Below, piece by piece: positions 1 through 43,556 of a DNA stretch of 43,556 nucleotides (positions within the stretch are counted from its first letter, which is position 1; the number at the start of each line of letters is the position of its first letter). The notes under the pieces are model-generated. The model saw nothing but the letters and a program-made list of their open reading frames with translations, searched no databases and had not been told where the DNA came from. The stretch is from NCBI GenBank assembly GCA_903929765.1, contig CAIYVX010000110.1:1-43556 (forward strand), given 5' to 3'. A program made the position numbers and the translations under genes. This DNA comes from an uncultured Planctomycetia bacterium (GTDB lineage Bacteria > Planctomycetota > Phycisphaerae > FEN-1346 > JAACEH01).

Positions 1-3000
1 AGGTCGCCACCGCCGGGTTAGACGGTCCGGACACGTCACCCACCACGGTCACCGTCACCGTGTACTGGCCGGTCGTCGGACCGGCCACCGCCTTGTTCGC
101 GACGCTGTTCACCACACCGTCGCCCAGAACTATGCCGCCGATCAGGTGCAACGTCCCCGTCGTCCCGGCCGCGAAGGTAAAGGTACTCACGGGCGTGATC
201 GAGCCGAGGTTGTTGCCGGCACTGAAGTAGATGCAGGTCGAACTCGGAATCAGGCCCTGGTAGGTGGGGTTCGTCGAATTCGCCGACACGGCCACCGTCG
301 CAGTGTAGGTGGTGTTGCCCCAGGTGTCCGCCGTCACGCTGGTGGTCATGGTCAACTGGTGTCGGCTGCACGTCGTCGTCGGCGTGTTCTGATAGACCCA
401 GGTCGACGGCGTCGCCGCCGTCACCGACAGCGTTCCCGCCGACGGGATCAGATTTACGCCGTTGTTGGTCGCCGTCACCGGCGGCGCGGCGCCGTCGTCC
501 AGGCTGATTTCGCCGGGTTGCGTGTCGTCGCTCGCGCCCGTGGCGCACAGGTGCGCCTGCACCTGCGTGAAGTCAGTGTGGTTGCCGGTGTAGCGGAAGT
601 AATAGATGGCCACGACCTCGCCCGGCGTGATGGTCGTCAGGTCCACGCCGTCGTAAAGGTCATATAGATAGAAATCCACCCCAGCCGGAGCGGTCTCGTC
701 GCCGACCGAGCTTATGCCGCCCCAGGACGCAAAGGCGAATGTGCCCGAAATCAATCCCGCCAGTTGGGCTCCCGTTTTATTCCTGATATAGGACGAGGAG
801 CCGGAAAAAGCTCCAGCGTCCGTGCCGGTCAGGTACAACTCCGCCCCGAAATCGAGGGCATTGCCCGTGTTGCCATTGGAACTCGTGAAATTCACCTGCA
901 CGGTCATAATATGCGTCGTATCGTTCCAGGTCACGCTCGACGGATCAATCGTCACCAGAACCGCGCCGGCGAAGGCCGCCGTCAACGTCACGTTGCCCTG
1001 AACCGTCAGCGTAGCCTGCGACGTGCTGGTGGAGTCGATGGTTCCGCCCGTGACCGTCCAACTCACGAACTGTTGGCCCGGATTCGCCGACGCCGTGATC
1101 GTCACCGTGTCGCCGTAGTGATACGTCGCCTGGCTCGGACTCACCGCCAGCGTGCCCGTGCCCGCCGGGTTGATCTGCGCCGTCACCGTATACGTCAGCG
1201 CCGTGAAGTTCGCCGTCAGCGTGAAACTGCCGTAGACCGTGAGCGAAGTCGTCGCCGCCGCGGTGTTGTCCAGCGTACTCGGGCCGTTGATGCTCCAGCC
1301 GCTGAAGGCATAACCCGCCTGCGCCGACGCCGTCACCGTGATCACCTGCCCGTAAACATACGGTCCGCTGCTCGACTCGCTGATTGTTCCGCCCGTCTCC
1401 GTTTCCGTGCCGCTATAGCTGTTCTGCGAGAACACCGCCGCCAGCGTGCAATTGTTCGTGATCGTCAGCGTCGTCGTCGCAGAACCCCCGATCGCCACCG
1501 CCCCGCCCGTCGCCGTCCAACACACGAAGGTATACCCCGGATTCGCCGACGCCGTGATTGTCATCGTATTGCTATAGTTATAAGTCGCCTGGCTCGGACT
1601 CGCCGTCACCGTGCCACCCGCCGCCGGACTCGCCGACGCCGTCAGCGTGTACGGCACCAGCGAGAAGTTGGCCGTCAGCGTGAAATTGCCATCGACCGTC
1701 AACGAAGTCGACACGGCCGTCGAGTTGCTCAAGGTACTCGGACCCGTCACGCTCCAGCCACCGAAGAAGTAGCCCGCCTGCGCCGACGCCGTCACCGTAA
1801 TCACCTGCCCGTAGTAGTACGGCCCGCTGTTCGACAGACCGACCGTCCCGCCCGTCGCCGTCTCCGTGCCGCTATAGATGGCGCTATTGTTGAGCGGAAG
1901 CAGGGTACCGCCGTTCAGGTTGACCGTCCCGCTGTTCGTCAGCGTGCTGTAATAAACCTTCTGGTGGTTGAGGTCGAGGTAGGAGCCGTTGCCGATCACG
2001 AGATTCTTAACGTAGAGGATCTCGGTCACGCCCGTGCCCGTCTCGTTGACGACCTGGTTCACCAGTTGGACCTGCCCCGGCCGGATCCCGCCTATTTGCA
2101 GCGTGCCCAGGACGAAGTTGTTGACGGCACTGCCGCTGCCGGTGCCCAGGTCTTTGCTGGCCACCTCGAAAGTATCGACCACGCCCGTGCCGCCCTCGAA
2201 GATCAGGGTCAGGTTCGACATCGAAGCCGCACAGGAGGGCGTCTGGCTCATGTTCGCAAAGGCCGAGCCGGCCATGTGGATGGTGGTGCCCGGCGCGAGG
2301 TTAAGCGACCCGTTCTGGCCCAGGTACAGGCTCCCCGTCAGCGTGATAACCGGCGCGGAACTCGTGGTTTTAAACAACCCTGTGCCATGCGTGGCCCCGG
2401 AGTCTCGGCCCACGATCAGGTTCACCGCCGAGAGCGTGCCGCCGCCCATGGCGAAAGACCCGCTGCCGCTTTGACCCATTTGACCCAGCACGACATCTCC
2501 TGAAACTGTGACCGTGCCGCTGTTCTGGACGAAAGCTCCGGTGCCGGTGTTGGAGACCACGAGCGAAGCTGCGGTGAGCTGACTGGCGGCGCCGCTCAAA
2601 TTGTAGGTGCCGTTGCCGAAGGCCGTGTCGCCCAACGCCAACGCGCCGGAAACGGTGTTCGAGCCGGCGGTGTGCGTCAAGGTGCCCGACCCGGTGTGGC
2701 CGATTGTTTCGGTGCCGGCGCTTAAAACGCCTCCGCCGAGGTTGTAGGCCGCGGGCACGCCCGCGTAGTAGGTGGCGTTGTCAGTGGACCACCCGCCCAC
2801 CCGCAGTAAGCCCGTGACGATGGAGGTGCCCCCGGTCTGGGTGAACGTGCTGGGGCCTTCTCCGCCGACGGAAAGGAGCGAGCCGACGTTCAGAATGCCG
2901 GCGTTGAGTTGGTAGAGACTAAGGATGTTTGCACCTACTGCGCCGTAGCCGCCGAGGTTCAGGTTGCCGTTGGTTCCGGTCATGGTGTGCGTGCCGCCGT

Positions 3001-4852
3001 TCTGCGTGAAGGTGGCATTTCCCCATCCGCCAATGTCCTCGTAGCCGGTCACGTTCAAGGTGGCGCCCGCGCTCATGGTGTAGTAGGCCTGGCCGCCGGA
3101 GGAGCTGGTGGTGCCAACCCCCAGAGTAGTGGCGTTGTGAATCCCGCCGGTGTGATTGAAGGATCCCACCTTACTGACTTTCGTGCCATACGTTCCGTTG
3201 GCATTGAGCGTGCCGCCGCTCAGTTGGTAAGTGCTTTGATAATTCGCACTTCCAATCACGAGGGAGCCCGGCGTGACGGTGCAGGTTCCGCTGCTTTGGA
3301 CGAAGAGACCCGGGCTGGAGAGACCCAGATTTATCGACCCGGCCGTCACGATGCCGTTGCCGCTCAGGTAATAGGCGCCGGCCCCGGCCGCGGCCGTCCC
3401 GTCCGCGTAACCGAGCAGGAGTTGGCCCGGCATATTCGTCCCGCCGGACTGGGTAAACGTGCCGGCCCCGCCGGACGTACCGATGTCCTCGTTGCCGGCG
3501 ATCAGCGTGCCGCCGGTCGCCAGGCTGGACGTGGTATCGTGTACGTTCAAGGTGCCGCCAGTCTCATTGCTCCCGGTGGTGGAGTTGAACATGCTGTCGC
3601 CGCTGCGCAGGTTGATCCAGCCGCCGCTGTTGACGTTGACGCCGTTGGTCAGGTTCAGGCCGCGGCTTGAACCGTCGGCCAGCACCCCGGCGTCAATCGT
3701 GCCGGAGCAGGTGAGGTGGTTGGTGATGTTGCCCCAGCCCTGAAAGCCCTGGCCGGGGCCAAGCACCAGCGGCCCGCCGGGGTTCTTCACGAGCACGAGA
3801 TTGCCGGGGTTCCACCCGCCACCGAAAACCGCCGGGCCGTTGAAGCTCGGGTTGACGAGGACCAGGGAGTGGGGGCCGCTGGAGAAACTGGCCTGACTGC
3901 CATTGATAATCGTGGCCTGCGAGAGGTCCACCATCGCATCGCCGACCGTCACGGACTCGGCCGTGCCGCCAAAATCCAGGGTGCCCGCTAAGGTCAACGC
4001 GCGGCTGACCGCCAGGCTGCCGCCGGTGAAGTGGTAGTTGCCGCTCATGAACAGGGAATTCACGGTTACCGTCCCGGCGGTCTGGTCGAAGTAGCTGGAC
4101 GGCGTCACGAAGAGCACCGAGGTCGCCAATTGGCCGGGACCATACAGATTATAGCGGCCGGGTGCGTCGTACCATTCCTGTCCCACTGTCACATAGGCGT
4201 CGGCCAGGCCCGCCCCCCACGCCGAACCGACCACGCTGCCGCCGGTTTGAAGAAAAACGTTGCTCCCATTGCCGCCGATCGTTAAGGCGTGGGTCAAGAT
4301 CAGGCCATTGCTCAAGCTATAGGTCGCCGAGCCGCCAAACACGATCATATCGATGGCACCTGCCGAAACCGTGCCACTCGTCTGCTGGAAAATGCCGTTG
4401 CCGGCGCCACCGAAGAAACCGCCCTGCATGTACAACGAGCCTACGAAGAGGCTGCCGCCGCTCATGGTGTATGCGGCCGTACTGGGATTACCCTGCGCAT
4501 TGACGCTTGGGTTAAAGATAATTTCCGTTAAATTCACGGTGCCGCTCGACTGGATGACGTTTCCACCCAGGCAGGAACCGCTGAAGTACACTCCGAGGTA
4601 CAGCACATTGCCGCTGACCGTAGTCCCCAATCCAGATATGGTCGCCGTGCCGCCGTTTTGGATGTAGGCTTCACTCATGCTGCCATTGAAGTGGCCGGGA
4701 AGGCCATTGGACCAGTTGCTGGCTGTGGTCCAGGGCGAGGGCGCGCCGGGCGCTCCCTGCCAATAGGTCTCGACGTATTGGCCTCGCGCTGTACCAACTG
4801 TCAACCCCAGCGAAAACGCCAGAACCAGCACGCCGACGCAAAATGACCTCAT
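1..4852 (-). CDS. Giant exported beta-strand-repeat protein with divergent InlB-type repeats (3' end outside window)
   Basis: An uninterrupted minus-strand frame of about 1,617 codons runs from an ATG at 4852 off the left edge. A GAGAGGGG ribosome site precedes the start. The first 25 or so residues form a signal peptide (MRSFCVGVLVLAFSLGLTVG, then a TARG/Q cleavage region). Next comes the WxxASNWSNGLPG-like opening common in secreted PVC proteins. Residues about 40-980 are Gly/Ser/Thr/Asn-rich with recurring 'QSGGT' and 'YxLSGG' turns, as in autotransporter-associated beta-strand or solenoid regions. Residues about 990-1290 hold four alternating copies of a 70-residue module (GGTV, YxYGxxxTxTASAxxGYxFxxW, TLTANF), which fits divergent InlB B-repeats. 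The remainder resembles cell-surface beta-sandwich domains. Function is probably adhesive or structural at the cell surface. It lies 61 bases behind the FecR-like gene and is likely co-transcribed with it and the sigma factor. The family reading is from composition and motifs; the anchor at the C-terminus is not visible. Confidence 0.8.
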   Translation of the reverse strand, partial: MRSFCVGVLVLAFSLGLTVGTARGQYVETYWQGAPGAPSPWTTASNWSNGLPGHFNGSMSEAYIQNGGTATISGLGTTVSGNVLYLGVYFSGSCLGGNVIQSSGTVNLTEIIFNPSVNAQGNPSTAAYTMSGGSLFVGSLYMQGGFFGGAGNGIFQQTSGTVSAGAIDMIVFGGSATYSLSNGLILTHALTIGGNGSNVFLQTGGSVVGSAWGAGLADAYVTVGQEWYDAPGRYNLYGPGQLATSVLFVTPSSYFDQTAGTVTVNSLFMSGNYHFTGGSLAVSRALTLAGTLDFGGTAESVTVGDAMVDLSQATIINGSQASFSSGPHSLVLVNPSFNGPAVFGGGWNPGNLVLVKNPGGPLVLGPGQGFQGWGNITNHLTCSGTIDAGVLADGSSRGLNLTNGVNVNSGGWINLRSGDSMFNSTTGSNETGGTLNVHDTTSSLATGGTLIAGNEDIGTSGGAGTFTQSGGTNMPGQLLLGYADGTAAAGAGAYYLSGNGIVTAGSINLGLSSPGLFVQSSGTCTVTPGSLVIGSANYQSTYQLSGGTLNANGTYGTKVSKVGSFNHTGGIHNATTLGVGTTSSSGGQAYYTMSAGATLNVTGYEDIGGWGNATFTQNGGTHTMTGTNGNLNLGGYGAVGANILSLYQLNAGILNVGSLLSVGGEGPSTFTQTGGTSIVTGLLRVGGWSTDNATYYAGVPAAYNLGGGVLSAGTETIGHTGSGTLTHTAGSNTVSGALALGDTAFGNGTYNLSGAASQLTAASLVVSNTGTGAFVQNSGTVTVSGDVVLGQMGQSGSGSFAMGGGTLSAVNLIVGRDSGATHGTGLFKTTSSAPVITLTGSLYLGQNGSLNLAPGTTIHMAGSAFANMSQTPSCAASMSNLTLIFEGGTGVVDTFEVASKDLGTGSGSAVNNFVLGTLQIGGIRPGQVQLVNQVVNETGTGVTEILYVKNLVIGNGSYLDLNHQKVYYSTLTNSGTVNLNGGTLLPLNNSAIYSGTETATGGTVGLSNSGPYYYGQVITVTASAQAGYFFGGWSVTGPSTLSNSTAVSTSLTVDGNFTLTANFSLVPYTLTASASPAAGGTVTASPSQATYNYSNTMTITASANPGYTFVCWTATGGAVAIGGSATTTLTITNNCTLAAVFSQNSYSGTETETGGTISESSSGPYVYGQVITVTASAQAGYAFSGWSINGPSTLDNTAAATTSLTVYGSFTLTANFTALTYTVTAQINPAGTGTLAVSPSQATYHYGDTVTITASANPGQQFVSWTVTGGTIDSTSTSQATLTVQGNVTLTAAFAGAVLVTIDPSSVTWNDTTHIMTVQVNFTSSNGNTGNALDFGAELYLTGTDAGAFSGSSSYIRNKTGAQLAGLISGTFAFASWGGISSVGDETAPAGVDFYLYDLYDGVDLTTITPGEVVAIYYFRYTGNHTDFTQVQAHLCATGASDDTQPGEISLDDGAAPPVTATNNGVNLIPSAGTLSVTAATPSTWVYQNTPTTTCSRHQLTMTTSVTADTWGNTTYTATVAVSANSTNPTYQGLIPSSTCIYFSAGNNLGSITPVSTFTFAAGTTGTLHLIGGIVLGDGVVNSVANKAVAGPTTGQYTVTVTVVGDVSGPSNPAVAT

Positions 4853-4913
4853 CTGCCGCCCCTCTCGATCTGTTATCCTTGACCCCAGCCCGCACGACTC
4901 TGCTGCCATCGAA

Positions 4914-5846
4914 TTATCGTCCCGCCACGGTCAACGGCGCCGGATCCCACTGCAACCGTCCGGCCAACTCGGACACTTCGCCCGACGCGCCCACGATGGC
5001 GTAGTGTCCCTGAGACACCGTCACCGTCCGACCGTCGGACCGCCGCCTGACCGTTACCTGACCACCCGCCGTCTCGACCAGCGTGCGGTTTGTCTCGGCC
5101 ACCACCGTCACCTGGCCGCCATTGAGCGTGACCGTAGCCTCGCGGGTCGTAATCAGCGCCGGGCGTTGATATTGCTTGGCCACCGGACGCATCACCGACA
5201 CGATGCCCTCGCGCAGCCAGACCTCGCGAGCTTTGCCGCTTTCGGCAAAACTCGCCACCGTGTTCCGGTCCAACGAAATCAGCGTTCCGTCCGCGTCGCG
5301 CGTCCCCACGCCGCCCCACGGACACGTCCAGACGTCCCGCCCCGCCGGAATGATGCTCCCCACGCCCTCGCTGATCGGCAAATCCTGCTCGTTCGCCCCG
5401 CACAGCAGCACCAGCCCGCGCGTGTCGATGATCTCCAGGGCCTTGCTCTCTTGTACCACCGCCACCGGCTGCGAAGCCACCGGTTGCTCCACCACCGGCT
5501 TCGCCGCCTCGGCGAAAGTCAGCAGGTCCGTCAACGTGGCGATCCGCTGGTCGTTCTGCCGCACCTGGGAACTCATCTTCCACGCCAGCCCCCAGCCGCC
5601 CAGAGCCACGGCCACCAACGCCGCGTAGCACAAAATCGTCGTGCCCCGCGACCGCGCCGATGGCAGCGGCAACGTCTGTTCCGAACTCATGAGCCGCACC
5701 AGGTCCGTTTCCAGCGCCGCCGACAGCAGCAATTCCCGCCGCGCCGCCGGTTCCTGAACCACCCGTTCGCTCAGTTCCCGGACCTCCGCCTCGCCCGTCG
5801 CGCCGGCCAGGTAATCCCGGACCAGTTTTTCATATTTTTCGTTCAT
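4914..5846 (-). CDS. FecR-domain single-pass membrane protein, probable sigma-factor partner
   Basis: A protein of 310 residues. The ATG at 5846 overlaps the stop of the upstream sigma-factor gene by ATGA, and GAGGGAGG precedes it, which decides the start over the longer alternative. Residues 1-60 form a cytoplasmic segment (MNEKYEKLVRDYLAG) like the N-terminal helices of FecR-type anti-sigma proteins. Residues about 70-88 are one membrane helix (ILCYAALVAVALGGWGLAW). Residues about 160-290 form a FecR-like beta domain, with GVGSIIPAG, LISLDRNTVASF and VTVSQGHYAIVG. The order short cytoplasmic part, membrane helix, external FecR fold suggests it holds or regulates the adjacent sigma factor. 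In PVC bacteria such proteins often sit behind Rhodopirellula-type sigma factors. No TonB receptor is nearby, so a classical iron-citrate role is unlikely. Confidence 0.8.
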   Translation of the reverse strand: MNEKYEKLVRDYLAGATGEAEVRELSERVVQEPAARRELLLSAALETDLVRLMSSEQTLPLPSARSRGTTILCYAALVAVALGGWGLAWKMSSQVRQNDQRIATLTDLLTFAEAAKPVVEQPVASQPVAVVQESKALEIIDTRGLVLLCGANEQDLPISEGVGSIIPAGRDVWTCPWGGVGTRDADGTLISLDRNTVASFAESGKAREVWLREGIVSVMRPVAKQYQRPALITTREATVTLNGGQVTVVAETNRTLVETAGGQVTVRRRSDGRTVTVSQGHYAIVGASGEVSELAGRLQWDPAPLTVAGR

Positions 5847-6373
5847 TGCCGTCCTCCCTCCGCCTTTGCCGATTTGCGCTCGATGCAATCCCGCAGAATT
5901 CGCCGCGTTCGCACCAGGATCATCTCCACCGCTTCAACTCTCTTGCCGACCCGCTCGCCGATCTCCCAGCTCTTCAGGCCCTCGCCATACTTCATCTGCA
6001 GCACCCCGCGCGACCGCGTCTGCAATCGCTCCAGGCACTCCCGCAAAAAATGGTACCGCCGGTCGAGCTCCGGGGCATATTCGCTCGCCGCCTCCGCCAA
6101 CTGCTCAAGCGCTTCCGGCGACAGAACTTCCTTCGACCGCGCCAACTGTTGCCGCCACTTCAGCACCTCCAGCCGCGCCATCCCCAGCGCCCATGGCCGG
6201 AACGGCCGCCCGGAGTCATACTGTTCCCACTTCTCCCACAAGCTTCCCGCGATGATCTGGAGCAACTCCTCCGCCACCGCCGCCTTGCCCGTGGCCCCAT
6301 ACAGATAGGCCCGCAGCAGGCTCTCCTCCTGGAGAAAGCATTTCAAAAATTCCCGCTGATTGGCATCCTGCAT
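5843..6373 (-). CDS. RNA polymerase sigma factor, ECF-like, Rhodopirellula/Verrucomicrobium family
   Basis: A protein of 176 residues. I chose ATG 6373 (MQDANQREF), which has GGAG five bases upstream; a GTG at 6388 would add five residues. Region 2 is seen as FLKCFLQEESLLRAYLYG through WEKWEQYDSGRPFRPWALGMARLEVLKW. Region 4 is seen as LERLQTRSRGVLQMKYGEGLKSWEIGERVGKRVEAVEMILVRTRRILRDCI, ending in a helix-turn-helix. The layout 'FRPWALGMARLEVL' is typical of the small sigma family named for Rhodopirellula and Verrucomicrobium. It is translationally coupled (ATGA) to the FecR-like gene and is the first gene of a probable three-gene unit that ends with the giant exported protein. It likely directs transcription of that unit or of surface genes; the target is an inference. 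Confidence 0.85.
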   Translation of the reverse strand: MQDANQREFLKCFLQEESLLRAYLYGATGKAAVAEELLQIIAGSLWEKWEQYDSGRPFRPWALGMARLEVLKWRQQLARSKEVLSPEALEQLAEAASEYAPELDRRYHFLRECLERLQTRSRGVLQMKYGEGLKSWEIGERVGKRVEAVEMILVRTRRILRDCIERKSAKAEGGRQ

Positions 6374-6896
6374 GGCCGCTCCGAACACTCTACTGGCCAG
6401 AACACCCCGTAGCTGATGAGAATCCTCGAAACTCTACCAAAACCAACGCTAATTATAGCTCGAAAAATCCTGGGGTGGGGCTGATCCACGGGGCGTGGCC
6501 AGGAATATGCTGAGAGGGTGGCCTGGCGCTTTTGCTTTTAGAGCATTTCACGATTGAACGGTTACTTCCAGGGTGCCACACCTTGGCCCCCCGGTTGTTT
6601 GGGGGGCAAGGTGTGTGGAAGGCCGGCAAACTTTCCCAAAGAGTACGTTAACTGCTCTGAAGCCCCCAGCACTGCTGGGGGACGCTGTTTCTTCTTCTGT
6701 TTTTGCTGTTGGTCAGGGCGAGAATCAGGCCGGTTCTGCCCTTACCATCCCGCCTGCCCCAAGCCGCGAAGCGGCGAAAGTTTTTAGCCGGGAGGCGTCA
6801 GCCCCCGGCACGAAACCACCCGAAATCTATTTCTTTATTCTCTTCTTCTCAGCCCCAGCGGGGCGATTGAAACAGGGCCGGGCGGCCATAACCTCA
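6374..6896. other. Gene-free spacer with two palindromic repeats
   Basis: No convincing gene is seen. A long hairpin lies at 6576-6618 (CCACACCTTGG...GGGGGGCAAGGTGTGTGG), of the same family as those at 15118, 17575 and 29898. A second palindrome at about 6660-6685 (CCCCCAGCACTGCTGGGGG with GAAG before it) recurs at 30795, 36448 and 38581. TTCTTCTTCTGTTTTTGCTG-type low-complexity sequence joins them, and a third GC hairpin lies near 6780-6815. Such hairpins could end transcription from either side, but no T-run follows them. Confidence 0.6.
6576..6618. repeat. Palindromic repeat, 'GCCACAC..TTGG' family
   Basis: A long near-perfect hairpin: CACACCTTG and CCCCCC arms pair with GGGGGG and CAAGGTGTG around a GGTTGTTT loop. 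The same loop (GGTTGTTT) and outer arms reappear in the copy at 15118-15158 with a different inner stem. This shows compensatory stem evolution or independent insertion of related elements. Confidence 0.7.
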
Positions 6897-9704
6897 TTAC
6901 CGCTTCGACCGCCGTCTCTTCGCCACCGGCAGCATCGGCGTCAGCAGTTTTTCGTACAGGGCAAACAAATACTCCACCCGCTGCCGCTCACTGGTGAAGG
7001 GCTGGGAGCGATAGCAGCGATCCACCGCTCGGTCAAGCAGGGCATGGGCGCGGACCAACTTGGCCGGTCCTGTCACAGGATCATAAAGGTCGGCCAAAGA
7101 GGCCTGGCCTTGCTTCTTTCTGGCAGGCAGGAAGCCGAAGCGTCCATCGCCTAGTTCAACACGCAGATCAAGGACGCGCTGTGCCGCTTCTTCTACACGT
7201 GCCCGTTTGGTTTCACTCGCATCCTCGGGCCAGGGAAAGTTGTTGTAAACCAGTTTCGCCGAATAGCGAAGGTCCGATTTTAAACGTCCGCCAATTTGCC
7301 GCACCCAAGCCATGTGCATGGCCGAGGACAACACGCCGAAATGATAAACAGTGGCATTCGGAATAATGAGGCAAAGATTGCTGGCGATAACGTTCGCGGG
7401 CATGAAACCAATTGGAATATAACGCCTTTTCTCCGAGGAAACCGATGGGATAAGCAAATAAGGCGTTTCCGGGTGGCTTATGAATGCGAACTCAGTCGGA
7501 TATGCCGCCAGGGCGACGGTCGCTTCTCGTTTGCTTGAAAGGCGGAAATCTTTGACGGCCTCGACTCGTCGTTTCACTTCGGGCATGGCCCGTAGCTCGG
7601 CGGAGGGTAAGTCTCGGAGCCAGAGACACCACCGTTGTTCGCCGTTAATAAATTCCTGTGAGCCGATGAACAGCCTGAGAAAATCCTTCGCCCGTGGCTC
7701 ATGGTCCAACAACTCGGCCCGTTCCTTAGTATCCAGTAGCAAGTTGCCGCCATCAATTGGCTGATTTCCAAACCGCATCGCAGGAGACTTGCAGAGTGGT
7801 TTAGTTCGATTGGTAATGGCTTTGTCCGGACCTTCGACCAGATAAGGACTTATGTTAATGACTCTGGAGATTGAAGGATTGTTTGGGTCAGCTTCGTAAT
7901 CGTAAATCTTCTTATTAGTTGAGTTGAAAGCGGCGAAGCCAATGATGACCACGTGGACGTGGGCTTTGCCGCGCGCCTCGCTTTCCCAGGCGAAAGTGCG
8001 GTGAGCAAAATTGATCTTGAGCTCGAAGCGCCGAAAGAGGTCGTTCCAAAGTATTCCAGCCTGCTCTCCCTGGCTAATGGAATTGGTAGAGACAAAACCA
8101 ACAGAAATTTTCGTTCCTTGGATATATTCCGCAGCCTTGAAGTACCAGCCGGTGACGTAATCAAGAAGCCCGGCATTCTTGACTTTGTTGGCGACAAAAT
8201 CCATATCCGCGCGCTGTTCAGCGGTCTGGAATTTTCCACCAACGAAGGGCGGATTGCCGAGAATGTAAGAACATTTCTTAGGTGCGAGAATCTCCTTCCA
8301 ATCCAGCCGCAAAGCGTTCCCGCAAACAATCGTCGGACTCTTTTTCAGCGGCAGGCGGACATAGTATTTACCGAAAGTCTCGGACAACCGCAGGTTCATC
8401 TGGTGGTCCATCAGCCACATGGCGACTTCGGCGATTCTGGCGGGCCACTCGCTGATTTCGATGCCAAAGAAGGCGTCCACGTCGAGCAAAGACATGGGAA
8501 GTTCATCCCCGAGAGCCCGGAGAACTTCGAGTTCAAGGAGGCGAAGTTCACGGTAAGTTATGATCAGAAAATTGCCGCAACCGCAAGCCGGGTCGAAATA
8601 CTTAAGGCTAGCGAGTTTCTGGTGAAAGAGCCTTAACTTTTTTTTGTCTTTTCCGATGCTCTTGAATTCCTCTCGCAGTGCGTCGAGGAAAAGAGATCGG
8701 ACATCTTTGAGAATGTCGCGCTCACTGGTGTAATGTCCGCCGCTCTGGCGGCGCTGTCGCGGTTCCATGATGCCCTGGAATAAGGAACCGAAAACGGCTG
8801 GCGAGATGCTCGACCAGTCGAAACGGGTGCAGGCCAGGAGGGCGTTGCGCATATTGCTGTTGAAATCGGCAAATCCGAGGTGTTCCGCGAATAGGTCTCC
8901 GTTGACGTACGGGAATGTGGCGAGTGTTTCTTCGAGGTTCTTCTGACGTTGTTCAGGTGCGGTGTTGAGTACCTCGAACAGCCGGGCCAGGTGCAAACCA
9001 AGGTCGGAGCCGTCCGGCTTGGTCTGGTTCTCAATATAGAGTTGAAAAGCCATTCGCTCGAAGATGCCGGTGTCCTCGGCGAACAGGCAGAAAAGAATTC
9101 TGACCAGAAACCGTTCGAGCTCGTGGCCCTTGTAACCGCCGATGGACAGGGTGTCATGCAAATCGCCCAGGATGGCCACGGCCTTGAGGTTGATCGGATC
9201 CTGATCCTCGAATCGGTGCGTCTTATATCCAGGAATGAAGGCGAAGTCGTGAATGTGGTGATGCAAGTCCGCCAGCGGAAACTCAATGGTCTTGCCCTTG
9301 CCTAACAACGGCAATGATTGCTGTTCTTCTGGCTCCAGGTCGAGCAAAGCGATGCGGGCAAAATCCGAAACGATGATGTAGCGGGGAACTTCGTCATGGC
9401 GTCCACTGGATGCCAAATTATGGATGTAACGGATCGCCTGTGACTCAGCCCCTCCCAAATCTTTGCCACGACTCTTGTGTTCGACAAGAAGGGTGCCGGG
9501 CCAGAAGAGGTCGATGAAGCTGTAATCGCCGGTCAGGTTTTTGACCGATGCTTCAAAGCTGGCCACGAGGCTGCGGCGTAAGCCGAAAACTTCAAAGAAG
9601 GCATTCCAGAAACTCTGCTTATCCGCGCTCTCACTTTTGGCTCCGGCCCACTCATGGGCGAAGCCGATGGCATTGTGTCGAATTTCATTCCAAGATAAGG
9701 GCAT
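6897..9704 (-). CDS. MmeI-like type IIL restriction-modification enzyme (endonuclease, N6-adenine methyltransferase and specificity in one chain)
   Basis: A protein of 935 residues, close to the 919 of MmeI. An AAGGTAG precedes the ATG. The N-terminal nuclease motif is D65-x9-E75-H-K77 (IDLFWPGTLLVEHKSRG), the PD-(D/E)xK spacing known for MmeI. A helical linker follows and ends in SGGHYTSERD at about 321-330. The methyltransferase has motif I FDPACGCGNF at 370-379 and motif IV NPPF at 484-487. The C-terminal part (about 620-935) should hold the target-recognition and C-terminal helical domains; PWPEDASETKRARVE is seen near 860. In this family one protein methylates one strand for protection and cuts about 20 bases away. 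The gene has visibly lower GC than its neighbours, which suggests horizontal gain. It sits alone with no separate subunits. A methyltransferase-only role is possible if cleavage is lost, but the nuclease residues are intact. Confidence 0.9.
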   Translation of the reverse strand: MPLSWNEIRHNAIGFAHEWAGAKSESADKQSFWNAFFEVFGLRRSLVASFEASVKNLTGDYSFIDLFWPGTLLVEHKSRGKDLGGAESQAIRYIHNLASSGRHDEVPRYIIVSDFARIALLDLEPEEQQSLPLLGKGKTIEFPLADLHHHIHDFAFIPGYKTHRFEDQDPINLKAVAILGDLHDTLSIGGYKGHELERFLVRILFCLFAEDTGIFERMAFQLYIENQTKPDGSDLGLHLARLFEVLNTAPEQRQKNLEETLATFPYVNGDLFAEHLGFADFNSNMRNALLACTRFDWSSISPAVFGSLFQGIMEPRQRRQSGGHYTSERDILKDVRSLFLDALREEFKSIGKDKKKLRLFHQKLASLKYFDPACGCGNFLIITYRELRLLELEVLRALGDELPMSLLDVDAFFGIEISEWPARIAEVAMWLMDHQMNLRLSETFGKYYVRLPLKKSPTIVCGNALRLDWKEILAPKKCSYILGNPPFVGGKFQTAEQRADMDFVANKVKNAGLLDYVTGWYFKAAEYIQGTKISVGFVSTNSISQGEQAGILWNDLFRRFELKINFAHRTFAWESEARGKAHVHVVIIGFAAFNSTNKKIYDYEADPNNPSISRVINISPYLVEGPDKAITNRTKPLCKSPAMRFGNQPIDGGNLLLDTKERAELLDHEPRAKDFLRLFIGSQEFINGEQRWCLWLRDLPSAELRAMPEVKRRVEAVKDFRLSSKREATVALAAYPTEFAFISHPETPYLLIPSVSSEKRRYIPIGFMPANVIASNLCLIIPNATVYHFGVLSSAMHMAWVRQIGGRLKSDLRYSAKLVYNNFPWPEDASETKRARVEEAAQRVLDLRVELGDGRFGFLPARKKQGQASLADLYDPVTGPAKLVRAHALLDRAVDRCYRSQPFTSERQRVEYLFALYEKLLTPMLPVAKRRRSKR

Positions 9705-9726
9705 GGGCTACCTTGTAACAAATTAT

Positions 9727-9750
9727 GTAGGTCGGGTCAACAGACCCGAC
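9727..9750 (+). repeat. REP-like element: GTAG foot plus hairpin
   Basis: GTAG at 9727-9730 is followed by the perfect palindrome GTCGGGTCAACAGACCCGAC. An identical copy lies at 21087-21110 and inverted ones at 21130-21153 and 27717-27738. It lies between the S24 repressor stop and the MmeI-like start, so it might also shape the transcript between them. Confidence 0.8.
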
Positions 9751-9754
9751 AGTT

Positions 9755-10744
9755 TTACACCCGCATCACAAACAGCACCGGCGCCAACCACTCGATTTCC
9801 CCCGCCGCCAGCCGTTCCGTCTCGTACCGCTCGTTGATCGGCACCAGGTGCACCGTCTCGCCATCGCGCCGCACCAGTTTCAGCGTTACCCCCACCCGGC
9901 CGCGAATCTGCACCAGCGCCGCCTGGCCCGCCCCCACCTCGCGCCCCGCCGCCGCAATCACGATGTCCCCGTGCCGGAAGCGCGGCTTCATGCTCTCCCC
10001 GTCCACCCGCAACGCAAACGCCGTCGGAAACCGCCGCCGAATCGCCGGCGCGTCCACAAACTCGATCACCCCCGACCCCAGCGGCGCGTCAAACTGCACC
10101 AGCGCCACCCCGCCCGACATCTGCGGAATCGCCCCCTCCAGCGCCGCCTCATCCGTCTCCAGCTCGGCCACATTCTTCCGCCGCACGTCCAGCCCCAGCG
10201 CCGTCCGCGCGATGTCCGCCACCGTCACCGCCGGCTCCTCGCCCAGCAAATCCTCATACCGCCCCACCAGTCCCGCCGCCGTCCGCCCCAGGATCGGAAT
10301 CATCGTCTCGGCTTTCTGCACCCGCTCCGTCTGCCACGCCGGGGCCGGGCGGGGGAACCGGTCCCGCACCGCCGCCAATGTCTCGGCCAGCGCCTGAATC
10401 GTCGCCGGCGAAGCCCCGCCCGGCGCCGCCTCCCGAAACCGCGCCAGCACCGTTTCCAATTCCGGCGGCAAGGCCCGCGCCCATTCCTCGTGTACCTGGG
10501 CCGCCCCCACGTCGCGCGGCTCCTGGCCCGTCACCAGCCACTCCAGCCGCACCGCCGCCACCTGCGCCGCCCGCGCCAACACGTCCGGCGGAGCCATCCG
10601 ATTCTTTTCATAATATATGTATGTCGATGGACTCAAACCCAACGCCCGGGCCATCGCCGCCCGCCCGCGCGCCCCGAACGCCTTCACCCGCGCCGCCGCC
10701 AGCCGCCCGCAAATCCCGCCCGTTTTGTCCGCCGCTTCGCCCAT
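9755..10744 (-). CDS. XRE-family repressor with S24 (LexA/CI-like) self-cleavage domain
   Basis: A protein of 329 residues; ATG 10744 follows GAGGA. Residues about 12-70 form an XRE helix-turn-helix (ARVKAFGARGRAAMARALGLSPSTYIYYEKNR). A linker of about 70 residues follows. A LexA-like cleavage site is visible as ILGRTAAG with A157-G158. The S24 peptidase dyad is S251 (VDGESMKPRFRHGD) and K289 (GVTLKLVRRDG). Proteins of this type repress a promoter until RecA or another signal triggers self-cleavage, as in phage CI and SOS regulators. No phage genes surround it. Its likely targets are the palindromes and the rightward promoter at 10833-10943 and hence the small ORF at 11122. It may also regulate the flanking restriction-modification genes; that is inference. 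Confidence 0.9.
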   Translation of the reverse strand: MGEAADKTGGICGRLAAARVKAFGARGRAAMARALGLSPSTYIYYEKNRMAPPDVLARAAQVAAVRLEWLVTGQEPRDVGAAQVHEEWARALPPELETVLARFREAAPGGASPATIQALAETLAAVRDRFPRPAPAWQTERVQKAETMIPILGRTAAGLVGRYEDLLGEEPAVTVADIARTALGLDVRRKNVAELETDEAALEGAIPQMSGGVALVQFDAPLGSGVIEFVDAPAIRRRFPTAFALRVDGESMKPRFRHGDIVIAAAGREVGAGQAALVQIRGRVGVTLKLVRRDGETVHLVPINERYETERLAAGEIEWLAPVLFVMRV

Positions 10745-10832
10745 TACTTCCTCATTCCGGAGCCGTTATGTAGCGGCTGGTAACAACCGCCGCAAAAAAT
10801 AATCTTCTTCCACTTGCCGTTTCTGTCTCCGG

Positions 10833-10850
10833 GTGACACAACGCTGTCAC
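10833..10850. promoter_or_regulatory. Inverted repeat, candidate operator
   Basis: The 18-base palindrome GTGACACAACGCTGTCAC (6-base arms, 6-base spacer) lies 89 bases upstream of the S24 repressor start. It could be an autoregulatory operator. The arms differ from the TTCGC/GCGAA half-sites further right, so it may serve another regulator. Confidence 0.4.
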
Positions 10851-10866
10851 GCCAAACCAAAAATCA

Positions 10867-10880
10867 TTCGCAAACGCGAA
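10867..10880. promoter_or_regulatory. Inverted repeat TTCGC-N4-GCGAA, candidate operator
   Basis: TTCGCAAACGCGAA ends nine bases before the -35 hexamer of the rightward promoter. The same half-site occurs in the second palindrome at 10929-10943, so the pair brackets the promoter. This is the layout expected for a CI/LexA-type repressor. Confidence 0.45.
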
Positions 10881-10888
10881 CATCCCTG

Positions 10889-10917
10889 TTGACAATCACC
10901 ACCTTGGCGAGTAATAA
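10889..10917 (+). promoter_or_regulatory. Sigma-70-type promoter TTGACA-N17-TAATAA
   Basis: A perfect -35 (10889-10894), a 17-base spacer and a strong -10 TAATAA (10912-10917) point to the right, toward the small ORF at 11122. Palindromes lie just upstream (10867-10880) and over the expected transcription start (10929-10943), so repression by the divergent S24 protein is plausible. The mRNA leader of about 200 bases would include three hairpin repeats. Confidence 0.65.
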
Positions 10918-10928
10918 TCGCGTCTGCG

Positions 10929-10943
10929 TGCGAATCGTTCGCA
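10929..10943. promoter_or_regulatory. Palindrome TGCGAA-TCG-TTCGCA, candidate operator
   Basis: A perfect 15-base palindrome placed over the predicted transcription start of the promoter at 10889-10917. It shares the GCGAA half-site with 10867-10880, though with opposite half-site order. Confidence 0.45.
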
Positions 10944-10988
10944 TTCAAGCACAATTTGCGGAAAATTTCAAGTTTTTTCTGAGTCTCT

Positions 10989-11095
10989 GGTGGCTGCTTT
11001 GAGGGGGGCAGCCACCCGAAAATATACATGGTGTAGGGTGGCTGCTTGCAGCCACGCGGCAATAAAAGTTGTGTAGGGTGGCTGTTTGCAGCCAC
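10989..11095 (+). repeat. Three consecutive hairpins with GGTGGCTGC/GCAGCCACC arms, two of them REP-like
   Basis: Hairpin 10989-11016 has GGTGGCTGC and GCAGCCACC arms. Copies at 11033-11055 and 11073-11095 each have a GTAG foot and the arms GTGGCTGC and GCAGCCAC (the second with one mismatch), and are followed by GCGG(C/T)AAT. Inverted copies occur at 28850-28872 and 40936-40958. All three lie in the leader of the small ORF at 11122. Confidence 0.75.
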
Positions 11096-11121
11096 GCGGT
11101 AATCAAATAAGGAGTTGAACC

Positions 11122-11328
11122 ATGAGCAAATCACGCCAAAGAGCCGTCTCCGACCTCGTGTCCAACGTCGATGGTTTGGTCCAGTTGGCCAACTGGCAGG
11201 TCGCCCTGGCCCACAAAGTCCGCAGCCAGGTCGCCGCCCTCGACAAACTTCCCCCCGACGCTTTCTCACCCGCCGCCCCGTCCCGCCGCCGCAAATCCGA
11301 CCGCACCACGACCGCCGGCCAAGTTTAG
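11122..11328 (+). CDS. Small protein of unknown function (68 residues)
   Basis: ATG 11122 has a strong AAGGAG eight bases upstream and lies downstream of the promoter at 10889-10917, which supports a real gene. The first 43 residues look helical (VSDLVSNVDGLVQLANWQVA, then LAHKVRSQVAALDKL). The tail is Pro/Ser/Arg/Lys-rich (SPAAPSRRRKSDRTTT). It could be a small DNA-binding or regulatory protein paired with the divergent S24 repressor. I do not recognise a family. Confidence 0.5.
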   Translation: MSKSRQRAVSDLVSNVDGLVQLANWQVALAHKVRSQVAALDKLPPDAFSPAAPSRRRKSDRTTTAGQV

Positions 11329-11370
11329 AGCTAACAACGTCAACCCACAGACAGTCTCGATGGTTTGTCT

Positions 11371-11398
11371 TTGCTGTGGTAACGAGCACTGGTATACT
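11371..11398 (+). promoter_or_regulatory. Extended -10 promoter for the methyltransferase gene
   Basis: TGGTATACT carries a -10 TATACT at 11393-11398 with the TGN extension. The partial -35 TTGCTG lies at 11371-11376 with a 16-base spacer. It ends 34 bases before the ATG at 11433. A separate promoter makes the methyltransferase independent of the small ORF upstream. Confidence 0.5.
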
Positions 11399-11432
11399 GT
11401 AGTTGCCGTTTGCTACGGCGAGGGAGTCTGGG

Positions 11433-12230
11433 ATGGCCGAACCAACTGAACGAATTGATGCGGTTGCCGATTATGGAACGCGACCGGCGGGGTCGGCGGT
11501 TGAGACCCTTTTCCCGGTGGCCGTTAAACGCCGAAGAAAAAGAGTTGCTATCCAAAAAGATCAAGGCCGTGGGTCATTGATGGTGAAACAGTCTTCCGCC
11601 AAAACATACGCACCATTGCCCTCCGTCTGGTTTGGAGACGATTCGGAACTTATCGACAAGATGCTTCGGTTTTATCCACGCAAGAAACCAAAGGATATTC
11701 TTGACGCGACCGTAAACTGTGGCCGGTTTTGGCGGGGGCTCGACTGGAAGATTGTCGGCATGGACATCAACCCGGCCCATAATCCAACGGTCGTTGGGGA
11801 CAACACGGACATGCCTTTTGCGGACCGCAGTTTTGATGTCGTGGTCTATGACCCGCCCCACATTCCTAATCAGGGTAAAGATGGCTGTAAGGATTTCAGC
11901 ACCCGGTTCGGGCTGACTGTCAAATCTCCAAAGGAGCAGGGTTACAGCCTGTCATATATGTACCCGCCGTTCCTCGCAGAAGCCTTCCGTGTGCTTCGGC
12001 CAGAGGGCATTCTGTTGTGCAAACTTGCCGATTACGTTCACGGTCACCGATACCAATGGGCGCACCTGGACTTTGTCCGGGCCGCAGAGATCGCCGGTTT
12101 CTGTCCTTGCGATAGCATCGTAAAAGTTAGACAAGGCCCGATCATTGACCCCAGGTGGAAGGTGGCGCATCACGCTCGCCGGCAACACTGTTTCTGGTTG
12201 ATCTTCCGTAAGTCGAAGAAGTGTGAATAA
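11433..12230 (+). CDS. Putative DNA methyltransferase (DPPH motif), partner of the convergent endonuclease candidate
   Basis: A protein of 265 residues. ATG 11433 has AGGGAG six bases upstream; a TTG at 11403 is a weaker choice. Residues 89-99 (ILDATVNCGRFW) occupy the motif I position seen in phage-like methylases of the 'ILDxTxGxGxFW' type. GMDINP at 109-114 binds the ribose end of S-adenosylmethionine. D140-P-P-H143 is the catalytic motif IV in place of DPPY. The fold is a class I SAM methyltransferase, probably acting on an amino group in DNA. A basic stretch lies at 31-38 (VKRRRKRV). The gene has lower GC than its surroundings and ends one base from the stop of the gene on the other strand, which supports a restriction-modification pair. 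An RNA methyltransferase cannot be ruled out. Confidence 0.7.
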   Translation: MAEPTERIDAVADYGTRPAGSAVETLFPVAVKRRRKRVAIQKDQGRGSLMVKQSSAKTYAPLPSVWFGDDSELIDKMLRFYPRKKPKDILDATVNCGRFWRGLDWKIVGMDINPAHNPTVVGDNTDMPFADRSFDVVVYDPPHIPNQGKDGCKDFSTRFGLTVKSPKEQGYSLSYMYPPFLAEAFRVLRPEGILLCKLADYVHGHRYQWAHLDFVRAAEIAGFCPCDSIVKVRQGPIIDPRWKVAHHARRQHCFWLIFRKSKKCE

Positions 12231-12231
12231 A

Positions 12232-12855
12232 CTACACGATGGGCTGCCGCCACTGACGCAACATTTCGCAGCGATTAACAAGCAGATCGTGGATTTGGCA
12301 CTTCCCGTCTGCCCCATCGAAGTGAACGCGGAAAAGCCTTTTTTTGCCGTCCATTACTTCCCCGGCTAAACTGCGGCGACCTTTTCGCGTACCCACTTTC
12401 TTGTATCTGGCCTGTGTCATTTGGCTGAGGAGCGAGACTGGAATGTCGAGCAATTGATACTGAAAAAAATCTGTTTCCCAAATGGCCCGCAACATCAGAA
12501 TCTTGTCGTAACGGGCAACGTGGGCGAGGGTGTGAGCGACCAACGCGGGAGCGTTCCAATCCCCCTTTTCGGTGGTGCAGAGCTTCGTAATGCTGATTTT
12601 GTCAACGCGCGTGACCTTCCCGGTTTCACTCTTGACCGAAAGACGGGTTGTACCCACCAACAAATCATGCTGGGGGCTGTTCGGGGTGGTCGGGACAACT
12701 TGGTCACGAGGCCATTTTGATAAAATGAAGCCCTGTTCGACGAGTGCTTCCAGAAATAATCCTTGGGGAGGGAGGCGCGGATAGATCGTGTGGTGCTTAC
12801 GCACAAGAGATTCGACAGTCGAAAGAAATTCATCGTCAAATAGGGTGACCAGCAT
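12232..12855 (-). CDS. Putative type II restriction endonuclease
   Basis: A protein of 207 residues from ATG 12855; a TTG at 12879 would add eight residues. The centre has D64-x8-S73-V-K75-S-E-T-G (HDLLVGTTRLSVKSETGK). This resembles the D...(E/S)xK core of PD-(D/E)xK restriction enzymes, several of which have a KSETG-like turn. Residues 105-135 are a long helical stretch (LVAHTLAHVARYDKILML). No closer family is recognised. It lies tail to tail with the DNA methyltransferase, one base apart, and has the same lower GC. This arrangement is common in type II systems and is the main support for the call. Without that context I would call it hypothetical. Confidence 0.55.
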   Translation of the reverse strand: MLVTLFDDEFLSTVESLVRKHHTIYPRLPPQGLFLEALVEQGFILSKWPRDQVVPTTPNSPQHDLLVGTTRLSVKSETGKVTRVDKISITKLCTTEKGDWNAPALVAHTLAHVARYDKILMLRAIWETDFFQYQLLDIPVSLLSQMTQARYKKVGTRKGRRSLAGEVMDGKKRLFRVHFDGADGKCQIHDLLVNRCEMLRQWRQPIV

Positions 12856-12908
12856 ACACCTGTTATCGGTCGTACACAAAGGGAAAATAAGCCAAAAATC
12901 TCAAACAA

Positions 12909-14087
12909 TCACCACGCCCCGCGCGCCTGCAGCGTCGCGTGCAGCACCAGCGTCTGGCCGTCGCGCTGCACCTTGAACTCCACCCGGTCGCCCACGCGCC
13001 GCGAGCCGATTTCGTACAGCAGTTGGAACGGCGATTCGATCTCGTGATGCTCGAATTCGTTGATGATGTCGCCCGTCCTCAGGCCGCTCGCCTTGGCCGC
13101 CGTCCCCGCCAGAACTTCCGTTATCGTCGCCCCTTTCTCCAGCCGCGTCATATTGAAGCGGATGCCCAGGAACGGCGCTTCGATATGTTTCCCCGCCGCC
13201 AACTCCGGCAGTTCCGCCAGAATGTCCTCCAAAGGCACCGCGAACCCGATCCCCGAACTACTGAACTGGTCCGCCGCTCCCGTGCGCCCGCCCCCGCCCG
13301 CGACGTCCGCCGCCCCGATCAGCCCCACCACCCGCCCGCGCAGGTCCACCAGCGGCCCCCCGTAGTTCACCGGCGAGATGTCCGCGTCCGTCTGCACCGC
13401 CAGGCCCGCCTGCCGCCCCACCCCGCTCAGAATCCCTTTCCCCACCGTCGCTTTCGCCACCGGCAGCGTCCGCCCCAGCGCCAGCACCCACTGGCCCACC
13501 CGCAGCCCCGCCTTTGGCGCCGCCGTCGCCGGTTTCAGGCCGACCGCCTCGATCTTCAGCAGCACCACGTCCCGCCGCCGGTCGTCGCCCAGACGTTTCG
13601 CCGCCAGCACCCGCCCGTCCGCCAACTCCACCTTCAGCCCCCGCTCCTGGCCCCCGATGTTCGTCAGCGTCGTCAAAACATATCCGTCACTCGAAATGAC
13701 CAACCCGGTCCGCACATGCGTTTTCGCCTTCGCCTCCGACTCCTCTTTTTTCGTCGAACCCTGTTCTTCCTCGGCCGCCTCTTCCGCCGGACTCGCGCTG
13801 CTCGCCGCTTCGTCCGAATACGTTTCCCGCAACCGCCGCGCCCGTTCCGCTCGGGCCGCCGCGGCCACTTCCTCCGCCGTCTGCTCCGTCCCGATCACCC
13901 GCACCACCGCCGGCGAAACCAGTTGCACCGCCCGGTCAATCACCGGCTGCAGTCCCGCCAGATCGCTGTCGTCCGCCCGCGCCGACGCACTCGCCGCCAA
14001 AACCGCCAGTCCCGCCAGCGCCAGCGCCGCACAAATCGCCCCCGCGTCACTTCTTCGCCGCAGGTATTGTTCCAAGGGTAACTTCAA
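12909..14087 (-). CDS. HtrA-like PDZ protein with lost catalytic residues (third of three)
   Basis: A protein of 392 residues starting with TTG 14087. AAGGAG seven bases upstream decides this rare start, which lies 41 bases inside the previous gene. Residues about 14-38 are a signal peptide (GAICAALALAGLAVLAASASARA). A charged Ala/Glu/Lys insert occupies 70-124. The trypsin-like fold is recognisable (GLVISSDGYVLTTLTNIGG, RRDVVLLKI, NYGGPLVDLRGRVVGLIG). The aspartate (D173) is kept, but the histidine position is T142 and the serine position is Y242. A C-terminal PDZ domain follows (about 300-390; FLGIRF, GLRTGDIINEF). It is probably a periplasmic non-proteolytic partner or chaperone of the active HtrA two genes upstream. 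Confidence 0.85.
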   Translation of the reverse strand: MKLPLEQYLRRRSDAGAICAALALAGLAVLAASASARADDSDLAGLQPVIDRAVQLVSPAVVRVIGTEQTAEEVAAAARAERARRLRETYSDEAASSASPAEEAAEEEQGSTKKEESEAKAKTHVRTGLVISSDGYVLTTLTNIGGQERGLKVELADGRVLAAKRLGDDRRRDVVLLKIEAVGLKPATAAPKAGLRVGQWVLALGRTLPVAKATVGKGILSGVGRQAGLAVQTDADISPVNYGGPLVDLRGRVVGLIGAADVAGGGGRTGAADQFSSSGIGFAVPLEDILAELPELAAGKHIEAPFLGIRFNMTRLEKGATITEVLAGTAAKASGLRTGDIINEFEHHEIESPFQLLYEIGSRRVGDRVEFKVQRDGQTLVLHATLQARGAW

Positions 14088-15201
14088 GCTCTCTCTCCTT
14101 CTCTTCGCCCGAACGGCGCACCGTCACGCGAATCTTCTCTCCCGGCTTGGTCTGCCGCAAGGCCCGCCTCATCCCCGCCGAATTGAAGACGACCGTCTTC
14201 CCGATCCGCACGATCACGTCGCCCGTCTTCAGTCCGGCCTTTTCCGCCGGGCTGCCCGAGACCACCGCTGTAATCCGGCACAAAGCCGCCTCCGACGAAC
14301 TCTTTATTCCCAGATATCCATATTTCCCCGCCTCATTTCCACCCTCCTCCTTGAACGGCGCATCGGGCGTTGCCCGCGCCCGCCGGATCAGGTCCGCCGC
14401 CAGTTCCACCGGCAACGCCAGGTTCAGCGCCGTGTTCGTCTCCGCGTTGCGCTGCGGTTTCGACAGCAGGCCCACCACCCGGCCCGCGGCGTCCACGAGT
14501 GCCCCGCCCTCGCTCGACTCGTTCATCATCGCGTCCGTCACCAGCCAGTCGCCGCTGTAGGTCAGCGTCGTCACCAGCGGCCCCCGCGCCACCAGCAACC
14601 CCACCCCCAGGCTCGGCTGCGATTCGTCTTTCGCATCCGCGCCCACCGGATAGGCCACCGTCGCCACCCACGACCCGGCCGTCAGATTCTTGCTCGTGCC
14701 CAACTTCGCTGCCGCCCACAAAGGCCGCACTGCCGCCGCCGGCGCCACGGCCGAACTGGCGGCGCGGGCCGACGTCGCCGCGCTGCTCGAAGTTCCGCCG
14801 GTTCCCGCCGGCAGCAGTTGCAGCACCGCCACCTTCGTCGCCGCATCGCGCAGCAACATCTTAGCCTTGACCTCGCGCCCGTCCGCAAAATAGACCGACA
14901 ATTCATTCTTGTCGGCCACGTCTGCATGTGTCAATATCAACCCGTCCGCGCTCACGATCAGACCCGTCGAATATTCCTCCGTCCCCACCACCCGCACCAC
15001 CGCCGGCGCCGTCGCCTCGTAGGCCGCCGCAAACGGCGACGGACTCGGCTGCGCCGCCGAAGATGGCAACGCCACCATCAACAAGACGCACAACGCCACA
15101 AAACAGAATCCGGGTGCCACACTTTGGCCCGGCGGGTTGTTTCGCCGGGCAAAGTGTGTGTTGGAATATCTGCAAATACAAAATCTTGACCACCTGTCCA
15201 T
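14047..15201 (-). CDS. HtrA-like PDZ protein with lost catalytic residues (second of three), REP-like hairpin in its leader
   Basis: A protein of 384 residues. ATG 15201 lies five bases past the upstream stop, with AAGGA in the end of that gene. The N-terminus is unusual: residues about 15-28 are encoded by the palindrome at 15118-15158, ahead of the hydrophobic signal core (FCFVALCVLLMVALPSSAA). Relative to the active paralogue the catalytic histidine is D94, the aspartate K123 and the serine E231 (SSEGGALVDAAGRVVGLL), so all three are gone. A Ser/Ala-rich insert lies at about 134-160. A PDZ domain sits at about 290-380 (YLGIKSS, GLKTGDVIVRIG). A GTG just after the palindrome is an alternative start but lacks a ribosome site. 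It is probably secreted and non-proteolytic. Confidence 0.85.
   Translation of the reverse strand: MDRWSRFCICRYSNTHFARRNNPPGQSVAPGFCFVALCVLLMVALPSSAAQPSPSPFAAAYEATAPAVVRVVGTEEYSTGLIVSADGLILTHADVADKNELSVYFADGREVKAKMLLRDAATKVAVLQLLPAGTGGTSSSAATSARAASSAVAPAAAVRPLWAAAKLGTSKNLTAGSWVATVAYPVGADAKDESQPSLGVGLLVARGPLVTTLTYSGDWLVTDAMMNESSEGGALVDAAGRVVGLLSKPQRNAETNTALNLALPVELAADLIRRARATPDAPFKEEGGNEAGKYGYLGIKSSSEAALCRITAVVSGSPAEKAGLKTGDVIVRIGKTVVFNSAGMRRALRQTKPGEKIRVTVRRSGEEKERELEVTLGTIPAAKK
15118..15158. repeat. Palindromic repeat inside the coding start of the second HtrA-like gene
   Basis: The arms CACACTTT and GCCCGGCG pair with CGCCGGGC and AAAGTGTG around GGTTGTTT. This is the same loop and outer arms as the intergenic copy at 6576-6618. 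Read on the minus strand it is in frame and encodes part of the extended N-terminus. Confidence 0.75.
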
Positions 15202-15206
15202 TAAAT

Positions 15207-16397
15207 CTATTCCTTCTTCTCTTCAGGCTTCGCGCCGGGCTCCGGTTCCTTATCTTTCTCCGGCGCCGCCTCCGTCCGGAACGGATTCCGCAACTCGCCC
15301 ACCCCCAGCGCCGCCGTCGCCTGGATGCCGCCCAGTTGCACGTTCTGCTCGAACACTTTCCCGCCCCGGCGAATCTTCAACACCAGCCGCGTCCCCGCCG
15401 GATGCAGTTGAATCAGGTTCTCCAGCTCGCCCGGTCCGCGCACCGCCTCCCCCGCCACGCGCAGCACCACGTCGCCCGCCTTCAGCCCGAACAGATCCGC
15501 CGGCGAATCCCGCGTGATCGACTCGATCCGCGCCCCGCCCTCTTCCTCCGGCTCGCTCGTCGCCCCCAGATACCCCCGATCCACCTCGTGCCCCGCCTTC
15601 ATCTCCTCCAGAAACATTTTGATCCCGTCGATCGGCACCGCAAAACCGATGCCCCCGCTCTTTTTCTGCACCTTCAACCCTTCCACCTGCCGCGGCGAAA
15701 TCCGCCCGTTAATCCCCACCAGCTCCCCCGCCATGTTGAACAGCGCCCCGCCCGAATTCCCCGGATTCAGCGCCGCATCAATCTGAATCGCATCGGCATA
15801 AATCAGGTCTTTCTGGAACAGCCCGTCGCCCGTCAGGTAGCGGTGCAGCCCGCTCACCACCCCGAAGCTCACCGTCGGCCGAAAGTCCGTCGCTATCAGG
15901 AACGGATTTCCCATGGCGATGACCCATTCACCCACCCGCAATCGCCCGTTCGATCCTTGCCGCGCAAAGGGCAGGGGCGCCGCACTTTCGATCTTGATCA
16001 GGGCCACGTCGCCCGTCCGGTCCACCCCGCACAGCTTCGCCTTCAGAATCTTCCCGCCCGGCAGGCCCACCCGGAATTCCCGCGTCGGACCCGTCTCCCG
16101 AAACGCGCCCCGCCGCGCCGGTTCCGCCGCCACATGAAAATTCGTCAACGCATACCCGTCCGCGCTGATGATCACCCCGCTCCCCGCCGTGTCCGCCAGA
16201 TCCCCGTTGGCCTTCACCCGAAACACGCTGATTACCGTCGGCGACAGCCGCGCGACCAATTCCACCCGCGCCTTTTCCACCTGCTCCGCCGCCGCCAACT
16301 GCGCCTCCGCGCTTTCCGCCCCCATCGCCGTTCGCCCCGCGCCCGCCAATACCAGCGCCGCCGTCACGCCGAGAACCATTCGCCAAACTCGCTTCAT
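15207..16397 (-). CDS. HtrA/DegP-like serine protease with PDZ domain, intact triad
   Basis: A protein of 396 residues. ATG 16397 follows GGAGGA with six bases spacing. Residues 1-27 are a signal peptide (VWRMVLGVTAALVLAGAGRTAMG). The trypsin-like domain has the full catalytic triad H88 (LTNFHV), D130 (RTGDVALIKI) and S215 (NPGNSGGALF). One PDZ domain follows at about 285-365 (YLGATSE, FGLKAGDVVLRVAG). The tail is Pro/Glu/Lys-rich (EAAPEKDKEPEPGAKPEEKKE). It should degrade or refold damaged proteins in the periplasm. It is first in a tight operon with two degenerate paralogues, which may form mixed oligomers with it. It differs from DegP in having one PDZ domain rather than two, like DegS. 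Confidence 0.92.
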   Translation of the reverse strand: MKRVWRMVLGVTAALVLAGAGRTAMGAESAEAQLAAAEQVEKARVELVARLSPTVISVFRVKANGDLADTAGSGVIISADGYALTNFHVAAEPARRGAFRETGPTREFRVGLPGGKILKAKLCGVDRTGDVALIKIESAAPLPFARQGSNGRLRVGEWVIAMGNPFLIATDFRPTVSFGVVSGLHRYLTGDGLFQKDLIYADAIQIDAALNPGNSGGALFNMAGELVGINGRISPRQVEGLKVQKKSGGIGFAVPIDGIKMFLEEMKAGHEVDRGYLGATSEPEEEGGARIESITRDSPADLFGLKAGDVVLRVAGEAVRGPGELENLIQLHPAGTRLVLKIRRGGKVFEQNVQLGGIQATAALGVGELRNPFRTEAAPEKDKEPEPGAKPEEKKE

Positions 16398-16740
16398 CAC
16401 CACTCCTCCGCAATCTTCATAAACCTCTTAACACGTCATTCTATACGACGTGCCGCCGATTGTCAGCATCCGTCCCCAAATATCCTCTTGGCCTCCCGCC
16501 CTCCACCGGCGATAATACGAAAATGGTTGTTGTTTCAATCCAGACCCTGGCCGATGGGTGGCATGGTCCGGCGAAGACGGGCCATGAATAGAGACCGCTC
16601 GACTGGAAGCCGTTGTTTCTTCTTCACCCCTCTCCCTTGAGGGGAGAGGGTAGGGTGAGGGTGCACCGGTTGCAATCATATCGCCGGTGACTCTTGTGGT
16701 TTTGCCGTTTCTGTTTTCGTTGCCGTTGGAGGTTTTCTCT
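16398..16740. other. Spacer with divergent HtrA/tatC leaders and two palindromes
   Basis: A palindrome-like GGTGGCATGGTCCGGCGAAG stretch at about 16557-16588 recurs almost unchanged at 26849-26880. The hairpin at 16624-16662 (CACCCCTCTCCCTTGAGG, then GGAGAGGG and TAGGGTGAGGGTG) belongs to the family also seen at 19643, 19773, 28630, 28692, 36308 and 38525. A TATAGAAT at about 16438-16445 on the minus strand could be part of an HtrA operon promoter. No gene is seen. Confidence 0.55.
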
Positions 16741-17547
16741 GTGCCCGACGTCGAAGAACAGCGCATGACCTTTGGCGAGCACCTCGACGACCTCCGTCGT
16801 CGCGTCTTCCTGGCCGTCCTCGCCCCGCTCGTCGGCTCCATCGTCTGCTACGTCTGGTTCCGCAACGAATTGCTCCACATCATCCTCGACCCGCCCTTTC
16901 CCGCCTGGCGACTCGGGGGCCACGACCTCCTCGTCCTCACTCCGCCCCACTTCGACCTCAACCCCGCCACGCCCTACACCGCCCTGGTCACCCTGATGAT
17001 GGTCTCCCTCATCGCCGGCCTCATTCTCACCTCCCCGTGGGTTTTTTACCAGATCTGGGCCTTCGTCGGCGCCGCCCTCAAGCCGCGCGAGCGCCGCTTC
17101 GTCCGCATCTACGGCCCCTTCAGCCTCCTGCTCTTCCTCACCGGCGTCCTCTTCTTCTATTTTCTCATCTACCCCGTCGCCCTCTGTTGCCTCGCCAATT
17201 TCGGCCAGGCCTTCAACGCCTCGGTGGCCGACGACCCTTCCGCCCACGTCCGGATCATGCCTTCGGCCATGTTGGCCGACTTTGTCAATTTTGCACTCAT
17301 GCTCGGCTTCGTCTTCGGCCTGATGTTCGAGACCCCGCTCGTCATCCTCTTCCTCGGCCGCGTCGGCATTGTCCAACTCGAAACCTTCCGCCGCCAGCGC
17401 AAAATCGCCTGCATGGTCATCGTCATCGTGGCCGGCCTCGTCGCCCCGCCCGACCCCTACAGCATGATCGCCCTGGCCATCCCCATGTACGGCCTCTACG
17501 AACTCGGCCTCCTCCTTCTCCGCCTCACCACCAAGCGAGAACCGTAA
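16741..17547 (+). CDS. tatC: TatC, twin-arginine translocase core subunit
   Basis: A protein of 268 residues. GTG 16741 is chosen because GGAGG lies eight bases upstream; the frame stays open further back. The N-terminus MPDVEEQRMTFGEHLDDLRRRVF carries the conserved F-x-x-H-L-x-E/D-L-R signature. Six membrane helices can be traced: about 24-40 (AVLAPLVGSIVCYVWF), 85-108, 126-148 (FSLLLFLTGVLFFYFLIYP), 180-205 (DFVNFALMLGFVFGLMFETP), 225-240 and 243-260. The SPWVFYQIWAFVGAALKPRERR loop matches the conserved P-x-x-x-x-Q-x-W-x-F-x-x-x-x-L-x-x-x-E-R block. TatC binds twin-arginine signal peptides of folded export substrates. No tatA is adjacent. Codons end mostly in C, matching the C-rich plus strand here. 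Confidence 0.93.
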   Translation: MPDVEEQRMTFGEHLDDLRRRVFLAVLAPLVGSIVCYVWFRNELLHIILDPPFPAWRLGGHDLLVLTPPHFDLNPATPYTALVTLMMVSLIAGLILTSPWVFYQIWAFVGAALKPRERRFVRIYGPFSLLLFLTGVLFFYFLIYPVALCCLANFGQAFNASVADDPSAHVRIMPSAMLADFVNFALMLGFVFGLMFETPLVILFLGRVGIVQLETFRRQRKIACMVIVIVAGLVAPPDPYSMIALAIPMYGLYELGLLLLRLTTKREP

Positions 17548-17978
17548 CCGTCGGGCGCCGTTGCTGTTTCCGGGTGCCACCTTTGAAGCCCCGGCTCCGG
17601 CGGAGCCAAAGTGTGTACTTTTTTGCCCCACCTTGCCGGGTGGCATGGCGGCCGCTGTGTGCCGCCATGTTCAGGGCAGGGGGCGTGCCACGGCGGGTCT
17701 TGCCCGCCGTGTGAACACCCTCCCGCCCCCATGCGCCGCTTGTTGTTTCTGCTGTTAACTGTCCACTAACCACTATCCGCTGACCACTATTTTCTCCTTG
17801 CCACTCTTCTTCTCCCCCCATATATTCAACACCTCTAATCATGAAGTACGGCTTCCGAAGCGAGTGCTTTTCACTTCATGATTGGATATTGAGTGTTGGA
17901 TATTGGATATTCGCTGTTTTTTTCGCGGGGAGCATCCCGCCGTTGAGCGTGTCGTTCGATAAACCATAGGAGCAACCT
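17548..17978. other. Spacer with several palindromes and a GATATTGG-type AT repeat
   Basis: The hairpin at 17575-17616 (GCCACCTTTG, GGCTCCGGCGGAGCC, CAAAGTGTG) belongs to the 6576/15118 family. A GGTGGCATGGCGGCC...GCCGCCATG palindrome lies at about 17640-17670. ACTGTCCACTAACCACTATC-like sequence lies at 17757-17790. A compound hairpin ATGAAGT...ACTTCAT with an inner GCTTCCGAAGC is at 17841-17879. It leads into the AT-rich repeat GATTGGATATTGAGTGTTGG (17880-17899 and following), shared with 20001, 21170, 26110 and 26190. No gene is seen. Confidence 0.6.
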
Positions 17979-19505
17979 ATGCTCGCCCGAATCCCTTCCG
18001 CTTCCGTCATCGGCATCGACGGCTACCTCCTCACCGTCGAGGTCGACGTCCGCCACGGCATGCCCGCCATCATCGTCGTTGGCCTCCCCGACACCGCCGT
18101 CAAGGAATCAAAAGACCGCGTCGAATCCGCCATCCGCAACTCCGGCTACTACATGCCCACCGACCACATCACCATCAACTACGCCCCCGGCGACGTCAAA
18201 AAAGAAGGTCCCGCCTTCGACCTGCCCACCGCGCTGGGCCTCCTCGCCGCCTCCGGCCAGCTCCAGTCCGACCTCCTCGACAAATACGCCGTCGTCGGCG
18301 AACTCGCTCTCGACGGCGCCCTCCGACCCGTGCGCGGCTGTCTGGCCGCCGCCATGGCCGTCCGCCAGGCCGGACTCAAAGGCTTCATCGTCCCCGCCGC
18401 CAACGCCAACGAAGCCGGCGTCGTCGCCGGACTCGACGTCATCTCCGTCGGCTCCCTCGCCGAGGTCATGGGCTTCCTCTCCGGCCAGTTGCAACTCGAT
18501 CCCATCCACGTCAAACTTGAAGATATCTTTGAAGATTCCCGCACCTACGACGTCGACTTCGCCGAAGTGCGCGGCCAGGAAGCCGCCAAACGCGCCCTCA
18601 CCGTCGCCGCCGCCGGCGGACACAACGTCCTCATGGTCGGCCCGCCCGGCTCTGGCAAAACTCTTCTCTCGCGCCGCCTCCCCTCGATCCTCCCGCCCCT
18701 CGGCCTCGAAGAATCTCTCGAAACCACCCGCATCTATTCCTCCGTCGGCCTCCTCAAACCCGGCCAGAGCATCCTCGCCACGCGGCCCTTCCGCTCCCCG
18801 CACCACACCGTCTCCCACGGCGGCCTCGTCGGCGGCGGAAGCGTCCCCACGCCCGGCGAAGTTTCTCTCGCCCACAACGGCGTCCTCTTCCTCGACGAAC
18901 TACCCGAGTTCGACAAGAAAACCCTCGAAGTCCTCCGCCAGCCCCTCGAAGACGGCGTCGTCACCATCACCCGCGTCCAAGGCTCGCTCGCCTTCCCCGC
19001 CGCCATCACCCTCATCGCCGCCCTCAACCCCTGTCCCTGCGGCTACTACGGCGACCCGCGCCACGAGTGCCGCTGCACCCCGCGCCAAATCCAAGCCTAC
19101 ATGGGCCGCATCTCCGGCCCGCTCCTCGATCGCATCGACATTCACATCGAAGTCCCCGCCGTCGCCTACCGCGACCTCCGCTCCGACCAGTCCGGCGCCG
19201 CCAGCGCCGACTTGCGCAAACAAGTCATCTCCGCCCGCGACCACCAGCGCACCCGTTTCGCCGCCGACCGCACCAACGCCCGCATGTCCCCGCGCGAAGT
19301 CCGCAAATTCTGCAAACTCGACGAACCGGGCGAATCGCTCCTCAAACAAGCCAGCCAGGAACTCGGCCTCAGCGCCCGCGCCCACGACAAAATCCTCCGC
19401 CTCGCCCGCACCATCGCCGACCTCGAAGCCGCCCCCGACATCCAACTCCACCACCTCAGCGAAGCCGTCCAATATCGCCGCCTCGACCGCAACATGTTCG
19501 CCTGA
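17979..19505 (+). CDS. YifB/ComM-family Mg-chelatase-like AAA+ ATPase
   Basis: A protein of 508 residues; ATG 17979 has AGGAG six bases upstream. Residues 1-180 form the ChlI-like N-terminal domain (IGIDGYLLTVEVDVRHGMPA, then VGLPDTAVKESKDRVESAI). Walker A is GPPGSGKT at 221-228 and Walker B is GVLFLDELPE at 301-310. PCPCGYYGD and HECRCTPRQ give the Cys-rich Mg-chelatase-like motif. A C-terminal lid follows (AHDKILRLARTIADLE). ComM in naturally competent bacteria is a helicase that helps branch migration of incoming DNA; the role in other phyla is unproven. Codons are strongly C-ending, unlike plus-strand genes right of 29 kb. Confidence 0.92.
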   Translation: MLARIPSASVIGIDGYLLTVEVDVRHGMPAIIVVGLPDTAVKESKDRVESAIRNSGYYMPTDHITINYAPGDVKKEGPAFDLPTALGLLAASGQLQSDLLDKYAVVGELALDGALRPVRGCLAAAMAVRQAGLKGFIVPAANANEAGVVAGLDVISVGSLAEVMGFLSGQLQLDPIHVKLEDIFEDSRTYDVDFAEVRGQEAAKRALTVAAAGGHNVLMVGPPGSGKTLLSRRLPSILPPLGLEESLETTRIYSSVGLLKPGQSILATRPFRSPHHTVSHGGLVGGGSVPTPGEVSLAHNGVLFLDELPEFDKKTLEVLRQPLEDGVVTITRVQGSLAFPAAITLIAALNPCPCGYYGDPRHECRCTPRQIQAYMGRISGPLLDRIDIHIEVPAVAYRDLRSDQSGAASADLRKQVISARDHQRTRFAADRTNARMSPREVRKFCKLDEPGESLLKQASQELGLSARAHDKILRLARTIADLEAAPDIQLHHLSEAVQYRRLDRNMFA

Positions 19506-20042
19506 TGCTGGTGTTTTTTCTGTTGTTGCTTCTGTTGTTGCTGTCCGCCCCGACGGGGCGTCGCGATCCTAGCCGGGGGTGAAACCCCCGGTATATAAAA
19601 TATCGAAAATAATCTTCTCTTCTCTTCTTCTTTTCTTCTTCTTTCACCCCTCCCCCTTGAGGGGGGAGGGTAGGGTGAGGGTGACGTTTCTTCTTCACCG
19701 TGACACGGGCGTCTTGCCCCCTAGGACCACGGGCGTCCCGCCCGTGACTGCTGTTGTTGCTGTTGCTTTTTCTTCACCCCTCCCCCTTGAGGGGGGAGGG
19801 TAGGGTGAGGGTGTCGTTTCTTCTTCCCCGTGGCACGGGCGTCCCGCCCGTGATTGCTGTTGTTGCTGTTGTTCTTTCTTCTTCACCCCTCCCCCTTGGG
19901 GGAGGGTGGCACGAAGTGCCGGGTGAGGGGTTCGCTCTCGCCCGCCCAAAAATCAAAACTCGATTCCGCACCACTTTCTCTTAACAGGAGTCCGTCCTTC
20001 ATGATTGGATATTGGGTGTTGGTTATTGGATATTCGCCGTTT
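19506..20042. repeat. Dense block of palindromic repeats after the YifB gene
   Basis: No gene is seen. In order: GCCCCGACGGGGC at 19547-19559; CCGGGGGTGAAACCCCCGG at 19573-19591; three hairpins of the CACCCCTCCCCCTT(G) family at about 19643-19683, 19773-19813 and 19881-19930; two copies of CACGGGCGTCCCGCCCGTG at about 19730-19748 and 19835-19853 with a diverged one at 19700-19720; and a GGATATTGGGTGTTGGTTAT-type AT repeat at 19999-20042. CTGTTGTTGCTGTTG-type linkers separate them. The block could terminate yifB transcription, but no T-run follows a hairpin. Confidence 0.7.
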
Positions 20043-20400
20043 TTCGCCTGCTCATCACCCCCCACAAAACTGTCACATTTTCCCTTTCCAAAAATCCCCA
20101 AAAAAATCCTGTCAAACTCGCCCTTGTCTTTTCCCCCAACCTCTTTCCCCGTCCGCACTTACCTCACTCCAAAAATGTGACACTCGCCCTCATAACCAGC
20201 CCCGCCCCCAAAAAAATTCCCCAGTATCCATGCGGCTTTTTTTGTCTTGTAACGCGCGGACACCCCTTCCAAAATTCCGGATTTTTTCTGCAAAAAGTCA
20301 CAATACCCCTTCTTTTCCAGCGCCAAATCGTCTTTTTCGTGCGCGTGACAATTCACCCTCACCCTCGTTTTTGACACCCTAATCGCGCCACCCCCTGTGA
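20043..20400. other. Pyrimidine-rich gene-free tract with TGTCACATTTT inverted repeats
   Basis: The plus strand is rich in C and T and poor in G, unlike flanking DNA. An 11-base inverted pair TGTCACATTTT (20071-20081) and AAAATGTGACA (20172-20182) is about 90 bases apart. More TCAC/GTGA words follow near 20290, 20345 and 20395. Short ORFs here show no family features. Possible roles are regulatory DNA, an untranslated RNA or part of the replication switch zone. I cannot decide. Confidence 0.35.
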
Positions 20401-20900
20401 CATGTGCCCCTTCTTATGAGAGGGTTCATTTTCGGCTGTCTGTCCCGGCCCTCTCAACGGAACTGATGTGGCGACACCGGCGGCAGGCGCTTCTAGGGCG
20501 CTAAGGTGCGGCTCGCGATCGTGATCCGGACGGATTGTACTCCGTGCCGTCCGGCAGTGCTGGTCGAGGGTTGGCCGTGCCGTGCCGATCGCCACAGGCA
20601 GAAGGTAGGTTGGGCCCTGGCCCAACATCCATCTGCATCAGTGATTGAGTCGCGGTTTGCTGCCGGCGCCGCGACTGGCGGAGCGAGCGCAAATCGATCT
20701 CCGTAGCGACAGCAGCCCGTGGTCAGCGGTCACAAGGTGTGTGCCAAGCCGGATTACGGCCGGATGGGCCTGCGGACGCGCTGAACCGACAAACAAGGTC
20801 GAGGAACTTGGAGTGCCGCGAGCCGTTGCTTCTTGCTGTTTCACCTGTTCGCCTGCTCAACTGCTCTCCTGTTCTCGGCCGCCGTTGCGGCCGTGACCTT
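20401..20900. other. Hairpin-rich stretch without a gene, possible structured RNA
   Basis: No ORF with family features. Perfect stems seen: GAGAGGG/CCCTCTC near 20418-20457; CCGGACGG/CCGTCCGG at 20526-20533 and 20547-20554, with an inner CGGA/TCCG; GTTGGGCC/GGCCCAAC at 20609-20616 and 20619-20626, with a GTAG foot at 20605; and AGTCGCGG/CCGCGACT at 20648-20655 and 20669-20676. It does not match the tmRNA, RNase P RNA, SRP RNA or 6S RNA signatures that I know. Confidence 0.35.
20605..20626 (+). repeat. REP-like element (GTAG foot, GTTGGGCC stem)
   Basis: GTAG at 20605-20608 is followed by GTTGGGCCCTGGCCCAAC. It is a stem variant of the GTCGGG family with the same foot. Confidence 0.65.
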
Positions 20901-20964
20901 CATACTCAATCTGCACCCCGCCTGCCGAGGGCGGACGTTGTCGCTGTTTGTTGTTGCTGTTTCT

Positions 20965-20989
20965 GTAGGGACAGGGTTCTACCCTGTCC
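20965..20989 (+). repeat. REP-like element (GTAG foot, GGACAGGG stem)
   Basis: GTAG at 20965-20968 is followed by GGACAGGG-TTCTA-CCCTGTCC. Inverted relatives lie at 28770-28794 and, with changed stem, at 26895-26906 and 43001-43025. Confidence 0.75.
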
Positions 20990-21086
20990 GGCTGTTGTTT
21001 CTGCTGTCAGGGGCGTTTATTCTCCGCCCTGGCCGTACCGGCGGGAGCCGGCTCCCAATGTTTTTTTGTGCCGTTTCTGTTTTCAT

Positions 21087-21210
21087 GTAGGTCGGGTCAA
21101 CAGACCCGACAAGTTGTAATAAAAAAGAGGTCGGGTCTGTTGACCCGACCTACAAACTCCGCACTTCATGATTGGATATTGAGTGTTGGATATTCGATAT
21201 TCGCCGTTTC
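21087..21210. repeat. Facing pair of REP-like elements followed by a GATATTGG AT repeat
   Basis: A plus copy (GTAG 21087, palindrome 21091-21110) and a minus copy (palindrome 21130-21149, CTAC 21150-21153) face each other across 19 bases, forming a BIME-like pair that can itself fold into one long hairpin. A CTTCATGATTGGATATTGAG repeat and its tail occupy about 21164-21210, just beyond the 3' end of the MBL gene. Confidence 0.75.
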
Positions 21211-21216
21211 CGCCGT

Positions 21217-21978
21217 TCAAACGTCGAACCGCAGCCCGTCATACGCCAACTCAACGCCCGCAGGCAGCGCCGCATTAGTCGCCTCATGCTCCAGCTCATG
21301 GGCCAGGTGCGTCAAAAAAGTCCGGCGCGGTCCGAGCGCCGCCACGACTTCAAGCGCCTGCTCCACCGTCATGTGCGTCGGGTGCGGCCGGTGCCGCAGC
21401 GCGCCCAGCACCAGCGTCTCCACGCCGCGCAGCAACTCCAGCGACTCCGGCGGAATCGCCTGTACGTCCGTGCAATAAGCGAACCCGCCGATGCGGTACC
21501 CCGTGCAGCCCCACCGCCCATGCTCCACCGCCACCGGCGTCACGCGCCGTCCGAACAGTTCGAACGGTCCCTCCACCGCGTTGAAACTCACCACCGGAAT
21601 GTCGAAAAAGTTGGTCTTCGGATCGGTGCAGGCATAATCAAACATGTACTTCAATCGTGCCATCGCCGTCGCATTGCCGTAGCAGGGGATCAGGCCCTTC
21701 CGCAGGTCGCAGAAGCGCCGCAAGTCGTCGAAGCCGCAGACATGGTCCGCGTGGGCGTGCGTGAACAGGACCGCGTCCACCTTCGTCAAGCCCGCCGCCA
21801 GGGCCTGGTGCCGCAGTTCCGGCGTCGTGTCGATCAGCACGTTGTGCCCGTCGAACTCCACCAGCGCCGCCGCCCGCTCCCGCTTGTTTCGCGGATTTTC
21901 GCTCGTGCAGACCGCGCACCGGCACCCGATCATCGGTACGCCGTGGCTCGTTCCGCTGCCCAGGATCGTGACTTTCAC
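21217..21978 (-). CDS. MBL-fold metallo-hydrolase, PhnP-like
   Basis: A protein of 253 residues. GTG 21978 overlaps the topA stop (GTGA) and GGAAGAG lies in the end of topA, so translation is coupled. The N-terminus MKVTILGSGTSHGVPMIGC is typical of PhnP-like phosphodiesterases. The next part, CAVCTSENPRNKRERAAALV, carries further cysteines that may bind a structural zinc as in PhnP. The metal-binding motif is THAHADH (residues about 93-99), with further ligands near VEHG (about 150), CTD (about 168) and THLAHELEH (about 225). PhnP acts on cyclic ribose phosphate, but this gene lacks phn neighbours, so the substrate is unknown. Confidence 0.88.
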   Translation of the reverse strand: MKVTILGSGTSHGVPMIGCRCAVCTSENPRNKRERAAALVEFDGHNVLIDTTPELRHQALAAGLTKVDAVLFTHAHADHVCGFDDLRRFCDLRKGLIPCYGNATAMARLKYMFDYACTDPKTNFFDIPVVSFNAVEGPFELFGRRVTPVAVEHGRWGCTGYRIGGFAYCTDVQAIPPESLELLRGVETLVLGALRHRPHPTHMTVEQALEVVAALGPRRTFLTHLAHELEHEATNAALPAGVELAYDGLRFDV

Positions 21979-24836
21979 GTCTCTTCCGGTTCCTTCGCGT
22001 CTGCGGCCTTCGCCGCCTCAGCCGTAGCCGTCAGGGCGTTAAATTGCTCGACCTGTTCCGGCGACGCGCTCTTGGCGTTCTTGCACTTCGGATAGCCCGG
22101 GCAGGCCAAAAACGGCCCGCGCGGTCCCATTCGCACCACCATCATCTTGCCGCACTTATCGCACGCGATTTCAGTTTCCAGTTTTGCGACTTTCGGCCGT
22201 GCGCCGCCTTTTCCGCCCGCCACACGTTTCCGCGCCGGCGGCTTGGCCTTAGGTTCCTTGGCCGCCTCTTTCGTCCCGAAGGCCAGGTCGAAGTCGGTCT
22301 TAGCCTCGGACTCCTTGGTCTCTTCGGCCGGCGCCGCCTCAGCCGCGACCGCCAGGGCGTTAAATTGTTCGACCAGTTCCGGCGTCGCGTCCTTGGCGTT
22401 CTTGCACTTCGGATACCCCGGACAGGCCAGAAACGGACCGCGCTTGCTCATCCGCACCACCATCATCTTGCCGCACTTGTCGCAGGCGATTTCCGTCTTG
22501 AGCATCGTCGCCTTCTGCCGCGGCCCGCCCCGCCGCGCCCCGCCTTTGCCGCCCGTCCGTTTCGGCCCCAGCGAGGTCGTGGTCTTGCACTCGGGATATC
22601 CCGAGCAACCCAGGAACGGTTCGCCTCGGCTCAGGCGCAGCAGCATCGGCTTGCCGCACTCGGTGCAGACCGGCTCGGCCAGGGGCGTCTGGTTCGCGTC
22701 GGCCGAAAACATGGCCCGGCAAAGCTGATGGTCCGAGCAGGCGTAATAGACCACGCCCCTGCGCGACTTGACCCGCACCAGCGGCTTGTGGCACTTGAAA
22801 CAAGGCAGTTCCGTGACCTCGCCCTTGGGCGGCGCCTTCTCGATAAACTTGCACTCAGGATAATTTTTACAGCCGACGAACAGTCCGAACCGCCCCATCC
22901 GCTCGACCATCGCCCCGCCGCACTGCGGGCACTTGCGGTCCACTTCCTTCGGCATCATCGGGGCCAGCGACGGGTTTTGCTCGATCAGGGTCTTGAACTT
23001 TTCCACCAGTTCCGGCGACGGCTCCTTGGCGTTCTTGCACTTCGGATAGCCCCGGCACGACAGGAACGGCCCGCGCTTGCTCCCGCGCACCACCATCTTC
23101 TTGCCGCACAGGTCGCAGGCGATGTCCGTCGCGATCTCCAACGGCCGGCCGGCCGTTTCCAGGGCCTCGCTGAACGGACCGTAAAACTCGCGCAGCACCG
23201 AGACGTAATCCATCCCGCCCGTCTCGATCTTGTCCAGATCCTCTTCCATCTGCCGCGTGAAATCGACATTCAGGATGTGCGGAAACATGGCCACAAGTTT
23301 ATCTGTAACCAGCTTGCCCAGGTCCGTGGCCCAATAGCGCCGTTCGCGCTGTTCGACGTATTCCCGATCCTCGATCGTCCCCAGGATCGACGCATAGGTC
23401 GACGGGCGGCCGATGCCCAGGCTCTCGAGTTTGGTGATGAGCGATGCTTCGTTGTACCGCGGCGGCGGCTCGGTGAAATGCTGGCTCGGGTCGAGTTTGA
23501 TCAGGTCCAGGGCGCCGCCGGCCTGAACGTCGGGAACCATCTGCTCGTCTGCGGCCAGACGCAGGCCCGTGACGCGGGTGTGGCCGTCATAGAGCAGCGT
23601 GCGTCCCGTGGCCCGGAGCTCGCCGCGGCCGGCCGTAACCTGCAGCGTCGTGACGTTCCAGATGGCGGGCTTCATCTGCGAGGCCACGAAACGTTTCCAG
23701 ATCAAGCTGTAAAGCTTGCGCTGATCGTCGTCCAGATACTGGGCGACCGACTCGGGCGTCAGCTTGACGTCGGTCGGACGGATGGCCTCGTGGGCCTCCT
23801 GAGCGCCCTTGGCCGAAGAGAAGTAGTGCGGTTCCGCGGGCACATATTCCGGCCCGAAGGCCTGGGCGATGTGTTCCCGGCAATTCTGGAGGGCCGACTG
23901 GGCGATGTGGTGGCTGTCCGTACGCATGTAGGTAATTAGAGCCGTTTGGCCCTGGCTGCCCAGCTCCACGCCTTCGTACAGGGCCTGAGCGACGGACATC
24001 GTGCGACGACTGGAGAAGCCTAGAAAAGTTGAGGCGGCGCGCTGAAGTTCGCTGGTGATGAACGGCGGGGGGGCTTTGTCCTGGCGCTGTTTGGTCTGGC
24101 GGTCGGCGACCACCCAGGCAGCTTTGCGCAGGTCGTCGGCGATCTTCAATGCCTCTTCGCCCTGGGCCGGGCGGAACTTCTGCTGGTCGTATTTAATCAG
24201 TTCGGCGACGAACCGCGACGCCTCGTCGGTCGCCCCGGCGGGGGCCAGCGTGGCCCGAATCCGCCAATACTCTTCCGGCTTGAACGCCTCGATCTCCCGT
24301 TCGCGCTCGACCACCAGCCGTACGGTGACGCTCTGCACGCGGCCGGCCGAGAGGCCCTTGCGGACCTTTTTCCAGAGCAGGGGGCTGATCTTGTAGCCGA
24401 CCAGGCGGTCGAGAATTCGCCGTGCCTGCTGGGCATTGACCTTATTCATGTCCAAACGTCCTGGCGCGGCAAACGCTGTTTTGATGGCCGAAGAAGTGAT
24501 CTCGTTGAAGACCACGCGGTAGGTCCGCTCCGGGTCGAGTTTCAGGGCCTCGGCGATGTGCCAGGCGATGGCCTCGCCCTCGCGGTCCAAGTCGGTGGCC
24601 AGGTAGACGTTCTCGGTACCTTTGGCCGCTGCCTTCAGTTCCTTGATGATGCCGGTGCGGTCCTTGGAAATCTCGTACTCCGGCTGGAAATCATTTTCCA
24701 CGTCGACGCCCAGACCCTTTTGCGGCAGGTCGCGGACGTGGCCCTTGGAGGCGATGACCTTGTAGCCGGAACCGAGATATTTATTGATGGTTTTCGCCTT
24801 GGCCGGCGACTCCACCACGACCAGCGACTTGCCCAT
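21975..24836 (-). CDS. topA: DNA topoisomerase I with six C-terminal zinc ribbons
   Basis: A protein of 953 residues; ATG 24836 follows GGAG by seven bases. It relaxes negative supercoils through a 5'-phosphotyrosine intermediate. The Toprim domain has E9 (VVVESPAKAKT) and DLDRE at 82-86. The active tyrosine is Y303 (ITYMRTDS). SAGRVQSVTVRLV at 163-175 is the conserved type IA core motif. From about residue 590 six Cys4 ribbons follow (CDLCGKKM, CPQCGGAM, CFKCHKPL, CTECGKPM, CDKCGKMM, CDKCGKMM). The last two, with their linkers (GGKGGAR, NAK, TPE/SPE, EQFNAL), are nearly identical and mark a recent internal duplication at about 22,030-22,530. A sigma-70-like promoter lies at 24913-24941. E. 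coli TopA has fewer and more diverged ribbons. Confidence 0.95.
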   Translation of the reverse strand: MGKSLVVVESPAKAKTINKYLGSGYKVIASKGHVRDLPQKGLGVDVENDFQPEYEISKDRTGIIKELKAAAKGTENVYLATDLDREGEAIAWHIAEALKLDPERTYRVVFNEITSSAIKTAFAAPGRLDMNKVNAQQARRILDRLVGYKISPLLWKKVRKGLSAGRVQSVTVRLVVEREREIEAFKPEEYWRIRATLAPAGATDEASRFVAELIKYDQQKFRPAQGEEALKIADDLRKAAWVVADRQTKQRQDKAPPPFITSELQRAASTFLGFSSRRTMSVAQALYEGVELGSQGQTALITYMRTDSHHIAQSALQNCREHIAQAFGPEYVPAEPHYFSSAKGAQEAHEAIRPTDVKLTPESVAQYLDDDQRKLYSLIWKRFVASQMKPAIWNVTTLQVTAGRGELRATGRTLLYDGHTRVTGLRLAADEQMVPDVQAGGALDLIKLDPSQHFTEPPPRYNEASLITKLESLGIGRPSTYASILGTIEDREYVEQRERRYWATDLGKLVTDKLVAMFPHILNVDFTRQMEEDLDKIETGGMDYVSVLREFYGPFSEALETAGRPLEIATDIACDLCGKKMVVRGSKRGPFLSCRGYPKCKNAKEPSPELVEKFKTLIEQNPSLAPMMPKEVDRKCPQCGGAMVERMGRFGLFVGCKNYPECKFIEKAPPKGEVTELPCFKCHKPLVRVKSRRGVVYYACSDHQLCRAMFSADANQTPLAEPVCTECGKPMLLRLSRGEPFLGCSGYPECKTTTSLGPKRTGGKGGARRGGPRQKATMLKTEIACDKCGKMMVVRMSKRGPFLACPGYPKCKNAKDATPELVEQFNALAVAAEAAPAEETKESEAKTDFDLAFGTKEAAKEPKAKPPARKRVAGGKGGARPKVAKLETEIACDKCGKMMVVRMGPRGPFLACPGYPKCKNAKSASPEQVEQFNALTATAEAAKAADAKEPEET

Positions 24837-24912
24837 GCTTTTGCTCCAGCAAGAAAAAAGACGTTGCCGTTTCCGCAGCCTGCGGCCTTAAATCTGAAGG
24901 TTGCCGTTCTTC

Positions 24913-24941
24913 ATTTATCAGAATTATCGCCCACCTGTCAA
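24913..24941 (-). promoter_or_regulatory. Sigma-70-like promoter for topA
   Basis: Read on the minus strand: TTGACA (24941-24936), a spacer of 16-17 bases, then GATAAA/ATAAAT (24919-24913). It lies about 75 bases upstream of the topA ATG in the 225-base divergent region shared with the HEAT-repeat gene. Confidence 0.55.
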
Positions 24942-25061
24942 GCGCCAAACGTCACCGTGCTGTCACCGGACTTCACCCTATGGTCTAATTTTTCAAGCGG
25001 CGAACAGTCGATAACCGAGGTAGGTAAGGTAGTGTAAATTGAAAAAATGAACGGGGAAATT

Positions 25062-26108
25062 ATGGCGGCAAAGAAGAAAACAGCCGGGACAAAAAATGCG
25101 GCAGACCAGGAAAATCCGGCGGCGCCGGGGAAGACCATCGAGTGTCCCGAGTGCCGCCGGGTGCATGAAGTCGATGCGGCCCGGGACGGCGTACAGTTCA
25201 CCTGCGAGTGCGGCCACGTACTCGACACCGATCCGCTGGCGAAGGCCAAAAAGGGCGGCGGGGCGAGGAAAAGCCTGATCCCGGCGGCGTGGAAAACGCG
25301 CCTGGTGGCCCTGGCGAAAAACTGGAAGGTTTCCGTGCCGGTGGGGGCGGGGCTGGTCGCCCTGATCCTGGCGGCCATTTTCTTCCACGGCCCGAAGTTC
25401 GTTCTGGGCGGCGGATTCCAGGGCCACGGCACGGGTCTGGTGACGACGGCCCGGGCGAACCCGGAACCTTGTCTGAAGATGCTGGAAGACAATTCCCGCC
25501 AGGCGGAGCACCTGAAGGCCGTGGCGGAGTTGCTAGGTATGCACGATTCGACAATTGTGCCGCGCTTGTGCGAGATGGCGACGCGCGACGGCCTGGTCGC
25601 GAAAAAACTGGTTCTGCAACTGCTGGGCCAACTGGGCGACGAGCGGGCTTTGGACACGCTCGGACAACTCTCCGGCGGGGCGGACCTGGAAACCGCCCGC
25701 CAAGCTGTGGCGTCGATCACGCAGATCGGGACGCCGCGGGCCGAGAGCCTGGTTTCCAAGCTGATCGCCCAGCCGGCCAAAGCCCGAGACCTGCTGGAAA
25801 CGGTGGCGGCCGTGCGCAACGACGCGGCGGGCCGGGTACTCGGTACCTGCCTCCAGCGGCCGGCGCTGCGGAGCCAGGCCATCGACCTGGCCGGGCGGTT
25901 CCGGCTGTCGCGGTGCACGGAAGGTCTGTCGTCCATCGCCCGCGACCGGGAACTTCGTGACGAAGATCGAATCGGGAGCCTCGAAGCCCTGGGCCGGATC
26001 AATCAGCCCGAGAGCCGCCGGATTCTGCGCGGCCTGGCCGAGGACAGCACCGTGGGCTGGAAGGCGCGGGAAATCGTGGGTAAGGATGAGAAGGCTGGGG
26101 AGTATTGA
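25062..26108 (+). CDS. Membrane protein with N-terminal zinc ribbon and HEAT-like repeats
   Basis: A protein of 348 residues from ATG 25062; an in-frame ATG at 25047 would add five and neither has a strong ribosome site. A short zinc ribbon lies at about 27-53 (ECPECRR, then FTCECG). A basic stretch and one membrane helix follow (about 86-105, VSVPVGAGLVALILAAIFF). The rest is a helical solenoid of paired helices (LKMLEDNSRQAEHLKAVAELLG, VAKKLVLQLLGQLGDERALDTL, ALRSQAIDLAGRFRLSRCTE, RIGSLEALGRINQPESRRIL) like HEAT/PBS lyase repeats. Such solenoids usually bind protein partners. It is divergent from topA. Role unknown. Confidence 0.75.
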   Translation: MAAKKKTAGTKNAADQENPAAPGKTIECPECRRVHEVDAARDGVQFTCECGHVLDTDPLAKAKKGGGARKSLIPAAWKTRLVALAKNWKVSVPVGAGLVALILAAIFFHGPKFVLGGGFQGHGTGLVTTARANPEPCLKMLEDNSRQAEHLKAVAELLGMHDSTIVPRLCEMATRDGLVAKKLVLQLLGQLGDERALDTLGQLSGGADLETARQAVASITQIGTPRAESLVSKLIAQPAKARDLLETVAAVRNDAAGRVLGTCLQRPALRSQAIDLAGRFRLSRCTEGLSSIARDRELRDEDRIGSLEALGRINQPESRRILRGLAEDSTVGWKAREIVGKDEKAGEY

Positions 26109-26109
26109 A

Positions 26110-26228
26110 AAACAAACGGCAAATATCCAATATTCAATATCCAACACCCAATAACCAAGTAACTGCCCGGAGCGGAATCTGCACTTCATGATTGGATATT
26201 GAGTGTTGGTTATTGGATATTCGTTGTT
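26110..26228. repeat. Large AT-rich inverted repeat of the GATATTGG family
   Basis: The minus-oriented copy at about 26110-26157 (CGGCAAATATCCAATATTCA and onward) faces a plus copy at about 26183-26228 (CATGATTGGATATTGAGTGT and onward). A loop of about 26 bases separates them. Single plus copies occur at 17880, 19999 and 21164. The pair could extrude as a cruciform or end transcription of the HEAT-repeat gene. Confidence 0.7.
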
Positions 26229-26266
26229 TCAATTTGTCCCAGAATCCACAACTTCCGCCCGCGCTC

Positions 26267-26295
26267 TTGACACACTCCCTCACGTTCCATAAATT
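26267..26295 (+). promoter_or_regulatory. Sigma-70-type promoter TTGACA-N17-TAAATT
   Basis: TTGACA at 26267-26272, a 17-base spacer and TAAATT at 26290-26295. It ends 28 bases before the GTG start of the FabZ-like gene, so that gene has its own promoter despite the upstream gene. Confidence 0.65.
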
Positions 26296-26323
26296 GACGG
26301 CAACAAAAGAAAGGAGCGTGCCT

Positions 26324-26797
26324 GTGCCTCCGCAATTACTGATCGACGTTGCAGCACTGGACCTCGGCAAGTCCATCATGAGCCTGGAGGAAATCCGTAA
26401 GTACAACCTGCAGCGCTACGAGATGGAGCAGCTTTCGGGCGTGTTGAAGTTTGCGCCGGAGGCCGGCGAGATCGTCTGTTACAAAGACATCTCGCACGAG
26501 GAATTCTGGATTCGCGGCCACATTCCCGGCCGGCCGCTGATGCCGGGCGTGATCATGATCGAGGCGGCGGCCCAGATGTGCTCGCTCTACTTTTCGCTGG
26601 TCTCGAAAATGGACAAGTTCATCGGTTTCGGCGGTGTGGACGAAGTGAAGTTTCGCGGCCAGGTGGTGCCCGGCGACAAACTCCTCCTCCTCGGCAAGCT
26701 GATCGAACTGCGGCCGCGCCGCGCCATTTTCGACACCCAGGGCGTGGTCAACGGGTCGATGGTGTTTCAGGCGAGGATTGTGGGGATGCCGATATAA
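26324..26797 (+). CDS. FabZ-like 3-hydroxyacyl-ACP dehydratase
   Basis: A protein of 157 residues. GTG 26324 has AAGGAG seven bases upstream, so the longer open frame reading back into the repeat at 26183 is rejected. The hot-dog fold motif is FWIRGHIPGRPLMPGVIMIE, with catalytic H66 and E80 (FabZ consensus GHFPGxPxMPGVLIxEAMAQ). VDEVKFRGQVVPGDKLLLLG matches the second strand block of FabZ. It would remove water from 3-hydroxyacyl-ACP in fatty-acid elongation. The N-terminus (MPPQLLIDVAALDLGKSIMS) is longer than in E. coli FabZ, and no fab genes flank it, so it may be a second copy or serve a special lipid. Confidence 0.85.
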   Translation: MPPQLLIDVAALDLGKSIMSLEEIRKYNLQRYEMEQLSGVLKFAPEAGEIVCYKDISHEEFWIRGHIPGRPLMPGVIMIEAAAQMCSLYFSLVSKMDKFIGFGGVDEVKFRGQVVPGDKLLLLGKLIELRPRRAIFDTQGVVNGSMVFQARIVGMPI

Positions 26798-26978
26798 CGG
26801 TAATTCAAAATTAAAAATGAAAAATTAAAAATGGAAAAGAGAAAAGCGTGGGTGGCATGGTCCGGCGAAGACGGGCCATGAAGAAGGCCACGAAGGGCGC
26901 CCCTACGAAAAACAACAGCAACGCCAGATTGAAAACGACATATGATGGCGGCGGTGGTCAAGCAACCGCCCGACAGGA
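26798..26978. repeat. Repeat cassette between the FabZ-like and lipoprotein genes
   Basis: Contains AATTAAAAATGAAAAATTAA-type sequence at 26803-26835, the GGTGGCATGGTCCGGCGAAG element at 26849-26880 (also at 16557), and a short REP-like hairpin GGGCGCCC with CTAC at 26895-26906. No gene. Confidence 0.6.
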
Positions 26979-27575
26979 CTAGGGTGATTTTTTGGAAAAC
27001 TGAACCGCCCGATCTGTGATCGGCCCGGCGAAACTGCCCACCAACTCCGTCAGGCGTTTTCTGGTCTCCTCCTGATCCGGGCGGGCGATCACTTTAATAG
27101 CGGCGCCGCCGACGCCCACAAAAATCTGGGAGTACTTGTCCCGAGAAGCCTGCGAGAAGCGAATTTCGAGGGTGCCGAAGTTGACGACCGCATCCTCCGG
27201 CCGGACCACCAATTGCGGCATGAGCGAAGGATCAAGACACAAATCGAATACATATGATCCATGTAGTGATGAGTAAAAGATGTGTGACACGTTATACTGG
27301 CCGGCGGGGAGGGCCACGTAGAAATACCCGTCCTGATCCGGCAACAGACGCCGGCAACCGCCCAGATCCTGGGCGGCTCCTTCCCGAGTAAAGTACACCT
27401 GGATCGTTTTGTCCGTCACCTCGTCATTTTCATAAAACACGAGGCGTCCGGCGACGATCTTCTGGCCGACCACCTCGGCGGCCGAGTGGACATTGTTGAC
27501 GACCGGAACGCAACCCGGCAGAAACAGGAACGCCGGGAAAACGAGCAACAGGGACAGGCGGAAGAAGGTTTTCAT
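26979..27575 (-). CDS. Predicted lipoprotein of unknown function
   Basis: A protein of 198 residues; ATG 27575 follows GGAG. The signal peptide ends in the lipobox LPGC with C22 (FRLSLLLVFPAFLFLPGC), so the mature protein should be lipid-anchored. The remainder looks like a beta-sandwich (GRLVFYENDEVTDKTIQVYF, GYFYVALPAGQYNVSHIFYS, VNFGTLEIRFSQASRD), possibly carboxypeptidase-regulatory-like. The C-terminal helix has ETRKRLTELVGSFAGPITDR. No family is recognised. It points against most neighbours. Confidence 0.7.
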   Translation of the reverse strand: MKTFFRLSLLLVFPAFLFLPGCVPVVNNVHSAAEVVGQKIVAGRLVFYENDEVTDKTIQVYFTREGAAQDLGGCRRLLPDQDGYFYVALPAGQYNVSHIFYSSLHGSYVFDLCLDPSLMPQLVVRPEDAVVNFGTLEIRFSQASRDKYSQIFVGVGGAAIKVIARPDQEETRKRLTELVGSFAGPITDRAVQFSKKSP

Positions 27576-27708
27576 GCGCGACTCCGAGAATGGGCTGGTC
27601 GAGATTCGGATCGGGACATTTTACGAAAGAACAGACGATTGAGGAAAGAGAATATTATCGGAAATCGGGAGTGGGAAAGGCAAGACTACGCCAGAGGGAA
27701 AACGGCAT

Positions 27709-28558
27709 TTATTTATGTCGGGCCAGGACCCGACCTACAATTGGTTTTTTCTGGCATTTGGGGCAGAAGGTGGTGCCGCGACCGGCAACGCGGGTGTGGA
27801 GAAACGGGGTGCGGCAGCGAGGGCAGGGGGAGCCGGAAAGGCCGTAGACTTTGTGGCGGTGCTGGAAGCGGCCGCCGCGACCATCGATGTCGAGGAAGTC
27901 GGAGACTGATGAGCCGCGATGCAAAATAGCCAGGCGGAGAATGCGGCGCATGTGGCGCCAGAGGGCGTCGGCCTGGGCGGGGGTGAGGCGGGAGGCGAGC
28001 GTGGCGGGGTGGATGCGGGCGGCAAATAATGATTCATCGCAATAGATGTTGCCCATGCCGGCCAGGCGGCGCTGGTCGAGGAGGAGGGCTTTGACGGCCT
28101 GGCGGCGCGCGGCCAGGAGCGAGCGAAACGCGGGGCGGGAGATTTCGAGCGGCTCGGGGCCAAGTGCGGACAGGGGCGGCGCGGTGTCGGCTTCGGACTT
28201 GTGGAGGAGCCACCAGCCGCCGAATTTGCGGACGTCGCTGAAGCGGAGGAGTCGGCGGCCGGAGAGGCGTAGGTCGATGTGGTCATGTTTGCCGCGCTGG
28301 GCGGCGGGGGTTGACGGAGAGAACGCCGGTCATGCGGAGGTGGACGAGGACGGTGAGGCGGCCGGAGAAGTCGAGGCGGATGAATTTTCCACGGCGCGAG
28401 ATGCGGCTGATGGAGCGGCCGATGAGGGTGGCGAAGGGTACGGATTGGCAGCGGAGGCAGCGCGGGGTGTGGAGGTCGAGGCCGAGGACGCGGGCGCCGA
28501 CGAGGCGGGAGCGGCGCAGTTGGCGGACGACGGTTTCGACTTCGGGGAGTTCGGGCAT
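27709..28558 (-). pseudogene. mutM: Formamidopyrimidine-DNA glycosylase, interrupted by a one-base frameshift
   Basis: The ATG at 28558 gives the obligatory N-terminus MPELPEVET, whose Pro2 and Glu3 are catalytic in 8-oxoguanine removal; the upstream GTG would mask Pro2. The first frame stays open to 28283 (K58 in RRGKFIRL; VHLRMTG). The continuation (KHDHIDLRLSGRRLLRF, FGGWWLL, the helix-two-turn-helix GMGNIYCDESLF, zinc finger CPRC...CPKC) is in the next frame. Removing one base from the five-G run at 28306-28310 restores a 282-residue protein reading VNPAAQRGKHDH. Either a sequencing or assembly error in a homopolymer, or a recent loss, explains this. The C-terminus beyond CQKK is encoded by a REP-like element. 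Confidence 0.85.
27717..27738 (-). repeat. REP-like element forming the 3' end of mutM
   Basis: The palindrome GTCGGGCCAGGACCCGAC (27717-27734) with CTAC (27735-27738) is the inverted GTAG family. Read on the minus strand it encodes VGRVLARH after the last zinc-finger cysteines, replacing the usual short Fpg tail. Confidence 0.75.
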
Positions 28559-28564
28559 GGGCAC

Positions 28565-28984
28565 CTCAATTAAAAATTAAAAATTCAAAATAAAAAATTA
28601 AAGGCAACAACAGAAGAAGAAACGGCGACCCTCACCCTACCCTCCCCCAAGGGGGAGGGGTGAAACAGAAACGGCAACAAAAACGACAAGAACACCCTCA
28701 CCCTACCCTCTCCCGTCAAGTGAGAGGGGTGAAACAACAACGGCAAAAGAAAAGGCCAAAGAAACAGCCGGACAGGGCAAAGCCCTGTCCCTACGAACGG
28801 CAACTGAAAAGGCAACAACGGCAGGCGGAAAACGGCATTTTATTACCGCGTGGCTGCAAGCAGCCACCCTACATAACCGAAAAAGCAGCACCGGCGGGTG
28901 AAAAATTTGTGAAAAGCGGAAAAAATTCTCGCCCCTGCCGGAAAATCCGATGTATTATATAGTCGGCGAGCGAAGGATTTGGAA
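28565..28984. repeat. Repeat cassettes between mutM and the ECF sigma gene
   Basis: No gene. In order: AT-rich AATTAAAAATTAAAAATTCA-type sequence (28568-28602); two hairpins of the CACCCTCACCCTACCCTC family (28630-28666 and 28692-28733); REP-like 28770-28794 (GGACAGGG stem, CTAC at the 3' side); and REP-like 28850-28872 (GTGGCTGC stem, CTAC). CGGCAACAA-type linkers join them. Confidence 0.7.
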
Positions 28985-29012
28985 GGAACTTTTTGTCCTG
29001 CGCTGCGTCTAT
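28985..29012 (+). promoter_or_regulatory. ECF-type promoter GGAACTT-N15-GTCTAT
   Basis: GGAACTT at 28985-28991, 15 bases, then GTCTAT at 29007-29012. This is close to the sigma-E-like consensus GGAACTT...GTCTAA and directly precedes an ECF sigma gene. Autoregulation is inferred. Confidence 0.5.
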
Positions 29013-29034
29013 TATAGTGGGTAGGGGCATGACG

Positions 29035-29697
29035 ATGCCTGAACCGAGAAACCAGCCGGTAGCGATAGCCGTGGCGGCGCCTGTGGCGTCGGCGGAAATG
29101 GCGACGGCAGGGACAATTTCTCCGGCGGCGCTGGACCTGGAGCGGCTGCTCGTGCTGGCCCAGGGCGGCGATGCGGCGGCGTTCGGGGAGATCGTGGCCC
29201 GGTTCGAGACGATGGTGCACGGGCATATTTTCCGGCTGACGCGCGACGCCGAGTTGAGCCGCGACCTGGGCCAGGACGTGTTTCTGCAACTGTGGAAGAT
29301 GTTGCCGGCGCTGACGACCTCGGCGTCGCTGGGGACGTGGTTGAAGCGGGTGGCGGTGAACGCGGTGATCAGCCAGTGGCGCCAGCAGGACAGCCAGCGT
29401 CGTCGGCTGGAGGCGATGGCGGCGGCGTTTCCGGCGAAGACTCCGGCGACGCCGGTGGCGACGCTGATCGAGGATGAGGATCGGGACCAGGTCCGGGCGG
29501 CGCTGGAGATGCTGCCGGGCGATTTGCGCAGCCTGCTGGCCTTGCGGATATACGAGGACATGAGTTATGAGGAGTTGTCCGCGTCACTGGGTCTGGAGGT
29601 GGGGACGGTGCGAAGCCGGCTGTTCCGGGCGCGGCAGTTGGTCAAGGAGACGCTGGAGCGTTGGCGGCAACACGAGCCGGCGGAGCGGCGGCTCTAG
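29035..29697 (+). CDS. ECF-family RNA polymerase sigma factor
   Basis: A protein of 220 residues. ATG 29035 has TAGGGG seven bases upstream; the ATG at 29029 lies too close to it. Region 2 is seen from about residue 40 (VLAQGGDAAAFGEIVARFETM, RDAELSRDLGQDVFLQLWKM, LGTWLKRVAVNAVISQWRQQ). Region 4 is MLPGDLRSLLALRIYEDMSYEELSASLGLEVGTVRSRLFRARQLVKETL. An ECF-like promoter sits directly upstream. The zinc-binding anti-sigma gene begins 247 bases downstream, past a hairpin and an 18-base tandem repeat. It likely controls this operon and perhaps envelope genes. Confidence 0.93.
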   Translation: MPEPRNQPVAIAVAAPVASAEMATAGTISPAALDLERLLVLAQGGDAAAFGEIVARFETMVHGHIFRLTRDAELSRDLGQDVFLQLWKMLPALTTSASLGTWLKRVAVNAVISQWRQQDSQRRRLEAMAAAFPAKTPATPVATLIEDEDRDQVRAALEMLPGDLRSLLALRIYEDMSYEELSASLGLEVGTVRSRLFRARQLVKETLERWRQHEPAERRL

Positions 29698-29944
29698 CGG
29701 CGAAGATAAGACCGAGAGCGAAGTTGAAACAACGACCGAACCCGTGGCGACTGCCATGGGTTTTGTTATTATATTGGAGCGAGTCCGGGCGGAACGAAGA
29801 CACACATTGCCCGACCAAGAGCACGCTTCTGCAAGCAGAAGCGTGGCACCCGGCAGAAGCGTGGCACCCGACAGAAGCGTGGCACCCGACAGGACGGGGC
29901 AAGGTGTGGCACCCCGGTTTCGGTAATAAAGATGGATACCAGAT
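29698..29944. repeat. Sigma/anti-sigma spacer with a perfect hairpin and three 18-base tandem repeats
   Basis: A 24-base palindrome with 11-base arms CACGCTTCTGC/GCAGAAGCGTG and a 2-base loop lies at 29822-29845. It overlaps three direct copies of CAGAAGCGTGGCACCCGA (29836-29853 with final G, 29854-29871, 29872-29889). A further GGCAAGGTGTGGCACCCCGG lies at about 29898-29917. It may separate sigma from anti-sigma expression by attenuation or mRNA processing. No gene. Confidence 0.7.
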
Positions 29945-31891
29945 GTGACTACATGTGAGTATGAAATTCTCGTCAGCGGGTACCTGGACGGCGAGCTTTC
30001 GCCGGCGGAGCGGGAGCGGTTCGTGGCGCACCTGCCGACGTGCGGGCATTGCCAGGTGCTGGTGGCGCACTGGCGGGCGGTGGAAGGGGCGTTGAAGCGG
30101 CAATCGGCGGCGCGCGGAACGGCGGCGGACCTGACGGACTCGGTGCAGCGGGAGTTGACGCGGAGCGGGGCGTTCCGGCAGGCGCGGCGTCGGGCGTGGA
30201 CTCACCGGGCGGCGGCGCATTTGCGGAAAAGTTGGCGGCGCTATGCGGCGGCGGCGGTCGTGGCGGCGGCGCTGGTGGCGGGCTGGAGCGAGTTCAAGAC
30301 GTGGCGGGCGGGCCGGCAGGCGGCGGTCCAGCCGGCCAAGGCGGAAGAGCGGGCGTTTGTGTTGCCGCAGCGAGCGGACGTGGTGGGCGAGGCGGAGGAC
30401 ATTTTGGCGGCGCTGGGGAAGGCGGCCGGCCATCCGGGCGAGGCGTGGATCGTTCATGCCCGGCTGCTGGGCGGCGACGTGCAGTTCTGGCTGGATCAGG
30501 AACGGTTGTCGAGCGACGACGAGGCGTATCGGTTGCGGGTGGCGCGGCAGGAGTTGGCGCTGGAGTTGGTGGCGAATTTACGGGCGGAGCGGGCGGACGC
30601 GGATGCTAAGATACTGGACTTGGCGCTGAGTCCGAAAGTCGGATCGGAAGTTACGCCGGATCGGGCGGCGCTCGAGGATCACCTGGCGGGAAGATATAAG
30701 GAGGCGCTGGAGAAGTACGAAAAACAGGCTTCAGGCTTCAGGCCTCAGGCTTCAGGAACGGCGAAAGAAACCAAAGAAACGGCAACAACTGCGTCCCCCA
30801 GCAATGCTGGGGGCTTCATAAGAAACAACAACGATACAACAGCCATGACGGCGGATGAGGTGGAGTTTTTGACGGCGGCGTGCCGGCAGGCGTTGGGCGA
30901 TCCGGTGCGGGCGATTGAGGGATACGAGAAGGTGGCGTCGGCCCAGGCGAAAATGCCGTCGCGGTTTGCGGCGGAGGCGTTGGTGCGGGCGGGCGAAGTG
31001 AGCGAAATGGGGCTGGATTCGCCGGCGCGGGCGCGCGGTTATTATGAGCGGGCGGTGACCGAGTATCCGCATCAGGAACCGGCGGCGCGGGCCATGTACG
31101 CGCTGGGTCGGACGTATGAAGAAGAGGGCCGGGTGGCGGAGGCGTTGCGGGCGTATGCGGCGCTGGGCGAGGCGACGTGGGCGGAGTGCGGGGTGCGTGA
31201 CGCGGCGCTGGGTCGGGCGGAATTTTTGAGGTGGGCGTCGAGCGACGAGGTGACGCTGAAAACATTTCTGTCGGCGGAACGGCAGTCGCGTCAGCCGCGA
31301 AATCGGACGGCGGCGCTGCTGGAGTTGATACGGTTGACGACGTTGCATCCGTTTTCGGGGGTGTCGGGGGAGGCCCTGGCGACGATGGTGCGGCTGTATC
31401 GGGCGGGGGGTGACGAAGCGGCGGCGCGGCAGACGTTTGATCGGTTGGCGGAATCTCGTCCGCAGAGGCTGTCGGCGCGGACGGCGCGGAATCTGGCGGC
31501 GAGCGCGGCGGAGTGGTTGGTGACGGACGTGGACCGGGATCTGGCCAGTCGGGCGGCGGTCTTTCCGGAACTGGCGGGTTACGCGGCAGGGACGAACGTG
31601 AGCGGCCCGGAAAACGGCGGAACCGGGGACTGGCGGATGGTGTTTAAATCGGGAGCAGGTCCGCGGCGCGAGGGGCGCGACCTGGAGTTTTCGCTGGCGG
31701 CAGGCGGTTCGAGCAAGGCCCGTCCGGCGACCTATGCGAATCTGGGACTCTCGGTGCAGGCGGAGATCAAGACGGGCAACGAGGTTCTGGCGGCGGAATT
31801 GCGGCGCGTGATTGAGGCGGCATCGCAGGCGGCGGGGCGACTGGATCGGGCGGCGACGACGGCGTTGCCGGACGGAGCGGGGAAACTATGA
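29945..31891 (+). CDS. Membrane-anchored anti-sigma factor (zinc-binding) fused to a TPR-like domain
   Basis: A protein of 648 residues from GTG 29945, the only usable start after an in-frame TAA at 29927; its ribosome site is weak. The N-terminal zinc-finger anti-sigma domain has H29-x3-C33-x2-C36 (VAHLPTCGHCQVLV). One membrane helix lies at about 98-114 (RRYAAAAVVAAALVAGW). Outside, helical TPR-like repeats follow (RAIEGYEKVASAQAKMPSRF, ARGYYERAVTEYPHQEPAAR, ALGRTYEEEGRVAEALRAYA). Residues about 262-300 are low-complexity sequence encoded by inserted repeats. It should bind the upstream sigma factor in the cytoplasm and sense something outside through the TPR part. Its stop overlaps the next ATG (ATGA), coupling it to the propeller protein. 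Confidence 0.85.
   Translation: MTTCEYEILVSGYLDGELSPAERERFVAHLPTCGHCQVLVAHWRAVEGALKRQSAARGTAADLTDSVQRELTRSGAFRQARRRAWTHRAAAHLRKSWRRYAAAAVVAAALVAGWSEFKTWRAGRQAAVQPAKAEERAFVLPQRADVVGEAEDILAALGKAAGHPGEAWIVHARLLGGDVQFWLDQERLSSDDEAYRLRVARQELALELVANLRAERADADAKILDLALSPKVGSEVTPDRAALEDHLAGRYKEALEKYEKQASGFRPQASGTAKETKETATTASPSNAGGFIRNNNDTTAMTADEVEFLTAACRQALGDPVRAIEGYEKVASAQAKMPSRFAAEALVRAGEVSEMGLDSPARARGYYERAVTEYPHQEPAARAMYALGRTYEEEGRVAEALRAYAALGEATWAECGVRDAALGRAEFLRWASSDEVTLKTFLSAERQSRQPRNRTAALLELIRLTTLHPFSGVSGEALATMVRLYRAGGDEAAARQTFDRLAESRPQRLSARTARNLAASAAEWLVTDVDRDLASRAAVFPELAGYAAGTNVSGPENGGTGDWRMVFKSGAGPRREGRDLEFSLAAGGSSKARPATYANLGLSVQAEIKTGNEVLAAELRRVIEAASQAAGRLDRAATTALPDGAGKL
30725..30842 (+). 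repeat. Repeat cassette inserted in frame in the anti-sigma/TPR gene
   Basis: CAGGCTTCAGGCTTCAGGCC-type tandem sequence (30727-30759), a GGCGAAAGAAACCAAAGAAA linker and the palindrome CCCCCAGCAATGCTGGGGG with GCTTCATAAGAAAC (30795-30825). The palindrome part also occurs between genes at 36448 and 38581. The frame stays open, encoding QASGFRPQASG and SPSNAGGFIRNNN. Confidence 0.8.
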
Positions 31892-34800
31892 GAATATTAG
31901 TATCATACATATTAATGATGATTACGGCGTTGGTTTGGACGGCGGCGGCGCGGGGGGATGCGGAGTCGTTCGAATCGGAAATGGCGACCAACGAGTTGGA
32001 CAAGGCCGGTCAGCGGCTGGCGGATCACGAGTACGCCGGGGCGGCGGATCTGATGGACGAGGCGTTGAAGGCCGGTCCGGACACGGTGGTGTTCGGGACG
32101 GATCTGGGGATCGGACCGACGGTGCGGCGGATGATTTTCGCCCTGTCGGCGGAGGAGCGGCACGACTGGAGTGTAGCGGTGGGCGGGGCGGCGGAGGAGT
32201 CGTGGCGGGCGGCGCTGGCGGCCGGGACGGCCGAGGCGCTGCTGGGGGTTTCGCGGCATTATCCGGGGACGGCGGCGGGTCGGCGGGCGGAGGCGCGGCT
32301 GTGGGCGACGGCGCTGGAGGCGGGAGAATTTCAGCAGGCCATCGAACGGATCGGGCTGGCGTTGGAGGATCCTGATCTGACGGCGACGGAGCGGCGGACG
32401 GCGCTGGTGAGTCTGGCCCAGGCGGGGTCGCAGGCGGGTGACACTTCGGCGGTGGAGCGGGCGGTGGCGGGGCTGAAGACGCTGGGCGGGGAGAGCTTAG
32501 TGCGGGTGCTGCAACGTCAGGTGAGCGCGGCGGCGTTTGCGGAGGAGATGCGGGCGTCGGCGGCGCGGAAGGCGCGGTCGTCGTGGGAGAACGTGTGCGG
32601 GAGTCCGGGTCGAAACGGGGCGACCTCGGCGGCGCCGCAGTTGGGCGGGATGGTGGTTCTGGGTCAGAACGAAACGGCGGACAAGGCGACGACGTGGCAG
32701 AGCGAGACGGGGCCGTCGCGGCGCGAGTTGCTGGCGGCCAGGGGACCGGTGCTGCGGGCGGACGTTTCGTCGCAGGCCGGGGCGCTTGTGACGGGCCGGT
32801 CGATCGTGGCGGCGGTGGGGGGCGAGTTGCATGGCTACGACCGCTTCAGCGGCGAGTTGCTCTGGAAGCAGGACGCGCCGGGGACGCCGGGGGCGGGCGG
32901 TTCGCCGTCGTGGCCGTCGTGCGGCGGAGGACGTGTGGCGTATATTCATGTCCTGAAAAACGCACCTACGAATGTCAATAATTTTGCCTATTACGGAATG
33001 CCAAACTCGTCGCGGCGCGAGTTGGTGGTGCTGGACGAGTTGACGGGAGCGAAGGTCTGGTCGGCGACCGAGGTGGAATTGCTGGGCGAGACGCATGTGA
33101 TGGCGCCGGCGGCGGAAAAGGCCCCGGCACATGCGGCGCCGGCGGCTTCGGCCAAAGCCGCCGCGGCGGCTCCAGCGTCGGCCTCGGCCCCGGTTCCGGG
33201 AATAAGAGGGCCGGTCGTGAATCAACCCAACGCCAACGCGGCGGTCGGTCCGCAACCGGCCGGGACGATGGCGGGGAAGCTTAAATTGGGCTTTGTCGGA
33301 TCGCCGCTGGTGTATGGCGGTCGGGTGTTTGTGGGGGGGATTCATGACCTGGGGCAGGGGGACATGCTGGTGGAATGTTACCTGGTCTGCCTGGATCTGG
33401 CGGATGGGTCGGTGCTGTGGGAGCGGTTCCTGGGCGCGGGTCCGATGCCGGCAATACAGGGTCAGCAGGGCGTCTCGTCGGCGGTGCGGAGCGTGGCGAC
33501 GACGGACGGCCGGCGGGTCTACGTGGAGAGTCCGGTGGGGACGCTGGTGGCGGTGGACCTGGCGACGGCGGAAGTGAGTTGGATCAGAAGGCTGGCGGCG
33601 CCGGCAGCGGAGGCCCCCTTCACGAGGGAGCAACGGATGCGTGGCGGTTGGTCGATGGCAGGGTCGCTGCCGGGCAGTCCGGTGGACGGCCCGATGGTGG
33701 CGGGCGACCGGCTGATCGCGACGAACATCCGCGGAGGCACGATGGTCGGCCTGGGCCTGGAGGACGGCAAGACGCTCTGGGAAACGGCGGTGGGGCCGGA
33801 GTCGCGGCGGATCGGGGCGGCGGGCGGCAAGGTCTGGGTGTCGGGGGTGCTGACGGTGCGCGGTTACGACCTGGCGACGGGCCAGGAAGCGGTGACGGTG
33901 GCGCTCGGGTCGGACGTGAGCGGCCGGGGCTTTGTGGGCGGCGACGGGATTTATCTGCCGACGGTGGCGGGGGTGGTGCGGATCAACGCGGGGAGCGGGC
34001 AGATCGAGACGGTGACGGCGCGGAAGGAAGGGGCGGACGTGGTCCGGGGCCTGGCGCCGGCGGAGGAGAGCGTGGCGAGCGTTGGGGATCGAGAAGTGTC
34101 GATACTTGGCCTAGTGACGAATTTCCTGGCGCAGACCCGGCGCGAGGAGGCGCAGGATCCGGGCGACCCGGTCTGGCCGCGGCGCGTGGGCGAACTGTTG
34201 CGGCAAAGCGGTGACCTGGCCGGGGCGGAGGCGGCCTTTAATCGGGCGACGAGCGTGGCGGGCCAGATGGGCGATCCTGATCGGGCGCGTGACGAGTCGC
34301 TGGCGTCTTACAAGGCGCTGGGGCGGCTGTACCTGGAGTGGGCGGAGCGTCTGGCGTCGTCGGGGCAGGAGACGGAAGCGGCGGCGAAATTTGAGAAGGC
34401 GGTCGAGTTGGCCGTCTCGCCGGTGGCGAAAGTGACGGCCCTGCTGGCCCGGGCGCGGCTGCGGGAAAAGATGGGTCAAACGGTGGCGGCGCAGTCGGAT
34501 TATGCCCACATCGCGGGCGAGGAACAGGCGAACCGGCTGATGGTTCCGGGGCGCGAGGCGGGGTTCGATCACACCCTGGCGGCGGAGGCGACGGCGGCGC
34601 TGTGGCGACTGCGTGGGGGGAGCGGGGTCGGTGCGGAGCGTTTGCCGGGCTTGCAGCGCGGGGAGGTGGGCCGGCTGGAGGCGCGGCAGGTGGCGCTGAA
34701 GGCGTGGTGCCCGGGGGCGGAGATGAAGGTGGACGAGGCGGGAGCGTTTGCGCCGCTGGCGTGGCTGCGGCCGGACGGCCTGGTGGCGTTCGGGTCGGAC

Positions 34801-36087
34801 GGGTCGATCCGATGGCGGTATCATGAGACGACGGCGGGCGCGAATCCTCTGATGCAGACTCGTAACAAAACGGTATATCTGCGTAGTTCGCAGGATATTC
34901 TGGCCTGCGACGCGGAGGCGGGGACGGAGCTGTGGCGCTGGCAGCCGCTGGCGGACGGTCGGATGCTGACGGGCCTGAGCGCGGGGCGTTTGGCGATGGG
35001 ACTGGGGGCCCTGGGGGGCGTCCCGGCGAATATGCTGCCGCCCAACGTGGCGGCCCAGATGAAGCAACAACTGGCCCCGCAGTTGGACGCGGCCACGTTT
35101 GCGGCCAGCGACAGCCACGTACTCGTGGCCAGTGCGAATAAAACTGATCTGAAGGGGCAGAAGTTGCACGCCATCAGCCGCAAGACGGGGAAAGAAGATT
35201 GGACGCTGACGCCGCCGGAGGGCCTGGCGGTGGACGCGGTGCTGACGGACGCCGGTCGAGTGCTGGTGGTGATGGTGTCGGGCGGCGGACCGGAGGTGTG
35301 GTGCGTCAAGGAGGACGGCGGCGAGGTGTTGTGGAAGAGTCCGGCGACGGGGCCGACGGCGGTGCTGTGGAGTCGGGCGATGGCGATGGGCGTGCGTCTG
35401 ACGCCGTGGGCGGGGCAGGGCCTGGTGGTGCTGACGGCGCCGGTGAATTCGTCGCCGGTGCTGGCGTCGCTGATTTTCGCCGAGGGGCAATGTTCGGCGG
35501 CGCCGGTGGGCGGGCCGGAGGTGCAGGTGGTGGCGGCTACGGCGTCGGAGGTGGTGTTCTGGACGGGTGCGGGGTTTGTGGCCACGTCGCGGACGGGCGA
35601 GGTGAAATGGAAGGCGGACGTGGAAGCGGGCGGGAGCCGGGCGCGGGTGAAAACGGTGCGTAACGTCCAGGCCAACGGAGTGGTGATGGTGACGACGTTC
35701 CAGGGCGGCGCGGTGCCGCCGTTTGTGTCGGCGAAGACGGTGGCGGTGGTGGACGGGCAGTTGGTGGCCCAGACGGCCGGGGCGGTCCGCGGGTACGACC
35801 TGAAGACGGGTGAAGTGAAATGGAAACATGAAATCGGCGAGGCGGGCGGCGAAGGCGCGGCCGAAGACGGGGCGGTGATGGCTTGCGGGGACATGGCGGC
35901 GGTGTTCTGTCATCGGGCGGGGCAGGGGGAGTTGTGGTTCCTTGATGCGGCCAGCGGCAAGCTGCTGGGGACGTTCGACCTGGGGACGTGCAGCGACGGT
36001 TGCGGGGCGAGCCTGGTGCGCGGCGGGGTGTTCGTCGATCTGGGAGATGAGCTGGTGGTGGTGCGGGCGGCGGAGGGGAAGAGTTAA
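31888..36087 (+). CDS. Exported PQQ-like beta-propeller protein with TPR region
   Basis: A protein of 1,399 residues; its ATG overlaps the stop of the anti-sigma gene (ATGA). Residues 1-24 are a signal peptide (MRILVSYILMMITALVWTAA). A helical N-terminal part (about 30-220) has TPR-like pairs. The first PQQ-like propeller follows with repeated 'G.xxW' blades (GELLWKQDAPG, GAKVWSATEVE, GSVLWERFLG, GKTLWETAVG), interrupted by an Ala/Pro linker at about 409-437. A TPR stretch lies at about 770-880 (LRQSGDLAGAEAAFNRATSV). A second propeller is at about 960-1395 (GTELWRWQPL, GKEDWTLTPPEG, GEVLWKSPATG, GEVKWKADV, GEVKWKHEIGE). No residues for PQQ catalysis were recognised, so it is more likely a binding scaffold in the periplasm working with the membrane anti-sigma factor. 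Confidence 0.88.
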   Translation: MRILVSYILMMITALVWTAAARGDAESFESEMATNELDKAGQRLADHEYAGAADLMDEALKAGPDTVVFGTDLGIGPTVRRMIFALSAEERHDWSVAVGGAAEESWRAALAAGTAEALLGVSRHYPGTAAGRRAEARLWATALEAGEFQQAIERIGLALEDPDLTATERRTALVSLAQAGSQAGDTSAVERAVAGLKTLGGESLVRVLQRQVSAAAFAEEMRASAARKARSSWENVCGSPGRNGATSAAPQLGGMVVLGQNETADKATTWQSETGPSRRELLAARGPVLRADVSSQAGALVTGRSIVAAVGGELHGYDRFSGELLWKQDAPGTPGAGGSPSWPSCGGGRVAYIHVLKNAPTNVNNFAYYGMPNSSRRELVVLDELTGAKVWSATEVELLGETHVMAPAAEKAPAHAAPAASAKAAAAAPASASAPVPGIRGPVVNQPNANAAVGPQPAGTMAGKLKLGFVGSPLVYGGRVFVGGIHDLGQGDMLVECYLVCLDLADGSVLWERFLGAGPMPAIQGQQGVSSAVRSVATTDGRRVYVESPVGTLVAVDLATAEVSWIRRLAAPAAEAPFTREQRMRGGWSMAGSLPGSPVDGPMVAGDRLIATNIRGGTMVGLGLEDGKTLWETAVGPESRRIGAAGGKVWVSGVLTVRGYDLATGQEAVTVALGSDVSGRGFVGGDGIYLPTVAGVVRINAGSGQIETVTARKEGADVVRGLAPAEESVASVGDREVSILGLVTNFLAQTRREEAQDPGDPVWPRRVGELLRQSGDLAGAEAAFNRATSVAGQMGDPDRARDESLASYKALGRLYLEWAERLASSGQETEAAAKFEKAVELAVSPVAKVTALLARARLREKMGQTVAAQSDYAHIAGEEQANRLMVPGREAGFDHTLAAEATAALWRLRGGSGVGAERLPGLQRGEVGRLEARQVALKAWCPGAEMKVDEAGAFAPLAWLRPDGLVAFGSDGSIRWRYHETTAGANPLMQTRNKTVYLRSSQDILACDAEAGTELWRWQPLADGRMLTGLSAGRLAMGLGALGGVPANMLPPNVAAQMKQQLAPQLDAATFAASDSHVLVASANKTDLKGQKLHAISRKTGKEDWTLTPPEGLAVDAVLTDAGRVLVVMVSGGGPEVWCVKEDGGEVLWKSPATGPTAVLWSRAMAMGVRLTPWAGQGLVVLTAPVNSSPVLASLIFAEGQCSAAPVGGPEVQVVAATASEVVFWTGAGFVATSRTGEVKWKADVEAGGSRARVKTVRNVQANGVVMVTTFQGGAVPPFVSAKTVAVVDGQLVAQTAGAVRGYDLKTGEVKWKHEIGEAGGEGAAEDGAVMACGDMAAVFCHRAGQGELWFLDAASGKLLGTFDLGTCSDGCGASLVRGGVFVDLGDELVVVRAAEGKS

Positions 36088-36508
36088 AAATTAAAAGTTA
36101 AAAATGCAAAATTCAAAATTAAAGAAGCTCCCCATGGCGGCGGGATGTCAGAGCCGAATTTATTTGGTATTATGTCCTGTCCGCGCGGGGGGAGGCGGGG
36201 TTGATAATAATGGGAATTGGTTCGCGGGCGAATGGGTAAGACGCGAACCCCTCACCCGGCCCTGAAGGGCCACCCTCTCCCAAGGGAGAGGGGTGAAGAA
36301 GAAGCATCACCCTCACCCTACCCTCCCCCCTCAAGGGGGAGGGGTGAAGAAGAAACAGATGAAGAAAAGACCAGGGGCAAGATGCCCCTGGCACTCACGG
36401 GCGAGACGCCCGTGTCACGTAAAGAAGAAAAAGAAGAAACAGCGTCCCCCAGCAATGCTGGGGGCTTCAAAAGAAGAAGAAGAAAAAGAAGAAACATAGG
36501 AGAAGGCA
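36088..36508. repeat. Repeat cassettes before the MoxR operon
   Basis: No gene. AT-rich AATTAAAAGTTAAAAATGCA-type sequence (36085-36122), a hairpin ending CTCTCCCAAGGGAGAGGGGTG (36246-36295), one of the CACCCTCACCCTACCCTC family (36308-36348), an ACGGGCGAGACGCCCGT palindrome (about 36398-36414) and CCCCCAGCAATGCTGGGGG (36447-36465). Each is joined by AAGAAGAAA-type linkers up to the moxR ribosome site. Confidence 0.7.
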
Positions 36509-37594
36509 ATGGTACAGGACGGGCAGGGGGCGGGCGGGGAACTGTCGGCCAATGATCTGGCTTCGGTCAAGCAGTTGAACGAGGGGTACCAGACCATCAG
36601 GAAGCAGATGGCCAAGGTGATCGTCGGGCAGGAAGCGGTGGTGGAGGAGCTGCTGATCAGCATCTTCTGCCGCGGGCATTGCCTGGTGATCGGGGTGCCG
36701 GGTCTGGCGAAGACGCTGATGGTCTCGACGCTGGCGCGGTGTCTGAACCTGACGTTCCACCGGATTCAGTTCACGCCGGACCTGATGCCGTCGGACATCA
36801 CGGGAACGGAAGTCATTCAGGAAAACAAGACCACGGGCGAGCGCGAACTGCGGTTCATCGCGGGTCCGATTTTCGCCAACATGATCCTGGCGGACGAGAT
36901 CAACCGAACGCCGCCGAAGACGCAGGCGGCGCTGCTGGAGGCGATGCAGGAACATCAGGTGACCACGGCGGGGGTGCGGCGGCCGCTGGATGAGCCGTTC
37001 CTGGTGCTGGCGACGCAGAATCCGATTGAGCAGGAAGGAACGTATCCGCTGCCGGAAGCGCAGCTAGATAGGTTTATGTTCAACATCCTGGTGGACTATC
37101 CGAGCGAGGCGGAGGAATTTGAGATCGTCCGTAAGACGACGACGTCGGAAGCGCCGCTGGTGGAGGCGGTGATGGACGGGGCGGGGATCAAGAAGTTGCA
37201 GGAGATTGTGCGGCGCGTGCCGGTGGCGGATCACGTGGTTCGATACGCGATGACGCTGGCGCGGCTGACGCGGCGCGGGAAGACGGAAGTTCCGGCGTTT
37301 GTGCAGGATTATGTGGCCTGGGGCGCGGGTCCGCGTGCGTCGCAGTACCTGGTGCTGGCGGGCAAGGCCCGGGCGGTGCTGCACGGCCGGTTCTACGTTT
37401 CCACCGAAGACATCCGGCAGGTGGCTTACCCGGTGTTGCGGCATCGCGTGATCACGAACTTCAACGCGGAGGCCGAGGGCATCAAGACGGACGATATCAT
37501 CCGGCAGTTGATTGAACTGGTTCCGAGCGGCGAAAGCGAGGCCCTCAGTGGCGGACGAGTACCGGAAGTATTTAGAGCCAAAGACGCTCGCTAA
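36509..37594 (+). CDS. MoxR-family AAA+ ATPase
   Basis: A protein of 361 residues; ATG 36509 follows an AGGAGAAGG ribosome site. Walker A is GVPGLAKT at 62-69, Walker B ILADE at 126-130 and the sensor ATQNP at 168-172. NRTPPKTQAALLEAMQEHQV is the typical MoxR block. MoxR ATPases act as chaperones or metal-insertion motors with VWA proteins. The next gene (DUF58) overlaps its end by 47 bases, followed by BatA-like and VWA genes, the conserved order of this cluster. Confidence 0.94.
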   Translation: MVQDGQGAGGELSANDLASVKQLNEGYQTIRKQMAKVIVGQEAVVEELLISIFCRGHCLVIGVPGLAKTLMVSTLARCLNLTFHRIQFTPDLMPSDITGTEVIQENKTTGERELRFIAGPIFANMILADEINRTPPKTQAALLEAMQEHQVTTAGVRRPLDEPFLVLATQNPIEQEGTYPLPEAQLDRFMFNILVDYPSEAEEFEIVRKTTTSEAPLVEAVMDGAGIKKLQEIVRRVPVADHVVRYAMTLARLTRRGKTEVPAFVQDYVAWGAGPRASQYLVLAGKARAVLHGRFYVSTEDIRQVAYPVLRHRVITNFNAEAEGIKTDDIIRQLIELVPSGESEALSGGRVPEVFRAKDAR

Positions 37595-38459
37595 GATTTC
37601 GGGACTCGACGTCAAGGCCCGGCTGATCGTGGAAGGATTCATGGCCGGGCTGCACCGCAGCCCTTATCAGGGCTTCAGCGTCGAGTTCGCCCAGCACCGC
37701 GAGTACGTCTGGGGGGACGATCTCAGGCACCTGGACTGGAAGGTCCACGGGCGCACGGATAAATTCTACCTGAAACAATATGAAGAAGAGACGAACCTTG
37801 TGCTCTACCTGGTGGTGGACACGAGCGAGTCGATGAACTACAAAAGCGGGGCGCTGAGCAAGCTGGATTACGCCTGCTGCATCGCGGCCAGCCTGGCCTA
37901 TCTGACGCTGCACCAGCGGGACGCGGTGTCGCTGGCCCTCTATGACAAGGAACCGTATCAGTTCCTCAAGCCCAACACCAATCCGATCCACCTGCGGAGC
38001 CTGTGCCAGTTGCTGGAGACGAGCCGGCACGCGGAAAAGACGAGCATGGGGACGACGCTGCACGAGTTGGCCGACCGGTTCCCGCGGCGCGGGATCGTGC
38101 TGGTGCTGAGCGATTGCTTCGACAAGGTGGACGACATTTTGTCGGGCCTCAAGCATCTGCGGTACAAGCGGCACGAAATCATCATGATGAATGTTCTTGA
38201 TCCGTACGAGTTGGAATTTCCCTTTAAGGACGCGACGCTGTTCGAGGGGCTGGAGGCGTACCCGGAATTGCTGGTAGAGCCGCGCTCGCTGAAGGAGCGG
38301 TACCTGGAGGAAGTGGGGAATTTTCAGACGGCGCTGAAGAAGGGCTGCCGGAACCTGGACGCGGATTACGTGCTGATGAACACGGGCCAGCCGCTGGACG
38401 TGGCCTTGTCGGCGTATCTGGCGACGAGAGCGGTGAGGACGAGCATCAGGGCGAGATGA
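37548..38459 (+). CDS. DUF58 protein with VWA-like fold
   Basis: A protein of 303 residues. GTG 37548 (VADEYRKYLEP) has GAGG six bases upstream and lies inside the end of the MoxR gene. The DUF58 core is GFSVEFAQHREYVWGDDLRHLDWKVHGRTDKFYLKQYEEE. The MIDAS-like metal site is DTSES (VVDTSESM), with a second part SMGTTLHEL. No membrane helix is seen. It is probably the cytoplasmic partner of the MoxR ATPase. The overlap suggests translational coupling. Confidence 0.9.
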   Translation: MADEYRKYLEPKTLAKISGLDVKARLIVEGFMAGLHRSPYQGFSVEFAQHREYVWGDDLRHLDWKVHGRTDKFYLKQYEEETNLVLYLVVDTSESMNYKSGALSKLDYACCIAASLAYLTLHQRDAVSLALYDKEPYQFLKPNTNPIHLRSLCQLLETSRHAEKTSMGTTLHELADRFPRRGIVLVLSDCFDKVDDILSGLKHLRYKRHEIIMMNVLDPYELEFPFKDATLFEGLEAYPELLVEPRSLKERYLEEVGNFQTALKKGCRNLDADYVLMNTGQPLDVALSAYLATRAVRTSIRAR

Positions 38460-38658
38460 AATTAAAAATTAAAAATGAAAAATTAAAAATGTAAAAGCAA
38501 AAAGACACGGCAAAAGAAGAAGCAGCACCCTCACCCTACCCTCTCCCGTCAAGGGAGAGGGGTGAAGAAGAAACAGCATCCCCCAGCAGTGCTGGGGGCT
38601 TCATAAGAAAAGGCAAAAGAAACAAAAGCAAAGGCGGCGTGATTTGGAATTGGCGTTA
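38460..38658. repeat. Repeat cassettes between the DUF58 and BatA-like genes
   Basis: AT-rich AATTAAAAATTAAAAATGAA-type sequence (38459-38492), a hairpin of the CACCCTCACCCTACCCTC family (38525-38565) and CCCCCAGCAGTGCTGGGGG (about 38581-38599). The gene downstream begins just after. Confidence 0.65.
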
Positions 38659-40836
38659 ATGATACTCAATCCGGCGCTGCTGTGGGCGGGGACGGCGCTG
38701 GCGTCGGTGCCGGTGATCATCCATTTGCTGAACCGGTTGCGGTTCAAGCGGGTGGTCTGGGCGGCGATGGAATTTTTGGTGGCGGCGCACCGGAAGAACG
38801 CGCGGCGGGTGCGGATCGAACACCTGATACTCCTTATTATCAGGACGCTGATCGTGCTGCTGCTGGCGGCGGCGCTGGCGCGGCCGGTGCTGGAGGGCTT
38901 GCTGGCGACGCTGGGGCGCAGTGCGGTGCATCGGGTGCTGGTGATTGACGACACGTTTCGGATGGGGGCGAAGGCGTCGGCGGGGGTCGAGGGCGACGCG
39001 GTGATCAAGCAGGCCCGCAAGGCGGCGACGGCGCTGATGGCCAGTTTCGACAAACGCGACGGGGTGTCGCTGGTCCTGGTGGGTTCGCGGCCGCACGTGC
39101 GGATCGGGTCGCCGAGCTATAACCACGAGCAGATTCAGGCGGAGTTGGAGCGGCTCCAGGCGAGCGACTCCACGGGCGACGAGACGGCGGCGCTGGAGGA
39201 GACGAAGAAGATTCTGGCCGAGAGCCGCGACCTGGAGAAGAAGATTGTTTATATCATCACGGACAATACGCGGACGGCGTGGCAGGAGGTGGAGGGGAAG
39301 AAGCTGTCGGCGCTGGCGGCGGACCTGGCGAAGACGGCGGGGCTGGTGATCGTGGACGTGGGGCGGACGAGCCGGTCGAACCTGGCGATCAATAGAATAG
39401 TGCCGGAGAAGTCGGCGGTGACGACGCGGATCGCTACGCGGCTGCTGATCGAGGTGGAAAACCTGGGCGAGCAGCCGGTGGAAAACGTGATGGTGGACAT
39501 GACGGTGGACGGGCAGCGGCAGAGTCCGTTGTCGCTGGGGACGCTGGCGCCGCACAAGCCGGTGACGGGGCCATGGGTCTGGCGGTTCGAGCAGGGCGGG
39601 GAACATGCGGTGACGGCGGCGCTGGAAGAATCGCCGCGTGACCTGGTGGCGGCCGACAGCGTGCGCTATCTGACGGTGAACGTGCAGCCGGCGGTGAACG
39701 TGCTGCTGGTGGACGGCGAGCCGGCCACGGGCGGGCGGCTGGGAGCGACGGGGTACCTGGCGGCGGCGCTGGATCCGCGGGCGATGGGCGATGAGTCGGC
39801 GACGGAATATGCCGTGACGACGATACGGGATTCGGAGTTGGAGGCGAGCCGGCTGGAGGGTCAGGATTTTGTGATCCTGGCGGACGTGGCGGGTCTGTCG
39901 GCGGGGCAGACGACGGCGCTGGAGCGGTTTGTGGGCGACGGGGGGTCGTTGCTGGTGTTCCTGGGCAAACAGGTGCGGGCGACGGAATATAACCAGGGGC
40001 TGTACGCCGAGGGCAAGGGCCTGTTGCCGGGGTCGCTGGTGGCGGCGCTGGGTTCGACCGAGGCGGGCGAGGAGAAGAAGGGGACGACGTTCGACGTGAA
40101 GCATTTCGACCATCCGGCTTTGGCGGCGTTCAAGGCCCGCGACGGGGCGGGGCTGGATCGGGTGCGGGTGAATAAATATTTCCAAGTGAAGCTGCCGGCG
40201 GAGTCGAAGGACGTGGCGACGATTCTGAGTTTTCAGGACGGCCATCCGGCGATCGTGGAGAAACAGTACGAGCGCGGGCGGGTGGTGCTGGTGGCGACGA
40301 CGGCGGATGCGCAGTGGACGCCGTTGCCACGGTTGCCGCTGTGGCTGCCGCTGGTGCATGAACTCGTGCGTTACCTGACGCCGGACACGTTGTGGCGGTA
40401 CAACCGGCTGGTGGACGCGGAGACGACGTTGCCGGTGAGTGCGGGCCAGAGCCGGGACAGTTTTGTGGTGACGCGGCCGAAATTCGGGACGACGACGGCG
40501 ACGCCGCGGTCGGTGAGCGGGGGCCGGTTCGCCCTGGTGCTGGACGATCTGAGCGAGGCGGGGTCGTACGTGGTGGAGAGCCGGTCGGGGTTCAAGCGGC
40601 GCCTGGCGGTGAACGTGGACACGCGCGGGAGCGACCTCGGGCACCTGACGAAGGAAGAATTGGCGACGCGGCTGGGCCATGTGCCGATGGTGTTTGCCTC
40701 GGGCGAGGCGGAACTGGCGGCGGCGCTGGAGAGTCAGCAGACGGCAGGGGGGTGGGCGAGGAATCTGCTGGCGGTGATGCTGGCGCTACTGCTGCTGGAG
40801 ACGCTTCTGGCGTGGGCGTTTAATCGGGGAAAGTGA
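38659..40836 (+). CDS. BatA-like membrane protein with degenerate VWA domain
   Basis: A protein of 725 residues from ATG 38659 (MILNPALLWAG), the usual start of BatA N-terminal domains; a TTG at 38644 would add five. Two membrane helices lie near 5-25 and 55-78 (RIEHLILLIIRTLIVLLLAAALARPV). The VWA-like domain begins HRVLVIDDTFRMG, where the DxSxS metal motif reads D-D-T-F-R, so metal binding is doubtful. A CARDB-like region (AVTTRIATRLLIEVENLGEQ) and an amidotransferase-like fold (VILADVAGLSAGQTTALERF, then VGDGGSLLVFLG) follow. A C-terminal helix (NLLAVMLALLLLETLLAWAF) anchors it again. It probably forms an envelope complex with the MoxR and VWA neighbours. Confidence 0.85.
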   Translation: MILNPALLWAGTALASVPVIIHLLNRLRFKRVVWAAMEFLVAAHRKNARRVRIEHLILLIIRTLIVLLLAAALARPVLEGLLATLGRSAVHRVLVIDDTFRMGAKASAGVEGDAVIKQARKAATALMASFDKRDGVSLVLVGSRPHVRIGSPSYNHEQIQAELERLQASDSTGDETAALEETKKILAESRDLEKKIVYIITDNTRTAWQEVEGKKLSALAADLAKTAGLVIVDVGRTSRSNLAINRIVPEKSAVTTRIATRLLIEVENLGEQPVENVMVDMTVDGQRQSPLSLGTLAPHKPVTGPWVWRFEQGGEHAVTAALEESPRDLVAADSVRYLTVNVQPAVNVLLVDGEPATGGRLGATGYLAAALDPRAMGDESATEYAVTTIRDSELEASRLEGQDFVILADVAGLSAGQTTALERFVGDGGSLLVFLGKQVRATEYNQGLYAEGKGLLPGSLVAALGSTEAGEEKKGTTFDVKHFDHPALAAFKARDGAGLDRVRVNKYFQVKLPAESKDVATILSFQDGHPAIVEKQYERGRVVLVATTADAQWTPLPRLPLWLPLVHELVRYLTPDTLWRYNRLVDAETTLPVSAGQSRDSFVVTRPKFGTTTATPRSVSGGRFALVLDDLSEAGSYVVESRSGFKRRLAVNVDTRGSDLGHLTKEELATRLGHVPMVFASGEAELAAALESQQTAGGWARNLLAVMLALLLLETLLAWAFNRGK

Positions 40837-40980
40837 AGAAGAGAATTAAAAATTAAAAATTAAAAATGAAAAATTAAAAGGGAAAAGAAACAACAACGGC
40901 GAACGGCAATCGGAATAAGGCTTTTATTTGACCGCGTGGCTGCAAGCAGCCACCCTACATAACGGCAACGGCGAAGAATT
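40837..40980. repeat. AT-rich repeat and REP-like hairpin
   Basis: AATTAAAAATTAAAAATTAA-type sequence at 40845-40879, then the inverted REP-like element at 40936-40958 (GTGGCTGC stem, CTAC at its 3' side), 22 bases before the start of the VWA gene. Confidence 0.7.
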
Positions 40981-43440
40981 ATGACGAGTGTTTTGGAATT
41001 TCTTCTGGGTGTGAACCGGATTCACCTGAGCGAGGGCGGGCGGATCGTTCTGACCCTGCTGTCGGCGTGGCCGGCGTGGGCGACGTTCCTGGCGTTGGTG
41101 GCCGGGGCGGCGTTTGTGGTCATGATTTATCTGCGTGAGAGCGCGGAGACGCCGCGAGCGATGCGCGGGTTTTTGATGTTCCTGCGGTTCGGGTTGATCG
41201 CCCTGGCGATTCTGATGCTCCAGGAACCGGCTTTGAAGCTGGAGCGGAACGACGTGATCCGGTCGACGGTAGTGGTGCTGGTGGACGACACGGCGAGCAT
41301 GACGATCCGCGACACGGCGAAGACGGAGGCGGAGAAGAAGGCGGAAGAGGAGGCCCTGCGGCGGAGCGGGGTGGAGCCGGGCAAGGCCGGTGCGGCGTCG
41401 CGGTGGGAGTTGGCCCGGGCGGCGCTGGCGGTGGACAAGGCGGCGGGCCTGCGGCGGTTGGCTGGTGAACAACGGATATTCCTATATACGATTGACGACG
41501 GGCCGCACCTGGTGCAGCGGATCGATTCGCCGGAGCAGGTGGATGCGGCGCTGGCGGCATTGGCGGCGCGGCCGGTGACGGCGAATCGGACGGCGCCGAC
41601 GCGGTCGATGGAGGCGGTGCTGGAGGAATTGGCCGGGCAGACGGTGACTGGTCTGGTGCTGCTCTCCGACGGTCGGGCGACGGTGGCGGCGGACACGAAG
41701 AAGCTGGAGGAAGTGGCCCGGGCGCGGGACATTCCGTTCTTTGCGCTGGGCCTGGGGAGTACGGAGCCGCCGAAGGATCTGGAAATTCGGCGGGCGTCGG
41801 CGGAAGGCCGGGCGTTCATCAATGAGGAATTGCCGGTGGCCGTGGAGTTGGCGAACACGGGGTACGCCGGACGGACGGTGAAGCTGTCGGTGACGGTGCG
41901 GAAGATGGGTGCGGCCGGGTGGGAAGATCATCCGGAACTGACGGTGGCCAAAGACGTGGTGCTGAAAGAGGCGGGGCTGAAGCAGAGCGAGGAGTTGCGG
42001 TACAAGCCGCTGGAGGCGGGGAAGTATGAGTTGACGGCGCGGGTGGAGGAGCAGGAAGGGCAGTTCGACACGGCGCACAACGTCAGCCTGCCGCTCGAGG
42101 TTCAGGTGATGGACCGGAAGGTGAAGGTGCTGTACGTCGAGGACCAGCCGCGGTGGGAATATAGATATCTGATGACGGTGCTGTCGCGCGATCCGACGGT
42201 GCTGGTGAGCGTGATTCTGGAGAGCGCGGACGTGCTGTTCGCGCCGGAAGGAAACCTGCCGATCAAGCAGTTCCCGGCGACGCGGGCGGAACTGATGGCC
42301 TACGACGTGCTGATCATCGGGGACGTGGACCGGCGGGCCTTCAGCGTGGACCAGCTTGGCTGGATCGACGAGTTTGTGCGCGTGAAGGGCGGGGGTCTGA
42401 TCTTTATCGCGGGCGACCGACTGTTCGATCCGAACGGTTACGGGGAGACGAAGCTGGCGGCGCTGGTGCCGGTGGAGATGGGCGACGAGCAGTTGACGGG
42501 GGCGGTGCCGGCGTCGTTTACGCCGGAGATGACGCTGGAGGGGACGGTTTCGCCGATCCTGCGGTTCGAGAAGGACATGACGGAGAATCGGCAGGCCTGG
42601 GCGAATCTGCCGGGGTTTTACTGGTATTACCGGGCCAAGGGGGCCAAGCCGGGGGCCCAGGTGCTGCTGGTGCATCCGACGGACCGGAGCACATATAATA
42701 GTGAGAAGATTCCGCTGATGGTGATTCAGCGGGTGGGGGCGGGGCAGGTGTTTTTCTCGGCCTCGGACGAGACCTGGCGGTGGCGGTGGTACACGGGGCG
42801 GAAATATTTGAATGCGTTCTGGATCCAACTGGTGCGGCACATGGCCCTGCCGCAGGAACTGGCGACGCTGGAGACGGGCAGTTCGCGCTACACGCTGGGC
42901 GAGCGGGCGAAGATTCAGTTGCGTGCGGCGGACCCGGCCACGGTGGGAGCGGACGTGACCAAGGTCAAGGCGGTTGTGCGTTTGGAGGTGGAGAACGGCA
43001 GGGCAGAGACGAGCTCTGCCCCTACGAACGGCAACGGCAGAGAGGATACAATAACGCTGGACCGGACGAATCCGAAACTGGCGGTGTTCGAGGGCGAGTT
43101 CGTGCCGGAAGGGGCGGGGAAGTACACGGTGACGAGCGAGCTGGCAACGACGAAGGAGCCGGTGACGGCGAAGACGAGTTTCGTGGTGGCCCCGAGCCGG
43201 GAGGAGTTCCTGGCGCCGACGCGGGACGAGGATTATCTGGTGAAAATAGCGGCGCTGGGCGGTGGGAAAAGCCTGGGCCTCTTGGACTTCAATAAGCAGG
43301 CGGGGCAGATGAGAAATAAGAGCCGCACGGTGCCGAATGATTTGACGGACGAGATTTGGGATTCGCCGCTGGCGATGGGTTTGTTTATGATGATGATTGT
43401 GGCGGAGTGGATTCTTCGCAAAAAATACAGGATGCTGTAA
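40981..43440 (+). CDS. Membrane-anchored VWA protein with glutamine-amidotransferase-like domain
   Basis: A protein of 819 residues from ATG 40981; GAAGAATT gives only a weak ribosome site. Two membrane helices lie at about 33-52 (ATFLALVAGAAFVVMIYL) and 63-80. The VWA domain has the MIDAS VDDTASM and LVLLSDGRAT. A CARDB-like domain spans about 265-370. The amidotransferase-like domain is at about 385-560 (VKVLYVEDQPRWEYRYL; LIIGDVDRRAFSVDQLGWID; GGGLIFIAGD), without an obvious catalytic cysteine. A C-terminal helix is at about 800-812 (MGLFMMMIVAEWIL). An inserted repeat adds residues about 674-688. It is the last gene of the MoxR cluster in the window and likely works with the BatA-like protein. 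Confidence 0.87.
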   Translation: MTSVLEFLLGVNRIHLSEGGRIVLTLLSAWPAWATFLALVAGAAFVVMIYLRESAETPRAMRGFLMFLRFGLIALAILMLQEPALKLERNDVIRSTVVVLVDDTASMTIRDTAKTEAEKKAEEEALRRSGVEPGKAGAASRWELARAALAVDKAAGLRRLAGEQRIFLYTIDDGPHLVQRIDSPEQVDAALAALAARPVTANRTAPTRSMEAVLEELAGQTVTGLVLLSDGRATVAADTKKLEEVARARDIPFFALGLGSTEPPKDLEIRRASAEGRAFINEELPVAVELANTGYAGRTVKLSVTVRKMGAAGWEDHPELTVAKDVVLKEAGLKQSEELRYKPLEAGKYELTARVEEQEGQFDTAHNVSLPLEVQVMDRKVKVLYVEDQPRWEYRYLMTVLSRDPTVLVSVILESADVLFAPEGNLPIKQFPATRAELMAYDVLIIGDVDRRAFSVDQLGWIDEFVRVKGGGLIFIAGDRLFDPNGYGETKLAALVPVEMGDEQLTGAVPASFTPEMTLEGTVSPILRFEKDMTENRQAWANLPGFYWYYRAKGAKPGAQVLLVHPTDRSTYNSEKIPLMVIQRVGAGQVFFSASDETWRWRWYTGRKYLNAFWIQLVRHMALPQELATLETGSSRYTLGERAKIQLRAADPATVGADVTKVKAVVRLEVENGRAETSSAPTNGNGREDTITLDRTNPKLAVFEGEFVPEGAGKYTVTSELATTKEPVTAKTSFVVAPSREEFLAPTRDEDYLVKIAALGGGKSLGLLDFNKQAGQMRNKSRTVPNDLTDEIWDSPLAMGLFMMMIVAEWILRKKYRML
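43001..43025 (-). repeat. REP-like element inserted in frame in the VWA gene
   Basis: GGGCAGAGACGAGCTCTGCCC (43001-43021) with CTAC (43022-43025), followed by GAACGGCAAC exactly as after the intergenic copy at 28770-28794. The encoded residues are RAETSSAPTNGNG. Confidence 0.75.
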
Positions 43441-43556
43441 TGAGATGAATTAAAAATTAAAAATGTAAAATTAAAAATTAAAAGGAACGGCAACAAAAGA
43501 AGAAGCAGCGGCCCGGCGAGCGAGATGTGAGCAACAGGTGCACCCTCACCCGGCCC
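43441..43556. repeat. Repeat cassette at the right edge
   Basis: AATTAAAAATTAAAAATGTA-type sequence at 43447-43483, an AAGAAGAAGCAGC linker and the start of a CACCCTCACCCGGCCC hairpin cut by the window end. No gene. Confidence 0.6.

Follow-up and report, generated by a model that had tools for sequence, protein, structure and literature searches.

Three adjacent genes of Planctomycetota, here called A, B and C, encode one HtrA protease with an intact catalytic triad followed by two HtrA paralogues that have lost theirs. We describe this array from contig G000:C110, which belongs to a genome of 3.83 Mb and is itself 43.6 kb long (43,556 nucleotides; the whole contig is referred to as the window), and trace it through the phylum, our survey having covered Planctomycetota genomes only. 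The gene triad is almost certainly a conserved functional module, and the persistence of intact dead copies throughout the sampled families suggests a built-in mixed protease complex. We found no published account of such triads in the open-licence literature, and the system appears to be undescribed so far. HtrA proteases are commonly seen as homo-oligomers in which every subunit is able to cut. A system with one cutting and two non-cutting members would, if true, be a natural setting in which to test how an HtrA active site is governed by the subunits next to it; among bacteria it would also parallel the heteromeric proteases that contain dead subunits.

Genes and catalytic residues of the array

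The array lies on the minus strand at window positions 12909-16403. Gene A (15207..16403) has a GTG start, with an alternative ATG at 16397, and a promoter-like site upstream on the same strand (16438..16466; CTGACA-17-TAGAAT, 10/12, a consensus match only). Gene B (14047..15201) is translationally close to it, the intergenic gap (15202..15206) being 5 bases, and gene C (12909..14087) begins at a TTG inside the end of B, with a 41-base overlap (14047..14087) and an AAGGAG 7 bases ahead of the start. All three translations have signal-peptide-like N-termini followed by Trypsin_2 and one PDZ domain, and A, B and C alike match Trypsin_2 and PDZ_2 above the Pfam cut-offs. This is the layout of HtrA/Deg proteins (MEROPS S1C), found by Pfam for all three and also by Foldseek for models of B and C. 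AF2 monomer models from six-row alignments are of moderate confidence, with a mean pLDDT of 74 for C and 72 for B, and both group with the HtrA structures DegQ, DegS, MucD and AlgW (E about 1e-24 to 1e-19); the C model matches DegQ/DegS/MucD and the B model HtrA/MucD structures, which are trimeric HtrAs. Scores against TIGR02037 (Do family) are 224, 117 and 172 bits for A, B and C, all below the curated cut-off of 416, and we would class the three on these matches as divergent HtrAs with a single PDZ domain. The original prediction had described this tight packing, and a fold core, signal peptide and PDZ domain kept in the dead genes; both descriptions hold.

Alignment places the catalytic triad of A at H88/D130/S215 (numbered from the ATG at 16397), with D94, K123 and E231 at those positions in B and T142, D173 and Y242 in C, as had been read from the letters. 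D173 is the catalytic Asp, retained, so C would be dead through loss of His (H to T) and Ser (S to Y), the latter within the motif SPVN-Y-GGPL. Misalignment masking intact residues was considered and rejected. The segments GNSGG of A, SSEGG of B and VNYGG of C are matched gap-free, and the same alignment, used as a control, keeps Ser in 25/25 ordinary HtrAs of the same class and His in 24/24 of those whose sequence covers the His position; no intact residues are hidden elsewhere. The pattern extends to the orthologues: H-D-S is present in 58/58 A proteins and the nucleophile Ser is absent from 57/57 B proteins, which have A (21), Q (13), P (8), Y (6), G (4), E (2), F (2) or D (1) instead. Every one of 63 C proteins has Tyr for Ser, 31 of them (the window's included) having been picked without the Tyr motif, and in the joint alignment most C proteins have Phe, Trp or Tyr at the His position. 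A residue pattern found in dozens of genomes is neither chance nor sequencing error, and by these substitutions B and C are predicted pseudoproteases of the HtrA/Deg family.

A divergent tatC precedes the array in the window. Restriction-modification genes flank the operon at 6897-9704 and 12232-12879 (minus strand) and at 11403-12230 (plus strand), the set comprising an MmeI-type fused enzyme, a SmaI-like endonuclease and an adjoining methyltransferase. A gene for an HTH and Peptidase_S24 (CI/LexA-like) repressor lies at 9755-10744 (minus strand), and a similar HTH/Peptidase_S24 gene stands directly downstream of the array in a related genome (L073, 1270-2736, minus strand). The window's genome has at least 11 Trypsin_2 matches. 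It also holds a second HtrA pair (L088, G000:C5:1-6000, at 157-3759), in which an active HtrA of 626 codons precedes a dead, very divergent paralogue whose nucleophile position is Gln.

Recurrence and coupling of the three genes

Among the genomes compared, the closest relative of the window's genome is the Phycisphaerae MAG G001, and a contig scan for gene B returned a single locus, L072 (G001:C9). Searching 60 relatives with C and B gave paired adjacent matches in many genomes from other families, and the loci read there have the same A-B-C array. The C motif SP[AV]N-Y-GGPL, searched for as a DNA pattern, was found in 37/392 Planctomycetota genomes, against 1 for a reversed control. Because that pattern presupposes Tyr, the search was redone with a C profile in 246 genomes, which recovered an orthologue in 41 genomes of 18 families at a threshold of at least 331 bits, the next best HtrAs scoring 270 bits or less. 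The 20 further C orthologues from the profile search, none chosen by motif, all have Tyr, with a mild residual bias because Tyr-bearing members were the source of the profile. Where all three genes are present they lie on one strand in the order A-B-C in 55/55 loci, and the conserved active-dead-dead operon of the original prediction, which had proposed looking for the same gene order in relatives, thus recurs across the sampled Planctomycetota in many families. Linkage is not absolute, as a C gene occurs with neither A nor B nearby at five loci (L108, L118, L119, L129 and L131).

Coupling of the genes goes beyond their adjacency. When both profiles were searched, B orthologues (at least 275 bits; next 199) and C orthologues fell in the identical 19/119 genomes, none being discordant. 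In two genomes, G143 (L129) and G160 (L131), B is far from C, so their co-occurrence reflects more than linkage. A and B are also fused in frame at seven loci (L079, L082, L122, L123, L124, L140 and L143), with 772-1290 codons of open frame. On the A tree, which includes 5 of the 7 fusions, the fused state takes four changes (bootstrap 5-95% range 4-4), and as reconstructed from these sequences the A-B fusion arose four times independently. Strict co-occurrence and fusion are both expected of partners, and the natural fusions provide ready-made constructs of fixed stoichiometry.

A related array is found in further Planctomycetota. Loci just below the score gap of the C search encode three HtrAs in a different order, and a profile of their C-like member (A5) recovered many more of them. 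About 28 such type II loci, not picked for dead residues, have the order B'(dead)-C'(dead)-A'(H-D-S). C' and C share TSx-[F/Y/W]-N in place of TNxH-V, with the Asp kept in C', and the Ser of C' is retained in some loci and elsewhere gives way to A, V, T, L, M or R; L191 has lost the Ser but retains the His position. B' and C' are fused at three loci (L173, L185 and L191), and A' forms the sister clade of A in the tree. One genome, G122, holds both architectures, type I at L144 and type II at L172.

A predicted mixed HtrA machine and its alternatives

We lean, by a modest degree, towards reading A, B and C as parts of one mixed HtrA machine, located in the envelope, that has a single type of catalytic subunit. 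The idea in the original prediction, that dead subunits within a mixed trimer could tune activity or present substrates, is compatible with all of the findings above. Physical contact between A and B is the part of this prediction that we consider most probable, and a complex of all three together is likely, if somewhat less so; both are drawn from the A-B fusions, the strict co-occurrence and the trimer core known for HtrA proteins. The three proteins would be secreted together and would assemble through the protease domains that form HtrA trimers, the simplest product being a 1:1:1 heterotrimer that is perhaps dimerised. A-B fusions imply equal amounts of A and B, and B'-C' fusions equal amounts of B' and C', the simplest sum of which is 1:1:1. 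Such a trimer, in preference to stacked homotrimers, is a tentative prediction to which we give slightly less than even confidence. A would then have the sole active site, and B and C would contribute PDZ domains as well as neighbour-subunit loops that switch this site on or off in response to ligand or substrate, their own sites being blocked, in C by the aromatic Tyr and Phe/Trp. Within the trimers of known HtrAs, the L3 loop of a protomer orders or sets the LD loop of the protomer beside it, and the PDZ domains sense ligands (PMC4877387), so dead neighbours could gate the live site while closing two others. It is conceivable, though again a little short of an even call, that Planctomycetota have an obligately heteromeric HtrA with a fixed composition of one catalytic to two pseudoprotease subunits; both architectures would share this composition, and the type I form would belong to a MoxR/Bat/NPCBM envelope machine.

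Among described systems, MamE/MamO of magnetotactic Alphaproteobacteria comes closest: there too a gene cluster encodes an HtrA-family protease along with a pseudoprotease relative, and the pseudo-HtrA is needed non-catalytically for the protease. Contact between MamE and MamO was undetected at the time of that work, a point against the mixed complex (PMC4794232). MamE/MamO involves one dead partner, with MamO bearing a transporter domain and a metal site, and serves a magnetosome trait, whereas the planctomycete triad has two dead, PDZ-bearing, soluble paralogues, is found in many families of one phylum and includes A-B fusions. NCBIfam MamE/MamO models score 17.7-117 bits against a cut-off of 800, and the TauE-like transporter domain of MamO is absent, Pfam finding Trypsin_2 and PDZ only. 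Arabidopsis Deg5/Deg8 resembles the proposed machine in that two HtrA paralogues form one complex at 1:1, but Deg5 has no PDZ domain, the catalytic His is rotated and not replaced, and there is no operon (PMC4877387, PMC3640471). HtrAs of the E. coli DegP/DegQ/DegS type share the fold, the Trypsin_2-PDZ layout and the PDB profile matches, but they are homo-oligomers in which all subunits are catalytic.

The alternative that survives best, which we nonetheless regard as unlikely, is that B and C form separate homotrimeric chaperones or substrate adaptors that pass clients to an A homotrimer, with the operon providing co-expression only. Catalytically dead HtrAs can retain chaperone function, as is known for DegP, and some C genes are unlinked, as this arrangement would allow. 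AtDeg5/AtDeg8, the only HtrA hetero-oligomer cited in a review of the family, is moreover described there as built from homotrimers (PMC4877387). Recurrent A-B fusion and the shared presence of B and C in 19/19 genomes, however, indicate a coupling tighter than that of a shared pathway, and the two distinct dead types always accompany each other.

It is less probable still that B and C took on a new biochemical function, for instance the binding of a metal or ligand, that has nothing to do with regulating A. The HtrA scaffold was repurposed for metal binding in MamO (PMC4794232), and C has a highly conserved pocket motif, SPxNYGGPL. Yet conservation is concentrated at the former active site and the fold core, and B is fused with A. 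A MamO-like metal-binding role was rejected: no His is invariant in the B or C alignments, where the di-histidine metal motif of MamO was sought, and their invariant columns offer neither His nor Cys for a metal site. Very improbable is an active hydrolase in B or C with an unconventional nucleophile or base, for example the Tyr of C; conservation does extend to the oxyanion-region Gly-Gly and to the pocket, but the nucleophile position of B holds any of A, P, Q, G, E, F, Y or D, and C has an aromatic residue for the general-base His and variable residues for the Asp.

Constraint on the dead copies, another check proposed at the outset, bears out the module. In a 156-row tree A, B and C each fall on one side of a branch (SH-aLRT 92, 96 and 95), and matching subgroups recur inside the three clades (L074/L103/L078/L093; L075/L076/L080 with L079; L101/L102/L134; L122/L123/L141), which argues for joint vertical inheritance. 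In close pairs, dN/dS by NG86 for A, B and C is 0.034, 0.047 and 0.062 (L127/L128), 0.053, 0.070 and 0.061 (L138/L139), 0.165, 0.085 and 0.135 (L109/L125) and 0.179, 0.187 and 0.170 (L080/L081). The window and L073, giving 0.26, 0.43 and 0.51, are too divergent for reliable values (B 46% and C 52% identical). The close pairs point to purifying selection on B and C like that on A. That B and C are decaying duplicates, local pseudogenes with no function, can be put aside with near certainty, and neutral decay was rejected: residues of the catalytic triad are indeed lost, but full-length open frames persist in many families, dN/dS is far below 1 and the same as for gene A, the replacement Tyr of C is invariant, and the three genes are co-inherited phylum-wide.

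Operon context of the type I array

The gene before A encodes a related protein of ~400 aa in 41/58 loci, and NPCBM (PF08305) was found in 3/4 scanned members of that family. A conserved operon present in several families reads MoxR (AAA_3)-DUF58-BatA/two_anch+vWA-cl5-cl3-cl1-cl2-NPCBM-A-B-C (seen, for example, at L149, L154-L157 and L160), and type I arrays usually stand at its end. Neither Pfam nor NCBIfam gives a match above cut-off for the families cl3, cl1 and cl2 (about 800, 600 and 370 aa), and the vWA-like cl5 is likewise without a family match at that level. The content of the operon points to a role for the triad in envelope or surface-protein handling, and in type I the A-B-C complex would work with the MoxR/DUF58/BatA/NPCBM envelope system of the same operon. 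Bat operons share with these upstream genes MoxR AAA_3, DUF58 and the BatA N-terminal region plus vWA, in that order; to our knowledge they include neither an HtrA triad nor an NPCBM gene. The triad also serves as a handle on the function of a widely conserved, uncharacterised planctomycete operon.

In the window's family the triad is separated from this operon: the NPCBM gene and cl3 are on other contigs (G000:C86 and G001:C29), and in G001 DUF58, BatA and cl5 lie beside NPCBM/cl3. At L155 (G076, 14500-16513), MoxR and DUF58 are located between the NPCBM gene and A and not at the operon head.
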